NCBI GenBank assembly: GCA_021797855.1
Contig: JAJZYX010000006.1
Span: 1-55,930, forward strand
Length of the DNA: 55,930 bases
DNA from: Thermoplasmata archaeon
Lineage (GTDB): Archaea > Thermoplasmatota > Thermoplasmata > Thermoplasmatales > GCA-001856825
Reading direction: 5' to 3'
Shown here in pieces: positions 1 through 55,930 of the stretch. Position 1 is the stretch's first letter; the number at the start of each line of letters is the position of its first letter. The notes under the pieces are model-generated. The model was not told where the DNA came from, searched no databases, and was given only the letters and a program-made list of their open reading frames with translations. The position numbers were made by a program, and so were the translations under genes.

Positions 1-120
1 AAGGCTCCCGATGGACACGAATACGAAGATGTGTCATACAAAGAGGTCGTAACAGGACATATCTGCATGTCTTGCTACGAGGATTTACCCGAGGAAGGAG
101 AAGAGGAGGCAGTGGCATGA
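1..120 (+). CDS. 3' end of a hypothetical element gene with a CxxC motif (partial)
   Basis: The first frame is open from base 1 to a TGA at 118-120 and encodes the last 39 residues of a protein whose start lies outside the window. The tail holds a CxxC pair (HICMSCYEDL) followed by a very acidic end, so it may be the end of a small zinc-binding protein. The stop overlaps the next start in an ATGA. This is the first of a chain of such overlaps, which argues that the frame is really translated. Function unknown. Confidence 0.6.
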   Translation, partial: KAPDGHEYEDVSYKEVVTGHICMSCYEDLPEEGEEEAVA

Positions 121-626
121 TCTTCCCTCAGGACAGCGAGATTCGTGATTATGCAACATACTATATCCGTGCGCTGAGCATTTTCAAGGAAGAGTTCAAG
201 AATAACCAGGGAAGGTTTCCAACAGAGTTCGAAATCCAGGACTTCTCCAAGATGGGAATAATACCGTTCGGGATACTGAAACAGAATGGATTCCAGAAGT
301 CCATACAGGACCAGCCGCAAAGCATCACAAACACGCCCAAGAATGAGAATAAACCCAGCTCATCAGAACAACCAAAGAATCAACCTGCACAGCAGATCCC
401 TCCCAGGCAGAAGGTCACTGATTCAGTGATGGACATCGTGAAGGCGCACCCTGAGCTTGAAATAGAAGGCTCGAGGGTTGTCATAAAGAAGAAGATTGAG
501 TCCAAGAAGGATTACTTCGATATAAGGGATGAATTGGCGAAGAGGGGATGGAAGTACGTAGCGCCCAGGCACATCGGCGGGGAGAAGTGGGAGCCGGGAT
601 ATTTTGAGATGGAGGCGAAGGCATGA
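117..626 (+). CDS. Hypothetical protein of the integrated element
   Basis: 169 residues starting at the ATG at 117, chosen because it overlaps the preceding stop (ATGA) and has a GGAGG-like ribosome site just before it; an upstream ATG at 72 is less likely. There is a helical N-terminal part (about 1-60), a low-complexity linker rich in P, Q, N and S (about 65-105), and a C-terminal basic domain with KKK and a KRGWKYVAPRH stretch. The two-domain build with a flexible linker suggests a nucleic-acid-binding protein, but I recognise no family. It lies in a translationally coupled operon leading to the integrase. Confidence 0.65.
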   Translation: MIFPQDSEIRDYATYYIRALSIFKEEFKNNQGRFPTEFEIQDFSKMGIIPFGILKQNGFQKSIQDQPQSITNTPKNENKPSSSEQPKNQPAQQIPPRQKVTDSVMDIVKAHPELEIEGSRVVIKKKIESKKDYFDIRDELAKRGWKYVAPRHIGGEKWEPGYFEMEAKA

Positions 627-1159
627 GCACGATAGTATGTTCCTGCGGGACCGAGTTCCACTCCAAAGCCAACAGGAATACATATTCAGGTTTCAGGGCC
701 CACAGGAAGAGGAATCCTGACCATTATGAAGTGCTCAGGTTCTCCTTTAAGGACCCACGAAAAATTGAAGTCATCAACAATTCAGGGGACCGGTACTTGC
801 CGACTCCCGATGATCTTGCCAAGGCAATGGCATACGCCTACTCAAGGAACGGGACGGAACTGAAGGCTGATGACCTGAGGGACACGGCAGCCCAGATGAT
901 GCAGTTCTTCGGGTTCGAGAGGGAGGTAGTCGGTAACCATCTGGAGCACGATGAGATAGCAATGATGTACCAGCTTGAAGACCTTGGGCTGGTTGATACC
1001 AGGGTAGAAGAGTACAATCTCCCGGACGGTAACTACTGGAGGGCGAATTACTTTGTTCTTAACGTCAAGAGAATTAAGGGGTATTCCTCCAGGAGCGTTG
1101 AGTATAATGAACCGCTGAATGTTTACGAGAATCTTCCTGAGGAGGCATGGGTTAGATGA
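623..1159 (+). CDS. Zinc-finger protein with a DUF6015-like domain, element-borne
   Basis: 178 residues. The N-terminus has a C-x-C pair (VCSCGTEFH) followed by a GFRAHRKRNPDH stretch, resembling a short C2H2-type finger. Residues about 55-150 resemble the 117-residue chromosomal protein at 16146-16499: both have a QFFGFE / SFFGFE motif, an acidic segment, a YxLE(D/E)xG(L/I) motif and a W(R)xxYxxxN-type strand. I believe this is the DUF6015 family, from memory. The chromosomal copy lacks the finger, so the element version looks like a finger-domain fusion. ATGA overlaps link it to both neighbours. A regulatory role is inferred only from the finger. Confidence 0.65.
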   Translation: MSTIVCSCGTEFHSKANRNTYSGFRAHRKRNPDHYEVLRFSFKDPRKIEVINNSGDRYLPTPDDLAKAMAYAYSRNGTELKADDLRDTAAQMMQFFGFEREVVGNHLEHDEIAMMYQLEDLGLVDTRVEEYNLPDGNYWRANYFVLNVKRIKGYSSRSVEYNEPLNVYENLPEEAWVR

Positions 1160-1278
1160 AGCAGGATAATCAGTCAGAAACACGCTTCACTCCAAAGTAC
1201 ACCCCTCAGGAATTCAAGGGGATATTGAAGAAGTTTGAGGATTGTGAGAAGAAGATCGGAAGGGAGGGATCGGCATGA
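1156..1278 (+). CDS. Small hypothetical protein, 40 aa
   Basis: A 40-residue frame that begins in an ATGA overlap with the gene before and ends in an ATGA overlap with the gene after. It is charged and rich in lysine and glutamate, with a YTPQEFKGILKKFEDCEKK segment that should form a helix. No family recognised. The overlaps on both sides are the main reason to accept it as a gene. Confidence 0.5.
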   Translation: MKQDNQSETRFTPKYTPQEFKGILKKFEDCEKKIGREGSA

Positions 1279-1499
1279 GCAGCATCCTCAGGTGCGATAT
1301 CAGGATCGACAGGGATTTCTTCACCCGTAAGGAACATTCATCCAGGGAGATAACGCACCACCTTGAATGGGCTGACGACTCGAGGCTCTCTTTGAGGAGA
1401 GTGAAGGGTATCAGGAAGAGAAAATCGCCGATGGACTCGAGTAAGAAGGCCATTTGTGATGAAATAGTCAGGATCGCGGAAATGGAGGCGAGAATATGA
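1275..1499 (+). CDS. Small basic hypothetical protein, 74 aa
   Basis: 74 residues, basic in the middle (LRRVKGIRKRKS), coupled by ATGA overlaps at both ends to the other small element genes. The composition suits a nucleic-acid-binding accessory protein of a plasmid or virus, but there is no diagnostic motif. Function unknown. Confidence 0.5.
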   Translation: MSSILRCDIRIDRDFFTRKEHSSREITHHLEWADDSRLSLRRVKGIRKRKSPMDSSKKAICDEIVRIAEMEARI

Positions 1500-1678
1500 G
1501 CGGGGATAACGCAAGGGATGAGATAGACATCTTTGACGAGACCCTCCGGGACATCCTGGGAGAGCTCGTTAGGGACGGAATGCTGGAAGTTGTGCATGAC
1601 GACCCGGACCCCGACAGGAGGTCCTACCGTCTGACTCAGAAGGGAATAGACTACGTGGAAAGGAGGATGACTGAATGA
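1496..1678 (+). CDS. Small winged-helix-like protein, 60 aa
   Basis: 60 residues. It has the pattern of a compact winged helix: a helical LRDILGELVRDGMLEVV segment, a turn with DPDPDRR, a strand RSYRLTQKG and a last helix IDYVERRM. The LTxKG..Y motif is common at the C-terminal end of small archaeal and viral wHTH regulators. It overlaps neighbours by ATGA on both sides and sits just before the integrase, so it may control the element. The regulatory role is inferred. Confidence 0.55.
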   Translation: MSGDNARDEIDIFDETLRDILGELVRDGMLEVVHDDPDPDRRSYRLTQKGIDYVERRMTE

Positions 1679-1737
1679 CTTGGAAGGAGTTCTGGACTTA
1701 CTACCTTTATGCAAACGTGTTTGCCTTTTTTTTGTGA
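1675..1737 (+). CDS. Possible 20-aa hydrophobic peptide
   Basis: A 20-residue frame (MTWKEFWTYYLYANVFAFFL) starts in an ATGA overlap with the wHTH-like gene. Its stop overlaps another ATG (TGATG at 1735-1739) that opens a 10-residue frame ending in the ATGA of the integrase at 1766. The unbroken run of stop-start overlaps suggests ribosomes pass along it. Whether the peptide has a role, or the frames only carry coupling to the integrase, cannot be told. Confidence 0.3.
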   Translation: MTWKEFWTYYLYANVFAFFL

Positions 1738-1765
1738 TGGGATATTTCGTTAGGGGGATTATGGG

Positions 1766-2785
1766 ATGACAGAAGGTCTTGAAGCAAAGCTGGAGGAGTA
1801 CAGGGTATGGGCATTGACACTGGGTCACTATTCCTCATCGACGGTGACAAGGTCAGTCAGGAGGATCAGGGAGCTGTCCAGGGTGATAGACGTCCTTCAT
1901 CCGAAGCAGAAACAGGTCCTTGACTTCTTCGCAAAGGAGAGAACCAGGGGGGTCAAACCTCATACAATGAACAATCAGAGGAAGGACCTGGATGCTTTCT
2001 TCAGGTTCCTGGGCGTGAAGGTGGAGCTCCCTGTCTATCCCGAGCCGCCGCCCCCTGATCCGAGGATACCCACGGACGAGGAGGCTCTTGCGCTGCTGAA
2101 GGCTGCTTCCGGTGCGAGGGACAGGGCAACGGCTGCAAGGAACAAGCTGATCATGGAGCTGCTCATGTTCGGCGGCATAAGGAGGGGGGAGCTGCTCTCC
2201 ATAAACCTGGACGACGTCCGTGAGAACGGCATAAGAATAAGGTCGGAGAAGGGTGAAGCGGAGAGGATCATAGGCCTTCCTCCGGAGATGATGGGGGAGA
2301 TAAGGGAGTATGTGGAGCACTATCGGTCGAGGTCCGACCAGTCTGCGCTCTTCACCACATCAGCCGGGAGGCTGAGCTACGATTACCTGGGGCACATAGT
2401 TAAACAAATCGGTGCCGCAGCAGGCGTGAAGTGGTTCCACTGCCATGCCGCAAGGCACTGGTGCGGAACCTCGCTTCTGCGCGGGATGCTGGGGTCAAAA
2501 CCGCTGGACATAAGATACGTCCAAATCCATCTAGGCCACAAGTCCCTGAAGACCACCCAGAGATACACCCACGTTTCCCAGCTGGAGGTGGCAGACCAAG
2601 TGCAGAAGCGGTTGGGGAAATTTTTTCGAGGCGATGAAAAAATGAGTGGAGTATCGGAATGGAACGAATCTGGACCTGGACATAGTGGGGCTGCCCGGAT
2701 TTGGACCGGGGTCTCAGGCTCCCAAAGCCCGAAGGATACCAAGCTACCCCACAGCCCCTTTCAACCCTATTTTCACTCGGTTTAA
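1766..2785 (+). CDS. Tyrosine recombinase (element integrase)
   Basis: 339 residues. The N-terminal SAM-like core-binding domain covers about 1-100; the catalytic domain about 105-290. The catalytic set is visible: R139 in GIRRGELL, H227-x-x-R230 in CHAARH, H258 in HLGHKS and the nucleophile Y267 in TTQRYTHV. It would integrate and excise the element at the tRNA-Pro gene. After about residue 290 the frame runs antisense through the 3' part of tRNA-Pro, so the last 45-50 residues come from the attachment site rather than a conserved domain. The C-terminus of the free-element protein is probably different. It starts in an ATGA overlap with the upstream mini-frames. Confidence 0.93.
   Translation: MTEGLEAKLEEYRVWALTLGHYSSSTVTRSVRRIRELSRVIDVLHPKQKQVLDFFAKERTRGVKPHTMNNQRKDLDAFFRFLGVKVELPVYPEPPPPDPRIPTDEEALALLKAASGARDRATAARNKLIMELLMFGGIRRGELLSINLDDVRENGIRIRSEKGEAERIIGLPPEMMGEIREYVEHYRSRSDQSALFTTSAGRLSYDYLGHIVKQIGAAAGVKWFHCHAARHWCGTSLLRGMLGSKPLDIRYVQIHLGHKSLKTTQRYTHVSQLEVADQVQKRLGKFFRGDEKMSGVSEWNESGPGHSGAARIWTGVSGSQSPKDTKLPHSPFQPYFHSV
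2686..2726. other. Probable attachment site (right end of the integrated element)
   Basis: The integrase reading frame runs into the 3' half of tRNA-Pro, and all element-like genes lie on that side. By analogy with other tRNA-targeting archaeal integrases, the crossover core should be within the anticodon-to-acceptor 3' half. The exact core cannot be set because the matching repeat at the other end lies left of the window. Confidence 0.55.
2686..2758 (-). tRNA. tRNA-Pro(TGG)
   Basis: A 73-nt cloverleaf on the minus strand: acceptor GGGGCTG/CAGCCCC, D arm with GGGT, anticodon stem CGGGC/GCCTG closing loop TTTGGGA (anticodon TGG), a 4-nt variable loop and T stem CCCGG/CCGGG. CCA is not encoded; the discriminator is A. 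The T loop reads TCCAAAT, so the nearly invariant T55 is C. A likely TATA box (TTTAAACC) lies about 25 nt upstream. The 3' end faces the integrase, the usual position of an integration target. Confidence 0.9.
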
Positions 2786-3042
2786 ATCACTTTCCACTTA
2801 CGGGAAATGGGAGCTCCAGTCCTGCGGAAGGTTATTGAAATATTTGCATCTCCTTTGTGGGTAGTTTAACTTCCAGGCGTTCTAAATCTCGTTCTAAAAT
2901 GATCTATGATTCGCCAATCCCTATTCCTAATTTCGTGATTCCTACAGAATTCAAAGTTCTATTCGGCTTCTCCTTCATCGTCCCATAAGACTTGGTTAAA
3001 GCCCTTCCTCTCCTTCTCATTCCATCGGAATTACAGCAGCCA

Positions 3043-3052
3043 TTAAAATTAT
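3043..3052 (+). promoter_or_regulatory. TATA box of the aMBF1 gene
   Basis: TTAAAATTAT centred about 29 nt before the ATG at 3077, the spacing expected for an archaeal promoter giving a nearly leaderless mRNA. No purine-rich ribosome site lies before the ATG. Confidence 0.5.
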
Positions 3053-3076
3053 CTACTCATTGTTGCTTCTACGACT

Positions 3077-3508
3077 ATGAACTGTGAACTGTGCGGAAGA
3101 GTGATCGATCATTACCATGAAGTTATCATTGATGGGGTCACCATGAAAGTATGCAGTGAATGTGCGAAATACGGCACTGAGGTAAAAAGGAAACAGGTCC
3201 CGGTTCAGAGGGAGCAGGTACAACCAGCTGTTCAGAGGAAGAATTTCATTACGATCCCTTCCACCCCGCCAAGGAGGAGGCTGACAGCCTCTCCTGACGA
3301 CTCGGACGAGCCGATAGTTGACTTTGGGAAGGAGATCAAGAGGAGGAGGGAAGAGATGGGTCTCTCCCAGGAAGAGCTTGCGAACAAGCTCCAAGAGAAG
3401 AAGAATCTTATAGCGAAGTTAGAGAGGGAGGAGATCAAGCCGGACAAGCAGACGGCCAGAAAGATAGAGAAATTCATGGGCATAAAGATACTGGAAAAGG
3501 TCCAGTAA
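3077..3508 (+). CDS. Archaeal multiprotein bridging factor aMBF1
   Basis: 143 residues. The N-terminal zinc ribbon has CELCG near residue 3 and CSECAKYG near residue 29; a variable basic and proline-containing linker covers about 40-80; the C-terminal Cro/XRE-type helix-turn-helix (about 84-140) contains GKEIKRRREEMGLSQEELAN and a KLEREEIKPD turn. The order zinc ribbon-linker-HTH and the length are those of archaeal MBF1, which binds the transcription or translation machinery. It is monocistronic, convergent with lysS, and is the first clear host gene after the element. Confidence 0.9.
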   Translation: MNCELCGRVIDHYHEVIIDGVTMKVCSECAKYGTEVKRKQVPVQREQVQPAVQRKNFITIPSTPPRRRLTASPDDSDEPIVDFGKEIKRRREEMGLSQEELANKLQEKKNLIAKLEREEIKPDKQTARKIEKFMGIKILEKVQ

Positions 3509-3527
3509 CTCTCCGTTCTCTAACGGT

Positions 3528-4985
3528 TCATTTTGTTGATGCCTCTCCGGGAGGGGACTTCATCGGCGGAAACAGGATCACTTCCTTTATAGACACCTGA
3601 TTTGTGAAGAGCATGGTGGGCCTGTCAATCGAGATGCCGATACCTGCTGTAGGAGGCATCCCATACTCTATCGCATCGAGGAATTCTTCATCGAAAGGCG
3701 GGGCCTCTTCATCCCCCTTCTTCCTCTCAATTTCCTGCTCGTCGAACATCTTTCTCTGGTAAATAGGGTCCGTAAGCTCAGAGTAGGAGTTGGCGATCTC
3801 CATCCTTCCCGCATATAGCTCGAACCTTTCAGCCCTGAGCGGATTCCCTCTCTTTATCTTGGTGAGAGGGCACATGTACGCCGGAAAATCGAGTACGAAA
3901 GTAGGCTGGAGCGTCCTCTGCTTGAGATACTTGTCGAATAACGAATCCGCTACGTGGTAACGGTCTGGGTGCTTCAAGCCTAGGCCTTCACTGAGATTGA
4001 TTTTCGCAGCCTCGTCGTCCGTTAGTGAGGATACGTCCACCCCTATCAACTTCTCAAGCTCGTCCACCCAATACATTCTTGCAAACGGTGGAGCGAAATC
4101 TATCGTTTCACCCTGGTATTCTATCTTTGTCGCCCCGAAGGTCTTGAGAACGAATGAGCTCATCATCCCCTCCATCATCTTCATGAACTCTTCGTAGTCG
4201 CTATAGGCTTCATAGTACTCTACTTGGGTAAATTCAGGGTTGTGAGTGGAATCAGCATCCTCATTCCTGAAGTCCTTGGATACTTCATATACCCTTTCCA
4301 CTCCTCCAATTATTAGCCTCTTGAGATAGAGCTCATCGGATATCCTCAGATACATCACTTTGTCGTCAAGCGTGTGATATGTGGTAGTGAAAGGCTTCGC
4401 CTTGGCCCCTCCATACACATCCTGCAGAATCGGCGTCTCAACCTCTATAGCCCCCCGCAGGTCGAGGGTATCCCTCACGTGCTTCAGGAATTTTGCCCTG
4501 ATTTCAAACGTCCTCAGGACTTCCTGGTTCATCATGAGGTCTAGATGCCTGTTCCTGTATCTCGTCTCCGTGTCGGTCAGACCCTGCCACTTGTTCGGTA
4601 GCGTTCTCAGCGTCTTTGACAGCATGGTCATTTCCCTGGCGCCAACGCTGATTTCCCCCCTCTTGCTCCTCATCACTACGCCCCTCACCCCTAGGAAATC
4701 TCCGATGGATGTGTTATCAAGAACAAGAAGAGATTTCTGGTCGAGGTCGTTGGTCCTGATGAGGGCCTGGATCCTTCCTGACCTGTCCTGAACGTCGATG
4801 AACGTTATGCCCCCCATCCTACGCATCTGCATGGCCCTTCCTGCGACGCTTACCTCCCTTCCCTCTAGCTCCGAGAACTTCTCCTTTATATCGTTTGCAT
4901 GATGCGTCACGTTGTAAGAATAAGGATATGGCTCAATTCCTGCGCTTCTCAGATTGCTGATGCTCCTTAGCTTGGACTCTTCTAT
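3528..4985 (-). CDS. lysS: Lysyl-tRNA synthetase, class II
   Basis: Charges tRNA-Lys. The N-terminal OB-fold domain (GREVSVAGRAMQMRRMG and DRSGRIQ) binds the anticodon. The class II core has motif 1 around EVETPILQ, motif 2 FRNEDADSTHNPEFTQVE and motif 3 GIGISIDRPTMLF. The first usual start is a GTG at 4910, but the frame continues upstream through LRSAGIEPYPYSYNVTH, which matches the conserved N-terminus of bacterial-type LysRS. Between 4910 and the upstream stop there is no ATG, GTG or TTG. An ATA at 4983-4985 follows a GGGGAGGTG ribosome site and is used here as the start; a frameshift after the ATG at 5029-5031 is the other option. Confidence 0.9.
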   Translation of the reverse strand: MEESKLRSISNLRSAGIEPYPYSYNVTHHANDIKEKFSELEGREVSVAGRAMQMRRMGGITFIDVQDRSGRIQALIRTNDLDQKSLLVLDNTSIGDFLGVRGVVMRSKRGEISVGAREMTMLSKTLRTLPNKWQGLTDTETRYRNRHLDLMMNQEVLRTFEIRAKFLKHVRDTLDLRGAIEVETPILQDVYGGAKAKPFTTTYHTLDDKVMYLRISDELYLKRLIIGGVERVYEVSKDFRNEDADSTHNPEFTQVEYYEAYSDYEEFMKMMEGMMSSFVLKTFGATKIEYQGETIDFAPPFARMYWVDELEKLIGVDVSSLTDDEAAKINLSEGLGLKHPDRYHVADSLFDKYLKQRTLQPTFVLDFPAYMCPLTKIKRGNPLRAERFELYAGRMEIANSYSELTDPIYQRKMFDEQEIERKKGDEEAPPFDEEFLDAIEYGMPPTAGIGISIDRPTMLFTNQVSIKEVILFPPMKSPPGEASTK

Positions 4986-5088
4986 GAAGGAAACTCTCCC
5001 ACCTCCCCTGTAGTAACAGCGAGCAGTTCATTCACCTTCTGCCTTGTTGCCACGTGGAACAAACAATTTTATCCTGCCGCAATCCTAT

Positions 5089-5697
5089 TTACTTAAGTAA
5101 CCTTGCCCTCACCAGAGCACGGAGAGGTACGCCGTCAATCTCGTCCCTGGGCGTCTTGTTCGTAAGCACAACCACCAGAAGCGGATTCCCCTTCTCCTTC
5201 TTCACGGCGCTAAGGGCCTTGGAGACTGTCTCCCCCGTACTGACGACATCATCAACCAGAACTACATTCTTGCCGGATATGTTGGCGTAGTTGCTGGAAA
5301 ATGTTCCTTCCCCCTTCGTCGTGATTGACCTGTAAATTCCGAGCTCAGTCCCGAGGATGTCGGATATGAATGTGGCGTAAGGTATTCCGTTGATCGTTAT
5401 GCCGACTACGGTATCTACTTCCTTCTCCATTATTTGTGTCTCCTCCTCTATTATGTCGGCCATAATTTCTGAGATATTGTAGATCCTGTTGGAGTAGACC
5501 CCTATGCTCCTCCAGCCTATCTTAACGTCGCCAGGGGCTTTCTCTATCTTTGACTCCCCGCTCAGCAACCAAATGACCGTGTTGAGGGACAGATGCATCT
5601 CAGTCGCTATATCCTTATCATTCATACCCTTCTGTTTCAGTTGCTTCGCAATTTCTGCAAGTTCTTCTATACTCTTCATTTGATCACCATTCAGCAC
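5089..5697 (-). CDS. gfcR: GfcR-type HTH-phosphoribosyltransferase regulator
   Basis: 202 residues. An N-terminal helix-turn-helix (about 8-50, with KGMNDKDIATEMHLSLNTV) is joined to a type I phosphoribosyltransferase domain whose PRPP loop is VVLVDDVVSTGETVSK. This layout is that of the archaeal orotate-PRTase-like family that includes haloarchaeal GfcR, a regulator of sugar catabolism. The true orotate PRTase of the window is at the right end and lacks the HTH, which supports a regulatory role here. A minus-strand TATA-like TTTATATCC lies about 75 nt upstream of the ATG. The effector is unknown. Confidence 0.8.
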   Translation of the reverse strand: MLNGDQMKSIEELAEIAKQLKQKGMNDKDIATEMHLSLNTVIWLLSGESKIEKAPGDVKIGWRSIGVYSNRIYNISEIMADIIEEETQIMEKEVDTVVGITINGIPYATFISDILGTELGIYRSITTKGEGTFSSNYANISGKNVVLVDDVVSTGETVSKALSAVKKEKGNPLLVVVLTNKTPRDEIDGVPLRALVRARLLK

Positions 5698-5853
5698 TCA
5701 TAGGGGTCATCACAGCCTCAGCTCAGCTGACCCTCTTCTCATCACGCTTTCTAATATGCAATACGGATATAAACTCTTTTTTGAGAATTATTCGGCGCAA
5801 TAGAGACTGTTGCCAAAATTCGCGGAGGAGTTGAGGGATTTGATGAAATTCGT

Positions 5854-6339
5854 TCAGCCTTCCGACCTTCCGTACTTTAACGTGAAAGTGGCTTCCCCCG
5901 TCACATTCCCCTCCAGGATCTTCAGAAGTTCCTTCTTCCTTAACCCCTCCCCTAAGTTCGGGGCAAGTTGCGTTGCATAGAAATGAAAGACGTACCTGTG
6001 AGGCTTCTTGCCAGGCGGGCAGGGGCCGATGTAACCTACCCTCCCAAGTCCTCCTCTCCCCTGTGTTATTCCGTTCTCCAGTTTCGGGATTTTCGGCATA
6101 TTCTCCTTAAGCCCTGTTATTGAGGGTGCAATATTATAAACAACCCAGTGAGTGAACGTGCCTATGGGAGCATCTGGATCTTCCATGATCAATGCCAGGG
6201 ACCTTGTGCCAGTGGGAAGGTCTGACCAGGTGATCTCCGGAGAGATGCCCTCCCCTTTGCAGGTATATTTCCTGTCCATGAAGTCTCCGTCATTATATGA
6301 TGACACTTTAAACTGGATCGACACATTAATGGGAAGCAC
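5854..6339 (-). CDS. PEBP / YbhB-YbcL family protein
   Basis: 161 residues, a full-length single domain of the phosphatidylethanolamine-binding (Raf kinase inhibitor-like) superfamily. Signature pieces are the anion-pocket sequence SLALIMEDPDAP, FTHWVVYNI and GYIGPCPPGKKPHRYVFHFYA, all typical of the prokaryotic YbhB/YbcL type. There is no signal peptide, so it is probably cytosolic. The ligand and role in archaea are unknown. It is transcribed away from nnr; the 158-nt gap should hold both promoters. Confidence 0.88.
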   Translation of the reverse strand: MLPINVSIQFKVSSYNDGDFMDRKYTCKGEGISPEITWSDLPTGTRSLALIMEDPDAPIGTFTHWVVYNIAPSITGLKENMPKIPKLENGITQGRGGLGRVGYIGPCPPGKKPHRYVFHFYATQLAPNLGEGLRKKELLKILEGNVTGEATFTLKYGRSEG

Positions 6340-6472
6340 GGGAAGATTTAAGGGTTCTGTAATGAATTGTAGGAAGACTCCTTACGGCCTGGGTGCAGCT
6401 TGATGAGGGTGCGCACAACCTCTTGAGAACACCTTTATCTCCATGCGTTTAGCTTTAACGGCCGTACACATA

Positions 6473-6493
6473 AAATATCAGCTGGTGATATTT
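6473..6493. promoter_or_regulatory. Inverted repeat at the nnr promoter
   Basis: Perfect 8-bp arms AAATATCA and TGATATTT separated by GCTGG, ending 5 nt before the GTG start of nnr and beginning just after a TATA-like CATAAAATA. A dyad over the expected transcription start is a plausible repressor site, but no regulator can be assigned. Confidence 0.35.
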
Positions 6494-6498
6494 GACAT

Positions 6499-7911
6499 GT
6501 GTTCACAGTTCTTGACTCTAAAATCCTGGACCTGAACGCAGAAGTCTCAGGAGTAAACATGGAATCCCTCATGGACAACGCAGGCAGGGCCGTTGCCGAT
6601 CTTGTGAGGTCCCTCCGCCCCAGAAGAATTATAGTTATTTGCGGAAGCGGCAACAACGGAGGGGATGGATACGTAGCCGCTTCGCTCCTTCAGAAGGAGG
6701 GGTTCACAGTTGAATGTTACCAGGCATCGCCACCCAGCACCATTCTCTGCAACAAGAAGCACAACCAATTCGTGGACAACGGAGGGACTTTTGCAAAGGA
6801 ATTCCTGCCATCTGGGTACGATGTGATTGTGGATGCCCTGCTGGGCGTCGGCATCAGTGGGGAACCCAGGGAGCCATATTCCTCTATAATCGACCTTATC
6901 AATGATTCTGCAGCGACAGTAGTGTCTGTCGACGTACCCTCCGGCTTTCCATTTCAGCACAGGGTGAAGCCCCATTATACGGTCACCATGCAATCGGTGA
7001 AGGAGGGTATGAATGAGTCAAACTGCGGGAAAGTGGTGATAGCGGATGTGGGCTTTCCAAAGCAAGTACTGGAAATGATAGGACCGGGCGACCTTGTTGC
7101 CTTCCCCATGTCTAAAAGGGATTCCCACAAGGGAGAGAACGGAATATGCGTGCTGGTAGGAGGGAGCACAAACTATTTTGGGGCCCCGACCTATATGGCC
7201 CTTTCCGCCCTCAGGATGGGGCCCGATCTTGTGAACCTTTTCGCGCCATCCAGTATTCACAGCTATATCGCCTCTAACTGTCCCTGGGTTATTCTCCATA
7301 AGTCAGGGGTGGATGAGATTGAGTTCAATTATGACCTTATGAAAATGATAAGAGAAAGGGCAGATGCACTGGCCATAGGTCCTGGAATCTCGAAGGGAGA
7401 GAGGGCCATTAACGAAGCAGCAAAGATAGTAGAATTCGCTCTTCTAAGTAACAGGAGAATGGTGATTGATGCCGACGCACTTGAGGCTTCCAGGTCAATT
7501 ACAGACTTCAGGGGATCTGCAGTTCTTACCCCCCACAGGGGGGAGTTCAGGTCTGTTTTCGGGATGGAGCCTTCCGAGGAGAATGTGATGAAGGCAGCGA
7601 GGGAAGTAAATGCAGTGCTGCTGGTTAAGGGCGAGGTGGATATAGCTACGGACGGAACAGTCCTGAAGAAGAATGTGTCGTTTCATCATCAGAGCATGAC
7701 GAGAGGCGGGACGGGGGACCTTGTGACTGGTGCGGTCGCGGGGCTGATGTCAAGAAAGGTGGACCCCCTTCATTCCGCGTTCCTTGCGTCCTACATCATC
7801 GGGCAGTCTGGCTATAATGCATACAGGAAGATGGGGGACGCATATTTGGTTTCGGACATCGTAAATCTTATCCCTGAAGTCATCAAGTCAGGTACTAAAC
7901 AAAATTCATAA
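6499..7911 (+). CDS. nnr: Bifunctional NAD(P)H-hydrate repair enzyme (epimerase + dehydratase)
   Basis: 470 residues. The N-terminal YjeF_N epimerase domain (about 1-205) has GSGNNGGDGY at 49-58 and DALLGVGISG, VDVPSGF. The C-terminal ADP-dependent dehydratase domain (about 210-465) has VGGSTNYFGAP, AIGPGIS, VIDADAL, LTPHRGEF and the catalytic GGTGD at 403-407. Together they rescue damaged NADH and NADPH hydrates. The start is the GTG at 6499; an out-of-frame ATG overlaps it at 6497. The following CBS gene begins about 20 nt after the stop and may be co-transcribed. Confidence 0.95.
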   Translation: MFTVLDSKILDLNAEVSGVNMESLMDNAGRAVADLVRSLRPRRIIVICGSGNNGGDGYVAASLLQKEGFTVECYQASPPSTILCNKKHNQFVDNGGTFAKEFLPSGYDVIVDALLGVGISGEPREPYSSIIDLINDSAATVVSVDVPSGFPFQHRVKPHYTVTMQSVKEGMNESNCGKVVIADVGFPKQVLEMIGPGDLVAFPMSKRDSHKGENGICVLVGGSTNYFGAPTYMALSALRMGPDLVNLFAPSSIHSYIASNCPWVILHKSGVDEIEFNYDLMKMIRERADALAIGPGISKGERAINEAAKIVEFALLSNRRMVIDADALEASRSITDFRGSAVLTPHRGEFRSVFGMEPSEENVMKAAREVNAVLLVKGEVDIATDGTVLKKNVSFHHQSMTRGGTGDLVTGAVAGLMSRKVDPLHSAFLASYIIGQSGYNAYRKMGDAYLVSDIVNLIPEVIKSGTKQNS

Positions 7912-7932
7912 CCCTGCATTGGATAATTGGCC

Positions 7933-9033
7933 ATGGTGTCCGTGGGAGAGATAATGACGAAAAAAGTGATTACTCTTACGACTGAAGACTTTATCTCTTC
8001 GGCCATAGCGAAGATGAGCGACAACAAGATGCACCACATCCCGATATTGGACGGGAGGGGTGATTACGTAGGCATGCTCGACTATAACCTCCTTTACAAG
8101 AGGGAGTCCATTCCTGTCACAACGAAGGTCAAGACGGTAATGGAAAGGACCCCCTCAGTCGGCCCGGAGGTGGACGTGTCGGAGGCAGCCAGAATAATGC
8201 TTGACAGCGGAATAAAAGCGCTTCCAGTGATAGAGAAAAACAAGCTGAAGGGTATCGTGACATCTACGGACATCGTCCACTCCATACGATCTATACCATC
8301 GGTTGCAGTTCTTCCTGCCTCGGAAATTATGTCGGGTGATCCTATCACAGTCTCTGAAGACGACGACCTCCTTGAAGCCCTCAGGAAGATGAGGGACATA
8401 GATGAAACAAGCATACCGGTCGTGAACAGGGAAGGGAAAGTATCAGGAATCGTGAATATCAACGACATCAGTAAAGAGCTGTGGAGGGGCAGAGGAAGGA
8501 TGAGGCAGGGGGAGTACTACAGGAACGTAACCAAACCCTCAGTGAAGGATGTCATGGCACCCCCTCTTGTTGTTAAGCCCACCGAAACACTCTCCTCTTG
8601 CATGGAAGCAATGACCAAATCGGACGCCAGGATATGCACGGTTGTAAACGAAGATATGGTGCCAGAGGGCGTCGTCAGCCAGAGTGACATCCTGGGAGAA
8701 ATTGTGAAGGGTACCACAGGCAATAGGGTCCTTGTCAATCTTTCAGGAGCTAGATTCGATGACCCTGAGGTATATGACAGGATATATTCCATCGTGGAGA
8801 AGACTGCAAAATCCGTTTCAAAGTTCAAACGGATGAAGCCCATGCTTATCAATATACACATAGAGGAATACAGCCAGACGGGGAAGGAGACAAAATATTC
8901 CGTCAGGGGAAAGATGGTCACTGAGTCAAAGACCTTCTTCTCCAGGAGCTGGGACTGGAACGTTTTCAGGGCAGTCAAGGAACTTATGGACCAATTTGAG
9001 AAGATGGTTCAGAAGAGCAAGAAGTATAAGTGA
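7933..9033 (+). CDS. Four-CBS-domain protein with a C-terminal HPF/RaiA-like domain
   Basis: About 366 residues from the ATG at 7933; a TTG at 7927 is also in frame. Four CBS motifs follow one another, each with the V(M/V)-(T/S)P-type entry and a terminal (S/N)xxDI: MTKKVITL...YNLL, VMERTPSV...STDIV, IMSGDPITV...NINDI and VMAPPLVV...SQSDI. Such tandems form discs that bind adenine nucleotides. The last 105 residues differ: an INIHIEEY strand, KYSVRGKMVTES and a long final helix WDWNVFRAVKELMDQFEK resemble ribosome hibernation factors of the HPF/RaiA family. I infer an energy-sensing ribosome-associated protein; the CBS part is sure, the tail less so. Confidence 0.82.
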   Translation: MVSVGEIMTKKVITLTTEDFISSAIAKMSDNKMHHIPILDGRGDYVGMLDYNLLYKRESIPVTTKVKTVMERTPSVGPEVDVSEAARIMLDSGIKALPVIEKNKLKGIVTSTDIVHSIRSIPSVAVLPASEIMSGDPITVSEDDDLLEALRKMRDIDETSIPVVNREGKVSGIVNINDISKELWRGRGRMRQGEYYRNVTKPSVKDVMAPPLVVKPTETLSSCMEAMTKSDARICTVVNEDMVPEGVVSQSDILGEIVKGTTGNRVLVNLSGARFDDPEVYDRIYSIVEKTAKSVSKFKRMKPMLINIHIEEYSQTGKETKYSVRGKMVTESKTFFSRSWDWNVFRAVKELMDQFEKMVQKSKKYK

Positions 9034-9048
9034 GAGGGTAGTGCTGAA

Positions 9049-10431
9049 ATGCAGGAGTTCGTAGACAGGGCACTGGATTATGCAGCTGGGAAGTCTAGGT
9101 TTGCAGAGGTGAGGTTCTTCTCCTCGACGCGGAACGCAGTTCTCATGAAGAACGGGTCAGTTTCCGCCTCCGGATATTCGGTGGATGCCGGACTTTCCTT
9201 CAGAGTGCTCAACAGGTCGATGGCCTTTTCCGCAATAAATATACCAGACTGGGAAAGGATAAGGAGCGAGATCGACAGGGCACTGAGGATATCGGAGAAA
9301 CCCGGAAGGGGCGATTTCTCATCGGAGGAACCCGTAAAGGACAAGTGGGAAGTTGGGCAGAAACGGAGAATAGAAGAGGAGACCTTTGAAGACAGGATTG
9401 AGAGAGTCAAGGAACTGGACAATCTTCTGGTTGACAAGAAGGTACAGATGAGAATGATATCACTCAGTGACAACATAGAGGAGGAGCTGAATGCAAATTC
9501 CGAAGGGATGGAGATTACGTCCAGGCTGCCTAAGGTCGGGCTCTTTGCAATGATTGGACTGCTGGAGAACGGTACGTTTGAGCAGGGGTCCATAGAAGTG
9601 GGATTCTCCGGTGGATACGAAGCTTTCGATACCTGGAAGCTGGATGAGAGGTTCAGTCATGAGGCGGAAGTCCTCAGGAACGCCGTCAATTCAAAAAAAA
9701 TAGAGGAAGGGGTATACGATGTCATTGCGGGCCCGGAAATTTCTGGAATAGTTGCTCATGAGAGTGCAGGTCACCCGACAGAATCCGATAGAATACTGGG
9801 AAGGGAGATGGCCCAGGCCGGCGAGTCGTTCATCAAGAGGGGAGACAAGGGGAGGAGGGTAGGCTCTTCCATTGTCAACCTGGTTGACGATCCCACGATG
9901 GAACACAGTTTCGGCTACTACAAATACGATCGGGACGGAGTCAGAGCAAGGAAGAGGTATCTTTACAAGCAAGGCATAATAAACGAGTTCCTGAGCAACA
10001 GGGAGAGCGCCGGAAGGCTCGGAGAAATGAGCAACGCTGCCTCCAGGTCATCGGAGTGGGACAAGGAGCCGCTGGTGAGAATGAGCACAACATTCATCGA
10101 ACCTGGTGATCACAACCTGGATGAGCTGCTGGAGGGGATCAAGGAAGGGATATACATAAAGAGCTTTACAGAGTGGAACATAGACGACATCAGGTTCAAC
10201 GAGAAGTATGTCGGTAGGGAGGCCTACAGGATAAGGAACGGCGAGATCAAAGAGGTCATAAGGAGACCAGTGATAGAGACCACCACCATCAATTTTTACT
10301 CCTCCATAGATGCTGTTGGGAAGGACCTGGAATTTTCTGCTGGCACCTGCGGCAAGGGTGACCCGATGCAGGGTGTGGATGTCTGGATGGGCGGGCCTCA
10401 CATCAGGCTAAGAAATATGAGCGTAAGGTGA
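9049..10431 (+). CDS. tldD: TldD-type metalloprotease subunit
   Basis: 460 residues, the usual TldD length. The zinc site is the HExxxH motif VAHESAGHPTESDRILG, followed by the typical DDPTMEHSFGYYKYDRDGVRARKRYLYKQG-type region (YDRDGVRA) and a C-terminal GTCGKGDPMQGVDVW motif. TldD pairs with TldE (PmbA) to form a protease that degrades unfolded peptides and matures small modified peptides in bacteria. Its partner follows directly, with 6 nt between stop and start, so the two form an operon. In archaea the substrate is unknown. Confidence 0.95.
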   Translation: MQEFVDRALDYAAGKSRFAEVRFFSSTRNAVLMKNGSVSASGYSVDAGLSFRVLNRSMAFSAINIPDWERIRSEIDRALRISEKPGRGDFSSEEPVKDKWEVGQKRRIEEETFEDRIERVKELDNLLVDKKVQMRMISLSDNIEEELNANSEGMEITSRLPKVGLFAMIGLLENGTFEQGSIEVGFSGGYEAFDTWKLDERFSHEAEVLRNAVNSKKIEEGVYDVIAGPEISGIVAHESAGHPTESDRILGREMAQAGESFIKRGDKGRRVGSSIVNLVDDPTMEHSFGYYKYDRDGVRARKRYLYKQGIINEFLSNRESAGRLGEMSNAASRSSEWDKEPLVRMSTTFIEPGDHNLDELLEGIKEGIYIKSFTEWNIDDIRFNEKYVGREAYRIRNGEIKEVIRRPVIETTTINFYSSIDAVGKDLEFSAGTCGKGDPMQGVDVWMGGPHIRLRNMSVR

Positions 10432-10437
10432 TATCTC

Positions 10438-11736
10438 ATGGATGCAGAGAGAATATATGGAAAACTGGAGAGGAAGGTGGACCAGGCCGCAGTCAAGGTG
10501 ACAAGGTCCAACATCACACAGGTCAGGTTCTCTAACAACAAAATAGACATAACAAACACCTGGGATGAGGAGTCTGCTTCTGTCTTCCTGGCCAAGAACG
10601 GCAGAACTTTCGTATTTGAACTAAGGTATGAAGAGGACCTGGAGAGGATTCTTGCTAAAGCCCTTGGAACCCTGGAAAAGATAGAAAAGAACCCGGACTT
10701 CATAAGCCTCAACGACAAGAAGAATACTTTCAGGAAGAAGAGCATAAAAGGGAAGAAACTTATGGAAATTGACGGGCCGACCTTCGTGGAAGATTTCATA
10801 GACGGAATAAGACCGTTCGTGAAGCGGGCAGGGGGAGTATTTTACAAGAGGGATGTTGAGGAATGGGTGAAAACTCCGTTTAACAGCGGGTCGGAGAGAT
10901 TGTTCGGAGTGGAGTTAGTTGCAAGGACGTTCAACGATTCCGACTATCCAGTCCAGACTTCCATTGCCACTTCGTCTGATGATGATTTCGACAAGGTCAT
11001 GAGCCAAGACAAGGAATTGCTGGAACTAAGCAGGAATATCAGGAATATCAAGGAAGGTAGGGAGGGGAAGTTTAATGTGATCTTCAGCCCTCTGTGTTTT
11101 GCTTCCATAGTTTCATATACAGTTCCCATGGCATCTGCCTTTCAGGTGGACATGGGGATGTCGGTTTTCGCGGACAGAATGGGGGAGAGACTTGGAAGCA
11201 GCTCCCTGACTATCTACGACGATCCCACAGACGAAACAATGTTCAACTCCAAGACCTTTGACGACGAGGGAAGCCCTACGAGGAAGACTCCGGTCATAGA
11301 GAGGGGGATTGTAAGGAGTTATCTTCACAACTTCTCGACCGCCTCGAAGTACAAAACCGAAACGACAGGGAACGCAGGCATAGTGAGCCCTCTCCCGTGG
11401 CAGATCGCAGTAGAACCCGGAAACGAGGACGTTCAGGATATGATTGCTTCGATGAAAAGCGGCCTTTTTATAAACAACACCTGGTATACAAGATTCCAGG
11501 ACTACAGGGAAGGTATATTCTCCACCATTCCAAGGGACGGTATATTCTATATAGAGAACGGAGAAATCAAGGAGAGCTGGATGGGAATCAGGATTTCCGA
11601 TTCCCTGCCACACATTTACAGAAATATTGAGGGGATCAGCAGGGAGACCAAAAAGGTGAAGTGGTGGGATGAAACCATGCACACGAAATCTCCATACGTA
11701 GAGGTTGCAGACGTGAATATCTCAAGGAGCAGGTGA
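10438..11736 (+). CDS. tldE: TldE/PmbA-type protease subunit
   Basis: 432 residues of the PmbA/TldA family without the HExxxH metal motif, as expected for the non-catalytic partner of TldD. Family features are the N-terminal KVTRSNITQVRFSNNKID strand pair, the central PLCFASIVSYTVPMASAFQ helix and the C-terminal DGIFYIENGEIKES segment. The ATG at 10438 is preceded by a GGTGAT ribosome site. It lies immediately after tldD. Confidence 0.92.
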   Translation: MDAERIYGKLERKVDQAAVKVTRSNITQVRFSNNKIDITNTWDEESASVFLAKNGRTFVFELRYEEDLERILAKALGTLEKIEKNPDFISLNDKKNTFRKKSIKGKKLMEIDGPTFVEDFIDGIRPFVKRAGGVFYKRDVEEWVKTPFNSGSERLFGVELVARTFNDSDYPVQTSIATSSDDDFDKVMSQDKELLELSRNIRNIKEGREGKFNVIFSPLCFASIVSYTVPMASAFQVDMGMSVFADRMGERLGSSSLTIYDDPTDETMFNSKTFDDEGSPTRKTPVIERGIVRSYLHNFSTASKYKTETTGNAGIVSPLPWQIAVEPGNEDVQDMIASMKSGLFINNTWYTRFQDYREGIFSTIPRDGIFYIENGEIKESWMGIRISDSLPHIYRNIEGISRETKKVKWWDETMHTKSPYVEVADVNISRSR

Positions 11737-11813
11737 CCTTAAGTTATTATACGGCGGGGCCAACTAGAAGGTTCAATAGAAACGTAAATATATCGAGTTT
11801 GGTTAAGCAATTG

Positions 11814-11849
11814 CTCACTGCCCCTTGGCCCCTCCTATCGGGCAGTGAG
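11814..11849. terminator. Hairpin between convergent tldE and sod
   Basis: Perfect 10-bp inverted repeat CTCACTGCCC / GGGCAGTGAG (11814-11823 and 11840-11849) with a 16-nt loop, in the 265-nt gap between two convergent genes. It could end transcription or be part of an RNA; there is no strong T run after it, so the terminator label is tentative. Confidence 0.35.
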
Positions 11850-12001
11850 TTTAAGATCAGTGCGGAAGCGCAGTTCACAATCCCTTCTCTCCCTGCCTTA
11901 CAAAAATTAGAAGAGTTTAGAATGTTAAAAACAGGAGTGAGGGGCCAGGCATTCGCTGCTGCTCCTCCCCAAAAATTTGCCGCTGAACGGCGGTAGTTTT
12001 A

Positions 12002-12625
12002 TCAGATCAGTTTCTCCAGCTTGCTGTTTGCCTCGTCCCAGTTGACGATGTGCCACCAGGCGCCTACGTAGTCAGCCCTTTTGTTTTTATACTGCAGGTA
12101 ATAGGCATGCTCGAACTCATCCAGTATCAGGACAATAGGCATCTCGGCCAGATGGTTCATGAAGTGATTTTCTACGGTCATAATGTTCAGGTTGCTGTTC
12201 TCCTTGTCATATGTCAGTACAGCCCATCCTGTACCCGGATTGGAGTTCGCAGCCTCCGTGAAGAGCTTTCTGAATTTCTCGTAGCTACCGTACTGCTGTT
12301 CTATAAGGTCTCCGAGCTTTCCACCCGGTTTGTCTCCCCCCTTCCCTTCTGGCGCCATGTTGTTCCAGTATAGCGTATGGAGCTTGTCGCCGTTAATATT
12401 GAATGTGAGGTTCCTCAGGACGCCATGAATGTCGTAACTCTTCACTTCCTCCTTCACAATTCCGTTGAGTCTGTCTATGAGGTTATTGGCTGTGTTTACG
12501 TACGCTTTATGGTGGCCGTTGTAGTGCACATCCACTATGTCCCTGCTTATGTGGGGTTCAAGCCCGTCAAGTCTGTATGGCAATTGCGGCAGCTCATACT
12601 TCTTCAATCCTTTGTACTCCACCAT
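12002..12625 (-). CDS. sod: Superoxide dismutase, Fe/Mn type
   Basis: About 207 residues from the ATG at 12625, chosen because GGTGAT lies just before it and the usual N-terminus ([20 protein letters not shown]) begins there; an ATG-less upstream extension is open but unlike the family. Metal ligands are visible: H34 in VDVHYNGHH, the His of LHTLYWNNM, and Asp and His in LDEFEHAYY. The Y-x-x-x-W gateway residues and GWAVLTYD core are present. The Asn-His MNHLAEMP context resembles archaeal tetrameric enzymes. It removes superoxide in the cytosol; metal choice cannot be read from this. Confidence 0.93.
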
Positions 12626-12722
12626 TAAATCACCGGGGTAAGATAAGAATGCTCGTTTTAATACTTTTGTCAAGATATTGGGAAATTCTCGATGAAATTG
12701 TATTATGCTTACCCTCGGCCCT

Positions 12723-13850
12723 TCACCTTTTCAGCAGAGACCTCGCTATGACAACCTTTCTAATTTCTGTAGTACCGGCGCCAATTTCGTATAGTATCGC
12801 GTCCCTCAGAAGCCTTTCCAGGGGGTAGTCCTCCGTATAACCGTACCCCCCAAATATCTGGAGAGCATCTTTTGCTATCTGCGTGGCGGTCTCAGAGGCC
12901 ATCATTATCGAGGCCGCCGCATAAGACGGATCGGCTATCTTCTCCCCTACCATAATTGCGGCCTTGTAGGCAAGCAGCCTTGCAGATTCCAGTCTTGTGA
13001 ACATGTAGGCGAGCTTCTCCTGTATCAGCTCAAACTCGCCTATCTTCTTTCCGAACTGCTCTCTCTGATTGCTGTAAGAGATCGCCTCGTCCAGTGCCCT
13101 CCTGGCTATACCCAGAGGTCCGAAAGCCAGAACGGCCCTCTCCGCGTTCAGTCCCTGGTAAATGATATTCCTGCCTTGGCCCTCCCCTTTTAAAATTCTT
13201 TCCTTTCCAACGATCACGTTCCGAAACACCACTTCCCCCGTTGGTGACCCCTTCATGCCTAGCTTCCTGATCTTCTTTGGCGTCTCGACTCCGTCATTCC
13301 TCTCAAGGATGAAGGCAGAATAAGATTTCCCGCTCCTTGCATAAACAAGAAACACATCTGCAACCGGAGCGTTTGTTATGAAGGTCTTAGACCCGTTGAT
13401 CTCATATTTCTCCCCCCTCGATTCGTATGTGGTCAGCATCCCTCCGAGCGCATCAGATCCCGCGCCCGGTTCTGTAAGACAGAGGGACCCTATTTTTTCA
13501 CCTGAGACCAAGCCGGGAAGGTATCTCTCCTTCTGTTCCCTGTTACCGTTCCTGAATAGGTTATCCACAACGAGGTTGTTGTGCGCACCGTAAGAAAGCC
13601 CGAAGGACCCTGAATAATAAGATATTTCTTCCAGCGCTACCCCCTCCGTGAGATAGTTCATCCCTGCTCCCCCGTACTCCTCAGTTACGGTCAAACCAAG
13701 CAGTCCGAGGCGGCCCAGTTCCCGGAATATTTGGGTTGGAAAGAGCTCTTCCTTGTCAATTCTTGCCGCTATAGGCTCTATATTCTTCTTTGAGAATTCA
13801 GTAACCAGGTCTCTGACCGCTATCGTTTCCTCAGGGAGATTGAAATCCAT
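12723..13850 (-). CDS. Acyl-CoA dehydrogenase, isovaleryl-CoA dehydrogenase-like
   Basis: 375 residues from ATG 13850 (MDFNLPEE), preceded by AAAGGG; an upstream ATG at 13898 is possible. FAD and substrate motifs include [30 protein letters not shown] and [20 protein letters not shown]. The segment [13 protein letters not shown] carries a Glu at the position used as catalytic base in isovaleryl-CoA dehydrogenase, while the C-terminal [12 protein letters not shown] has the IVD pattern rather than the usual YEGT base. This points to leucine breakdown or another branched acyl-CoA. The gene is divergent from the MqnD-like gene. Confidence 0.88.
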
Positions 13851-13939
13851 TTTTCCCTTTTGATTATCTTTAACGGAATTAAAACATTTCCTAGCCATTC
13901 ACCGAAGGTTATTAGCATCAAGATGATATTAAGGCCTCG

Positions 13940-14674
13940 ATGGAAATAGTATTTCCAGACATTCCAGAATACCGTTTCATTCTCAAAGGGTTGTGCTCAG
14001 ATAAGCTTCCCAGATTCCCCAAATTTTCCTGTGAGCCTGTCTCGAGAGTCAACAATAGGCTGAGCTCAGACGTTGCATTTGTCCCTGCTCCCTTGGCCCT
14101 CCTTAGTTCCCGCGAATACGAGATGATCAGAGCTGGCAATATCTTTTCCTATTTCTCAGGGCCACAGATCTTTACAACTGACCAGAATTACTCCGAACTT
14201 TTCGTGCGTCGCGATGATCACGTCTCGTCCCTGTATGTCAGCATCCTGCTCAACGGTGTAACAACGAAGGAAGGGGATGGAGAGCCATGCGTATTGGAGC
14301 CAAGAATAGTTATGCTCAGCGGTACAACAGGCAAGTCGAAGGCTGACATGTACAACAACTGGTCTTCACTTGCGGGAAACCTCCCCTTTCCTCTCTACGT
14401 TGGGGTCATAAGGAGATCTGAAATTAACCTCAGGGATATTGTGGAGCAGGCCATCAGATCGTCTGTGAAATATTCATTGGACAACTCCTCGGATGTAATA
14501 AGGGAAATTGCTACTCTTTACGGGATAGAGAACATTCATATGCTCAAGAGGATCATATTCCACTTCATCAACAAAAATACGCTGTCAGTATCAGAAGAGG
14601 AGATTGAGTCGCTTGTTGCACTTGGAAATGTCATGAAGAGAAAAGGGTTTGATGTTACAGATGTGATTTACTGA
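13940..14674 (+). CDS. MqnD/MqnA-like menaquinone (futalosine pathway) enzyme
   Basis: 244 residues with the bilobal periplasmic-binding-like fold of the MqnA/MqnD family. Cues are DVAFVPAPLALLSSREY (substrate-binding hinge), a P-loop-like SGTTGKSK turn, and the C-terminal NLPFPLYVGVIRRSE followed by a helix with IRSSVKYSLDNSS and a final HFINKNTLSVSEE, which matches the end of 1,4-dihydroxy-6-naphthoate synthase. Other menaquinone-type genes in the window (the UbiA fusion and the UbiD decarboxylase) support this. MqnA and MqnD are hard to separate by eye; MqnD is slightly favoured. Confidence 0.65.
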   Translation: MEIVFPDIPEYRFILKGLCSDKLPRFPKFSCEPVSRVNNRLSSDVAFVPAPLALLSSREYEMIRAGNIFSYFSGPQIFTTDQNYSELFVRRDDHVSSLYVSILLNGVTTKEGDGEPCVLEPRIVMLSGTTGKSKADMYNNWSSLAGNLPFPLYVGVIRRSEINLRDIVEQAIRSSVKYSLDNSSDVIREIATLYGIENIHMLKRIIFHFINKNTLSVSEEEIESLVALGNVMKRKGFDVTDVIY

Positions 14675-14730
14675 TCCCAGCACCATCATGGCAGGGGTAT
14701 GGATTTATAGTAAGAAATTAATCAACAGTT

Positions 14731-15663
14731 GTGGAGTTTATAGAAGAGATTGCCTCACTTAGAGACCAGATTTCATTTGACGGCACGATTGACATTCCTG
14801 AAGATTTTGACAACGTAGTCATTGCGGGTATGGGAGGTTCCGGCATAGCGGGAAGGATCTTTCAGGAGTGGTTCACAAAGAAGCCTGTGGTACTGGTAAA
14901 TTCCTATGATATCCCAGAATTCGTAAGCAAGAGGACGCTGTTCATAGCAATAAGCTACTCAGGCAACACAGAGGAGACCATCCACGCGACACTCGAAGCT
15001 GCCAAGAAAGGAGCAAAGATCAGGGGAATATCCTCCGGGGGGAAGCTTGCGGAGATTATAGACAACACATTAATCATCCCACGTAGCTTCCAGCCGAGAT
15101 CGGCGGTGGGGTTTTTGACGGTCCCCCTCTTAAGAAGTTTTGGCCTAGTCAACGAAGAAGAAATTGCTGTGACAAAGAACCTCCTGGGTGAAGAAGATCA
15201 GCACACTCAGGAATACCAACAAATCGCGAATGACATCTTTTCTCAAAACAAAATTCCAGTGATATTTGGTATTCCTGGGCTAAGCAGCGTCGCCTACCGG
15301 TGGAAGACGCAATTCAATGAGAACGCAAAGGTCCTGGCCTACAGTTCAAGTTTCCCGGAGCTTAACCATAATGACACCATGGCGCTTGAGAACACATACA
15401 GGAAGGGTGAGTTCTATTTCATGGTTCTGAGGACGAAGGCAGTCAGGAAGGAAATTTCTGCTAGAATAGGGATAACCTCAAAACTATGCAAGATAGATAT
15501 GAAGGGGATAGAGGGCGAAGGAAATTCGTTGTTCTCCAATATTTTCACTCTGATCCATAAGGGTGACTACATATCTTATTTCCTTGCAAAAATGAGGGGT
15601 GTCGATCCAAAGGACGTCACGATAATAGAAAGCCTGAAGAAGGAGATAGGAGAGACCAAATGA
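14731..15663 (+). CDS. Bifunctional phosphoglucose/phosphomannose isomerase
   Basis: 310 residues with two SIS domains. The first shows VVIAGMGGSGIAGR and the phosphosugar loop ISYSGNTEETI; a middle GGKLAEI and PRSAVGFL follow; the C-terminal part carries ELNHND, the catalytic His region of archaeal and bacterial PGI/PMI. It interconverts glucose-6-P, fructose-6-P and mannose-6-P. It starts with GTG at 14731, 56 nt after the MqnD-like gene on the same strand. Confidence 0.9.
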   Translation: MEFIEEIASLRDQISFDGTIDIPEDFDNVVIAGMGGSGIAGRIFQEWFTKKPVVLVNSYDIPEFVSKRTLFIAISYSGNTEETIHATLEAAKKGAKIRGISSGGKLAEIIDNTLIIPRSFQPRSAVGFLTVPLLRSFGLVNEEEIAVTKNLLGEEDQHTQEYQQIANDIFSQNKIPVIFGIPGLSSVAYRWKTQFNENAKVLAYSSSFPELNHNDTMALENTYRKGEFYFMVLRTKAVRKEISARIGITSKLCKIDMKGIEGEGNSLFSNIFTLIHKGDYISYFLAKMRGVDPKDVTIIESLKKEIGETK

Positions 15664-15780
15664 TAATCCCCAGCAGTCCTACATTCTCCTGATTGCCCCC
15701 GAGCTGCATAAGTAACTTGTCGCTACCAGGTTCTCTATTATGGTATCTTACCAAACATAGAATCAGTAACATGAATATGA

Positions 15781-15939
15781 ACGGTGGCATATTTGTGCAA
15801 TGCTCGATTTCTTGCAGAGACACCAAGGGATCGGGAGGAGATGGAGCGTCCCGTTGTAGACATGGAAGTCAATCCGACAAGCAACGTGGCTGAAAGGGCA
15901 CTGATCCATTCCGTATCCTTCAGGAAGGTCTCTGGATAA
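15781..15939 (+). pseudogene. Decayed C-terminal fragment of an IS66-like transposase
   Basis: The 482-nt gap between the PGI/PMI gene and 16146 contains one short stretch with coding flavour: a frame bounded by stops that reads ...EVNPTSNVAERALIHSVSF RKVSG. This matches the conserved (T/S)N-x-x-AERALR...RK(V/N)S block near the C-terminus of IS66-type transposases. It ends at TAA 15937-15939, shortly before the expected end, and more similar-looking but disrupted sequence may reach about 16030. No start, no N-terminal part and no terminal repeats are seen, so it is a fossil. Confidence 0.5.
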
Positions 15940-16108
15940 ACGATAACGCCTCGTGGAACTAGCGTGTGATACCATCTTCTCCTCCCTTCTGCACCCAGAA
16001 ATCTATGAAGAAGAGCTCCATGAGAGATGTGCCACAAATCATCCACTAGAAAGGAATCTCATCCAGATTTGAGTGCAACGTTGTCTGATCCCTTACAGCA
16101 TAACATAA

Positions 16109-16116
16109 TTATAAAT
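16109..16116 (+). promoter_or_regulatory. TATA box of the DUF6015-like gene
   Basis: TTATAAAT about 33 nt before the ATG at 16146, within a long AT-rich stretch; this gives a leader of only a few bases. Confidence 0.45.
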
Positions 16117-16145
16117 ATCTTGTCCATTTAAACCATGAAATCGAG

Positions 16146-16499
16146 ATGACGGTTATCAAAAGGGAAGAGCTAGTCACGGCCCTTAACGTGATATTTAAAC
16201 CGTCTGGAATGAGCCAAAAGGAAATAGAGGAACTCGCAGACTACGTTCTCAGTTTCTTCGGTTTTGAAGACACACTCGTTGATAACATCCTTTCCCAGCA
16301 GGACAGGGACGTTTTCTACACGCTTGAGGAGACGGGGATACTATCGACGAGCAGCGAAGACATCACTCTTATGAAGGGAAAGACTTGGAGGATTCATTAC
16401 TGGCATATAAATGACCTGAAGATTAAGAATATACTCAGCACGAGCCAGGGCACTGAAGAGAACATCTACGACAAAATATTCAGGGAAGGACTCAAGTGA
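16146..16499 (+). CDS. DUF6015-like small protein (chromosomal copy)
   Basis: 117 residues. It has a helical N-terminal half (ELVTALNVIF, GMSQKEIEELADYVLSFFGFED) and a C-terminal wing-like part (VFYTLEETGILSTSSEDITLMKGKTWRIHYWHIN). The shape suggests a winged helix. It is the relative of the C-terminal part of the element protein at 623-1159. The family, which I recall as DUF6015, is archaeal and of unknown function. It has its own promoter and is followed by the PNPOx-UbiA gene. Confidence 0.7.
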   Translation: MTVIKREELVTALNVIFKPSGMSQKEIEELADYVLSFFGFEDTLVDNILSQQDRDVFYTLEETGILSTSSEDITLMKGKTWRIHYWHINDLKIKNILSTSQGTEENIYDKIFREGLK

Positions 16500-16557
16500 A
16501 TGGATGCGCTTGAGAACGTAACCTAAACCGGAGCACTGGTTAATCTATTTATATTCA

Positions 16558-17922
16558 GTGACTCTACTTGACCTGATGGGAGACGAGGTTCTGAGCCTTC
16601 TAAGAAAGGGAAGAACCATGGTTATTTCTACCTCGGGGGAAAACCTCTGGTCAGCCAAGGTTTTTTATGCACTAGAGGGAGGACTGGTCTTCCTGGTTGA
16701 AAAAGGCAGTCTCACTCTTAAGAACATACAGAAGAACGACAGGGTAGTCTTCACGATCGATTTTGATACACCAGACTTGTTTATCCAGGGTGTTGGAAGG
16801 GTCACTATCCTAGGTGAGCCAAAAGATTTCCACAGGGAGAGGGGCACTTTACTGTACAAGGTACCGGAGGACACTCTATTCGTTAAATCCGGTCACGTTC
16901 TCCTTGCGAAGCTTATGCCTGAGAACATTCGGTTCAGCGATTTTAGAGCCCAACCAAAAAAGACCGACTATAAATTCAAAGAGGAAGAGCTGAAAGAACG
17001 GAAGACTTTCAGATACTGGCGTGCACTCAGGCCGTGGTCGTTCCAGCAGAGCGTGACCTCCCTGATTTTCGGCGCCTTGCTGGCATTCCAGGTGAAGTTC
17101 TCATTTCCATCCAGCCTATTTTTTCTTGCCCTTTCCGCTTTGTCCCTAATAATGGTCCATGGCGCCTTCAACGCCTATAGCGACTATTTCGATTTTACCT
17201 TAAAGACTGATAAACCGGAAGGCATGGGATCGGCCGGGGCGAGGGTTCTGATAGATAGACTCATACCAACTGACAGATTCCTCTATTTCACCACTGCAGT
17301 CTTCATAGTTGGCCTAGCCATCGGTATATATCTTGTTGTGATTCGACCCGTTATACTTCCTTATGTAATTATAGGTCTCATAGCCGGTTTGCTCTACGGC
17401 CTTCCCAAATTCGGATGGAAGAGGGTTGCATTAGGTGATCTCGCAGTCTTCCTGGCATTCGGACCTGGAATATTCCTTGGCTCCCTCGTTCTCCAAGGCG
17501 GGAAAGTAGGAATCCCTCAGCTCCTGATTTCTTTTTCCCTGGGTATGATCATAGTTGCAATTCTCCACGGGAATAACTGGAGGGACATAAAGGATGACAA
17601 GGAGGCGGGGGTCAGGACTGTCGCGCTCTACCTTGGCGAAAAAGGTTCCTTCTACTACTATGTGACACTGATATGGGCATCTTATCCACTGTTTGTACTG
17701 GCCGTAATCCTGGAACCAAGACTTTTCCCCATTCTTGGCGCGTTACTGACAATTCCATGGGCTGTCAAACTGACAAAGATAGCAACTAATTCCAAGAATA
17801 TGAAGAGAAATTTGCTTGACATGCTCACTGCAAATTTCACATCTCTTCACATATACTTCTCAGTGCTGTTTCTTGTAATTTTCCTTGTGCTGGTATATTA
17901 TTTCCCCTTCATTCGTATCTGA
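16558..17922 (+). CDS. PNPOx-like flavin/heme domain fused to UbiA prenyltransferase
   Basis: 454 residues from the GTG at 16558. Residues 1-135 form a split-barrel of the pyridoxamine-phosphate-oxidase type (GRTMVISTSGENLWSAKVFY, VFLVEKGSLTLKN, FTIDFDTPDLFIQGVGRV), which often binds FMN, F420 or heme. Residues 150-454 are a UbiA-type membrane prenyltransferase with about nine helices; its two diphosphate-binding motifs are N205-A-Y-S-D209-Y-F-D212 and N339-x3-D343-x3-D347. The UbiA part most resembles MenA, the enzyme that prenylates dihydroxynaphthoate in menaquinone synthesis. The fusion is unusual; the barrel might bind or reduce a quinone precursor, but this is inference. Confidence 0.85.
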   Translation: MTLLDLMGDEVLSLLRKGRTMVISTSGENLWSAKVFYALEGGLVFLVEKGSLTLKNIQKNDRVVFTIDFDTPDLFIQGVGRVTILGEPKDFHRERGTLLYKVPEDTLFVKSGHVLLAKLMPENIRFSDFRAQPKKTDYKFKEEELKERKTFRYWRALRPWSFQQSVTSLIFGALLAFQVKFSFPSSLFFLALSALSLIMVHGAFNAYSDYFDFTLKTDKPEGMGSAGARVLIDRLIPTDRFLYFTTAVFIVGLAIGIYLVVIRPVILPYVIIGLIAGLLYGLPKFGWKRVALGDLAVFLAFGPGIFLGSLVLQGGKVGIPQLLISFSLGMIIVAILHGNNWRDIKDDKEAGVRTVALYLGEKGSFYYYVTLIWASYPLFVLAVILEPRLFPILGALLTIPWAVKLTKIATNSKNMKRNLLDMLTANFTSLHIYFSVLFLVIFLVLVYYFPFIRI

Positions 17923-17937
17923 CGGGCTGAGTAACGG

Positions 17938-18510
17938 TTAAACTGTATGATGCAAAGACCTGAGGTCTCTGACCTCATTTACCAGATTGGCAAGTAGCTC
18001 CTTCATGAATTTCTCCGCACCCTCATCAGAGAACTCCCCTCTCTCATTGATCTTCTTGTCTACGAAGCTTATGATGACCTCTGGCTTGTTGATTATTCTG
18101 GCATCGAGATAAACGAATGACTGCCTTAAGTGGTACTGTGCCCTTGCACCACCTATCATTCCTGTTGATGAGCTCATTATTGCCCCTACCTTCTTACTAA
18201 AGACATTATCCGGCATGGAAGCCCAGTCTATGGCGTTCTTCAGGAAACCTGGGACAGAATAGTTGTACTCAGGTGTAACAACAAGAAAACCGTCAGACTC
18301 TGCGATGACTTTCTTGAACTCCAAAACGGAATTGTCAGGTTCCTTTAGAAGGTCTGCATTGAACAACGGTATCCCAGAGATTTCAGCTATAACCAACCTT
18401 GATCCTGACGGCATCAGACTGGCTGCCTTCTCAAGCACCTTCCTGCTGTATGACCCTCTTCTTAGGCTTCCACCAAATCCTGCTATCGATACCGTAGCTT
18501 TCCCATTCAT
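17938..18510 (-). CDS. NADPH-dependent FMN reductase (azo/chromate reductase family)
   Basis: 190 residues of the flavodoxin-like FMN reductase family. The FMN phosphate loop is GFGGSLRRGSYSRKV, the isoalloxazine contact VVTPEYNYSVPGFLKNAIDWAS, and the third loop SSSTGMIGGARAQYHLRQ. These are the ChrR/ArsH-like signatures. It should reduce quinones, azo dyes or metals with NAD(P)H. It converges on the UbiA fusion gene (15 nt between the stops) and is divergent from the aldo-keto reductase. Confidence 0.9.
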   Translation of the reverse strand: MNGKATVSIAGFGGSLRRGSYSRKVLEKAASLMPSGSRLVIAEISGIPLFNADLLKEPDNSVLEFKKVIAESDGFLVVTPEYNYSVPGFLKNAIDWASMPDNVFSKKVGAIMSSSTGMIGGARAQYHLRQSFVYLDARIINKPEVIISFVDKKINERGEFSDEGAEKFMKELLANLVNEVRDLRSLHHTV

Positions 18511-18649
18511 GCGGGGGTATCAGCGGATCGTAGTTAAGTTTCATGAATGCTTCATGTTTAAACCGTGCATTCCATGTTTCCTTAGGGAATACAACCTTGT
18601 TGTCAGGAATAAAAACAAACTAATTTATCAGGGCGCCCATTTATTGTCC

Positions 18650-19456
18650 ATGGAAAGTGATCCCATAAAAATTCGGTACACCTATCTTGGAAACACCGGG
18701 GAAAGGGTATCAGAGATAGGTCTCGGGACTTATGGAATAACAAACTACAAGAAAGCAGAAGCTGCATTCTCATACGCTATAGAGAGAGGAGTTAACCTTA
18801 TAGATACTGCAGAAATCTACAACACGGAAGACTTCGTAGGGTCTATAATCAAAAGATTCGGAAGAGATAAGCTGTTCATAATCACGAAGGTCTGGCCGAA
18901 GAACTTGACCACAAAGGAAAGCACCATCAAGTCTGCAAGAGGATCATTGAGTAAGCTTGGCACCGACTACGTAGACCTGATCCTTATCCACTGGCCTCAC
19001 AGGAATATGAGCATAAGAGATCAGGTAAGGAATATCGAAGCTGTCCAGAAGGAAGGTCTCTCCCGATTCATAGGCGTAAGCAATTTTTCCGTAGAACAGA
19101 TGGAAGAGGCCAGAAATTCCACAGCCTCGGCAGAAATTGTGTGCAATGAGGTAAAATATAATCTGGAAGAAAGAGAAATTGAGGAGGGCGTCCTCCCCTA
19201 TAGCCAGAAGAAAAAGATATCTGTTATTGCCTACACTCCGCTTGCCAATGGAAATGTCTCAAAGGGTGCTTCCTTCCTGAAGATAATGAACGAAACTGGA
19301 AGGACACCAATTCAAATCTCGCTCAACTTCATCCTTAGTCATCCGGGTGTGATTCCCATACCCAAAACAGAAAATATCGATCACATGAAAGATATCCTAG
19401 GTTCTGTGGGCTGGAGTCTTAGTACTCCCCAGTTGAACCTTTTGAATGAAGCCTAG
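18650..19456 (+). CDS. Aldo/keto reductase
   Basis: 268 residues from the ATG at 18650, just downstream of a TATA-like TAATTTAT. The open frame extends much further upstream but that part overlaps the FMN reductase and is not conserved. The (beta/alpha)8 motifs are clear: GLGTYGI, the catalytic Asp-Tyr region NLIDTAEIYN, K in FIITKVWP, H in LILIHWPH, then GVSNFSVEQMEEA and the nucleotide-binding IPIPKTENIDHMKD. Substrate unknown; related archaeal enzymes act on aldehydes and 2,5-diketo sugars. Confidence 0.9.
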   Translation: MESDPIKIRYTYLGNTGERVSEIGLGTYGITNYKKAEAAFSYAIERGVNLIDTAEIYNTEDFVGSIIKRFGRDKLFIITKVWPKNLTTKESTIKSARGSLSKLGTDYVDLILIHWPHRNMSIRDQVRNIEAVQKEGLSRFIGVSNFSVEQMEEARNSTASAEIVCNEVKYNLEEREIEEGVLPYSQKKKISVIAYTPLANGNVSKGASFLKIMNETGRTPIQISLNFILSHPGVIPIPKTENIDHMKDILGSVGWSLSTPQLNLLNEA

Positions 19457-19650
19457 GACAAATTGATATTCTTGCACACAGACTCCGGGGAATGTTATAA
19501 ATCACCCTATATAAGGGCAGGGAAAGGGGAACGAAAGTGGGATTGAAAGCCGTGCTGTCTGATTTTGTTTTATCTTAGACAAATGAAACTTATTAAACGT
19601 CGCTTTAAATTGAAGATGGCTTCTAACAATCATTCTGTGTATCGCCTTAT

Positions 19651-19664
19651 ATACGATGACGTAT
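19651..19664. promoter_or_regulatory. Small dyad at the Lrp-gene promoter
   Basis: ATACG-ATGA-CGTAT lies directly after a TTATATA box and 12 nt before the ATG of the Lrp-type gene. Lrp regulators often control their own gene, so this may be an operator, though arms of 5 bp are weak evidence. Confidence 0.25.
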
Positions 19665-19676
19665 TTTTGAAATGTT

Positions 19677-20150
19677 ATGTCCCTCACTCTGTATGCGGAA
19701 TCGCTAGACAAGATCGATCTCAAAATTGTAGAGCTCCTCAGCGTGGACGGAAGAATAACCGATACCGAAATCGCCAAGAAGGTTGGACTAAGCAAAACGA
19801 GCGTGAGGCTGCGGAAACTTAAGCTTATCAAGTCCGGAAAAATAAAGATTCTAGGCATTCCGATTCTACAGAATTTGAATCTCGTATATGCTGACATCAT
19901 GATAAAGTTCCTGGTGAACACCTCTCAGAGCCAGATAGACAACTTCGTGAAGTCCCTCATGAAGGAGGATCGCATTTATGAGATTGACAGATATCTCTAC
20001 AAATACGACCTAGATATTGGCGTCTACCACTCCAACTTTGCCCTGCTGAAATCTTACATACAGGAGCTGTTCAAGCATGTAAAAATCATTGAGTCCTATG
20101 ATATATTTCCAGTATTGCAGTCCTACAAGGGGTTTGGAGTAATACTCTAG
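19677..20150 (+). CDS. Lrp/AsnC family transcriptional regulator
   Basis: 157 residues. The N-terminal HTH (about 10-58) shows LDKIDLKIVELLSVDGRITD, then TEIAKKVGLSKTSVRLRKLKL; the C-terminal RAM-like ligand domain follows, with YADIMIKFLVN, DRYLYKYDLDIGVY and SYDIFPVLQSYKGFGV. The effector is probably an amino acid or related metabolite. It stands alone with its own promoter. The target genes cannot be read from this window. Confidence 0.88.
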   Translation: MSLTLYAESLDKIDLKIVELLSVDGRITDTEIAKKVGLSKTSVRLRKLKLIKSGKIKILGIPILQNLNLVYADIMIKFLVNTSQSQIDNFVKSLMKEDRIYEIDRYLYKYDLDIGVYHSNFALLKSYIQELFKHVKIIESYDIFPVLQSYKGFGVIL

Positions 20151-20289
20151 CCCGGTGCTTCCCTAAACTGAGTTGTATTTCCCGTATTTCTTTTCGACCG
20201 GAACGTGAGGGATATCGAATTAAAAGGCCCCAGGGCTCATTATTTCAAGTCCCTTTCCCCTCCTCCAGATGCCAGTAGATTAAACTGAA

Positions 20290-20670
20290 ACTTTTTCAAT
20301 TCTGCATAATACGTATATCTAATTCCTTCTTTATCTTCATGGATTTCCTTGTTATTTCATAGTACTTTCATTCATCCCCTATCTTCAGCCTGCTCATTTT
20401 TTAGGAGCTTTGTAACATTCTTTTGGAGCATCGCCTTACTTTATCCATTTCCCCCAGTACCCTGTAGATGCGGCAGTGGAACTTCATACTACTGAAGTTC
20501 ATTAACACCCCATTCAGCTTGTATTAGTCTCTCGTTTTCGTCATTCCTTTCAGGACTTCAGGTTTTAGGTATTTCTTTACTGATACCTACGGGAATTTTG
20601 TGCTGGTTGGAGATAAGTTCATTCCTTTTTGCAAAGCTATCATGAAGCATATGTTTCGCATTATGAACAG
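20290..20670 (-). pseudogene. Decayed DDE transposase fossil (IS5-like)
   Basis: The 615-nt stretch before 20766 has no intact gene. On the minus strand, broken frames read NAKHMLHDSFAKRNELISNQ and, after stops and shifts, FSSMKFHCRIYRVLGEMDK and a region with TYYAELKKFQFNLLAS. The second piece resembles the end of IS5-type DDE transposases (FSSLKR..LGE..). Because the frames are interrupted and no terminal repeats are found, this is only a probable fossil. Confidence 0.35.
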
Positions 20671-20703
20671 GCTACGGTATTTGCCCATGAAGATTTTTGT
20701 ATG

Positions 20704-20717
20704 ATTTGTATACAAAT
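20704..20717. promoter_or_regulatory. 14-bp perfect palindrome upstream of the secreted repeat protein
   Basis: ATTTGTATACAAAT is perfectly symmetric and lies about 50 nt before the start at 20766, upstream of an AT-rich likely TATA region. It may be an operator, perhaps for the wHTH protein encoded in the next operon. Confidence 0.4.
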
Positions 20718-20765
20718 TTGAATAATCGTATTTATCCATAGCGTATTCTTTTATCAGGTGATTGA

Positions 20766-21908
20766 TTGAACGGAAAAGCAGCAATAGGAGTGATAGTGGT
20801 TCTGGTGATAGTAGCTGCGGTGCTTGGCTATGCATACTCAGCTGAAGTGGGACTGTCAAACAGCCTAAAGAGCAGCAACAGTTCTCTTGATCAGAAGGTA
20901 GGTAGCCTAAGCTCGCAGATTTCTGCCCTTACGACCAACTACACGGAGCTTAAGTCAAGCTACGGAACTCTGCAGAATGAGATTTCACAGCTTAACGGTA
21001 GCATATATCAACTGAATACAGCTCTCCAGAATAACCAGACAAACGTTGTCCTGAGCCAGGCATTCGCTCACTGGGATTATATAGCCATCGAAAATGCGAC
21101 GCTTCTGGCGCCTCAGTATACACCCAACGCAACTCTCAAATGGATAGGTGGTCCGCTCTCTGGAACCTACACTGGTCTGGACTCAATAACGTCCACTTGG
21201 AACAAGTTCTTCGGGCTTTGGAGCGCAGTATGGTTCTATACGGAATCGCCACCTGTAGTTACAAATAGCGGTGGAATGTATACAGTGAATGCCACGGTGC
21301 AATGGGTGTTGACATCTTTTGCTACTCCGCAGCAGGTAAACACGATAGTAACGAACTATACGATAGAGATGCATTATTTCGGAGGAAAACCGCTGATAAC
21401 AATGGAAGTGTGGCATATAGTTGGCGTAGGAGTGGTGTCATATCCGGCAAAAGAGGTTGAGAGCCTTCAGACGGAGGCCATGATGAACGCATCATTTTCT
21501 CACTGGAACAATATAGCCATTGAGAATGTCTCACTCGTAATGTCACAGTACATGCAGAATTCGTCATTACAGTGGATCGGAGGCAAACTTGCAGGAAATT
21601 ATACAAACTATTCGCAGATACAGTCCGTGTGGACAAAATTCTTTGGGCTCTGGAATGCCGTATGGTTTTACTCTGAGTCGCCACCATTGATAAGCATGAA
21701 CTTCACACAGGGCAATGCTGTTTCAGGAACCGTGACTGCGGACATACAATTCGTGGTTCAGAGCTCGTCTAACACTAGTTCCTTTGACTATATCAACGTG
21801 GTTTATACCATAGACTTCAGTGTGATCAATGGTAACTTCATAATAACGCATGAGGTATTCGATAATGTAGGCACTGGTCCTCTCTCGCAGGTGTCAACGT
21901 TTGCCTGA
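20766..21908 (+). CDS. Membrane-anchored protein: coiled coil plus two tandem NTF2/SnoaL-like repeats
   Basis: 380 residues; TTG start with a GGTGAT site before it. Residues 5-25 form one membrane or signal anchor (IGVIVVLVIVAAVLGYAY). About 30-85 are a Ser/Asn/Leu-rich coiled coil. Then come two copies of a domain of about 120 residues, matching strongly: FAHWDYIAIENATL...WIGGPLSGTY / FSHWNNIAIENVSL...WIGGKLAGNY, and KFFGLWSAVWFYTESPP / KFFGLWNAVWFYSESPP. The repeat looks like the SnoaL/NTF2 cone. Many N-x-S/T sites suit an extracellular glycoprotein. No catalytic residues are evident; function unknown. Confidence 0.75.
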   Translation: MNGKAAIGVIVVLVIVAAVLGYAYSAEVGLSNSLKSSNSSLDQKVGSLSSQISALTTNYTELKSSYGTLQNEISQLNGSIYQLNTALQNNQTNVVLSQAFAHWDYIAIENATLLAPQYTPNATLKWIGGPLSGTYTGLDSITSTWNKFFGLWSAVWFYTESPPVVTNSGGMYTVNATVQWVLTSFATPQQVNTIVTNYTIEMHYFGGKPLITMEVWHIVGVGVVSYPAKEVESLQTEAMMNASFSHWNNIAIENVSLVMSQYMQNSSLQWIGGKLAGNYTNYSQIQSVWTKFFGLWNAVWFYSESPPLISMNFTQGNAVSGTVTADIQFVVQSSSNTSSFDYINVVYTIDFSVINGNFIITHEVFDNVGTGPLSQVSTFA

Positions 21909-21963
21909 ACTCATTTTCTTTTCTTCTATACTTTTTTATAAAGACAATTCATATCCACAAGCG

Positions 21964-22290
21964 TTGAGATACAGGATAAATTTCAGAGACATAGAGATTA
22001 AAGATGCAGAGTTGAAGCGGTCCCTCTTCTGGCTTCTCATAGCCTCTAGGGGAGGGGATACGAGGATTAAGATTCTCAGCCTCATCCTGAATGAACCCTT
22101 GAACAAGAACGAGCTGAGTAAAAGCCTTGGCCTCAACTACAGGACAGTAACGCATCACCTCAACGTGCTTATTAGAAACAACATCATACGCGAAGACCAG
22201 AAATATGGAGGACTGGTTTATGTGAATGAAGTAATGGAAGAGGAATTAAAGGAAATAATCGGCAAGCTTATAGGGGGGAACAACCAATGA
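21964..22290 (+). CDS. ArsR-like winged-helix regulator
   Basis: About 108 residues from the TTG at 21964; the open frame begins at a TTG at 21901. The later TTG sits about 24 nt after a TTTTTTATAAAG box, fitting a leaderless mRNA. The HTH is clear: RGGDTRIKILSLILNEPLNK, ELSKSLGLNYRTVTHHLNVL, then a wing with KYGGLVYVN. It overlaps the following membrane-protein gene by ATGA, so the two act as a unit. Confidence 0.8.
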   Translation: MRYRINFRDIEIKDAELKRSLFWLLIASRGGDTRIKILSLILNEPLNKNELSKSLGLNYRTVTHHLNVLIRNNIIREDQKYGGLVYVNEVMEEELKEIIGKLIGGNNQ

Positions 22291-22574
22291 TTGGAATACC
22301 ATGGGTAGTGAACTTGGTGATGGAAGGAGCTGAAATAGCCATATTCTTGGCCATTCTTCTATCATTCGTTGATACTTACAGGAAAAATGGACAGGGGGTA
22401 ATGATCAAACTAATTCTGTTCTCTGTGTTTATGGTCGTGTTTGAATCTCTTCTTGTCTACGTTACATACTTCCTTTCAACAAGGTTCGGTCCGAGTTTAG
22501 CGTCCGTAGTTATTTTGCTTAATGTTTTTCTGATAGCTGCACTCTACTTAATGCTTCGTGTAGTGAGCTCCTGA
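22287..22574 (+). CDS. Small membrane protein, 95 aa
   Basis: 95 residues with three hydrophobic helices (about 5-26, 40-62 and 70-92) and few charges. It is coupled by an ATGA overlap to the winged-helix gene. Such regulator plus small membrane protein pairs are common in archaea and often sense a membrane state, but no family is recognised. Confidence 0.65.
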   Translation: MIGIPWVVNLVMEGAEIAIFLAILLSFVDTYRKNGQGVMIKLILFSVFMVVFESLLVYVTYFLSTRFGPSLASVVILLNVFLIAALYLMLRVVSS

Positions 22575-22630
22575 TGCGTTTTTTCACCAACCTTTGTCAC
22601 CGTGGACGATAAAGCTCTGCTGAATCACAA

Positions 22631-22703
22631 TAGCCCCGGGCAGATTCGAACTGCCGTCGTCGGATCCAAAGTCCGAAATGCTTGTCCACTACACCACGGG
22701 GCT
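22631..22703 (-). tRNA. tRNA-Gln(TTG)
   Basis: 73-nt cloverleaf on the minus strand: acceptor AGCCCCG/CGGGGCT, anticodon stem TCGGA/TCCGA around CTTTGGA (anticodon TTG), T arm GGCAG-TTCGAAT-CTGCC. Discriminator A; CCA not encoded. No intron. Confidence 0.95.
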
Positions 22704-22733
22704 TCTAATCTTTATCTGGATGCGGATAAAAAT

Positions 22734-23969
22734 CTATCCTGACTTGTAACTTAGGAACTCCTTCCCAAGTAATTCCCTTGCTATTATAAGCTTCATTATG
22801 TTTATTCCGCCCTCAGCTCCAACATAATACGACATAACTCCACCCTGGGCAGCCCCAAGGGGCAGGTCCTTCGTGTATGCGGCTGCTCCGTGCCATACCA
22901 TTACCTTCGTAATGATCTCGTGCGCCGTCGGGGGGCCGGTCATCTTGGCAAGGGAGACTGCAAGATTCTGCTCAGACAGTGGAACGCGCTCCTTATTTTT
23001 GTATACCCTGTCAAGAGTCCAGGCAGCCTTTTGCGTCAGAAGCCGGGAAGATTCCAGCTTTCCATAGAGCTCGGACAACTCAAACTGCAACCCCTCCTGT
23101 TTACCTAACGGCTGGTCAAAAAGTATTCTCGTCCTAAGATGCTCTCTCCCCATATCCAGCGCTTCAAAGGCAGCACCGTTGCATGCGGCGGCTACGTAGA
23201 CTCTCGCGATGTTGAACCCCTCCATTATTATGTGGAATCCCTGACCAACCTCCCCGACTCTGTAGCTATCTTCTATCTCCATATCGCTGAAGGAAAAACC
23301 TCCAGTAGACAACCCTTCCCTCGCTATGTTGTTGAACAAGGTCGTAGATATCTGATTCCTGACCTTTCCGTCCGTTCCCTTTATCATCAGTGCGAATGTG
23401 GTGAATGCCTTTGACGCAAGTTTCTTGTCTCCCGTTCTCAGCAAAGTGAGGAATCCGCCTCCCCCAGGCAACCCGAGAGCTTCTCTAACGCCACTAATAT
23501 ACACTTTCTCTCCTGTCGCAAGCCAGTCGCTTCCATTCCTCACGGCATTGGATTTCTCATTCATCACATCCGAGCCACCGGAAGGCTCAGTAGACCCTAT
23601 TCCGAAGAAGGTCCTTCCTTTGGCTATCGAAGGGAGAATCTCCTCCTTTGCCTCTTCCGTTCCGTACTTTTCGAGCATAGCAGGCCAGCCATTGAGAAGA
23701 AGGACGTAAACAGGAAGCGCCATAGATACGTCCCCGCGTGCAAGTTCCTCTATGATTGAAGACATCTGCGAGATTGTCCCACCTGCCCCTCCATACTTTT
23801 CTGAGAGAGTGAAGCCTATGAATCCAGCTTCCGCTGCCTTGCGGATGATGTCCTCGGGGATACTGTTGGAGTAGGAAATCTTATCTCTCTGAGGAATAAC
23901 ATACTTCTGTACAAACTCCCTGGCGTTCTCCCTGATGAGCCTGTCGTCCTCGGTTAAACCGAAATCCAT
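22734..23969 (-). CDS. Acyl-CoA dehydrogenase family protein
   Basis: 411 residues. Acyl-CoA dehydrogenase motifs: GFIGFTLSEKYGGAGGT, GIGSTEPSGGSDV, GEKVYISG, LLFDQPLGKQE-type (RILFDQPLGKQ) and WHGAAAYTKDLPLG near the end. The segment YYVGAEGGINIMK places a Glu near the usual catalytic position. It differs from the other dehydrogenase at 12723, with an insertion around ALGLPGGGGFLTLLR, so it likely has another substrate. It is preceded by its own promoter and follows tRNA-Gln on the same strand. Confidence 0.87.
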   Translation of the reverse strand: MDFGLTEDDRLIRENAREFVQKYVIPQRDKISYSNSIPEDIIRKAAEAGFIGFTLSEKYGGAGGTISQMSSIIEELARGDVSMALPVYVLLLNGWPAMLEKYGTEEAKEEILPSIAKGRTFFGIGSTEPSGGSDVMNEKSNAVRNGSDWLATGEKVYISGVREALGLPGGGGFLTLLRTGDKKLASKAFTTFALMIKGTDGKVRNQISTTLFNNIAREGLSTGGFSFSDMEIEDSYRVGEVGQGFHIIMEGFNIARVYVAAACNGAAFEALDMGREHLRTRILFDQPLGKQEGLQFELSELYGKLESSRLLTQKAAWTLDRVYKNKERVPLSEQNLAVSLAKMTGPPTAHEIITKVMVWHGAAAYTKDLPLGAAQGGVMSYYVGAEGGINIMKLIIARELLGKEFLSYKSG

Positions 23970-24181
23970 TGTAATCAGAAGTAATTTCTTCTAAATATTT
24001 GAATCCTAGACTTGAAGCCTGTACGAGTCGACGTATCAATAATTCTTTGAAAAATCTAAAAATGTCAAACCCCGCCTCTATAAAGGTCATTCAGGAACAG
24101 ATTAGATCCTATTTCCATTCCCAGTCAGTTCGGGCGGGGTCAGGTCATATTGATGTGATGAAGCGATCCGATTCCCGATAT

Positions 24182-24874
24182 TTACTCAGCGGTTACTGTT
24201 CCACTCATCCAGCCGGCTGTGTTCATTGCTCCATCCCATCCAGTGGGACCGGAACCACAGGAAACCTCACATTGCCAGGTGTACGTCCCAGGTCCGAGTT
24301 CGAATGTTGCCTGAACAATGCTGGACGGTTCAATCGGAATGTTAAGTAAAACCTTGCTGCCGTTCTGGATCGTAAATGTGTGTGCAATGTTGTTTACCGG
24401 CACCGATGATACCTGTTCACTCCCGTTCACCACAATCTGGTCATTCCCGTAAGTTGAGTTTACATTAGTGTTGTTTACTATGGTCTCCTTTCCATTCAGG
24501 GTACCCGTTACATTGGCATATATTGGTGCTACAGTTCCATTTCCATCATCGTAGTTTATTATCGTAACTTCTATTTTCGTATTTGCCGGGATTGTGATAT
24601 TTGCCGATGATTCCAGGGTACCGTTTGAAAGCACAAAGAAAGCAGGTTGGTAACCAACGGAGGCGTTGTAAAAGTTATTTGTAGTTATGACCAGGACCAG
24701 CTGATACGGCGCAGAGGCAGCAGAGACTGACTTCACTTGAGTCTGTTCGATTGGAGGACTTGACGAGAAATGACCTACAAACAGGCCCGCTGCAAGGCCA
24801 CCGGCGGCAATAGTCACTACTATTGCTACCGCCACAGCACTACTGATGGCTGTTTCCTTCAATTTAATCACCAT
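24182..24874 (-). CDS. Secreted/membrane-anchored cupredoxin-like protein
   Basis: 230 residues. One N-terminal membrane segment (about 10-33) is followed by a Ser/Pro linker and a beta-rich extracellular domain with many N-x-S/T sites. The copper-site region holds H165 (NIAHTF), C202 and C206 (WQCEVSCGSG) and M217 or M223. The C-E-x-x-C spacing is that of CuA sites (CSEIC in COX2), but the second His between the Cys pair and Met is missing. It could be a modified CuA or a mononuclear cupredoxin acting in an electron-transfer chain. No oxidase genes adjoin it. Confidence 0.7.
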   Translation of the reverse strand: MVIKLKETAISSAVAVAIVVTIAAGGLAAGLFVGHFSSSPPIEQTQVKSVSAASAPYQLVLVITTNNFYNASVGYQPAFFVLSNGTLESSANITIPANTKIEVTIINYDDGNGTVAPIYANVTGTLNGKETIVNNTNVNSTYGNDQIVVNGSEQVSSVPVNNIAHTFTIQNGSKVLLNIPIEPSSIVQATFELGPGTYTWQCEVSCGSGPTGWDGAMNTAGWMSGTVTAE

Positions 24875-25062
24875 TAAATAATTACATGGAGGGATATCTT
24901 ATATCGTGCACGGCTGCGTGCATTTATGCGCATCAACAAATTCTAGTTACTTCGATGTCATCCACTAGCTTCAAAATTAGAGCCGCAAACCCTTAAACTT
25001 GCTTAGCCAGCCGGTCGGTCATGCCTAAAAGAGCTTAAATTCAGAGGAAACATCAACCTCAG

Positions 25063-25147
25063 GCGGGGGTTGCCGAGCCAGGTTAAAGGTACCAGACTTA
25101 AGATCTGGTTCCGTAGGGATTCGGGGGTTCAAATCCCCTCCCCCGCA
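25063..25147 (+). tRNA. tRNA-Leu(TAA)
   Basis: 85-nt class II tRNA: acceptor GCGGGGG/CCCCCGC, anticodon arm CCAGA-CTTAAGA-TCTGG (anticodon TAA), a long variable arm, and T arm GGGGG-TTCAAAT-CCCCT. Discriminator A; no encoded CCA. A TTAAACTTG box lies about 70 nt upstream. Confidence 0.95.
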
Positions 25148-25273
25148 TGAAATGCTGCTTTGATTGGAAGTATTTCGACTTTCATTCCCTTTTGGAGCAA
25201 TTAATACCAATTGGGAGGTATCACATGTTACAGTTGCGGCAAGTTTATCTCCCTAATTTGTTTAATAAATTCA

Positions 25274-25882
25274 ATGGAAGATTTCGAAATAGTTGAGCAT
25301 GTACCTGATAAGGAAGGTAAGGGGTACCTCATAGCTGCAATTGACTTTAAAGACCCTAAGTTCGTAAGGGTACTAGCTACAGAAGAACCGAAGGCATACG
25401 CCAGTATATCGGTCAGCGGAACAAAGGCCTATTACGGGGGGAAAGAAATAGGTACTGTAGTAGACAGGAAAGATGCGAGTGAAGTGAAAGTGAGCACCGA
25501 TTATGATATCAAGTACACCGGAGGGTATTCCCTCGACGGAAAGACCGTATATCTGGACGAACACTTCCCCAGGATTCTGAAGGTTGAAGGTAAGGAGATA
25601 AGCACGGTGGAGAGCATCGGGCTGCATCATGAACTTCCAGAAAAGTGGCTGTCTGATCTTGGGTATGAATACCCTCATGCCCATGAGATAGCAACAGGCA
25701 TAGAGAAGAAGTATGTGGAATCGCTCGGGGTGACCTGGAAGGGTTACTGTTCAGAAGTGGATAAGAATCTGAGGAAGGTTTACAGGAACAAACTTGAGAA
25801 ATCCCCTCCTTCTCTGGACCTTGCCCCCTACTTGTACTGCAGGGACAGGGAGGCGCTCAAGGAGATAAGAGAGAGCAAATAG
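25274..25882 (+). CDS. Conserved hypothetical protein with HHELPEKW and YPHAHEIAT motifs
   Basis: 202 residues from the ATG at 25274 (MEDFEIVEHVPD); a TTG-initiated extension to 25211 adds a C-x-x-C but lacks a good start context. The N-terminal half is beta-rich (KAYYGGKEIGTVVDRK, KTVYLDEHFPRILK). The C-terminal half has GLHHELPEKW, GYEYPHAHEIATGIEKKYVESLGVTW and a conserved-looking PPSLDLAPYL. I remember the same H-E-x-x-E...Y-x-x-A-H-x-x-A pattern in small bacterial proteins of unknown function. The repeated His and Glu suggest a metal site. Function unknown. Confidence 0.7.
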   Translation: MEDFEIVEHVPDKEGKGYLIAAIDFKDPKFVRVLATEEPKAYASISVSGTKAYYGGKEIGTVVDRKDASEVKVSTDYDIKYTGGYSLDGKTVYLDEHFPRILKVEGKEISTVESIGLHHELPEKWLSDLGYEYPHAHEIATGIEKKYVESLGVTWKGYCSEVDKNLRKVYRNKLEKSPPSLDLAPYLYCRDREALKEIRESK

Positions 25883-25964
25883 AATATAAGTTAGAATTTC
25901 ACGAAAAGTCTCTAATTTATGAATAAGAATTAATACCAGAATTTATATTGAGAATGAGAGACCA

Positions 25965-26138
25965 ATGACTAACTCGTTCGCCAGGGTGCCGTTCTTCCTT
26001 CTGATAGCATCGGTTTTTATGGTTGCACTGGGATTCTGGTACCTGACGGGCATATCCGCCAGATACTTCGCCATTACGACAAAGGATCACTTTCTGGCCT
26101 TTTTCAGGATGATAACAGAATTCTTCAACTTCATTTAA
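25965..26138 (+). CDS. 57-aa single-span membrane protein
   Basis: A 57-residue frame with one strong membrane helix (VPFFLLIASVFMVALGFWYL) and a basic/aromatic tail ending RMITEFFNFI. A TATA-like ATTTATATT lies about 20 nt upstream, so the mRNA would be leaderless. It occupies the 383-nt gap between the hypothetical gene and the ArsA gene, where nothing else is seen. No family recognised. Confidence 0.55.
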   Translation: MTNSFARVPFFLLIASVFMVALGFWYLTGISARYFAITTKDHFLAFFRMITEFFNFI

Positions 26139-26265
26139 ATCCAGGACCTCGGGTTTTAGTTTCTGTGTTGGCTGGGTAGGGGACCAATCCTAATCCTTGT
26201 TTCTACTGCCTTTCTTTAGCATCATGAATCAGAAGAGTAAATTTAGTGAGACGTGATTTAGTAGC

Positions 26266-27429
26266 ATGGGGACTAGAATCCTGCTTTACACTGGAAAGGG
26301 TGGCGTTGGAAAGACCAGCATAGCTGCCTCAACTGCTTGTTCCCTTGCTAAAAGCAAGAAGAAGACCCTGGTAATCTCCACCGATCCTGCCCACAGCCTC
26401 GGAGACGCCTTCGGCACCGATATTGGACCTAGGCCGAAGAAGATCGGTGAAAGGCTGTTTGCACAGGAAATAAGCGTGAACGAAGCCATTAATACTCATT
26501 GGAGCGACCTGAAGGGGTATCTTACCGGCCTTTTCCAGACGGAAGGGCTTGACCCGATATCAGCGGAAGAGATTGCTACTCTCCCCGGGTTCGACGAAGC
26601 GTCACAGTTGCTCTATCTTAGACAATACTATGATGAGGACAAATACGACGCAATAGTCATTGACAGCGCCCCTACCGGCGAATCGCTCAAGCTTCTGTCG
26701 TTCCCGGAGGCAATGACATGGTATATGGACAAAATATTCCCAATGGGCAGGCTTGCTGCCAAGATAGTTAGACCTGTTTGGAACACGGTTTCAAGCATGG
26801 AGATTCCGAGTGACGAGGTATTCAAGAGTGTGGAGAGCCTCTATGAATATCTTAAGAGGATCAGGACGATCCTGACGGACCAGAAGATATCTACTATCAG
26901 GCTGGTCATGAACCCTGACAAGATGTCGCTCAGCGAAACCAAGAGGGCATATACATATCTCCTTCTTTACGGGTACCCAGTCGATGCGGTCTTCGTCAAC
27001 AAGATATACGACGAAAGCACGGGTGCCTTCTTCAGGGGATGGAGGACGAGCCAGGAAGAAATAATTAAGGAGGTTAGCGAGTCGTTCACAGACCTCAAGA
27101 TATTCAAAGTACCGTTGCTTGCCGAGGAGCCGATAGGGGTGGAAAGACTAGAAAGGATGTCTGAACTCGTGTATGGAGGTTCAAACCCACTGGAAACTTT
27201 CTCTAGGGAGAAGAGCATCCAGTTCGTAAAGAAGGATGGGAAATACATAATCAAGCTCAAGCTTCCCTTCGCCGAGAAGAAGGACCTGGACATATACAAC
27301 AAGGGAGGGGAGCTCATAATTCAGCTGGGCAACTGGAAGAGGGTATTTTACCTACCTACTGTTTATTCGGACAAGAATCCCGTCAAGGCAGAATTTAATA
27401 ACGGGATTCTTGATATAGAGATGGTGTAA
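26266..27429 (+). CDS. ArsA/Get3-family ATPase with C-terminal Hsp20-like domain
   Basis: 387 residues. The deviant P-loop is TGKGGVGKTS (9-18), with switch motifs STDPAHSLGDAFG and VIDSAPTGESLKLLSFP and an A-loop FVNKIYDE. This is the single-domain archaeal ArsA/Get3 type, probably a chaperone for tail-anchored membrane proteins rather than an arsenite pump. After about residue 315 there is an alpha-crystallin-like domain (DGKYIIKLKLPFAEKKDLDIYNKGGELIIQLGNWKR), known as the ArsA-Hsp20 extension. A 62-residue gene follows after one base and is surely co-transcribed. Confidence 0.9.
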   Translation: MGTRILLYTGKGGVGKTSIAASTACSLAKSKKKTLVISTDPAHSLGDAFGTDIGPRPKKIGERLFAQEISVNEAINTHWSDLKGYLTGLFQTEGLDPISAEEIATLPGFDEASQLLYLRQYYDEDKYDAIVIDSAPTGESLKLLSFPEAMTWYMDKIFPMGRLAAKIVRPVWNTVSSMEIPSDEVFKSVESLYEYLKRIRTILTDQKISTIRLVMNPDKMSLSETKRAYTYLLLYGYPVDAVFVNKIYDESTGAFFRGWRTSQEEIIKEVSESFTDLKIFKVPLLAEEPIGVERLERMSELVYGGSNPLETFSREKSIQFVKKDGKYIIKLKLPFAEKKDLDIYNKGGELIIQLGNWKRVFYLPTVYSDKNPVKAEFNNGILDIEMV

Positions 27430-27430
27430 T

Positions 27431-27619
27431 ATGGCAACGGATGATAAGGAAGAAAAAATCACTATCGAGATAAAGATTACAATCCCCTCCATGGGCAAAG
27501 GTATAGGGAACGCACTCACACACCTTCTCAGGGCATCTGAGGAAATAATGAAGGCAGGCAAATCCGTAATGGTGAGGCCCGAGGTTAAACCGAAGATAAA
27601 AAAGGTAGAAATAAAGTAA
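27431..27619 (+). CDS. Small protein coupled to the ArsA-family ATPase, 62 aa
   Basis: 62 residues beginning one base after the ATPase stop. A charged N-terminus and a strand (KITIEIKITIP) lead to an amphipathic helix (MGKGIGNALTHLLRASEEIMKAG) and a basic end. The tight spacing suggests it works with the ATPase, perhaps as a cofactor or client adaptor. No family is recognised. Confidence 0.6.
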   Translation: MATDDKEEKITIEIKITIPSMGKGIGNALTHLLRASEEIMKAGKSVMVRPEVKPKIKKVEIK

Positions 27620-27922
27620 TGCGTGGGGCCCACAGGACCCGTTCTGTCAGGCACCAAAGACTGACATCCAGACATGAAATTCAGGGTTCAAAAGATATTC
27701 TCCTTCTTGCGGAAAATTATCTGAACCGCCAGTTTTAATCGAACTCCAACATAATCTCGGTCAGAAACTCCTGCATCTGCCGCAACAACCTCCAGACTAA
27801 CGTGAAATTCGTCAGGAGATTCTGTCGATTCTTGTCAGAATTCCTAAATTTTTTAACCATCGTTTAAATTATGGTCATTTAAAAATAATAAGCGTTAAAT
27901 ATAGATAGTAGATAATAACCAC
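27620..27922. promoter_or_regulatory. Intergenic region with the promoter of the bd-type oxidase operon
   Basis: No gene is seen in these 303 nt. A TATA-like GTTAAATATA at 27894-27903 stands about 24 nt before the ATG of cydA. Upstream, ACCAT and ATGGT (27856-27860 and 27871-27875) form a weak inverted repeat around CGTTTAAATT that could bind a redox or oxygen regulator. Confidence 0.4.
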
Positions 27923-29443
27923 ATGGTCGGTTCTTCCCCCACCCCTATCGCTGGGTGGGTTCTATCCGCAGGATCAAACTGGGCCGCGGCAAACATCGCT
28001 GAACTGATGACTATTGTGGGGATATACGTCCACGCCTTTTTCCTCATATTTGCTGTTGGTTTTCCCATTGTCGTTCTTACCCTGGAGTCAATAGGAATAT
28101 GGAGGGAGGATGAAGATTACCTGAAGCTAGCAAGGAATGCTTCAAAATTGTGGGGTATAACGTTCGCCGCTGGAGCCGTTACTGGAACACTAGTCGAGTT
28201 TGGTCTGGTTGTGGTCTGGTCTGGTTCCATAGCGCTCATTGCAAGCATGGCCGCCGCCCCGCTCATTATAGAACTTTACGCGTTCATCATAGAGATTGTC
28301 CTCATCGGAACTTACCTCACCACCTTCAACAGATTCAAGAGATGGAAGGGGGGCCATGTTCTTATCGGCATAGGAGTTCTGTTCGGTACTAACCTTTCAG
28401 CTTACATGATCCTAGCCGTCAACGCGTGGATGCAAGTACCCTGGGGCACGGGAGCGATGGTTGCTCAGACGTTTCTCCCGTGGGTTCCTTCGCTGGGTCC
28501 CCAGATTGTTGACCCCGCTAAACTGAAAATTCTCGCGACTGTCCTTCCCGTCGTTGGATCGAGCCTCCTTTCCTCCCCGGGTGCTTTCCAGCTTCTGTCA
28601 AACTTCACCACCGACCCGTGGATCGCGGTCTTAAATCCCGAGGCAAATGCTACTTATCTTCACAATCTCCTCGCAGCAGTTATCGTGACGTCATTCCTTG
28701 CGTCAGCCTATCTCTCATTCAAGATTCTTAAGGGATACGGGAAGGAAGGTTACAACTGGAAAGGTCTAAAGGTTTCTTTCCTCGTTGGATCGATTGCCAC
28801 TTTTCTACAACCTGTAGCCGGTGACGTGCAGGGACGCCTTCTTTATGAATTCCAGAGAAACATTTTCAATGCCACGGAAGGAATTCCCAAAAACGGTGGA
28901 TACGACCCGGTTATAAGCCTCCTGCTGTATGGAAATCTGAACCACTATTTCCTTGGATCGAACTACCTTGCATCTCTGCTCCCCCCGGGTGATACGCTCG
29001 GTCAGCTTACGCTGAACGCTTCAAACACCTACGCTCCATTCCTTCATTTCCTGTACTACTCCATGGTCATATCCGGAGTCATTCTGGTTGTTCTGAGTAT
29101 CGGTCATTTTGGGTTGTACTCCAATTTCATAAGGAAGCTCGTCAACGTTTTGTTCAGAATGAAAATCGAGACGTTCGTGCTGTATGGTTCATTCGTCGGA
29201 TCAGCATTGGCAATTTTGGCTAGCGTTGCAGGCTGGGCGTCCAGAGAGATGGGCAGGCATCCCTGGACCGTTTACGGATTGGTGACCTATAATGATGTTG
29301 TTAATGCGCATCAAATAACTCCACTTTTCACCTCAGCAGTAATAGCACTTGAGATCGGGATTCTGCTGGCAGGACTCTGGGGCATCCATATGATCTATTT
29401 TAAAAAACTTGACCCAAGAAGGAGAGGGGGTGTTTCTCATTAG
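27923..29443 (+). CDS. cydA: Cytochrome bd-type quinol oxidase subunit I (CydA)
   Basis: 506 residues and about nine membrane helices. Heme ligands can be placed: H37 in GIYVHAFFLIF (high-spin heme pair), the His of TYLHNLLAAVIVTSF (b558 proximal) and Met of LYYSMVISG (b558 distal). The proton-path Glu is in TGTLVEFGLVVVW, and GWASREMGRHPWTVYGL is the conserved quinol-side motif (GRQPW with H for Q). It should oxidise menaquinol and reduce oxygen. The next gene overlaps its end by 14 nt. Confidence 0.9.
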   Translation: MVGSSPTPIAGWVLSAGSNWAAANIAELMTIVGIYVHAFFLIFAVGFPIVVLTLESIGIWREDEDYLKLARNASKLWGITFAAGAVTGTLVEFGLVVVWSGSIALIASMAAAPLIIELYAFIIEIVLIGTYLTTFNRFKRWKGGHVLIGIGVLFGTNLSAYMILAVNAWMQVPWGTGAMVAQTFLPWVPSLGPQIVDPAKLKILATVLPVVGSSLLSSPGAFQLLSNFTTDPWIAVLNPEANATYLHNLLAAVIVTSFLASAYLSFKILKGYGKEGYNWKGLKVSFLVGSIATFLQPVAGDVQGRLLYEFQRNIFNATEGIPKNGGYDPVISLLLYGNLNHYFLGSNYLASLLPPGDTLGQLTLNASNTYAPFLHFLYYSMVISGVILVVLSIGHFGLYSNFIRKLVNVLFRMKIETFVLYGSFVGSALAILASVAGWASREMGRHPWTVYGLVTYNDVVNAHQITPLFTSAVIALEIGILLAGLWGIHMIYFKKLDPRRRGGVSH

Positions 29444-30569
29444 CAATGTATTCTGGGGGTTGGCAAGTATCGGTACAACGTTCTTCCTCCACATATTCTT
29501 CGTTACTGTGGTCCTTGGTCTTTCTGTTATAATACCGGTGTTTGAGATAATAGGGGTCGCAAAAAGGGAAGAAAATTTCATCAGATTCGCTCGTCGCCTG
29601 ACCTCATATCTGGTAAGGGTTGACCTCTTCGCAGGAGTCCTTGCCACCTGGCTGACAGTCTTTCTTGCTGCATACTGGCCGTCTCTGTTGTACATAGCCA
29701 CTAATGTCCTCTTCTACCCCATATCCCTTGCAGTCGCCGGCATAATGATAGCTATCGTAAGCACCGCACTGTACTGGTATACATGGGATGAAATGAGCAG
29801 GAAGGTCCACATTGCTGTAGGCTTGTTCATGTCTGCAGGAGCCCTTATGGTTGCATTTGGCATGAACAGCATACTCGCCCTGATGTTCTACCCTTACGGT
29901 GTCAAGACTTCGACCGCCCTGGGGCTGACGTTCTTCAGTTCAAACGGCCTAAATCCCCTTGCCAATCCAGTGTTCCTTCCGCTGGCCCTGTTCTCGTGGT
30001 TCGTATCGATTGCAATGGCCTCACTAATAGTCCTGACTTTTGCGTTGTTCAGGTCCAGGAATGGTCCCTCGGATGAGTTCAGGATAACCGTGAGAACCTC
30101 CAAAATTATAGGAATCGTCTTTTCATTACTGGGTCTTGTCACAGTTTCCTGGGCGCTAATGGAACTTCACGACTTCTCTCAGTATGTCTACCAGCAGATG
30201 GCCGATAGAGGCTTCGTTTCTATCGTGCTGATACTAGGTATTTCCGCTTTCCTTTTCTCCATCCTCTCTCTTTCCAGAAGGGTTGATCTGCTCTTCGCCC
30301 CTATCGGTGCTTTCGCCAACTACGCTTTCCTGATGTTTTTCGAAATTTCGTCCAACACAGCAAGGTACCCCTATATCGTTGTCACGGGAAATACTGGTAT
30401 ACCTGCTGATAGTATCATAAATCCAATGTTCAGCATTCCGAGCATCCTTCCTCTTGCCGGTATGGCCGTAATCGCCCTTATGCTGGGGACCTTTCTCCTC
30501 ACTCTTTACCTGGCATTTTACGTCTTCCCGGTTGACAGGAGAAAAGGCACTTCAGATGGGGCATTGTGA
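29430..30569 (+). CDS. CydA'-type second subunit of a bd oxidase
   Basis: 379 residues from the GTG at 29430, which has AGGAGA before it; the frame also opens at a TTG at 29409. It has about nine membrane helices. Instead of the CydB pattern, its start (FFLHIFFVTVVLGLSVIIPVFEIIGVAKREENFIRFARRL) repeats the CydA helix I pattern YVHAFFLIFAVGFPIVV...LARNASKL, including the His. It lacks the Glu-bearing LVEFG helix and the GRxPW quinol motif. So the oxidase seems to be a CydA-CydA' heterodimer, a group I recall from archaea. Confidence 0.75.
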   Translation: MFLISNVFWGLASIGTTFFLHIFFVTVVLGLSVIIPVFEIIGVAKREENFIRFARRLTSYLVRVDLFAGVLATWLTVFLAAYWPSLLYIATNVLFYPISLAVAGIMIAIVSTALYWYTWDEMSRKVHIAVGLFMSAGALMVAFGMNSILALMFYPYGVKTSTALGLTFFSSNGLNPLANPVFLPLALFSWFVSIAMASLIVLTFALFRSRNGPSDEFRITVRTSKIIGIVFSLLGLVTVSWALMELHDFSQYVYQQMADRGFVSIVLILGISAFLFSILSLSRRVDLLFAPIGAFANYAFLMFFEISSNTARYPYIVVTGNTGIPADSIINPMFSIPSILPLAGMAVIALMLGTFLLTLYLAFYVFPVDRRKGTSDGAL

Positions 30570-30604
30570 ACAGATAAGCCGGAAGCTTAACCTCCCCTTT
30601 GTGG

Positions 30605-31459
30605 CTACCTGGAACTGATGAATATACCTACTGCAATCAGTCCGAATCCTACAAGATTGAGGGGGGTGAGTTTGTCGTTGTTCAGGAACGTGCTGAACAG
30701 TATCGAAAGGGCAGGGACGGAGAACAGGTAGGGGGAGACATGGGATACCTTGTACTTCCTGATCAGGCTCCAATAGATGAAATACGCTGCAGATGAGCCA
30801 ATTGCGCCCATGTAAATGGTTATTAGTATGAAATCTGTGGTGAGGGGTTTGAATCCTCCGTAGAATGCTGCAGCCACCAATACAACAGGCACTGCGAACA
30901 CGAACTGGAACGTGTTGACTACACCCATATCAGCGTTCCTGAGGTATTTCTTGTAGTATATGGTGCCAATTGACCAAGAGACAGCTGATCCTACCAGGAG
31001 AAAGAGCCCCACGTTATAGCTTATCGAAAGCTCGTCCAGAAATATCACAACCACTCCACCGAACCCCGTAACTATTCCCGTCACCTTGAGGAAGGACAGC
31101 TTTTCACTGAGAAACAGCCATGAGAGGAAGACAGAGATTATCGGGTAGGTGTATACCAGGATTGAGGAAATGGAGGAGCTCTCGGTCCTCTCACCAACAA
31201 ACCAGAGTCCCATGAAGACTGAAACGTTCAGAAGGCTCATGACGAATAACTTGCCTACTCCGACTTTGGTCATCAGCTTCAGGGTTGAGTATGAGAAAGG
31301 TATCGAGAATATTGCTCCAAACAGCGCCCTGAATAAGAGCGCGACCATTGGCGGTTCGTATACCAGCGCGAATTTCAGGAAGGAATAATTAAGGGCCCAG
31401 GCTGTTGACATGACGAAGAAGAGGAGTATATCGAGTGCCTTATTCCCCCTGTAATCCAC
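30605..31459 (-). CDS. EamA/DMT-family transporter
   Basis: 284 residues, ten membrane helices in two EamA repeats: the first has STAWALNYSFLKFAL, RALFGAIFSIPF and the YTYPIISVFLSWLFLSEKLS end; the second has GSAVSWSIGTIYYKKYL and PALSILFSTFLNNDKLTPLN. These are marks of drug/metabolite exporters. The substrate cannot be predicted. It converges on the oxidase genes. Confidence 0.88.
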   Translation of the reverse strand: MDYRGNKALDILLFFVMSTAWALNYSFLKFALVYEPPMVALLFRALFGAIFSIPFSYSTLKLMTKVGVGKLFVMSLLNVSVFMGLWFVGERTESSSISSILVYTYPIISVFLSWLFLSEKLSFLKVTGIVTGFGGVVVIFLDELSISYNVGLFLLVGSAVSWSIGTIYYKKYLRNADMGVVNTFQFVFAVPVVLVAAAFYGGFKPLTTDFILITIYMGAIGSSAAYFIYWSLIRKYKVSHVSPYLFSVPALSILFSTFLNNDKLTPLNLVGFGLIAVGIFISSR

Positions 31460-31580
31460 TTCCCTCCCATAAGCTGAAACAATAAAGCACTTTTCGTCTC
31501 TTTTGACCTATCTTGTTGCTGGTCCCTTCCTCTCGTTCTAAAGATGGCATTATCCTTATCAGGATGAGAAAAGTGTGTAG

Positions 31581-31595
31581 GTTAATTATATTAAC
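31581..31595. promoter_or_regulatory. Palindrome overlapping the TATA box of the HxlR-type gene
   Basis: GTTAAT-TAT-ATTAAC is a perfect dyad with 6-bp arms and includes the TATA-like TAATTATAT about 28 nt before the ATG at 31615. A dyad on the TATA box next to a regulator gene suggests autorepression by that regulator. Confidence 0.45.
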
Positions 31596-31614
31596 TTAGT
31601 TCAAATATACTGTC

Positions 31615-31974
31615 ATGCAACACAGTCACTACGACATGGAGTCCAGAAAGAACTCAACATGTCCTGTGGAACGGACCCTGTATATTCTCAGGGATGTCTG
31701 GACGTTCATGATATTGAGAGACCTGTGTACCGAACCTAGAGGGTTCAACCAGCTGAAAAGATCCGTTGACGGTATTTCCTCCAGGATGCTTTCGGAGCGG
31801 CTCAAATTTCTGGAGGAGGAGGGGATACTGGAAAGAAACGTAAGCAATACGAGGCCAATAAGGGTAAGCTACACTCTGACCCCTAAGGGAAAATCGCTCA
31901 GCTCGGTCGTTGACACAATGAGAAGCTGGGGAGAAAGGTGGATATCTCCCAACGGAGAGAACTGTGACAACTGA
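31615..31974 (+). CDS. HxlR-family transcriptional regulator
   Basis: 119 residues with the HxlR winged helix. The early Cys (NSTCPVERTLYILRDVWTF) is the conserved redox or ligand-sensing position. The core is ILRDLCTEPRGFNQLKRSV, DGISSRMLSERLKFLEEEGILER and YTLTPKGKSLSSVVDTMRSWGERW. It overlaps the methyltransferase gene by 11 nt. Confidence 0.9.
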   Translation: MQHSHYDMESRKNSTCPVERTLYILRDVWTFMILRDLCTEPRGFNQLKRSVDGISSRMLSERLKFLEEEGILERNVSNTRPIRVSYTLTPKGKSLSSVVDTMRSWGERWISPNGENCDN

Positions 31975-32545
31975 AGATTTATACGTTGACGGTGAAGAGA
32001 GATTTGGTCGGATAACCTCGTTCCTATTCGGACTTGGTTCGCGGCTCTTGGACAAATATTACAGTGCAATAGTGAATGACCTGAGGGGCAAGAAGTTTGA
32101 TCAATTGCTGGACATAGGCTGTGGAAACGGGGAACTGCTGTCGAGACTGGCAAGAGAATTTCCTGGCGCGAAATTTTATGGACTTGACCCTTCCCAGCAT
32201 ATGCTTGACCGCGCGAGAAAGAATCTTTCAAAAAAGGGCCTGCTTCAGAGGGTCGAACTGAGAAGCGGAAGCAGCAGGGTCATTCCGTTTGAATATAAAT
32301 TCGATGCCGTCATATCCTCCTTCTCTTACCATCACTGGAAGGGGAGAGATGATTCACTTTCCGTAATAGCATCCCACCTGAGCGACAAAGGTTTCATATC
32401 CATATACGAGCATGATAACACCGGCAAGAGATTTGCTTCCTCACACGGTATAGATGAGAGAGAGTGGAACGGATTAGAGATCAAAGGCCTGAGGAAATCT
32501 ATTGAACACAAAGGTGGGCTCATCATCCTAACGCTGGCGAAGTGA
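31964..32545 (+). CDS. Class I SAM-dependent methyltransferase
   Basis: 193 residues from a GTG inside the end of the HxlR gene. Motif I is LLDIGCGNGELLSRL; motif II FYGLDPSQHMLDRARK; the acceptor-side motif is FDAVISSFSYHHW, with SIYEHDNTGKR further on. This is the ubiE-like small-molecule type. The substrate is unknown. Coupling to an HxlR sensor suggests it modifies or detoxifies a compound sensed by that regulator (inference). Confidence 0.88.
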   Translation: MTTEDLYVDGEERFGRITSFLFGLGSRLLDKYYSAIVNDLRGKKFDQLLDIGCGNGELLSRLAREFPGAKFYGLDPSQHMLDRARKNLSKKGLLQRVELRSGSSRVIPFEYKFDAVISSFSYHHWKGRDDSLSVIASHLSDKGFISIYEHDNTGKRFASSHGIDEREWNGLEIKGLRKSIEHKGGLIILTLAK

Positions 32546-32627
32546 TTTTAGCGCTGTTTAAGCATACCAATTTTTTTATCTCCCCGTTCAATAATCAATT
32601 CTGAACAGAAATCCGAGCAAACTGACA

Positions 32628-33809
32628 GTGAATGGGTATGTTTCGATAGCCCTGTCGCTCCAGATTGGTGTTCTACTCATCAGACTTCTTGGCACGATAA
32701 TATACAACAATTATGCACTTCTTTTCGAGAGTTTCCACATCCTGACAGATATTCTAGTGACTGTGGTGGTATTTGCTGCGATAAAGCTTTCCAACAGCAA
32801 GTACAGCAACAGGTATTCATATGGACTGTTCAAGATCGAGGACTTGATCTCCCTTGCCATAGCCGCGATAATCGCATTTACCGCCATAGACCTTCTCCTG
32901 TCCCTCCCTCCTTCAAACGTTTCCATTCACCTGCAATCGGGCGTACTGCAGCTCATCTCCGTGGTCCCGCTATTCCTTTCTGGCATCGTTAAGATAATAG
33001 GAGGAAGGAGGGTGAATTCCCCTTCACTGGTATCCGACGGCTTCCACAACTACTCTGACGTGTACGTTGGCCTTGGTGTAGGCATCGGGCTCATCGCTAG
33101 CTATGCGACCAGGATCGGCTTCTTCTATTACCTCGCCATAGGTATTGCTGCTATAGGGATATTCTACACAGCCGTCAAGATAGGAAGAGACAGCGTCATC
33201 GGAATAATGGACCTTCCCAAGGATAAGAAGGTGGTCCCAAAGATTGAGCAGATAGCAAGGGAGAGCACGCAGGTGACAGGAGTTAAGACAATTAAGGCTA
33301 GATGGGCAGGACCGGTAATATTTGTGGAGATTGTACTGTCGGTTAACAGCAAACTCACAATAGAAGAGGCTCATGACGTGGCAGACCTGATCGAGAAGAG
33401 GGTTCTTGCTGATGTCCCGGGGGTCAGGGATGTGGTTATCCACATAGAGCCATCCCGGAGCCTGGAGAGGGTAGTGATCCTTCCAACTTCTGAGCCAGGA
33501 AGGATCGACAGAAGGACTTCCAAGTCAAGAAATTACCTAATAGTGAAAATAAAGGAAGGAAAGACCGTTGATTCCGCAAGCGTCCCAGTACCGACTGAAG
33601 AGATAGCTCCCGATAGAAACGCACAGAGAGTGCTGGAACTTGCCAAGCAGAACATGGTCACCGATGCCGTGGTCTTGAATGCAGGGGAGATACTTTATTC
33701 CCTCCTGACTGTGAATCATATATACGTCTGGAGGGCTCGGTCTGATTCTGTAGACGAGAACATTAAGCTTCTGATGCTGGACCAGCTGAACAGATTCGTA
33801 CCCGACTGA
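32628..33809 (+). CDS. Cation diffusion facilitator with C-terminal NifX-like domain
   Basis: 393 residues from a GTG; the frame is open further upstream (NPSKLT) but offers no usual start. Six membrane helices make a CDF transporter. The two metal sites on helices II and V are ESFHILTDI and DGFHNYSDV (HxxxD each). The cytosolic beta-alpha domain (about 210-285) is followed by an extension of about 105 residues, with VVILPTSEPGRIDRR, YLIVKIKEGK and NAQRVLELAKQNMVTDAVVLN. This resembles the NifX/dinitrogenase-cofactor-binding domain. It exports Zn, Mn or Fe in exchange for protons; the extension may sense metal. Confidence 0.86.
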   Translation: MNGYVSIALSLQIGVLLIRLLGTIIYNNYALLFESFHILTDILVTVVVFAAIKLSNSKYSNRYSYGLFKIEDLISLAIAAIIAFTAIDLLLSLPPSNVSIHLQSGVLQLISVVPLFLSGIVKIIGGRRVNSPSLVSDGFHNYSDVYVGLGVGIGLIASYATRIGFFYYLAIGIAAIGIFYTAVKIGRDSVIGIMDLPKDKKVVPKIEQIARESTQVTGVKTIKARWAGPVIFVEIVLSVNSKLTIEEAHDVADLIEKRVLADVPGVRDVVIHIEPSRSLERVVILPTSEPGRIDRRTSKSRNYLIVKIKEGKTVDSASVPVPTEEIAPDRNAQRVLELAKQNMVTDAVVLNAGEILYSLLTVNHIYVWRARSDSVDENIKLLMLDQLNRFVPD

Positions 33810-33822
33810 AAATTGCTCTCCG

Positions 33823-34851
33823 CTACAGGAGATTCCTCAGGTGTTCCATGAAAATCTCATCCTTCCTTCCAATTTTTTCGGCAATAAACTGGATGTTCTC
33901 CTCAACAATCCCGTAGTCCGACAGTCTCCTTTTGAGGGACATTCCTACGATAAAATCATCCACCGTTCGTGCGAGGTTTTCCACTGCCTTCTTTTCGCTT
34001 TTCTCCCCAGTTATTGAAATGGCCAGTTTCGAAAGTCCCTCTGGTGGAGAGGAGGAATAGAACCTCAACATCTCAGGCAGGGTTATGCAGGAAGTTATTC
34101 CATGCGGTATCTTCCATCTCGCACCTATCACTTTCCCTATTTGGTGGCTGTACCCCATGGGGCTGTCGTATACGTCCACATAGGAGTACCAGGATGCTAC
34201 CTGGCATTCCCTCCTGTTCTCCAACTTGTTCCCCGTGAGATTTTCAAACAGGAGCTTCACTGAAAGCGTTGAGAAAAGAACCCTCATGTCGACGAAGCCT
34301 CCGCCCAGGGTGGCCTCGATAGCGTGGTCTAGGGATCTGATTCCTGTGGATCTCCAAAGTTCTATCGGTGTTTCTAGCGTTGCCTCTGGATCCAGGAATA
34401 TGTATCTTGGCACGAGGTTCTTCCCCTTTATCCCTCTTTTCTCCCCTTCTTCGGAGAATCCGGCGATGTGTGAAAATTCGGCAGCTGAGAGGGTAGTCGG
34501 TATCGCTACCTGCGGGATTTCCGGGTCAACCTTCGACCTGATCACTTTCGTTGAGTCTATTACGCTTCCTCCCCCGACCGAAACGAAGAATTTCACATTC
34601 TTCTTTCCTGTCTGGTTAACCACGTAGTCTATCTCCTCTATTGGGGAGTGCTGAGAAATGTTGCTGTACACCGTTGCCCCTGGCAGGGCATCTTCCAGCT
34701 TCCTGAAAAATGAGGTACGGGAGACGGACCTGCTGGTTATTATCACCGTCCTCTCCGCGTCCTCCCTTCCTATAAGATTGACAATAGATTCAACGGAACC
34801 CTCACCGCTCACAATCTGATCGATTGGCAGAAAATTGAATGTTAAGCTCAT
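33823..34851 (-). CDS. Iron-containing dehydrogenase, maleylacetate reductase-like
   Basis: 342 residues from the ATG at 34851, whose ATGA overlaps the stop of hmgA; an ATG 9 nt earlier is in frame. The N-terminal domain binds NAD (FFVSVGGGSVIDSTKVI; PQVAIPTTLSAAEFS). The metal-binding C-terminal domain has IRSLDHAIEA and SHQIGKVIGARWKIPHGIT, giving the Asp-His-His-His set of group III alcohol dehydrogenases. PTTLSAAE...ILD-type features and LPRYIFLDPEATL are like maleylacetate reductase, not glycerol-1-phosphate dehydrogenase. Its place as the last gene of the tyrosine operon suggests it acts on a homogentisate ring-cleavage product. Confidence 0.82.
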   Translation of the reverse strand: MSLTFNFLPIDQIVSGEGSVESIVNLIGREDAERTVIITSRSVSRTSFFRKLEDALPGATVYSNISQHSPIEEIDYVVNQTGKKNVKFFVSVGGGSVIDSTKVIRSKVDPEIPQVAIPTTLSAAEFSHIAGFSEEGEKRGIKGKNLVPRYIFLDPEATLETPIELWRSTGIRSLDHAIEATLGGGFVDMRVLFSTLSVKLLFENLTGNKLENRRECQVASWYSYVDVYDSPMGYSHQIGKVIGARWKIPHGITSCITLPEMLRFYSSSPPEGLSKLAISITGEKSEKKAVENLARTVDDFIVGMSLKRRLSDYGIVEENIQFIAEKIGRKDEIFMEHLRNLL

Positions 34852-35987
34852 TGAAACCATGTTTTTATGTAATCTTTGTTTGCAAAACCCTCTGCATACG
34901 TGGATATGCCAAGTCTTTCATAACTTTCAACCATTATTGCGGTCTCATCCGTCTCTTTCCTTCCAATTGAACTTTCTACAGTGCCGGGCTGCGGCCCATG
35001 AATCATTCCCCTTACGTGAAGCGTCGCCGAGCCCTTTCTCACCCCTTTTCTGCTCATGAAGTTTCCTGATGCATAATAGAGGAACTCGTCGGTATCTACG
35101 TTGCTGTGATAGTACGAAATGGGAATGGCCCTCTCGTGGAAATCGTATTTCCTCGGAAGGAATGTCCCCACCATGAATGACTTTGACGAGAAAGTTTCGT
35201 GAACTGGAGGGGGTTGGTGGACCTTACCCACTATGGGCATAATGTCTCTGACGTTCAGGGCGAACGGGTAATGGTAGCCGTCCCAGCCTTCCAGATCGAA
35301 CGGGTGTTCGGTTCTGCTTTCAATTATGTACCTGTCACCGAAATCAACATACACATCGTAGCTTCCCTTTCCATAGCTTTTGTGCTTCAGGATCGGGTGC
35401 CTTATGTCTCTGGTGTAATAGGGAACACCTTCTTTTATCTGGCCATACCTATTCAGGTACCTCTGCGGCAGTCCTATGTTATCCCTGGATTCGATGACTA
35501 AGAATTCAGAGCTTTTAGAGTGCTGAAGGAGATATGTAGTACCCTTAGGTACGTAAAGGTAGTCCCCCTCCTCGAACTCCAGGTCCCCCATCATGCTCTG
35601 CAGCAATCCCTTTCCACTGCAAACATAGAAGAGCTGATCGTTCAAACCTTGCCTGAAGAAGCTGTCTGAAGAGGTGGACGGCCTCAGTATTGATATCACC
35701 AACCTTTCATTGCCGAACAAAGGTTTCCTGCCAGTAATGAAATCCCCCTCTCTTTTGATATTGTCTGTGTGCACAAGTGTGTGAGAAGCAAGGAGCTTGA
35801 ACCCTGGATCCCTCTTCTTGATCTCCCTTATGGATTTAATTCTCGTTGGCTCGTTCCTGTGGTAGAGCAATGAGTATGAGCCGTCAAAACTCTCCTCTCC
35901 GAAAAGCTCCTCCCTCATCAGTTCATTCGCCCTTTCAAACGTGTGCCTTGTCCTTGGCATCTTCCCCTGCCTAACGTAATATACCAC
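34848..35987 (-). CDS. hmgA: Homogentisate 1,2-dioxygenase
   Basis: 379 residues. It is a cupin-type Fe(II) dioxygenase that opens homogentisate to maleylacetoacetate. The Fe ligands lie in ISYYHSNVDTDEFLYY (His and Glu) and in HVRGMIHGPQPG (His). Other family features are the N-terminal YYVRQGKMPRTRHT and FALNVRDIMPIVGKVHQPPP. The start sits one base after the FAH-family stop, and the stop overlaps the dehydrogenase start (ATGA). It is part of the four-gene tyrosine operon. Confidence 0.93.
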   Translation of the reverse strand: MVYYVRQGKMPRTRHTFERANELMREELFGEESFDGSYSLLYHRNEPTRIKSIREIKKRDPGFKLLASHTLVHTDNIKREGDFITGRKPLFGNERLVISILRPSTSSDSFFRQGLNDQLFYVCSGKGLLQSMMGDLEFEEGDYLYVPKGTTYLLQHSKSSEFLVIESRDNIGLPQRYLNRYGQIKEGVPYYTRDIRHPILKHKSYGKGSYDVYVDFGDRYIIESRTEHPFDLEGWDGYHYPFALNVRDIMPIVGKVHQPPPVHETFSSKSFMVGTFLPRKYDFHERAIPISYYHSNVDTDEFLYYASGNFMSRKGVRKGSATLHVRGMIHGPQPGTVESSIGRKETDETAIMVESYERLGISTYAEGFANKDYIKTWFQ

Positions 35988-36851
35988 TCATATCACCTCA
36001 TTCGTAAGCTCCCCCAGAGCTGGACTTCTTATGGAAACCACGTCACCTTTCTTCAACCACCCAAGTTCTTCAGGCCCCAGTTCAAGGATGCAGCCCGTCG
36101 AAACAGTCCCTGACATTATTATATCCCCCCTTCTCAGCCTAGTCCCCCTGGATGCGTACTCCACCAACTCGGAGAAAGTGAAATGCATGTCCCTCACATT
36201 CCCACTTGAATACCTTTTTCCGTTAACATACGCCTCAACGGGTATGTCGAACCTGTCTCCTGACTCCCTAAAATCCTCCAGTTCTTCCATTGTCACCAGG
36301 TACGGGCCAAGACTTGTTGCGAAGTCCTTGGATTTCGAGGGACCGAGCCCAACCTTCATCTCCTTCCTTTGAAGATCCCTTGCTGTCCAGTCGTTCGCGA
36401 GCATGAATCCAAAGACGTGAGAGATGGCATCCTCACGCCTTATGTTTATCCCTTCCTTCCCTATGACTGCTGCTATTTCCATTTCGTAGTCAAGTTCTGA
36501 AGTGAATGTCGGGTATGGTATCGAAGAGCCTGAGGAAAAAATCATCGACGTCCCAGAATAGTAGTAAGCTGGGAACTGGTACCATTCTTCAACCATCCCC
36601 AGCCCCCTCCTTGCCCTGGCTTTTCTGACGTGTTCCTCGAAGGAATAGAAATCCCTGATGGAAGTCACCTTCGGAACTGGCACTAGAATGTCCTTTTTTC
36701 CGGAGCTCAATGAAAGGGGCTCTCTTCCACTGAGGTCGGTCTTATTGACGTCATAGAATTTTGTGGTCTCGTCCAGGGGAATACAACTATCTTCCCCCGT
36801 AACCACTACTGTCATTATCCTTCCGTCTATGTTCATTCTTGCGATTTTCAT
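35988..36851 (-). CDS. Fumarylacetoacetate hydrolase family protein
   Basis: 287 residues, FAH fold. The metal and catalytic region reads IRDFYSFEEHVRKARARRG (His), then SELDYEMEIAAVIG with the acidic metal ligands, LANDWTARDLQRKEM and GLGPSKSKDFATSLGPYLV. These are the fumarylacetoacetase-type rather than the 2-keto-pentenoate type. It would release acetoacetate plus a C4 acid in tyrosine breakdown. It lies 3 nt after the hpd stop and one base before hmgA. Confidence 0.9.
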   Translation of the reverse strand: MKIARMNIDGRIMTVVVTGEDSCIPLDETTKFYDVNKTDLSGREPLSLSSGKKDILVPVPKVTSIRDFYSFEEHVRKARARRGLGMVEEWYQFPAYYYSGTSMIFSSGSSIPYPTFTSELDYEMEIAAVIGKEGINIRREDAISHVFGFMLANDWTARDLQRKEMKVGLGPSKSKDFATSLGPYLVTMEELEDFRESGDRFDIPVEAYVNGKRYSSGNVRDMHFTFSELVEYASRGTRLRRGDIIMSGTVSTGCILELGPEELGWLKKGDVVSIRSPALGELTNEVI

Positions 36852-36854
36852 AAC

Positions 36855-37940
36855 TCAGAGGTTTCCCCTTTTTGCTTGTTCTCGCTCAATACTTTCGAAC
36901 AGAGCCTTAAAGTTCCCTTTCCCAAATGAAGTGGCTCCTTTTCTCTGAATGAGTTCGTAAAAGAACGTGGGCCTATCCCCGATGGGCTGTGTGAATATCT
37001 GGAGGAGGTAGCCATCATCGTCTCTGTCAACCAGGATGTTCAGTTCCCTGAGAACGTCGATGTCCTCGTCAATCTTCCCTACCCTCTCCTCCAGCTCGTC
37101 GTAGTAAGTTCCAGGGGTCTCAAGAAATTGGATACCTTTGCTTTTCATCCTCCTTACGCTTTCAATGATGTTATCGGTTGCAAGCGCTATGTGCTGAACA
37201 CCCGGGCTCTCATAATAGTCTAGATATTCCTGTATCTGGGATTTCTTCAGGCCTATCGCTGGTTCGTTGATCGGGAAAATTATCTTCCTTCCTCCGTATT
37301 CGACCACCTTGCTTCGAAGTGCTGAGTACTCCGTACTGATATCCTTGTCGTCGAAGCTCATGAGTTGACGGAACCCAAGCCCCTTCACGTAGTAGTTTAC
37401 CCAAGGGTCCATCTTGTTTTCCTCTACGTTTCCTACCACGTGATCCACCTTTTTCACTCCTAAATTTGCCTCTGGGGATTGCACCTCCTTGAAGCCCGGA
37501 GGAAGGTCCGAGTCCCATTCGCCATAGTCTCTGAGGGAGTGCACCGTTTCCCCAAACGTGGTAAGTTTGGCTGTCGCTAGAGTTCCTGAATCTCCCTTAA
37601 GATTCTTCGTCTCCACAGACTTCACGACGCCATTTTCCCTTATGAAGGATAACGTGCTCTCTAGATCGTTCACATCTATGGCGATATCCTTTACCCCATC
37701 TCCGTGGAGTTCCACGTGCCTGGAAATTTCAGATGCCCTGGATAGAAACCCCGTGAATATCAGCCTTACTTCCCCCTGCTGAAGGAGATAGGAAATTCTG
37801 TCCCTCACCCCGGTCTCGGGGCCAGAGTAACCCACTATCCTGAACCCCATCGCCTTTTCGTGGAAATATGCCCACTGCTTTGCAGACCCGACATAGAACT
37901 CTATCGTATCTACCGAATTGAAAAGATTGTCAGTTGACAT
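36855..37940 (-). CDS. hppD: 4-hydroxyphenylpyruvate dioxygenase
   Basis: 361 residues, a two-domain vicinal-oxygen-chelate enzyme that makes homogentisate. The Fe(II) triad is H167 (VDHVVGNV), H250 (GVQHIAL) and E329 (TFFYELIQRKG). The N-terminal domain (DTIEFYVGSAKQWAYFHEK) and the C-terminal ITQ-type lid (LLQIFTQPIGDRPTFFYE) are complete. It is first in the operon and probably leaderless. The operator-like repeats at 37961-38005 cover its promoter. Confidence 0.95.
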   Translation of the reverse strand: MSTDNLFNSVDTIEFYVGSAKQWAYFHEKAMGFRIVGYSGPETGVRDRISYLLQQGEVRLIFTGFLSRASEISRHVELHGDGVKDIAIDVNDLESTLSFIRENGVVKSVETKNLKGDSGTLATAKLTTFGETVHSLRDYGEWDSDLPPGFKEVQSPEANLGVKKVDHVVGNVEENKMDPWVNYYVKGLGFRQLMSFDDKDISTEYSALRSKVVEYGGRKIIFPINEPAIGLKKSQIQEYLDYYESPGVQHIALATDNIIESVRRMKSKGIQFLETPGTYYDELEERVGKIDEDIDVLRELNILVDRDDDGYLLQIFTQPIGDRPTFFYELIQRKGATSFGKGNFKALFESIEREQAKRGNL

Positions 37941-37960
37941 TGATATTCCTATGAAATTTC

Positions 37961-38005
37961 GGTATTTTAATTTACCTTAAATACCTAAACAGTGATTAAA
38001 ATACC
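37961..38005 (-). promoter_or_regulatory. Three-half-site operator/promoter of the tyrosine operon
   Basis: Three related 9-10 bp units occur: GGTATTTTAA at 37961-37970 and its inverse TTAAATACC at 37977-37985 and TTAAAATACC at 37996-38005. The first two form an inverted repeat. The unit nearest the gene overlaps the presumed TATA box (minus-strand TTAAAATACC) about 25 nt before the hppD ATG. This suits repression by a dimeric regulator. Confidence 0.5.
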
Positions 38006-38087
38006 GCAGAGCAGTGACCTTTCTCTTTTGATTGTTTAAGATAGCCGACAAAAAGGAAATTAGGCTAATTGTTATTATAACGGAGAA

Positions 38088-38327
38088 ATGCTAGACTTTG
38101 CACAGGGTGTTGAGAAGGTCAAGAAGCACATGAAAATGGCGTTTAACATAGACGAGTTCACAATTACAATGGCGAAGCAGGAAAAGGACCAGACCAACGA
38201 AAGGGAAGTATGGAGATACAACATAGAATTCCTTTCAGGAGGTAAACAGAGCAAAGCCATGATAGAGATCAATGCAACGACAGGTGATGTGATCCTCTTT
38301 CAGAGGGAATCGCAGTGGAGACTTTGA
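38088..38327 (+). CDS. Small conserved-looking hypothetical protein, 79 aa
   Basis: 79 residues, no membrane helix. A first helix (FAQGVEKVKKHMKMAFN) is followed by strands with WRYNIEFLSGG, AMIEINATTGDVILF, a pattern like PepSY-type or other small alpha+beta domains where I-x-x-x-T-G-x-V marks the last hairpin. TTATTATAA lies just upstream of the ATG. It stands between the tyrosine operon promoter and thrS. Function unknown. Confidence 0.65.
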   Translation: MLDFAQGVEKVKKHMKMAFNIDEFTITMAKQEKDQTNEREVWRYNIEFLSGGKQSKAMIEINATTGDVILFQRESQWRL

Positions 38328-38414
38328 TTATCTAAATAATTCTATGCCCTAGAAAGAAGGTAGTAAGAATATTTATCCTTTCAGACTATCAAATGCAAGG
38401 TCCAGGGTGAACAG

Positions 38415-40301
38415 ATGAAGGTCCTTCAACTTGATGTGGAGAGCATGACGTACGAGCTTATTGAGCCAGAAGCTAGCGTATACGAAGGGAGTGCAGAGAG
38501 GAATTTCAAAGTTGAAGATGCAGTTGTTATGCTAGTTTCTGTTGAGAAGGGAGACAATGAAGAGATAGCACTGAAGGCAGTGGAAGAGACCACAAACTTC
38601 ATGCAAAGACAGAAGAGGAAGCTGCTGCTGATATATCCTTTTGCACACTTGAGCAGGAATCTGGAATCACCAGGGAATGCAATGAACCTTCTCGAATACA
38701 TGAGAAAGGTTGCCTCGGCGAAATTCGAAACAGTGAAGGCCCCCTTCGGATGGAATAAGAGGTGGAGCATTAAGATCAAGGGGCATCCACTTGCCGAACA
38801 GCTGAAGAGCTTTGGGAATGGTGGGGATGCCGCAAGGTCCAAACCCAGAGAGGAGTCGGCAAAAGAAGAGGTCTCAGAGGCAATAAAACGGGAGGAACAG
38901 GTTAAATCTACATGGTACATTCTTACCCCAGATGGAAACCTGATCCCACGATCGGATTTCAAGGAAGAAGGACATGAGAACCTGAAGAAATTCGCAGATT
39001 ACGAAATAACCAAAGTCAGAACATACCAACAGATGCCGCCCCACATAAAATTAATGCAAAGACTACAGCTTGTCGATTATGAGCCCGGGTCGGACCAGGG
39101 GAACATGAGGTTCTATCCGAACGGGAGACTGATAAAGGGACTGCTGGAGAGGTATGTAACTGAGAAGACCATCGAATACGGAGCAATAGAAGTGGAGACC
39201 CCCATAATGTACGATTACGACCATCCAGCCCTGAAAGAATACCTGAATCGGTTCCCATCAAGGCACTATATAGTAAGGTCAGATGATAAGGAATTTTTCC
39301 TTAGATTCTCGGCCGATTTCGGGCAGTTTCTTTTGATGAGTGATGCTACCGTTTCGTACAAACAACTCCCGTTCCGATTCTATGAGATAACCAGATACAG
39401 CTTCAGGAGAGAGCTGAGTGGAGAGCTCACGGGCCTGAAAAGACTTAGGGCTTTTACGATGCCTGATATGCACACAATGTGCGCTGACATAGAGCAGGCG
39501 AAGGAGGAATTCAAGAGACAGTTCGATTTCTGCATGAAGGTACTTGACGAGATTGGCATAAAACACGATTCTTACGAAGCGGCAATTAGAATGACAGAAG
39601 AATTTTGGAACAATAACAGTGATTTCATAAAATACCTGGTAAATACATTCGGTAAACCAGTACTCATAGAGATGTGGAACTTCAGGTATGCCTATTTCGA
39701 TCCAAAGTTCGAATTCAATGTTGTAGACACGATGGGGAAGGCTACTGCCCTTTCTACAGTCCAGATGGATCACGAGAACGGTAAAAGGTACAACATGACT
39801 TACATCGATGCTAACGGGAACAAGCAGTATCCGATAATACTCCACGATTCCCCCAGTGGTGCAATAGAGAGAGTAATCTATGCTCTTCTGGAGCAGGCAG
39901 CAGAAGCCGAGAAAAGCGGAGGTACGCCTTCACTTCCGTTGTGGCTCTCGCCCACCCAGGTCAGGGTAGTGCCACTCGCTGAAAGGCACATCGAAAAGTG
40001 CGTGGAGGTAGCCAAACAATTCATAGATAAGGGAATAAGGGCGGATGTGGATGACACGGACTCTTCCCTGAACAAGAAGATCAGGAACGCGGAACAGAAC
40101 TGGGTTCCATTTATTTGCGTCATTGGGGACAGGGAAATTGAGTCAGGCAAGCTTGCTGTCAGAGTCAGGGGAAAGCCCGGACAGAAAGAAATGTCCCCAG
40201 AAGAGCTAATAGATCACATCTCATCTGCAACCTTGGACATGCCAAAGGCCCGTCTCTCCCTCTCAACTATGCTAACGAAGAGACCTACATTTAGAGGATG
40301 A
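38415..40301 (+). CDS. thrS: Threonyl-tRNA synthetase, archaeal type
   Basis: 628 residues. The N-terminal 140 residues (MKVLQLDVESMTYELIEPEA, AVVMLVSVEKGDNE, FAHLSRNL) are the archaeal editing domain related to D-aminoacyl-tRNA deacylase, which clears Ser-tRNA-Thr. The class II core (about 190-500) has motif 1 near VETPIMYDYDHPA, motif 2 FRFYEITRYSFRRELSG, zinc-site pieces in MPDMHTMCAD and motif 3 around SPSGAIERVIYALLE. The anticodon domain is at about 510-610. A TATA-like AATATTTAT and an AGGGTGA ribosome site precede the ATG. Confidence 0.95.
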   Translation: MKVLQLDVESMTYELIEPEASVYEGSAERNFKVEDAVVMLVSVEKGDNEEIALKAVEETTNFMQRQKRKLLLIYPFAHLSRNLESPGNAMNLLEYMRKVASAKFETVKAPFGWNKRWSIKIKGHPLAEQLKSFGNGGDAARSKPREESAKEEVSEAIKREEQVKSTWYILTPDGNLIPRSDFKEEGHENLKKFADYEITKVRTYQQMPPHIKLMQRLQLVDYEPGSDQGNMRFYPNGRLIKGLLERYVTEKTIEYGAIEVETPIMYDYDHPALKEYLNRFPSRHYIVRSDDKEFFLRFSADFGQFLLMSDATVSYKQLPFRFYEITRYSFRRELSGELTGLKRLRAFTMPDMHTMCADIEQAKEEFKRQFDFCMKVLDEIGIKHDSYEAAIRMTEEFWNNNSDFIKYLVNTFGKPVLIEMWNFRYAYFDPKFEFNVVDTMGKATALSTVQMDHENGKRYNMTYIDANGNKQYPIILHDSPSGAIERVIYALLEQAAEAEKSGGTPSLPLWLSPTQVRVVPLAERHIEKCVEVAKQFIDKGIRADVDDTDSSLNKKIRNAEQNWVPFICVIGDREIESGKLAVRVRGKPGQKEMSPEELIDHISSATLDMPKARLSLSTMLTKRPTFRG

Positions 40302-40395
40302 TCGGCAGATCCTCAGCAAGGAATTAGGGAACTGCTACCTCCCGTCCCCATAAATTACTTAAGTGCGCTGGGGTTGTGAAATAAGAGGCAGAAGA

Positions 40396-40794
40396 ATGAC
40401 AGCCGACAACTCTTCAAGCGACAAAGGAAGTAATGGTATACTCGACGAGCTCAGAAAGATCAGAGAGCTATTGGAGCCAAAACCTGCACCCCCGGCACCT
40501 CCCCCTCCAAAAGGGTTCATGAAGGAATTCAAAGCATTCCTGGAACAGTACAAGGTAATGGGAATGGCAGTTGCATTTATCCTCGGCCTATACCTTGGAA
40601 CATTGGTTCAGTCCCTGGTCATAGACCTGATAATGCCGATAATTGACATTGTCATTCCTGGGGTATCCTGGCAGGAGATTCGTGTAGGTCCCTTTCTCAT
40701 AGGGTCATTCCTGGGAGCCCTTATCACCTTCCTCATCGTGGCTCTGGTGATATTCATCATCGTGAAACTCACTTCCAAGTTTGGCATAAAGTGA
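40396..40794 (+). CDS. mscL: MscL-type large-conductance mechanosensitive channel
   Basis: 132 residues from the ATG at 40396 (preceded by AGAAGA). An N-terminal charged part and a Pro-rich APPAPPPPKG linker lead to FLEQYKVMGMAVAFILGLYLG, the TM1 pore helix of MscL, with the typical LVIDLIMPIIDIVIPG after it. The second membrane helix is LGALITFLIVALVIFIIVKL. The periplasmic loop is short, and the proline linker at the N-terminus is unusual for the family. It vents solutes under osmotic downshift. Confidence 0.85.
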   Translation: MTADNSSSDKGSNGILDELRKIRELLEPKPAPPAPPPPKGFMKEFKAFLEQYKVMGMAVAFILGLYLGTLVQSLVIDLIMPIIDIVIPGVSWQEIRVGPFLIGSFLGALITFLIVALVIFIIVKLTSKFGIK

Positions 40795-40832
40795 TGTTTG
40801 CTCATTTTGCTGGCTATATTAGGTAAGTTATT

Positions 40833-40840
40833 ATTATATA
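40833..40840 (+). promoter_or_regulatory. TATA box of the YceI-like gene
   Basis: ATTATATA centred 25 nt before the ATG at 40861. This decides the start: longer in-frame starts upstream would lie before transcription begins. Confidence 0.5.
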
Positions 40841-40860
40841 CCAGATATACATACCCTACC

Positions 40861-41400
40861 ATGCAAAAGTCAACAAACGTCAGAAAATGGAATCTGGATA
40901 CGGCACACAGCAACCTGGAATTTGTAGTTAGGCACATGATGATCTCCAGTGTGAGGGGAAGGTTCAGGAAGTTTGATGGAGAGTTTAATTTGGACCTGGA
41001 TGACATTGGGAAATCTTCGGTAGAAGTCACCGTGGATGCCAAGTCCATATTTACGAACGAAGATAGCAGGGATGATGACTTGAGATCCCAGAAATTTCTA
41101 GCCGTAGATAGTTATCCAGTCCTGAAGTTCCAGAGCACAAGAATGCAAAAAACAGGAAACAAACTGGAGGTTGATGGAAATCTCACAATAAGAGGCGTGA
41201 CAAAGAAGGTCAGGGTTACCGGAGAACTTCAGGGACCGATTACAGACCCGTACGGTAAGAAGAGGGTAGGTTTTGATGGAGCCGCGACCATAAACAGGAA
41301 AGATTTCGGGCTCACCTGGAATATGGTTTTGGAAGGGGGAGGGCTAATGGTGGGGGATAACGTGAAAATAGAGATTCACATGGAGCTCACTCTTGACTGA
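40861..41400 (+). CDS. YceI-family lipid-binding protein
   Basis: 179 residues from the ATG at 40861, which agrees with the TATA box 25 nt upstream. The YceI lipocalin-like fold is clear: KWNLDTAHSNLEFVVRHMMIS, VRGRFRKFDGEF, DDDLRSQKFLAVDSYPVLKF, LTIRGVTKKV and IDRKDFGL-type INRKDFGLTW. There is no signal peptide, so it acts in the cytosol, where it likely binds an isoprenoid quinone or other lipid. This suits the menaquinone genes in the region. Confidence 0.9.
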   Translation: MQKSTNVRKWNLDTAHSNLEFVVRHMMISSVRGRFRKFDGEFNLDLDDIGKSSVEVTVDAKSIFTNEDSRDDDLRSQKFLAVDSYPVLKFQSTRMQKTGNKLEVDGNLTIRGVTKKVRVTGELQGPITDPYGKKRVGFDGAATINRKDFGLTWNMVLEGGGLMVGDNVKIEIHMELTLD

Positions 41401-41438
41401 GGAGCAGAAGGGCGATTTTGGAACGGCTTCTGGGTAAC

Positions 41439-41470
41439 TGACATCCTCTCCTCCCTAAAGGTCGGGGTTT
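41439..41470. mobile_element. Possible remnant of an IS200/IS605-type element end
   Basis: The sequence TGACATCCTCTCCTCCC, then TAAAGGTCGGGGTTT, resembles the well-known archaeal IS200/IS605 end with TGACATCCTCCCGCCC-TAAA-GGGCGGGG, with a few changes that spoil the hairpin. No transposase or TnpB gene is nearby, so it is a solo end or fossil. Confidence 0.4.
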
Positions 41471-41534
41471 ACCTGCTTCCCCCAAACCCCCAACTTCTCT
41501 ATAAGGTTTAATTCCTGTTTGGATTTGCGTTTTA

Positions 41535-43166
41535 TTGATCGAGAAGCCGAAATCTTACTCCATTAGGTCTTACTTGGAAGAGTTGAGAAGAAGACACCCT
41601 GACCAGCTGGTTGAGATAGAGGATGAAATTACTATAGATTACGAGCCCACTGCATATTACCTCGCTCTAAGAAAGAAGAATCCTGTCATACTTTTCAAGA
41701 AAATAAGAGGCTTCAGCAACTACAACCTTGTGACCAATTTATTCGGGAGCATGGAAAGACTGGCAAGGTTAGCAGGTTTCGGAACGATTGATGAAGCTAT
41801 TGAAAAATGGCCAGACATATCAAACAGTAGGCTGGTGGAACAGTTATCGATTGACGGAGATGTGAACGAAGTGTTTTCAATAAGCGAAGGCACGAGCGTA
41901 AATGTCTTCAATATACCAGTGCCATCCCATTACCCGCAGGATGGATCGAATACGGGCTTCAGCAGATACATCACTTCAGGCCTGACGACGACCCGAGACC
42001 CGGCGGACGAGGGAACCATAAACCTGAGCTTTGCCAGGATCCAACTGTTTGAAAAAGGGAAGTTTGCCTTTGACGCAGGAAGTCACGGACACCTGTGGAG
42101 CTACCTGAGACATTCCATGGACAGGGGAAAGAGACTTAGAATGACTGTGCTTGTCGGGCCCAACCCGATATTTTATCTGCTTGCAGCTTCATTCATAGAC
42201 AATGAGTTTAGCAAGGCCAGCAGAATGTTCAACATACGATTTGTACCAGGGTACGGGAACGATATTCCAATACCCTTTGACACAGAGATAGCAATAGAAG
42301 CAGAGTTCATTCCCGGAGAGACGTTTGATGAAGGACCATTTGCCGAATACGCCGGCTATATGGGATATGACTCCACAAAATACGTAGCCGAAATAAAATC
42401 AATTCTCACAAAGCCGGAGCCGATATATTTTGACATACAACCTTCCAATTCAAGTGAGCATGTTAACTTGTTCTCTGTCCCACGAACTTCCATAGTAATG
42501 AGGTCTCTTCGCGAAGCACTTCCGAAGGGTCCTGAGTATAAGGTCTCGTGGCCCCATTATGGTGGGCGATTCATGTCGCTGGCCTATGTTGACAGAGCAG
42601 AGCCAGGATTGGCGAAGCAGCTAGGCTTTTCCATTCTGGGTGCGGACCCACTGTGGAACAAGATTGTGTTCGTTAACGAGGGAAAGACTGACCTAACCAT
42701 TGAAGCAGCCCTGGCCAATCTTGCTCAGAGCAGGCACTATAATTCGGAAAATGTTTCAATAGTATCAAATATGTTTGTGATAAGCTCAGATCCTACGAGA
42801 GATAATTCTGGAAATACAGGAAAAATCGTGTTTGTTACAGAAGGGAAAAACCAAGCATTTGAGAGAGCGATAGAAGAAGATTCCGTAGTAATCAGAACGG
42901 TTAATGGGACCGTAGTGATATCCCACGACGAGCCAACCGAGGGAAAAGTGAGAATAATGGTACCCAAGGACATTGATTTAAGGGACTTCGAACAAGTTGG
43001 ATGGGTTATGGCCACTAGGCTGAACCCTACAGATGACATTACTATTGAGAGGGACCATGTCACTTTCAGGGCAATAAGAAAGGTACCTCCAGTTGCACGC
43101 CTCCCGGATGAGGTAAAGGAAAGAATTTGGAAGAGGGCGCAGTTATTTACCGGCAGATTCGCTTGA
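41535..43166 (+). CDS. UbiD-family decarboxylase
   Basis: 543 residues from a TTG. It is a prenylated-FMN decarboxylase. Family signs are the N-terminal SYLEELRRRHPDQLVEIEDEI, NLVTNLFGSMERLA, and the R..E..E active site near FIPGETFDEGPFAEYAGYMG. The C-terminal domain includes VLLIS-type SNMFVISSDPTRDN. UbiD homologues carry out the late decarboxylation in futalosine-derived menaquinone synthesis, which fits the UbiA fusion and MqnD-like genes, but a role in aromatic-acid decarboxylation is possible. The required UbiX-type prenyltransferase is not in this window. Confidence 0.88.
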   Translation: MIEKPKSYSIRSYLEELRRRHPDQLVEIEDEITIDYEPTAYYLALRKKNPVILFKKIRGFSNYNLVTNLFGSMERLARLAGFGTIDEAIEKWPDISNSRLVEQLSIDGDVNEVFSISEGTSVNVFNIPVPSHYPQDGSNTGFSRYITSGLTTTRDPADEGTINLSFARIQLFEKGKFAFDAGSHGHLWSYLRHSMDRGKRLRMTVLVGPNPIFYLLAASFIDNEFSKASRMFNIRFVPGYGNDIPIPFDTEIAIEAEFIPGETFDEGPFAEYAGYMGYDSTKYVAEIKSILTKPEPIYFDIQPSNSSEHVNLFSVPRTSIVMRSLREALPKGPEYKVSWPHYGGRFMSLAYVDRAEPGLAKQLGFSILGADPLWNKIVFVNEGKTDLTIEAALANLAQSRHYNSENVSIVSNMFVISSDPTRDNSGNTGKIVFVTEGKNQAFERAIEEDSVVIRTVNGTVVISHDEPTEGKVRIMVPKDIDLRDFEQVGWVMATRLNPTDDITIERDHVTFRAIRKVPPVARLPDEVKERIWKRAQLFTGRFA

Positions 43167-44561
43167 GCCCTCCTTTAACGCTGAATTCCTCATTTCCCTT
43201 AGTCTGTGTCTCTTGATGTAGATTAGAACAAAGGTTACAGCTACCCAGCCTATGAATGCCAATGTTCCTACGATTACCGGAGTACTGATTCCTATGAATG
43301 TAGATCCAAGAATCAACACAAAAATAGCTATCGATACAACGCTCAGGGCAATATTCCTCAAACCATATCTTCCCGAATACCTCTTGTTTATGGCTGGGAA
43401 TGCAGAATTTATGAGTATGTGTACGAAAAGAGTGCCGAGCGTAGCCCCTATCGCAGCCACAATGAATGCAGGAAATCCGCCCATTATCTCAGTGGTGGTA
43501 GCAGAGATTACGAGTGCAGAGACGGAAACAACTCCCGCTGAGATGTAAGGTGTCATTCTTCTTGAGTGCGTCCTTGCTAGTATGTTCGGAACTAGGCCAT
43601 CTCGTCCCATTGTCATCAGGACCCTGGAAGTGGCATTAGTCAGCACAACCAATCCGGTGAGGAGGCTGTTGATGAAAAGCACTGTTATTATGATCGCTGC
43701 TCCTATTCCTAGGTAACTCCCCATGATAGTAATTCCTGGAACCAGCGCTGATGCATAGCTACCCATATTGGTTGGCCCGTAAGCCACTGTGAAGACGTAT
43801 GAAGAGAATATGTAGAATATACCTAGTATGATCACGGAGTAGATCACGGATTTGCTTATTGACTCCCTTGGTTTCCTTGTTTCTTCCCCGAGCGGGGTCG
43901 AAGCTCCAAAGCCGGCAAATGCTGTGTACATTAAGAGAACACCAAGTGCAACACCAGTAAAACCGTTAGAAGAGTACTTTGGAGTGAATACCGACAGGTT
44001 GTTCAGAGAAGGATGCGAAACCAAAACGTAGAGCCCCATTCCAGCTATTACTACGATTTCGATTAGGGCCATTATCATTGTGTATGAAGTGGATATCTTA
44101 ATACCGCGGACTGATACTATGAATCCATAAGCAAGGGATGCGACCAGAATTGGTATCGTGAATACTGGTGAAACGTTAATACTGAATACGTAGGAAAGTG
44201 CTGCGGGTACGAATACTGCTATACTCAGGGAAACAAAGGCTATAGCCATTATCTGGTAGAAGATGTAGATGTAACCGGTGAAAAGAGCTGTGGATGGACC
44301 GTGACCAGCTTTCACGTACTCGTAATATCCACCCGCACCAGAAACCCTCAGAGAAATTCTGCTTATGATATATCCGTTAAGGAGGACCACAAGGAATGCG
44401 ATAACAGCTGTCAGCGGGAGTGCCCCAAGGGCAAATAGAGCTGCGCCGGTTAACGTGGCAACGGCTGCGCCTGCTGGAGCCGCACTTGCCACTCCCTGGA
44501 GAAGAGCATTCCTCAGCCCTATTGCACCAACTTGTAGTTTAGAGTGGGTCATGGAATACAC
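43143..44561 (-). CDS. APC-family amino acid permease
   Basis: 472 residues with about twelve membrane helices. The start shows LQVGAIGLRNALLQGVASAAPAGAA, where the unwound helix I region (PAGA) binds substrate, and RVSGAGGYYEYVKAGHGPS as the helix II-III loop. Later parts are FAGFGASTPLGEETRKPRESISKSV and MGRDGLVP. It takes up amino acids or amines with protons. Its 3' end overlaps ubiD by 24 nt, tail to tail. Confidence 0.9.
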   Translation of the reverse strand: MYSMTHSKLQVGAIGLRNALLQGVASAAPAGAAVATLTGAALFALGALPLTAVIAFLVVLLNGYIISRISLRVSGAGGYYEYVKAGHGPSTALFTGYIYIFYQIMAIAFVSLSIAVFVPAALSYVFSINVSPVFTIPILVASLAYGFIVSVRGIKISTSYTMIMALIEIVVIAGMGLYVLVSHPSLNNLSVFTPKYSSNGFTGVALGVLLMYTAFAGFGASTPLGEETRKPRESISKSVIYSVIILGIFYIFSSYVFTVAYGPTNMGSYASALVPGITIMGSYLGIGAAIIITVLFINSLLTGLVVLTNATSRVLMTMGRDGLVPNILARTHSRRMTPYISAGVVSVSALVISATTTEIMGGFPAFIVAAIGATLGTLFVHILINSAFPAINKRYSGRYGLRNIALSVVSIAIFVLILGSTFIGISTPVIVGTLAFIGWVAVTFVLIYIKRHRLREMRNSALKEGSSESAGK

Positions 44562-44937
44562 CTTCTTTTACCGATGCTGCATATCGGGATTGTACCGCGC
44601 TCGCATTCAGACTATATTGTATTACTTTGTACATTTCTGTTAACATATTAACGTTGCTGTAATGAATGTTACTATATTAATTTTTAGGATAGGAAGGGAG
44701 TGGGTCTTCCAGTTCAGGCAAATGGCCTTTTCGATGAGTTAAAAACGGGATAATCGATTGCACCTCAACGCTTTTCACAGACCGTCTTCCTGCAATCCGT
44801 GACAGATGGGACACATCAGCTACAAACCGGCTGAGTTTGATCTAATCTGACGAAATGAACGACTTTACCCCCTTCCATGTTCAATATGCATTTATAACTG
44901 CAAATCGACGGCCTGTCGATGTGTAATAGGGCGTTGA
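44562..44937. other. Intergenic region with no recognised gene
   Basis: 376 nt between the permease start and the end of the ACT-domain gene. It is AT-rich near the permease, with several TTATATTG and ATTAAC stretches that probably hold its promoter. No convincing frame, RNA or repeat is seen. Confidence 0.5.
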
Positions 44938-45447
44938 TTAGTAAATTGTTACTCCCTTTATTTTTCTAGACTTCTTCAGCTCCGGGATAATTGAGGCAGG
45001 TATGGGAGAGTCTGTTATTATGTAAAGTTTCGGGTCTGAAACCAGGTCTGGGTCGTCACCTATTGCTTGCCTGATACTGACCTTGTGTCTGGATAAGACC
45101 CCTACTGCGTCATAGATAATCCCGTAATCCCTTGCGTCGTACGGCTCGATGACTATTTCTCCTAGACCCAGGGATGGTGCTACCCTCCCTAGATGGATTG
45201 TCGACCTCAAATTCCTGAATATTTCAGCAAGTTGTTTATCATTCTCAACGTTGCTTATAGCCGCCTTGGCTGCTCTAGTGTCTACCTGACACACTCTGGC
45301 AATAGAGCGCAGTTCTACTTCAACGTCATTTACTAAAACCCTACCATTTTGTATCCTAAGACCGTATTCCAGAATCTTTGATATTACGAGTTTCTGAGAG
45401 TGATACCTCGAGAATTTTTGTTCGATTATCTTATTCAAGGTTGGCAC
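44938..45447 (-). CDS. ACT-domain regulator of amino acid metabolism (COG2150-like)
   Basis: 169 residues from the GTG at 45447; a longer frame opens at 45528 but its first part (RNRKKQIIATK) looks like leader. The N-terminal half is helical and HTH-like (KLVISKILEYGLRIQNGRVL, ELRSIARVCQVDTRAAKAAI). The C-terminal ACT domain has LGLGEIVIEPYDARDYGIIYDAVGVLSRHKVSIRQAIGDDP and YIITDSPIPASIIPELKK. The layout matches an archaeal family predicted to regulate amino acid metabolism. It is transcribed toward the permease, which may be a target (inference). Confidence 0.78.
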   Translation of the reverse strand: MPTLNKIIEQKFSRYHSQKLVISKILEYGLRIQNGRVLVNDVEVELRSIARVCQVDTRAAKAAISNVENDKQLAEIFRNLRSTIHLGRVAPSLGLGEIVIEPYDARDYGIIYDAVGVLSRHKVSIRQAIGDDPDLVSDPKLYIITDSPIPASIIPELKKSRKIKGVTIY

Positions 45448-45558
45448 TATTAGTAATTTTGTCGCAATTATTTGTTTTTTCCTATTTCTGCTCTTAATAA
45501 AGCCGGGTTCCGAGAGGAACCCAAACAAATTTGTATTAATTCAAAAGAGGTCTCTGTA

Positions 45559-45666
45559 TTACTTTTTCTTCTTAGGAGATGTCTTCTTTCTATCATTCGT
45601 ATTTCCTTTCGTGCCTTTAGATTTTGTTTTCTGGGCAGCCTTTTTCGTTGTCTTTCTAGATGCCAT
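45559..45666 (-). CDS. Lysine-rich mini-protein, 35 aa
   Basis: A 35-residue frame starting MASRKTTKKAAQKTKSKG and ending SPKKKK, with about 17 Lys or Arg residues and no hydrophobic core. The minus-strand TATA-like stretch at 45673-45687 lies close upstream of the ATG, so it has its own promoter and no leader. It resembles the tails of histones or of ribosomal and DNA-compaction proteins. Too small for common gene finders. The role is unknown; nucleic acid binding is likely. Confidence 0.55.
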   Translation of the reverse strand: MASRKTTKKAAQKTKSKGTKGNTNDRKKTSPKKKK

Positions 45667-45879
45667 GAATATGATATAGATTTAATGTTACTTTAGTTTT
45701 GTCCTTCTCAAGGTTGTAGGGATGACAGTTTGGCCGATAGGTAGTGATGAGGTAAGTGGAACGTGAAATATGATACAAAAATTCCGCATAACCGATTGAA
45801 GATGCTTAATTCAAAAGGGAATGCGACCATACGCAGGGAAGGACGCAACGCAACGAAATACTATCAGGAACGCATCAAA

Positions 45880-45960
45880 CGCGGGGAGGGGGAATCGAAC
45901 CCCCGCTCCCAAAGGGAAACGGCTTAGCAGGCCGTCGCCTTACCGCTCGGCTATCCCCGC
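45880..45960 (-). tRNA. tRNA-Ser(GCT)
   Basis: 81-nt class II tRNA on the minus strand: acceptor GCGGGGA/TCCCCGC, anticodon arm ACGGC-CTGCTAA-GCCGT (anticodon GCT), long variable arm with TCCC..GGGA and T arm GGGGG-TTCGATT-CCCCC. The discriminator G is the serine identity base. CCA is not encoded. Confidence 0.95.
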
Positions 45961-46121
45961 TGAACCTTACCGTACTTATCAGACAATTCGGTAGCCAGCT
46001 GCTCTAGAATTTCTTCCAGGTCCTCTCCTTCCAGTACGAGTTCGTCTCCGTTGGAATAGGAGATGACTACCCTGAACGTTTCCCCATCGTGATAAACATC
46101 GACTTCTCCAAGTTTCTGCAT
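45951..46121 (-). CDS. 56-aa acidic protein reading into tRNA-Ser
   Basis: 56 residues starting MQKLGEVDVYHDGETFRVV and continuing with DELVLEGEDLEEILEQLATEL, a beta-hairpin plus helix. A TTAATATAG box lies about 28 nt before the ATG. The stop TAG is inside the first ten bases of tRNA-Ser, so the message and the tRNA precursor overlap on the same strand. The good promoter, sensible composition and lack of stops support a real gene. No family recognised. Confidence 0.6.
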   Translation of the reverse strand: MQKLGEVDVYHDGETFRVVISYSNGDELVLEGEDLEEILEQLATELSDKYGKVQRG

Positions 46122-46225
46122 CACAATCAAACGTGATAGATGCTCTATATTAACATTTTCTGTCGATAAATTAGTTCGTTTTGCTTTATGAATCTTTATT
46201 TATTGATTTAGGTTCATATCTCTAA

Positions 46226-46753
46226 ATGGAAAAATCCGATCCTAACGAACGAAAGATAGTCTACAAAGGCATTTCCAGCACAATGAAGGAACCTTATGAA
46301 AGTGAGGCGTTCAGTGACCTCCTTAAATCCGTGGAGAATGACAAGAGAGATGGCCTCGTCAATGTCGTTATTTCAGACAGGGAAGTTGGAACTCTAAGGG
46401 TTGAGTGCGGCAGGATATACGTTAACGAGATTGTTGACCAGACCCCTCAGGAATTGGAACTACTAAGGAAGTATCCTGTATATTGGAGGATTGCAATGAG
46501 GGCGTTGATGGAGAAGTACGTGGACACAGTGGCTGATGATGCGATAGAGGATACTTCATTTGTGAGAAAGGTGAGAGAGGACCCAGACAACAGGAAGGTT
46601 GATGGTCAGCAATTCATACTTCTAATCTGGGACAGATACTGGAACGTTTCGTCGAGATTTAAGGGTGATTCCAAGGACGGGATTTACATAGTGGGAGAAA
46701 GGAATGTGTGGGAGGAGGGAGACAAGAACTCCTTCAACGAACATAACTATTGA
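46226..46753 (+). CDS. Hypothetical protein, 175 aa
   Basis: 175 residues, acidic, no membrane segment. An N-terminal strand region (IVYKGISSTM; GLVNVVISDREVGTLRVECGRIYVNEI) leads to a helical part (ELELLRKYPVYWRIAMRALMEKYVDT) and a mixed end with DGIYIVGERNVWEEG. A CTTTATTTATT box about 27 nt before the ATG suggests a leaderless mRNA. No family recognised. The 3' end overlaps the end of mvaA by 7 nt. Confidence 0.7.
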   Translation: MEKSDPNERKIVYKGISSTMKEPYESEAFSDLLKSVENDKRDGLVNVVISDREVGTLRVECGRIYVNEIVDQTPQELELLRKYPVYWRIAMRALMEKYVDTVADDAIEDTSFVRKVREDPDNRKVDGQQFILLIWDRYWNVSSRFKGDSKDGIYIVGERNVWEEGDKNSFNEHNY

Positions 46754-48009
46754 CTTCCCCTCATTTTCCTGAGCATTTCTGCTGCCACATCAGACCTGAT
46801 TTTCCTTTCCTTGACCATCATCTCTGCTATCCTATCTATTTCTTCTCCCTTTGCACCTGCGGATATTGCAACATTCCTTGCGTGGAGCTCCATGTGCCCC
46901 CTCTGAATGCCTTCGGAAGCAAGTGCTCTTATAGCTCCAAAATTCTGTGCGAGACCTACCGCGGCCAGGACATTCGCAAATTCCGCAGCGGTAGAGACAC
47001 CAAGAATTTTTCTCATCAGTCTCGCCTTCGGGTGCGTGGCTGTAGCTCCACCAACTATTCCTACCGCGAGGGGAAGCTCGATGTATCCAACGAGATCGCC
47101 GTCGTCGTTTATCTCCCATCTTGTTAGGGAGGTGTATCCATTCAGGGCCGCATACGCATGAGCTCCAGCTTCTATGGCCCTCCAGTCATTAGCTGTAGCG
47201 ATTAGCACAGAATCAATTCCATTCATTATCCCCTTATTGTGTGTGGTGGCACGAAATGGATCAATACTTGCGAACTTGTATGCCTCTACTATCCCTTCAA
47301 CTGCGTCATCTCCCCCAACCATCTTCCTATCGAAAATCGCATAAGATCTTGACATTCTATAAGTTGCGAGGTTGCTAAGAATTCTCAACCTGACCCGCCC
47401 CTTGGAAATTTCCGATATGTGTGGTGCAAGATATTCCGCCATTGTGTTCACTGCGTTCGCTCCCATGGCATCCCTGACATCAACCAGCAGGTGAACTACC
47501 AACATCGGCTCCTTCTCGTCTATGATCCTCACCTCTAGGTCCTTTGCCCCTCCGCCCAGCTTCACTAGAATCGGGTCCTGGGAATTTGCAAGTTCGAGGA
47601 GCTCTCTTTTCATTTCAAGAATCCTGAACTTTGCCCCATAAGGGTCTTTCACTCCGGTCAATTCGATTTGCCCGATCATTATGGGATCTGAAGATGTGGA
47701 TCTGAATCCTCCCTTAACCCTTGCCATTCTGGCGGCATTTGAAGCCGCTGCAACAACACTCGGTTCCTCTATTGCCATAGGTATGAGGTAATCCCGTTGA
47801 TTCACCAGGAAGTTAACGGCTATCCCGATGGGTACCTCCATTATCGAAATCACATTCTCTATCATATGGTCTGCAGTCGATTCCCCCAGGCTACCCATTT
47901 CCCTTAGAAGCGACATTTCTTCCGCGTTAAGGTTGGCCATTTTCCCGATGATATCTCTCCTTTCTTCAACTGACAGCTTGTAAAAGCCGGAAATGCTGGA
48001 GCTAGGCAT
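46747..48009 (-). CDS. mvaA: HMG-CoA reductase, class II
   Basis: 420 residues. It makes mevalonate for archaeal lipids. Class II marks: ENVISIMEVPIGIAVNF at the CoA site, the catalytic Glu in AIEEPSVVAAASNAARMAR, the catalytic Lys in THNKGIMNGID, and the catalytic His in EGIQRGHMELHARNVA, with the mobile C-terminal flap after it. GIVGGATATHPKARLMRKILG binds the nucleotide. Class II enzymes are typical of bacteria and a few archaea such as Thermoplasma and Archaeoglobus relatives, and differ from the class I enzyme of most archaea. Confidence 0.95.
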   Translation of the reverse strand: MPSSSISGFYKLSVEERRDIIGKMANLNAEEMSLLREMGSLGESTADHMIENVISIMEVPIGIAVNFLVNQRDYLIPMAIEEPSVVAAASNAARMARVKGGFRSTSSDPIMIGQIELTGVKDPYGAKFRILEMKRELLELANSQDPILVKLGGGAKDLEVRIIDEKEPMLVVHLLVDVRDAMGANAVNTMAEYLAPHISEISKGRVRLRILSNLATYRMSRSYAIFDRKMVGGDDAVEGIVEAYKFASIDPFRATTHNKGIMNGIDSVLIATANDWRAIEAGAHAYAALNGYTSLTRWEINDDGDLVGYIELPLAVGIVGGATATHPKARLMRKILGVSTAAEFANVLAAVGLAQNFGAIRALASEGIQRGHMELHARNVAISAGAKGEEIDRIAEMMVKERKIRSDVAAEMLRKMRGSQ

Positions 48010-48063
48010 ACGAGATTATGAGGCCGGCGAATAAAGATTTATCTTTCCTGACATTATGAATAC

Positions 48064-48549
48064 ATGGTAAGGGACATCCCCCTCATTCTATACAAGAACG
48101 AAGATGACCCGAAGAAATGCACGGCAAGAAAGATGAGGAGGTTCAAGATGGCCATTTTCATAAACAGGATACCTTATAACAGCGTGATCCTGTATTCCGA
48201 TTCCTCCATCAGACTTTCTCTCGAGGATTCCCGCTTTAGTAACCTGGTGGCCGTTGACGTTTCCTGGGAAAACGTTGCAAATTATCATTTCCCAAAGGAA
48301 CACACGAGGTCCCTCCCTTACCTCCTGGCAGCAAATCCCGTCAACTACGGGAAGCCCTTCAAGCTTTCAACTGTCGAGGCAATTGCAGCCTCCTACTATA
48401 TCCTTGGAAAGAAGGATGTGGCCCTCAAGATGCTTTCAAAGTTCTCCTGGGGGTTGCAGTTCATAAGGCTCAATCAGAATCCGTTGAACGATTATTCTAG
48501 GGCAAGAAATACAACTGAGATTGAGGACATCGAGAAGCAGTATTTTTAG
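48064..48549 (+). CDS. tsr3: 16S rRNA aminocarboxypropyltransferase Tsr3
   Basis: 161 residues of the Tsr3 family (SPOUT-like), which moves the 3-amino-3-carboxypropyl group of SAM onto a modified base of small-subunit rRNA. The N-terminal YKNEDDPKKCTARKMRRF and the SAM-side motif LPYLLAANPVNYGKPFKLSTVEAIAASYYILG are diagnostic, with FSWGLQFIRLNQNPLNDY at the end. It is divergent from mvaA. The last 4 nt overlap the MurL-like gene on the other strand. Confidence 0.93.
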   Translation: MVRDIPLILYKNEDDPKKCTARKMRRFKMAIFINRIPYNSVILYSDSSIRLSLEDSRFSNLVAVDVSWENVANYHFPKEHTRSLPYLLAANPVNYGKPFKLSTVEAIAASYYILGKKDVALKMLSKFSWGLQFIRLNQNPLNDYSRARNTTEIEDIEKQYF

Positions 48550-49934
48550 GTCCATTCTCCGTTCTGAAGGTGAGTCCTTCCCTTTGTGTATTCCTTCAAT
48601 ATTTCCATGATCTTCCCCCTCCACCTTTCGTCGATCATCTCGCTATTCGCGAACTCCGGGTCCTCGTGGATTTTTTCCACGTGTTCATGGTACTTCCCGT
48701 GTTTCCCTCCAGACATGAGGAAAGTGGCGTGTTCTTTCTCATCCTCGTCCAGGCGAAACAGTCTTTCGGTGTACGTCCTCAGGAAATCCTGGATGTCCTG
48801 CTCCCTGTAGTTTATCGTCCTTGGATCGATTGAGTTTGCGCAGAGGAAAAGGAGTATGCCGTCGCACTTGGTGCATCGTCCGCAAGGTACAATCTGTCCG
48901 TTCTCTTCGTGGCAGCTGTGACATGATCGCTGCAGTCTTGCCAGCTCTGGGTATCGACTGAAGAGAATCTTTTCTTCAACCAGCCCGGTTATGTTCCTAA
49001 CGGCAGAGTAGAGTCTTATGTGGTACCCTATGTTTCTGAAGTAATCGTTCATTGCTTCATCGAAATGCTGCGTCTGGTCGTATATTGCGTAGTAATGGTT
49101 GATTCCATACTCAGGCTTGAAACTTCTTGGATCGTCGAATTCGTCCCCTTTCAGCACACCCGATATCCCAAATTTCTTGAAGTATGGAATGGATGAAAAT
49201 ATGTAAACGGGGAAGATGAAGAGCTGAACCGGGTAAGTATCAGACCACATTGTCAGAGCCCTTTCATTGAGCGCCCTCACCTTCGAGTTCATCTTCCTAT
49301 AGAACCTATCTATCGTAGTCCATATCTTCAGGGTATTCTGGTATCTGGTCTTGAAATAATCATAGGCAACGCTTGCTGTTTTCCAGTGGCCCCCAGATTC
49401 ATTAACAAATATTGGGTACACGTTGGCACCTGCCTCCCTCATTATGCCAAATGAGAGGAGACTGTCCTTCCCTCCGCTCGACATTATCGCGACTGAGTCC
49501 TTTTCATTCTCATTGAAGGGCGCCCTCAGGTTTTGTTCCTTGTCTATCTCAATTCTGGGTAAATAGCTCGCTTCTTCAGTGCTTGGAGAACTAGGGACAA
49601 ATTCTTCCCTGTAGAATTCTTTACGCTTCAGAAGTTTGTTCACATAAATTTCCCTGCTGTTGATGACCATCATCTTCGAGATGAAGTCGTAGTCCTTCTG
49701 CGAGATTGGGAAGTCTGCTTCTATCACCTCTGTGAAAAGGGAGTAGTTGACAAGAGGTATCAAAGACAGCATCCTCAGGTCCTGTCTTTCCATTGTTATT
49801 GGGAAGTCGTAGCTGAAAGAGAGCGAGACCTCCTCCCGGTCAACCAGGTACTTGAGTGAGATGAGGCCGTTCCTGAGTTCAGGCTCAAACAACCTTACTT
49901 TCTCAATCGATAATAATCTGCCTTTGGCCTGCAA
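48546..49934 (-). CDS. MurL-like PP-loop ATPase, putative glutamate epimerase
   Basis: 462 residues from a TTG within the end of the DgcN gene (32-nt overlap). The N-terminal beta domain covers about 1-130. The PP-loop SSGGKDSLLSFG is at 152-163, marking an enzyme that adenylates its substrate. Later parts are NHYYAIYDQTQHFDEAMNDY, LVEEKILFSRYPEL and a zinc knuckle with C338, C341, C351, C354 and C357. This series (PP-loop, N-H, helical, CxxC...CGxCxKC) is the layout of MurL, the bacterial enzyme that epimerises the terminal L-Glu of UDP-MurNAc-dipeptide. Archaea lack that substrate, so the target here is another glutamate compound. Confidence 0.65.
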   Translation of the reverse strand: MQAKGRLLSIEKVRLFEPELRNGLISLKYLVDREEVSLSFSYDFPITMERQDLRMLSLIPLVNYSLFTEVIEADFPISQKDYDFISKMMVINSREIYVNKLLKRKEFYREEFVPSSPSTEEASYLPRIEIDKEQNLRAPFNENEKDSVAIMSSGGKDSLLSFGIMREAGANVYPIFVNESGGHWKTASVAYDYFKTRYQNTLKIWTTIDRFYRKMNSKVRALNERALTMWSDTYPVQLFIFPVYIFSSIPYFKKFGISGVLKGDEFDDPRSFKPEYGINHYYAIYDQTQHFDEAMNDYFRNIGYHIRLYSAVRNITGLVEEKILFSRYPELARLQRSCHSCHEENGQIVPCGRCTKCDGILLFLCANSIDPRTINYREQDIQDFLRTYTERLFRLDEDEKEHATFLMSGGKHGKYHEHVEKIHEDPEFANSEMIDERWRGKIMEILKEYTKGRTHLQNGEWT

Positions 49935-50967
49935 AATTCGCCACCAATTCTCCTAGCCTCTCTATCTCCAGCATCGGAATGATTGCTGGTATGTGATATT
50001 TCATTTCATAGTCTTGTGCTGCCTGAAGAGCCTCCTGAGAAGTGAGGTTTTGCGTGTTTATTGTTATTGCTATTACCTTCTTCCCTGACAGGAGTTCTAA
50101 TATTTTAATCACTCTTCCAACATCCGGCATGGGGTACTTCTCGAACCCATCCAGGAACTTTCGGCCTGGAGCGTCCTGAAGGATGATAGCGTCCGGCCTA
50201 CCCGCGGCTATTATCTCGAAACTGCCAGGATAGGCTGGGTGAACCACGGAACCCTGCCCTTCCAGCAGTATGAAATCGGGTGAGCTCTTCCTCCACGCCT
50301 CCACCACCTCGTTTTCTATGGCACCCGCAACGAAATCGTTTATCGTTGCATCTATCACAGCTGTGTGCTCAATTCCTTGCATCCAGGATGTCTGGCCGGT
50401 CCCAACCATCTCCGCAGTGAATTTTCTTCTCTGCAGTTCCTTCATAAGCATTATCGTTGTAGTTCTCTTCCCGATTGCGCTGTCCGTGCCGAGCACGGCG
50501 ATCTTGAATGATTTTACCTTCTCTATCTCACCCGTGAATGGGATCTTCCTGTCCCTGAATATTTTCCTCACGTCAATGATTTCGACGTTATTCTCTTGGG
50601 CCAAACCGTAAAGTTCCGGGTCGTCAGATATGAAATCGTGGAGTCCATTTACGATATTAATCCCCTTTTTGATTGCCTCCTTGACAACATCACGATATTC
50701 TGGTGGGAGAACTCCACCATCAGTGGCAGCTCCGATGATCAGGTATTTTGGATCATACTGGAGGGAATCATCCAAGCTGGCGACTATTGGAATCCCCTTG
50801 TTCCTCCCCTCAAGGTATTCACCTGCATCGATCCCAACAAGCTGCGAGTCTATGACTGCAACGATCTTGTAACGTGTTGAGAATCTGACGAGACCATGGG
50901 CAGTCTTACCGTATGTCGAAGAGAACACCTTTTCTGCAAGAATAACGGCTCTATCCATTTCGCCCAT
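49903..50967 (-). CDS. DUF1611 protein, DgcN-type D-glutamate N-acetyltransferase
   Basis: 354 residues from the ATG at 50967, which has a perfect GGAGGTG ribosome site 6 nt upstream; the frame extends 20 codons further. The N-terminal Rossmann-like domain has VAVIDSQLVGIDAGEYL and IIGAATDGGVLP. The C-terminal P-loop domain has VLGTDSAIGKRTTTIML, VGTGQTSWMQGIEH and LLEGQGSVVHPAYPG. These are DUF1611 marks. The family includes DgcN, which acetylates D-glutamate before epimerisation by DgcA. Here the next gene is a MurL-like enzyme instead. Confidence 0.82.
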   Translation of the reverse strand: MGEMDRAVILAEKVFSSTYGKTAHGLVRFSTRYKIVAVIDSQLVGIDAGEYLEGRNKGIPIVASLDDSLQYDPKYLIIGAATDGGVLPPEYRDVVKEAIKKGINIVNGLHDFISDDPELYGLAQENNVEIIDVRKIFRDRKIPFTGEIEKVKSFKIAVLGTDSAIGKRTTTIMLMKELQRRKFTAEMVGTGQTSWMQGIEHTAVIDATINDFVAGAIENEVVEAWRKSSPDFILLEGQGSVVHPAYPGSFEIIAAGRPDAIILQDAPGRKFLDGFEKYPMPDVGRVIKILELLSGKKVIAITINTQNLTSQEALQAAQDYEMKYHIPAIIPMLEIERLGELVANFAGQRQIIID

Positions 50968-51324
50968 CAGGAACCACCTCCGCCGCAGGAATACTTGAGG
51001 AAATGATTCCTTCCTGTCGTTCTCCAACCTGCCAGTCTGTTTGCGCTAAATGTGGTCGGTCCTACTAAATCCCTCAAAAATGATCTGAGACCGAACACGT
51101 ACTCTAAACAAGTGACACGTAAAACGGACGTGCCGCCTGGGTCCGAATCTTCGTTTTCTCCTTCGGTCAAATTTAACTAATCCTCCTCAGAGGTCAAGTG
51201 ATGGAAGAAAAACGTGTTATATAAGAATTGTGTACTTGCAATGGAAAGTATGGTGCGTAATTCCCCTAACCTCCCTCACCACCGTTCAAGAAAAAAATAA
51301 GTGTGTAAAGCAGATAGAGCTTTC
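50968..51324. other. Intergenic region between divergent operons
   Basis: About 350 nt. It holds the promoter of the DgcN gene near 51000-51050 and a TTATATA box at about 51217-51224 that serves the small leader frame at 51241 and the wHTH gene after it. No RNA gene or repeat is seen. Confidence 0.45.
51241..51300 (+). CDS. Possible 19-aa leader peptide
   Basis: An ATG about 20 nt after the TTATATA box opens a 19-residue frame ending in PHHRSRKK. Its TAA at 51298-51300 directly abuts the GTG at 51301 that can start the next gene. This stop-start junction suggests translational coupling, perhaps a regulatory leader. The evidence is position only. Confidence 0.35.
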   Translation: MESMVRNSPNLPHHRSRKK

Positions 51325-51747
51325 ATGTTTGAAATCCATGTCAAACTGAAAAATCCTTCTGTGAGCAATGACATAGACAGGCTGCTTTCAGAGTTTCTCT
51401 TCGACATAGGTTATCTCGAGGAGAGAGGGGAATTCAGCCTGGAGAGCGTTAGGACAAGCGTTCCATTCAGGCTCTTTAAGGAAGTTTTCTTGTTGAGGTC
51501 TGAAAAAACATGGCCGGTTAACGAGATCTTGACCTACCTGAATACCACCAAGCCAACCCTGTACAGGCATCTGAACAGACTAAAGGGTCTGGAAATCATT
51601 CAGGAAGTCCAACTCGGAAAGGAAAAGGGGTACGTCATGAGGTATAATTCACTGTCCCTGGCCTGGAACTTCGTAGAATCGAACGTGAAGATGGCCATGG
51701 ACAACTACAGGAAAAGGGTAGAGAGTATACAATCCATGGTGGGGTGA
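51301..51747 (+). CDS. Winged-helix regulator
   Basis: 148 residues from GTG 51301, favoured by the stop directly before it; an ATG at 51325 (MFEIHVKLKNP) is the alternative. The HTH in the middle reads KTWPVNEILTYLNTTKPTLYRHLNRLKGLEIIQEV, followed by a wing EKGYVMRYN and a C-terminal helix. A long N-terminal helix may dimerise. It lies 7 nt before the next small gene. Targets unknown. Confidence 0.72.
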   Translation: MCKADRAFMFEIHVKLKNPSVSNDIDRLLSEFLFDIGYLEERGEFSLESVRTSVPFRLFKEVFLLRSEKTWPVNEILTYLNTTKPTLYRHLNRLKGLEIIQEVQLGKEKGYVMRYNSLSLAWNFVESNVKMAMDNYRKRVESIQSMVG

Positions 51748-51754
51748 ACTAATT

Positions 51755-52012
51755 ATGATGACACACCTGACAAAGGGATCAAAGTACAGGATCGTTTCTG
51801 CAAGCTCAACCGAAGAGAATGTGATTTCTGAAGGAACACTTCAGGGCTTTCTTACCATGGGCGAGGAACCTGCAATACTACTGAACCTAGGAACAGAGAA
51901 GAGTGAAAAGCTGAGGGTCATCCCTGTCAATACAATCCTGTACATAGATGTTATAGAACAGAGGGAGGAGAAGGAAGAGCAGGTGAAGGGAGACCTAAAT
52001 TACATCAGCTGA
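51755..52012 (+). CDS. Small beta-rich protein coupled to the wHTH gene, 85 aa
   Basis: 85 residues of short strands (YRIVSASSTEENVISEGTLQGF, PAILLNLG, RVIPVNTILYIDVIEQ), like an SH3/Sm-type barrel, with an acidic tail. It follows the winged-helix gene after 7 nt, so the two are co-transcribed. No family is named with confidence. Its 3' end overlaps thpR by 13 nt on the other strand. Confidence 0.65.
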   Translation: MMTHLTKGSKYRIVSASSTEENVISEGTLQGFLTMGEEPAILLNLGTEKSEKLRVIPVNTILYIDVIEQREEKEEQVKGDLNYIS

Positions 52013-52509
52013 TACCTCTCAATCTCGTTGTATATGGGACCTGTTGGTTTAAGGATTGATTCATAAAGGGAAAAGTACCTTACTTCATGCTCCAGGAAGA
52101 TGACATCCCGATATCTGGCAATCACTTCAGTGAAATCCCTTCCTCCTTTCGATCTGAGAATCGTGATGTGCGGAGTAAATGGATGATCGAGTGGCACCTC
52201 CTTCGTCTTCTCGTCGACCTCCCTAGCCAGCTCGTTCAGGTTCTTTTCTGGTCCGGCTCTTGCGAATAGTACTCTTGCTCTTCTTTGGTTAGGGAATGCT
52301 CCCAGTCCCATCAGAGTAACTGTGAAACTGCTCTGCCTGATTTCCCCAAGTGATCTCCTCAGGCTATCCACACCACTCAGCTCCCCTAGGAATTTCAGGG
52401 TGAGATGCAGGTTCTTAGATTCTACCTGCCTGCCCATTCCTGTACATTCCTCCTTCACTTTTGCCAGAAGGGGGCTGGAGGGTAGAGATATGGCTACGAA
52501 ACACCTCAT
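52000..52509 (-). CDS. thpR: RNA 2',3'-cyclic phosphodiesterase (2H family)
   Basis: 169 residues from the ATG at 52509 (MRCFVAISLP), which matches the family start; a longer frame begins at 52557. The two HxTx motifs of the 2H superfamily are HLTLKFLG and HITILRSK. It opens 2',3'-cyclic phosphate ends and was formerly called 2'-5' RNA ligase. It is divergent from gcvH with 56 nt between starts. Confidence 0.93.
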   Translation of the reverse strand: MRCFVAISLPSSPLLAKVKEECTGMGRQVESKNLHLTLKFLGELSGVDSLRRSLGEIRQSSFTVTLMGLGAFPNQRRARVLFARAGPEKNLNELAREVDEKTKEVPLDHPFTPHITILRSKGGRDFTEVIARYRDVIFLEHEVRYFSLYESILKPTGPIYNEIERYQLM

Positions 52510-52565
52510 GAGCTTTAAATTAGAGGATACGCAAAACTTTTTTCCCCCCCATTGCATCCTGAATT

Positions 52566-52940
52566 ATGATCGTTAAAGACGGTCTGTATTATACAAAGAC
52601 CCATGAATGGCTGAAGGTAGATGGTGACGTAGCATCAATAGGCATAACAGACTTCGCTCAGAACCAGATGTCTGACATAGTTTATGTCGATTTCCCGAAG
52701 GTTGGAGCCATAATAAAGGCAGGGGAAATACTGGGGACTGTTGAAAGCGTGAAATCCGCTGAAGACTTCTATTCTCCTGTCACGGGAAGAGTTGTGGAAG
52801 TTAACAAGACCCTTGAGAAGACACCTGAGGAAATCAACAAGAATCCATATGATGCCTGGATCGTCAAGCTCAAGATTTCAAACCCTGCTGAACTCAACAA
52901 TCTTATGAAGAAAGAGGCATACGAGAAGATAATAAAATAG
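52566..52940 (+). CDS. gcvH: Glycine cleavage system H protein
   Basis: 124 residues, single lipoyl domain. The lipoylated Lys lies in VESVKSAEDFYSP. Other conserved pieces are KTHEWLKVDGDVASIGITDFAQ, DIVYVDFPKVG and INKNPYDAWI. It carries the aminomethyl group between the P and T proteins, which are not in this window. It is followed after 7 nt by rlmE, an unusual partner that may only share the promoter. Confidence 0.95.
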   Translation: MIVKDGLYYTKTHEWLKVDGDVASIGITDFAQNQMSDIVYVDFPKVGAIIKAGEILGTVESVKSAEDFYSPVTGRVVEVNKTLEKTPEEINKNPYDAWIVKLKISNPAELNNLMKKEAYEKIIK

Positions 52941-52947
52941 AAAGTAG

Positions 52948-53541
52948 ATGTCGTGGATAGAGAGGCGGAGGAGAGAGGAATATTATAGAAAGGCAAAGGA
53001 CGAAGGGTTCAGGAGCAGGGCGGCGTACAAGATTAAGCAGATCGACGAGAAGTTTTCCCTGATAGAGAACGGATTTAGGATATTAGACCTTGGAGCATCA
53101 CCTGGTGGATGGAGCCAGTATTTGTCTCTTGTTAATCCCGAGGGACTGAATGTGGCGGTAGACGTACTTCCCATGAGGAGGGTAAAGAATGTTCACTTCC
53201 TCAGAGGCGACATATTCGAAGAAGACATATGGAACAGAGTTCTTGAGCCGTCCCCCAAAGGCTACGATCTAGTCCTCTCAGACATCCTCATGCACACAAG
53301 CGGGGACAGATCCAGGGACCAGGCGAACTCGTTCTTCATAGCAAAGAGGGTTCTCGAGATTTGCCAGCATGTTCTTGCAAAGAATGGTAAGGCATTAGTT
53401 AAGACGCTCCAGGGGGATTTAACGGAGGAACTGAGAGCCGAATTCAAGAAAAGGTTTGGCAGGGTTTTTCTGACTAAGCCCCCCTCGTCCCTTCCCCGTT
53501 CTCCAGAAGTGTATATCCTGGGAGAGCACTTTTCAGGTTGA
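52948..53541 (+). CDS. rlmE: FtsJ/RlmE-type rRNA 2'-O-methyltransferase
   Basis: 197 residues. Rossmann methyltransferase with motif I LDLGASPGGWSQYL and the K-D-K-E tetrad: Lys in RSRAAYKIKQI, Asp in LVLSDILMHTSG, Lys in ALVKTLQGD and Glu in PEVYILGE. It methylates a uridine in the 23S A-loop in bacteria; archaeal homologues likely act on rRNA too. The last 68 nt overlap the gene on the other strand. Confidence 0.93.
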   Translation: MSWIERRRREEYYRKAKDEGFRSRAAYKIKQIDEKFSLIENGFRILDLGASPGGWSQYLSLVNPEGLNVAVDVLPMRRVKNVHFLRGDIFEEDIWNRVLEPSPKGYDLVLSDILMHTSGDRSRDQANSFFIAKRVLEICQHVLAKNGKALVKTLQGDLTEELRAEFKKRFGRVFLTKPPSSLPRSPEVYILGEHFSG

Positions 53542-54130
53542 TTACGAGGTCCCTGTACCTCTCTGATTCAACGATCACGGCAGTACTTTGTCTTTTACCA
53601 GATAATATCTCCAGTGCCATGTGCTTTGCCCTTTCCTTCTCCACTTTCATGTACCCCCCCTTGTTTAGATAAGAATCCCACTGTGAGGCGAACCTTTCAG
53701 GGTCAGAGAGGTCCCACTTTTTCTTCAGGAGCCTCCTTCTCCTCAAGCTCAGCAATATCATATCCGTCAGCTGGACGTTCCCCACGAAAATGTCCTCGTA
53801 AATTCCAGAGGGAATATCGATTCCCTTTACCTCCAAGCCCTTCTTGTCAGCTATTCTTACCGCTGTTACATAAGCCTCCGGCGGTATGGAAGTATCTCCA
53901 AATTTCTTCATGTAGAATTCGTAGATTATTTCGACGTCGTCCATCTCGACCTCTACTGGGTTCCTTATGTACTGCCTTAGTCCTTCAACTTCTTCGTCCG
54001 TGATCGATAGCATTACAACATCGAAACTTTCAGCGGTCAGCAGTTCCTCGACCAGCCTTCCAGATTCCTTCAGGGCTTTGTTAACCCCAAGGAGGACTAC
54101 CCTGTCTTGTCCTGCGAACTCGGCCCTCAA
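53474..54130 (-). CDS. TraB/PrgY-like protein (divergent)
   Basis: 218 residues. The start, DRVVLLGVNKALKESGRLVEELLTAESFDVVMLSITDEE, follows the pattern of the TraB/PrgY family (LxGTaHvs..S..ev..li...pDvV.vEL), but the His and Glu of the usual active site are replaced. The end (ERAKHMALEILSG...TAVIVESERYRDL) fits the family's R-D..M...I...V..VVG motif. So it may be a non-catalytic member. Its start overlaps the regulator gene by ATGA. Confidence in the family is moderate. Confidence 0.6.
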   Translation of the reverse strand: MRAEFAGQDRVVLLGVNKALKESGRLVEELLTAESFDVVMLSITDEEVEGLRQYIRNPVEVEMDDVEIIYEFYMKKFGDTSIPPEAYVTAVRIADKKGLEVKGIDIPSGIYEDIFVGNVQLTDMILLSLRRRRLLKKKWDLSDPERFASQWDSYLNKGGYMKVEKERAKHMALEILSGKRQSTAVIVESERYRDLVINLKSALPGYTLLENGEGTRGA

Positions 54131-55071
54131 CTGTTCCTTCTCTCCTTGATGAATACCTTCAGCTCTTCCTTGTCCTCAAGCTGCTCTAACTCAGAGTATG
54201 AAATCACTGGTATGTTGTAAGTCTTCTTCTTTTCTAACTGCTTCTTCACTATTAGAAGACCATCCTTGTTGCTCATCTCTGATAGTTCCCTCAGGTACTC
54301 GACTTTCTTCTCTACCCTCGCCGCTTCCTCTTCAATTCCTCCCAGGTAAGAGGATTCAGAGTCTTCCATAAGAAAATTCACGATCGATCTTCTAATCGGG
54401 TATATTACAAACCCTTTCCTGGATATCTCCTGATTGACCAACCGCTCGAATTCCCTCATTTTCTTGTAACCAGCCGTCAGATCATCCTTGCGAACATCCC
54501 AGAGGAATGAGACGTACTGCATTATCTCCTCCCCGATGAACTCCTCCATCTTTAGGGCAATGTCTATCGAGGCTGACATCCCCGACTGGTACATCAGTAC
54601 GGTTCTTCTCGTTGTGCCTATAGCACTTGCAATGTCCCCAAGAGAAAGGGAACGCTCTTCCCTTATCCTCCTGAGTTTTTCCCCATCAATCTCTACATAG
54701 AACCCGCCCGGGCCAGCCCTGACGGTAGGCTCTTCCCCATCCTTGAGGTACGATATCATTGTCTGGGGGGATATTATCGGGAGGGAATATCTGCTGTAGA
54801 CAACCCCGTCCTCTATCCTTTCTTCCCTGTTGCTTACGCTGATTATCAATGGGTGGGCTTCGAGGAATTTCGAAACCGCAATAAGGGCCTTGGACGCTTC
54901 TTCGGTCAGCAGACCAACGTTGTTCATGACCTTGACTATGATCATGTGCTTTTCGTTTCTCAGGATGAGGTCGAATGTATAGGAATGACTGTCGTCTGCG
55001 CATATTGTGGTATAGCCTCCCCTGGCCGCATAACGAATTATGGATCCAATTATCTCCTGTCTTCGATCCAT
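54127..55071 (-). CDS. Archaeal HTH regulator (COG1395-like)
   Basis: 314 residues. An N-terminal domain about 120 residues long (IIRYAARGGYTTICADDSHSYTFDLILRN, MIIVKVMNNVGLLTEEA) resembles a nuclease-like fold. A Cro/XRE HTH follows at about 130-180 (LRRIREERSLSLGDIASAIG, TTRRTVLMYQSG), and a long C-terminal part ends in PVISYSELEQLEDKEELKVF. This three-part protein is the widely conserved archaeal HTH family of unknown target. It overlaps the TraB-like gene by ATGA. Confidence 0.82.
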   Translation of the reverse strand: MDRRQEIIGSIIRYAARGGYTTICADDSHSYTFDLILRNEKHMIIVKVMNNVGLLTEEASKALIAVSKFLEAHPLIISVSNREERIEDGVVYSRYSLPIISPQTMISYLKDGEEPTVRAGPGGFYVEIDGEKLRRIREERSLSLGDIASAIGTTRRTVLMYQSGMSASIDIALKMEEFIGEEIMQYVSFLWDVRKDDLTAGYKKMREFERLVNQEISRKGFVIYPIRRSIVNFLMEDSESSYLGGIEEEAARVEKKVEYLRELSEMSNKDGLLIVKKQLEKKKTYNIPVISYSELEQLEDKEELKVFIKERRNS

Positions 55072-55117
55072 ATCCTGCTTTCAAAGAATAAGATAATACA
55101 AATATTTAAGTACTTGC

Positions 55118-55630
55118 TCATCGGAGTTTGTCGATATCAACGAGACTGATTAGCTCTACCCCTTGGTATTCTAGCGCCTCTCTGGCGCCTTCTTTTCTGT
55201 CCACTACGACAACGACCCTGTCCGTCCTGACGTGCATCTCATTAAGCCTAGTGATTGCTCTGATGATCGTTCCTCCAGTTGTTGTTACGTCCTCTACAAA
55301 ACTTATTGTCTCTCCCATCTCTATCTTCCCTTCGTAGAGCTTCTCCAGGCCATGCTCCTTTTTCTCCTTCCTTATTATTATCAATTCCTTCCCTGTTTCA
55401 AGAGCCACGCCCACACCAAATGGGACAGCCCCTAGTTCCACGCATGCGATACGTTCTCCCGTCATGTAGGGCGCAGCCTTCTTCGAAACTTCCCTCAGGA
55501 AAATTGGATTGAGGAGAGCACTCTTCACATCAACGTAGTAATCAGATTCCTTCCCGGATGCGAGCTTAAATTTTCCAAATTTAATGTTTCCGTTATTTAA
55601 AAGATATTCCTCTATACTCAGCGAGGTCAT
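55118..55630 (-). CDS. pyrE: Orotate phosphoribosyltransferase
   Basis: 170 residues from the ATG at 55630 (MTSLSIEEYLLNNG), which has GAGGATT before it; the frame is open much further upstream but unlike the family. Conserved pieces are GKFKLASGKESDYYVDVK at the start, VELGAVPFGVGVA, IIRKEKKEHG (catalytic Lys) and the PRPP loop FVEDVTTTGGT. It makes OMP in pyrimidine synthesis. GfcR at 5089 is a separate relative. Confidence 0.93.
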   Translation of the reverse strand: MTSLSIEEYLLNNGNIKFGKFKLASGKESDYYVDVKSALLNPIFLREVSKKAAPYMTGERIACVELGAVPFGVGVALETGKELIIIRKEKKEHGLEKLYEGKIEMGETISFVEDVTTTGGTIIRAITRLNEMHVRTDRVVVVVDRKEGAREALEYQGVELISLVDIDKLR

Positions 55631-55794
55631 TTTTGAATCCTCAGAAACGTGAATGTTGAATGGGCATGTATATTTTGCTGTTAAGACAGTACCTCCGAAA
55701 GAAGTTCTCTCTGTTAGGAATGTTTCTGAGAATAAGCTATATTGGCTATGCCGAAACATTTATTCATGAATATAATATATCATGAAGATATCTC

Positions 55795-55930
55795 ATGAAA
55801 AAAGTACCGATGAATGCTGCGACAAGACTGGAGATAGAGGGTATACAGGGTTTCTTCATCAAGACAGTCACCAAGTTCGGCACATCTGCAAAGGTTGATT
55901 GCCCGAAGCAGTTCATAGGAAGGACTGTCT
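55795..55930 (+). CDS. DUF2080-like transposon-associated protein (partial)
   Basis: The first 45 residues are inside the window. The part FFIKTVTKFGTSAKVDCPKQ, then FIGRTV, matches the short archaeal family I know as DUF2080, transposon-encoded proteins with the pattern V-x-K-x-G-x-S-A-K-V-x-x-P-K-x-x-(I/L)-G-(K/R). A TATA-like TATAATATAT lies about 25 nt upstream. It probably marks an insertion-sequence region continuing beyond the window. Confidence 0.7.
   Translation, partial: MKKVPMNAATRLEIEGIQGFFIKTVTKFGTSAKVDCPKQFIGRTV

Follow-up and report, generated by a model that had tools for sequence, protein, structure and literature searches.

A DUF1611 gene paired with a QueC-fold PP-loop gene in Thermoplasmatota: a candidate archaeal D-glutamate module

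What does a DgcN-like protein do when its gene is coupled to that of a PP-loop enzyme? This question is raised by two overlapping genes at 48546-50967 in a stretch of 55,930 nucleotides from a Thermoplasmata archaeon (contig JAJZYX010000006.1), called the window below. The DgcN-DgcA pathway of D-glutamate is known from marine Proteobacteria and haloarchaea, while the host archaea considered here are acid-loving and have no peptidoglycan wall. An earlier note on this DNA had proposed a D-glutamate route in which DgcN is followed by a MurL-like, ATP-driven epimerase in place of DgcA. Here, we establish the genes, their conservation, their linkage, the fold class of the PP-loop protein and the company of D-amino-acid genes, and we weigh what the operon may do. 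The features of the locus are:

48064-48549, (+) strand: gene of a TSR3-like rRNA aminocarboxypropyltransferase, convergent neighbour (PF04034, 7.2e-39)
48546-49934, (-) strand: gene of the PP-loop/zinc-knuckle protein, 462 aa, TTG start, a proposed ATP-dependent carboxylate-activating epimerase (conserved family; AlphaFold2 model; fold near QatC and QueC)
48864-48923, (-) strand: Cys-rich zinc knuckle C-x2-C-x9-C-x2-C-x2-C, residues 338-357 (C338, C341, C351, C354, C357)
49461-49481, (-) strand: PP-loop motif SSGGKDS, residues 152-158 (most relatives have SSGGKES)
49903-49934, (-) strand: overlap of the DUF1611 and PP-loop genes, 32 nt (co-transcription, possible translational coupling)
49903-50967, (-) strand: DUF1611 gene, 354 aa, a probable DgcN-like amino-acid N-acetyltransferase (matches to PF07755 and PF17396)
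50458-50490, (-) strand: DUF1611 P-loop GTDSAIGKRTT, residues 160-170 (alignment with relatives and solved members)

The DUF1611 protein belongs to its family by both Pfam domains, which exceed their gathering cut-offs: PF07755 with 3.9e-59 and 199.9 bits (cut-off 25), and PF17396 with 1.1e-29 and 103.1 bits (cut-off 22.6). The solved homologues are 2g0t, 2obn and 7xrj; the P-loop aligns with that of solved members, and all but one of its positions are invariant across 18 relatives. The reading frame is open to 51027, yet the homologues begin at the same Met as 50967. The name DgcN, given in the earlier note, is appropriate for the family in the broad sense, but the curated equivalog model NF041892 yields 163.2 bits against a cut-off of 480; other archaeal DUF1611 proteins reach 162-229 bits on it. 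To judge from the sequence, the protein is probably a DgcN-like amino-acid N-acetyltransferase.

The gene that follows is indeed not DgcA, since it encodes a PP-loop protein and not the enolase-superfamily fold required by the DgcA model NF042940. The SGGKDS motif and the five-Cys zinc knuckle reported for it are both present and conserved among the aligned homologues. The pattern SS(G/S)GK(E/D)(S/A)L is kept in 30/30 members of each of two alignments (A1 and A5), and the five cysteines in 30/30 and 29/30, respectively. The AlphaFold2 model is confident (pLDDT 91.6, pTM 0.91), and Foldseek matches it to QatC over the whole length (E 3.6e-5, TM ~0.4, probability 1.00) and to QueC for the core (E 2.3e-4, probability 1.00). 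QueC, QatC and Cap9 are thus the top structural matches, and the protein has what defines the QueC-fold PP-loop superfamily, namely the SGGx(D/E)S loop, a C-terminal zinc knuckle of the Cys4 type and a Rossmann-like core. Its modelled fold is accordingly of the QueC class, the chemistry of which is carboxylate activation by ATP. Whether searched as a single sequence, as a consensus or as 30 members, the family exceeds no Pfam, NCBIfam or PADLOC cut-off; PDB searches with phmmer and with profiles yielded no usable match, and relatives were found neither in the plasmids nor in the viral contigs searched. The protein diverges faster than DUF1611. It is an enzyme of the QueC-fold, carboxylate-activating type, and constitutes a family of its own.

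We now turn to the linkage of the two genes. The 32-nt overlap described in the earlier note is confirmed, and it is identical in the loci of the window's genus and of a sister genus; in other families the genes overlap slightly or are separated, by about 0.5 kb in one locus of family f3. The PP-loop gene is carried by 46/250 Thermoplasmata genomes, and in 46/46 of these it lies adjacent to DUF1611 on the same contig, as read from the coordinates. With the gene present in 46 genomes and adjacent to DUF1611 in every one, the pairing is not due to chance. Beyond the class, but within the phylum, a search with the family profile matched 26 further genomes, and the pairing recurs in a second class, where DUF1611 is directly upstream in 15/20 fetched loci (14 by ORF comparison and L166 by coordinates). 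Among the remaining loci, L163 has DUF1611 two ORFs away, L158 ends at a contig edge and L165 is a second copy, while in L162 DUF1611 was not found beside the PP-loop gene by ORF comparison. An apparent loss in L155 was rejected, as a run of N lies there. In the tree, the DUF1611 proteins with a PP-loop partner constitute a single clade (support 100/99), with or without the second class. Two irregular copies were also seen: a broken second PP-loop gene with several in-frame stops (G153:C43:10758-11251), in a genome that has an intact one elsewhere, and a DUF1611 match within a 722-aa ORF (L163:8970-11138, genome G261), which may be a fusion or an ORF lengthened by a spurious start.

Most other lineages have a three-gene operon, PALP-DUF1611-PP-loop, the first gene encoding a PLP enzyme that NCBIfam PRK06381 names threonine synthase. 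PALP is upstream also in 14/20 second-class loci. Examples in the DUF1611 operon are L066:5542-6489 and L069:8944-9894. In the genus of the window, PALP is absent beside the window's own pair and is located elsewhere in the genome (L113:8727-9755); the idea that it is a pseudogene with in-frame stops there was rejected for the copy read, which gives a 342-aa ORF. Just upstream of this copy, a 183-aa ORF has a weak tubulin/FtsZ match (L113:8179-8730). That PALP is an ordinary threonine synthase is doubtful, since a separate homologue of 348 aa, whose Cys-rich N-terminus resembles a zinc ribbon, is encoded in the genome G082 (L119:674-1720). The operon enzyme may therefore have another role, and its name may be wrong.

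The surroundings of DUF1611 speak for D-amino acids, in line with the D-glutamate theme of the earlier note: homologues of D-aminoacyl-tRNA deacylase, ornithine racemase and L-Ala-D/L-Glu epimerase are all encoded beside it. In families f2, f10, f11, f18 and f19, DUF1611 is near an enolase-superfamily gene that scores highest with the L-Ala-D/L-Glu epimerase and DgcA models, and in G037 it overlaps an Orr-like ornithine racemase gene (L102:4300-6442).

Taken together, the linkage in 46/46 genomes and 15/20 loci, the single DUF1611 clade and the neighbouring stereochemistry genes argue for an operon acting on D-glutamate or on some D-glutamyl compound, the PP-loop enzyme activating the alpha-carboxylate, most simply in order to epimerise it. 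This is the explanation that we prefer, tentatively, at somewhat less than an even chance. The steps of the proposed route (acetylation, adenylation and inversion) and its substrate are inferred. DUF1611 would N-acetylate the D-amino acid, by analogy with DgcN. The PP-loop enzyme would then bind ATP and adenylate the alpha-carboxylate of an N-acyl (or peptidyl) glutamate, and the C-alpha proton, thereby acidified, would exchange. Hydrolysis of the adenylate would leave the stereocentre inverted in one direction at the expense of ATP, as proposed for MurL. N-acetyl-glutamate is what a DgcN-like enzyme should produce, and MurL-type chemistry on it is therefore the simplest account of the operon. 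More specifically, there could be an archaeal, ATP-driven, one-way epimerase of QueC/MurL fold that acts on N-acetyl- or peptidyl-glutamate and is coupled to acetylation by DUF1611, making it a second, unrelated solution to the DgcA step; this is conceivable, but we regard it as rather doubtful.

The epimerase reading draws on the QueC-class fold and on weak MurL matches, collinear with the profile, to the PP-loop and, in five close relatives, to the zinc region. Against it, the MurL match is very weak, other QueC-type enzymes yield amides, nitriles or protein conjugates, and the ATP outlay would be costly for a catabolic racemisation. Further points against the preferred explanation are that PALP does not fit clearly into the route, that the Asp/Glu racemase family (PF01177) occurs in just 3/13 genomes tested, and that 11 to 15 of the genomes with the PP-loop gene also have a DgcA-like match of moderate strength. 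To our knowledge, a single enzyme, in peptidoglycan synthesis, has so far been described to epimerise with ATP. If the preferred explanation is true, archaeal D-amino-acid metabolism gains a counterpart of it, a function is assigned to an uncharacterised protein family that spans two Thermoplasmatota classes, and there is a reason for wall-less archaea to retain DgcN-like genes.

How close, then, is the PP-loop protein to MurL itself? MurL requires ATP and Mg and yields AMP; adenylation of the alpha-carboxylate has been proposed to precede the inversion (PMC5808125, PMC8788868). An inversion driven by ATP would fit the operon, the lengths are similar (447 for MurL vs 462), and the PP-loop is equally placed. 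However, the identification as MurL does not stand: NCBIfam NF041275 gives 14.4 bits (E 0.0096, profile 137-172, over the PP-loop) against a cut-off of 700, QatC, QueC and DUF6395 are about equally near, and in the comparison of the 462-aa protein with MurL and other PP-loop families no family passes. The best MurL profile E-value among 30 family members is 0.00038, and five close relatives have further weak matches, correctly ordered, in the zinc region (profile about 252-360). At 0.001 the MurL profile matches no archaeal genome, but no control genome either; when E-values as high as 10 are allowed, some weak matches fall within the PP-loop gene, mostly along the expected part, with one in G110 out of order. 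Foldseek returned no MurL structure. Further differences are that no MurD2-like partner is found among the scanned neighbours (DUF1611, TSR3, HMG-CoA reductase and an HTH regulator) and that the host archaea do not synthesise peptidoglycan. A kinship with MurL is no more than possible.

The main rival follows from the closest solved folds, those of QatC and QueC, in which carboxylate activation prepares for attack by an amine. DUF1611 would here produce an N-acetyl amino acid, the carboxylate of which the PP-loop enzyme, acting like QueC or an amidotransferase, would activate for ammonia or an amine. The product would be an N-acetyl-amino-acid amide or a conjugate that serves as an osmolyte or cofactor precursor, and PALP would provide an unusual amino acid. 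The expense of ATP suits biosynthesis and PALP does belong to the operon, but the D-amino-acid genes nearby are left unexplained. In addition, where the QueC signature YxQxHxxE (PMC13329287) is expected, the PP-loop protein has ESGxHW. All in all, we consider such a biosynthetic amidation unlikely. It is important to point out that the protein does not classify as QueC: with PF06508 it scores 11.1 bits (E 0.28), below the cut-off of 22, and a canonical QueC is encoded separately in 13/13 genomes tested. Its five-Cys knuckle is similar to the QueC zinc motif C(x)8CxxCxxC (PMC13329287), and in PADLOC the family consensus matches QueC only (E 0.0028), QatC giving no match. An N-terminal extension is shared with QatC; QatC of the defence system qatABCD was nevertheless rejected, the operon being PALP-DUF1611-PP-loop with no qat genes among the scanned neighbours. 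DUF6395 (PF19932) is related at E 4.7e-5 in an hhalign profile comparison. Its members, of about 400-460 aa, likewise have a PP-loop followed by a CxxCxKC zinc motif, but they belong to an archaeal surface-polysaccharide gene cluster, in which a DUF1611 partner was not seen. One such cluster encodes three DUF6395-type PP-loop/zinc proteins (L112:8731-16591, genome G263).

Another option is a general removal or recycling of D-amino acids that protects translation, in which a deacylase acts, N-acetylation blocks charging and the residue, which may vary by lineage, is re-inverted. Consistent with this, a D-aminoacyl-tRNA deacylase gene (PF04414) is directly upstream of PALP in 13/15 loci inspected in family f3 (for example L067:4783-5556, L072:4726-5520 and L131-L134), and the ornithine racemase gene of G037 adjoins DUF1611. 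However, the deacylase linkage is confined to this one family (the gene is on the opposite side of the operon in G082 and 50 kb away in G024), and the second-class neighbours are specifically of the L-Ala-D-Glu type, which makes this option distinctly improbable. Modification of a protein or tRNA by the PP-loop protein, with a merely regulatory link to DUF1611, is very unlikely: protein conjugation is reported or proposed for QatC and Cap9, which share the fold class, and the adjacent TSR3 acts on rRNA, but TSR3 is convergent and shifts position in some families, the DUF1611 linkage holds across classes, and the 13 genomes have their separate QueC. Most loci of the order have the TSR3-like gene as their convergent neighbour, families f4 and f15 being exceptions, and this gene is probably outside the D-glutamate module.

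Returning to the D-glutamate module, the remaining question is whether the PP-loop enzyme replaces DgcA, as the earlier note had it. The DgcN-DgcA pathway is similar in its DUF1611 acetyltransferase family, and in sister Thermoplasmata DgcA-like genes of the enolase superfamily lie near DUF1611; the window and its order, by contrast, have the PP-loop enzyme as the partner of DUF1611. Within Thermoplasmata, a DgcA-like match below 1e-45 is found in 71/81 DUF1611 genomes that lack the PP-loop gene, in 11/46 that have both, and in 11/123 that lack DUF1611, although these counts are uncorrected for phylogeny and, the genomes being related, the test values are not probabilities. They are compatible with a partial replacement. 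In the second class, however, an L-Ala-D/L-Glu epimerase/DgcA-like gene is no more than a few kb away from the PP-loop gene, and the PP-loop enzyme is therefore no simple stand-in for DgcA. This also weighs against the epimerase reading, as a second epimerase is not obviously needed there. The two results could be reconciled if the dipeptide were the substrate of the enolase-type enzyme and the N-acetyl form that of the PP-loop enzyme.

In seven second-class loci, the L-Ala-D/L-Glu epimerase homologue and an M14-like peptidase are just downstream on the opposite strand; a GNAT gene intervenes in the locus scanned. The one epimerase homologue tested has 1jpm as its best solved match (1.4e-72), and the M14-like protein, of about 450 aa, has the M14-type HxxE, H and E residues. 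In L150 the two genes adjoin (8345-9709 and 9699-10769). They are possibly a pair for scavenging murein peptides, and the arrangement is similar to that of ycjG and ykfB, which are surrounded by murein-peptide genes (PMC5808125). Finally, family f10 has a second, early-branching DUF1611 copy (L091), and at L091:3748-7197 a DASS-type anion symporter, PALP and DUF1611 stand in a row with no PP-loop gene.
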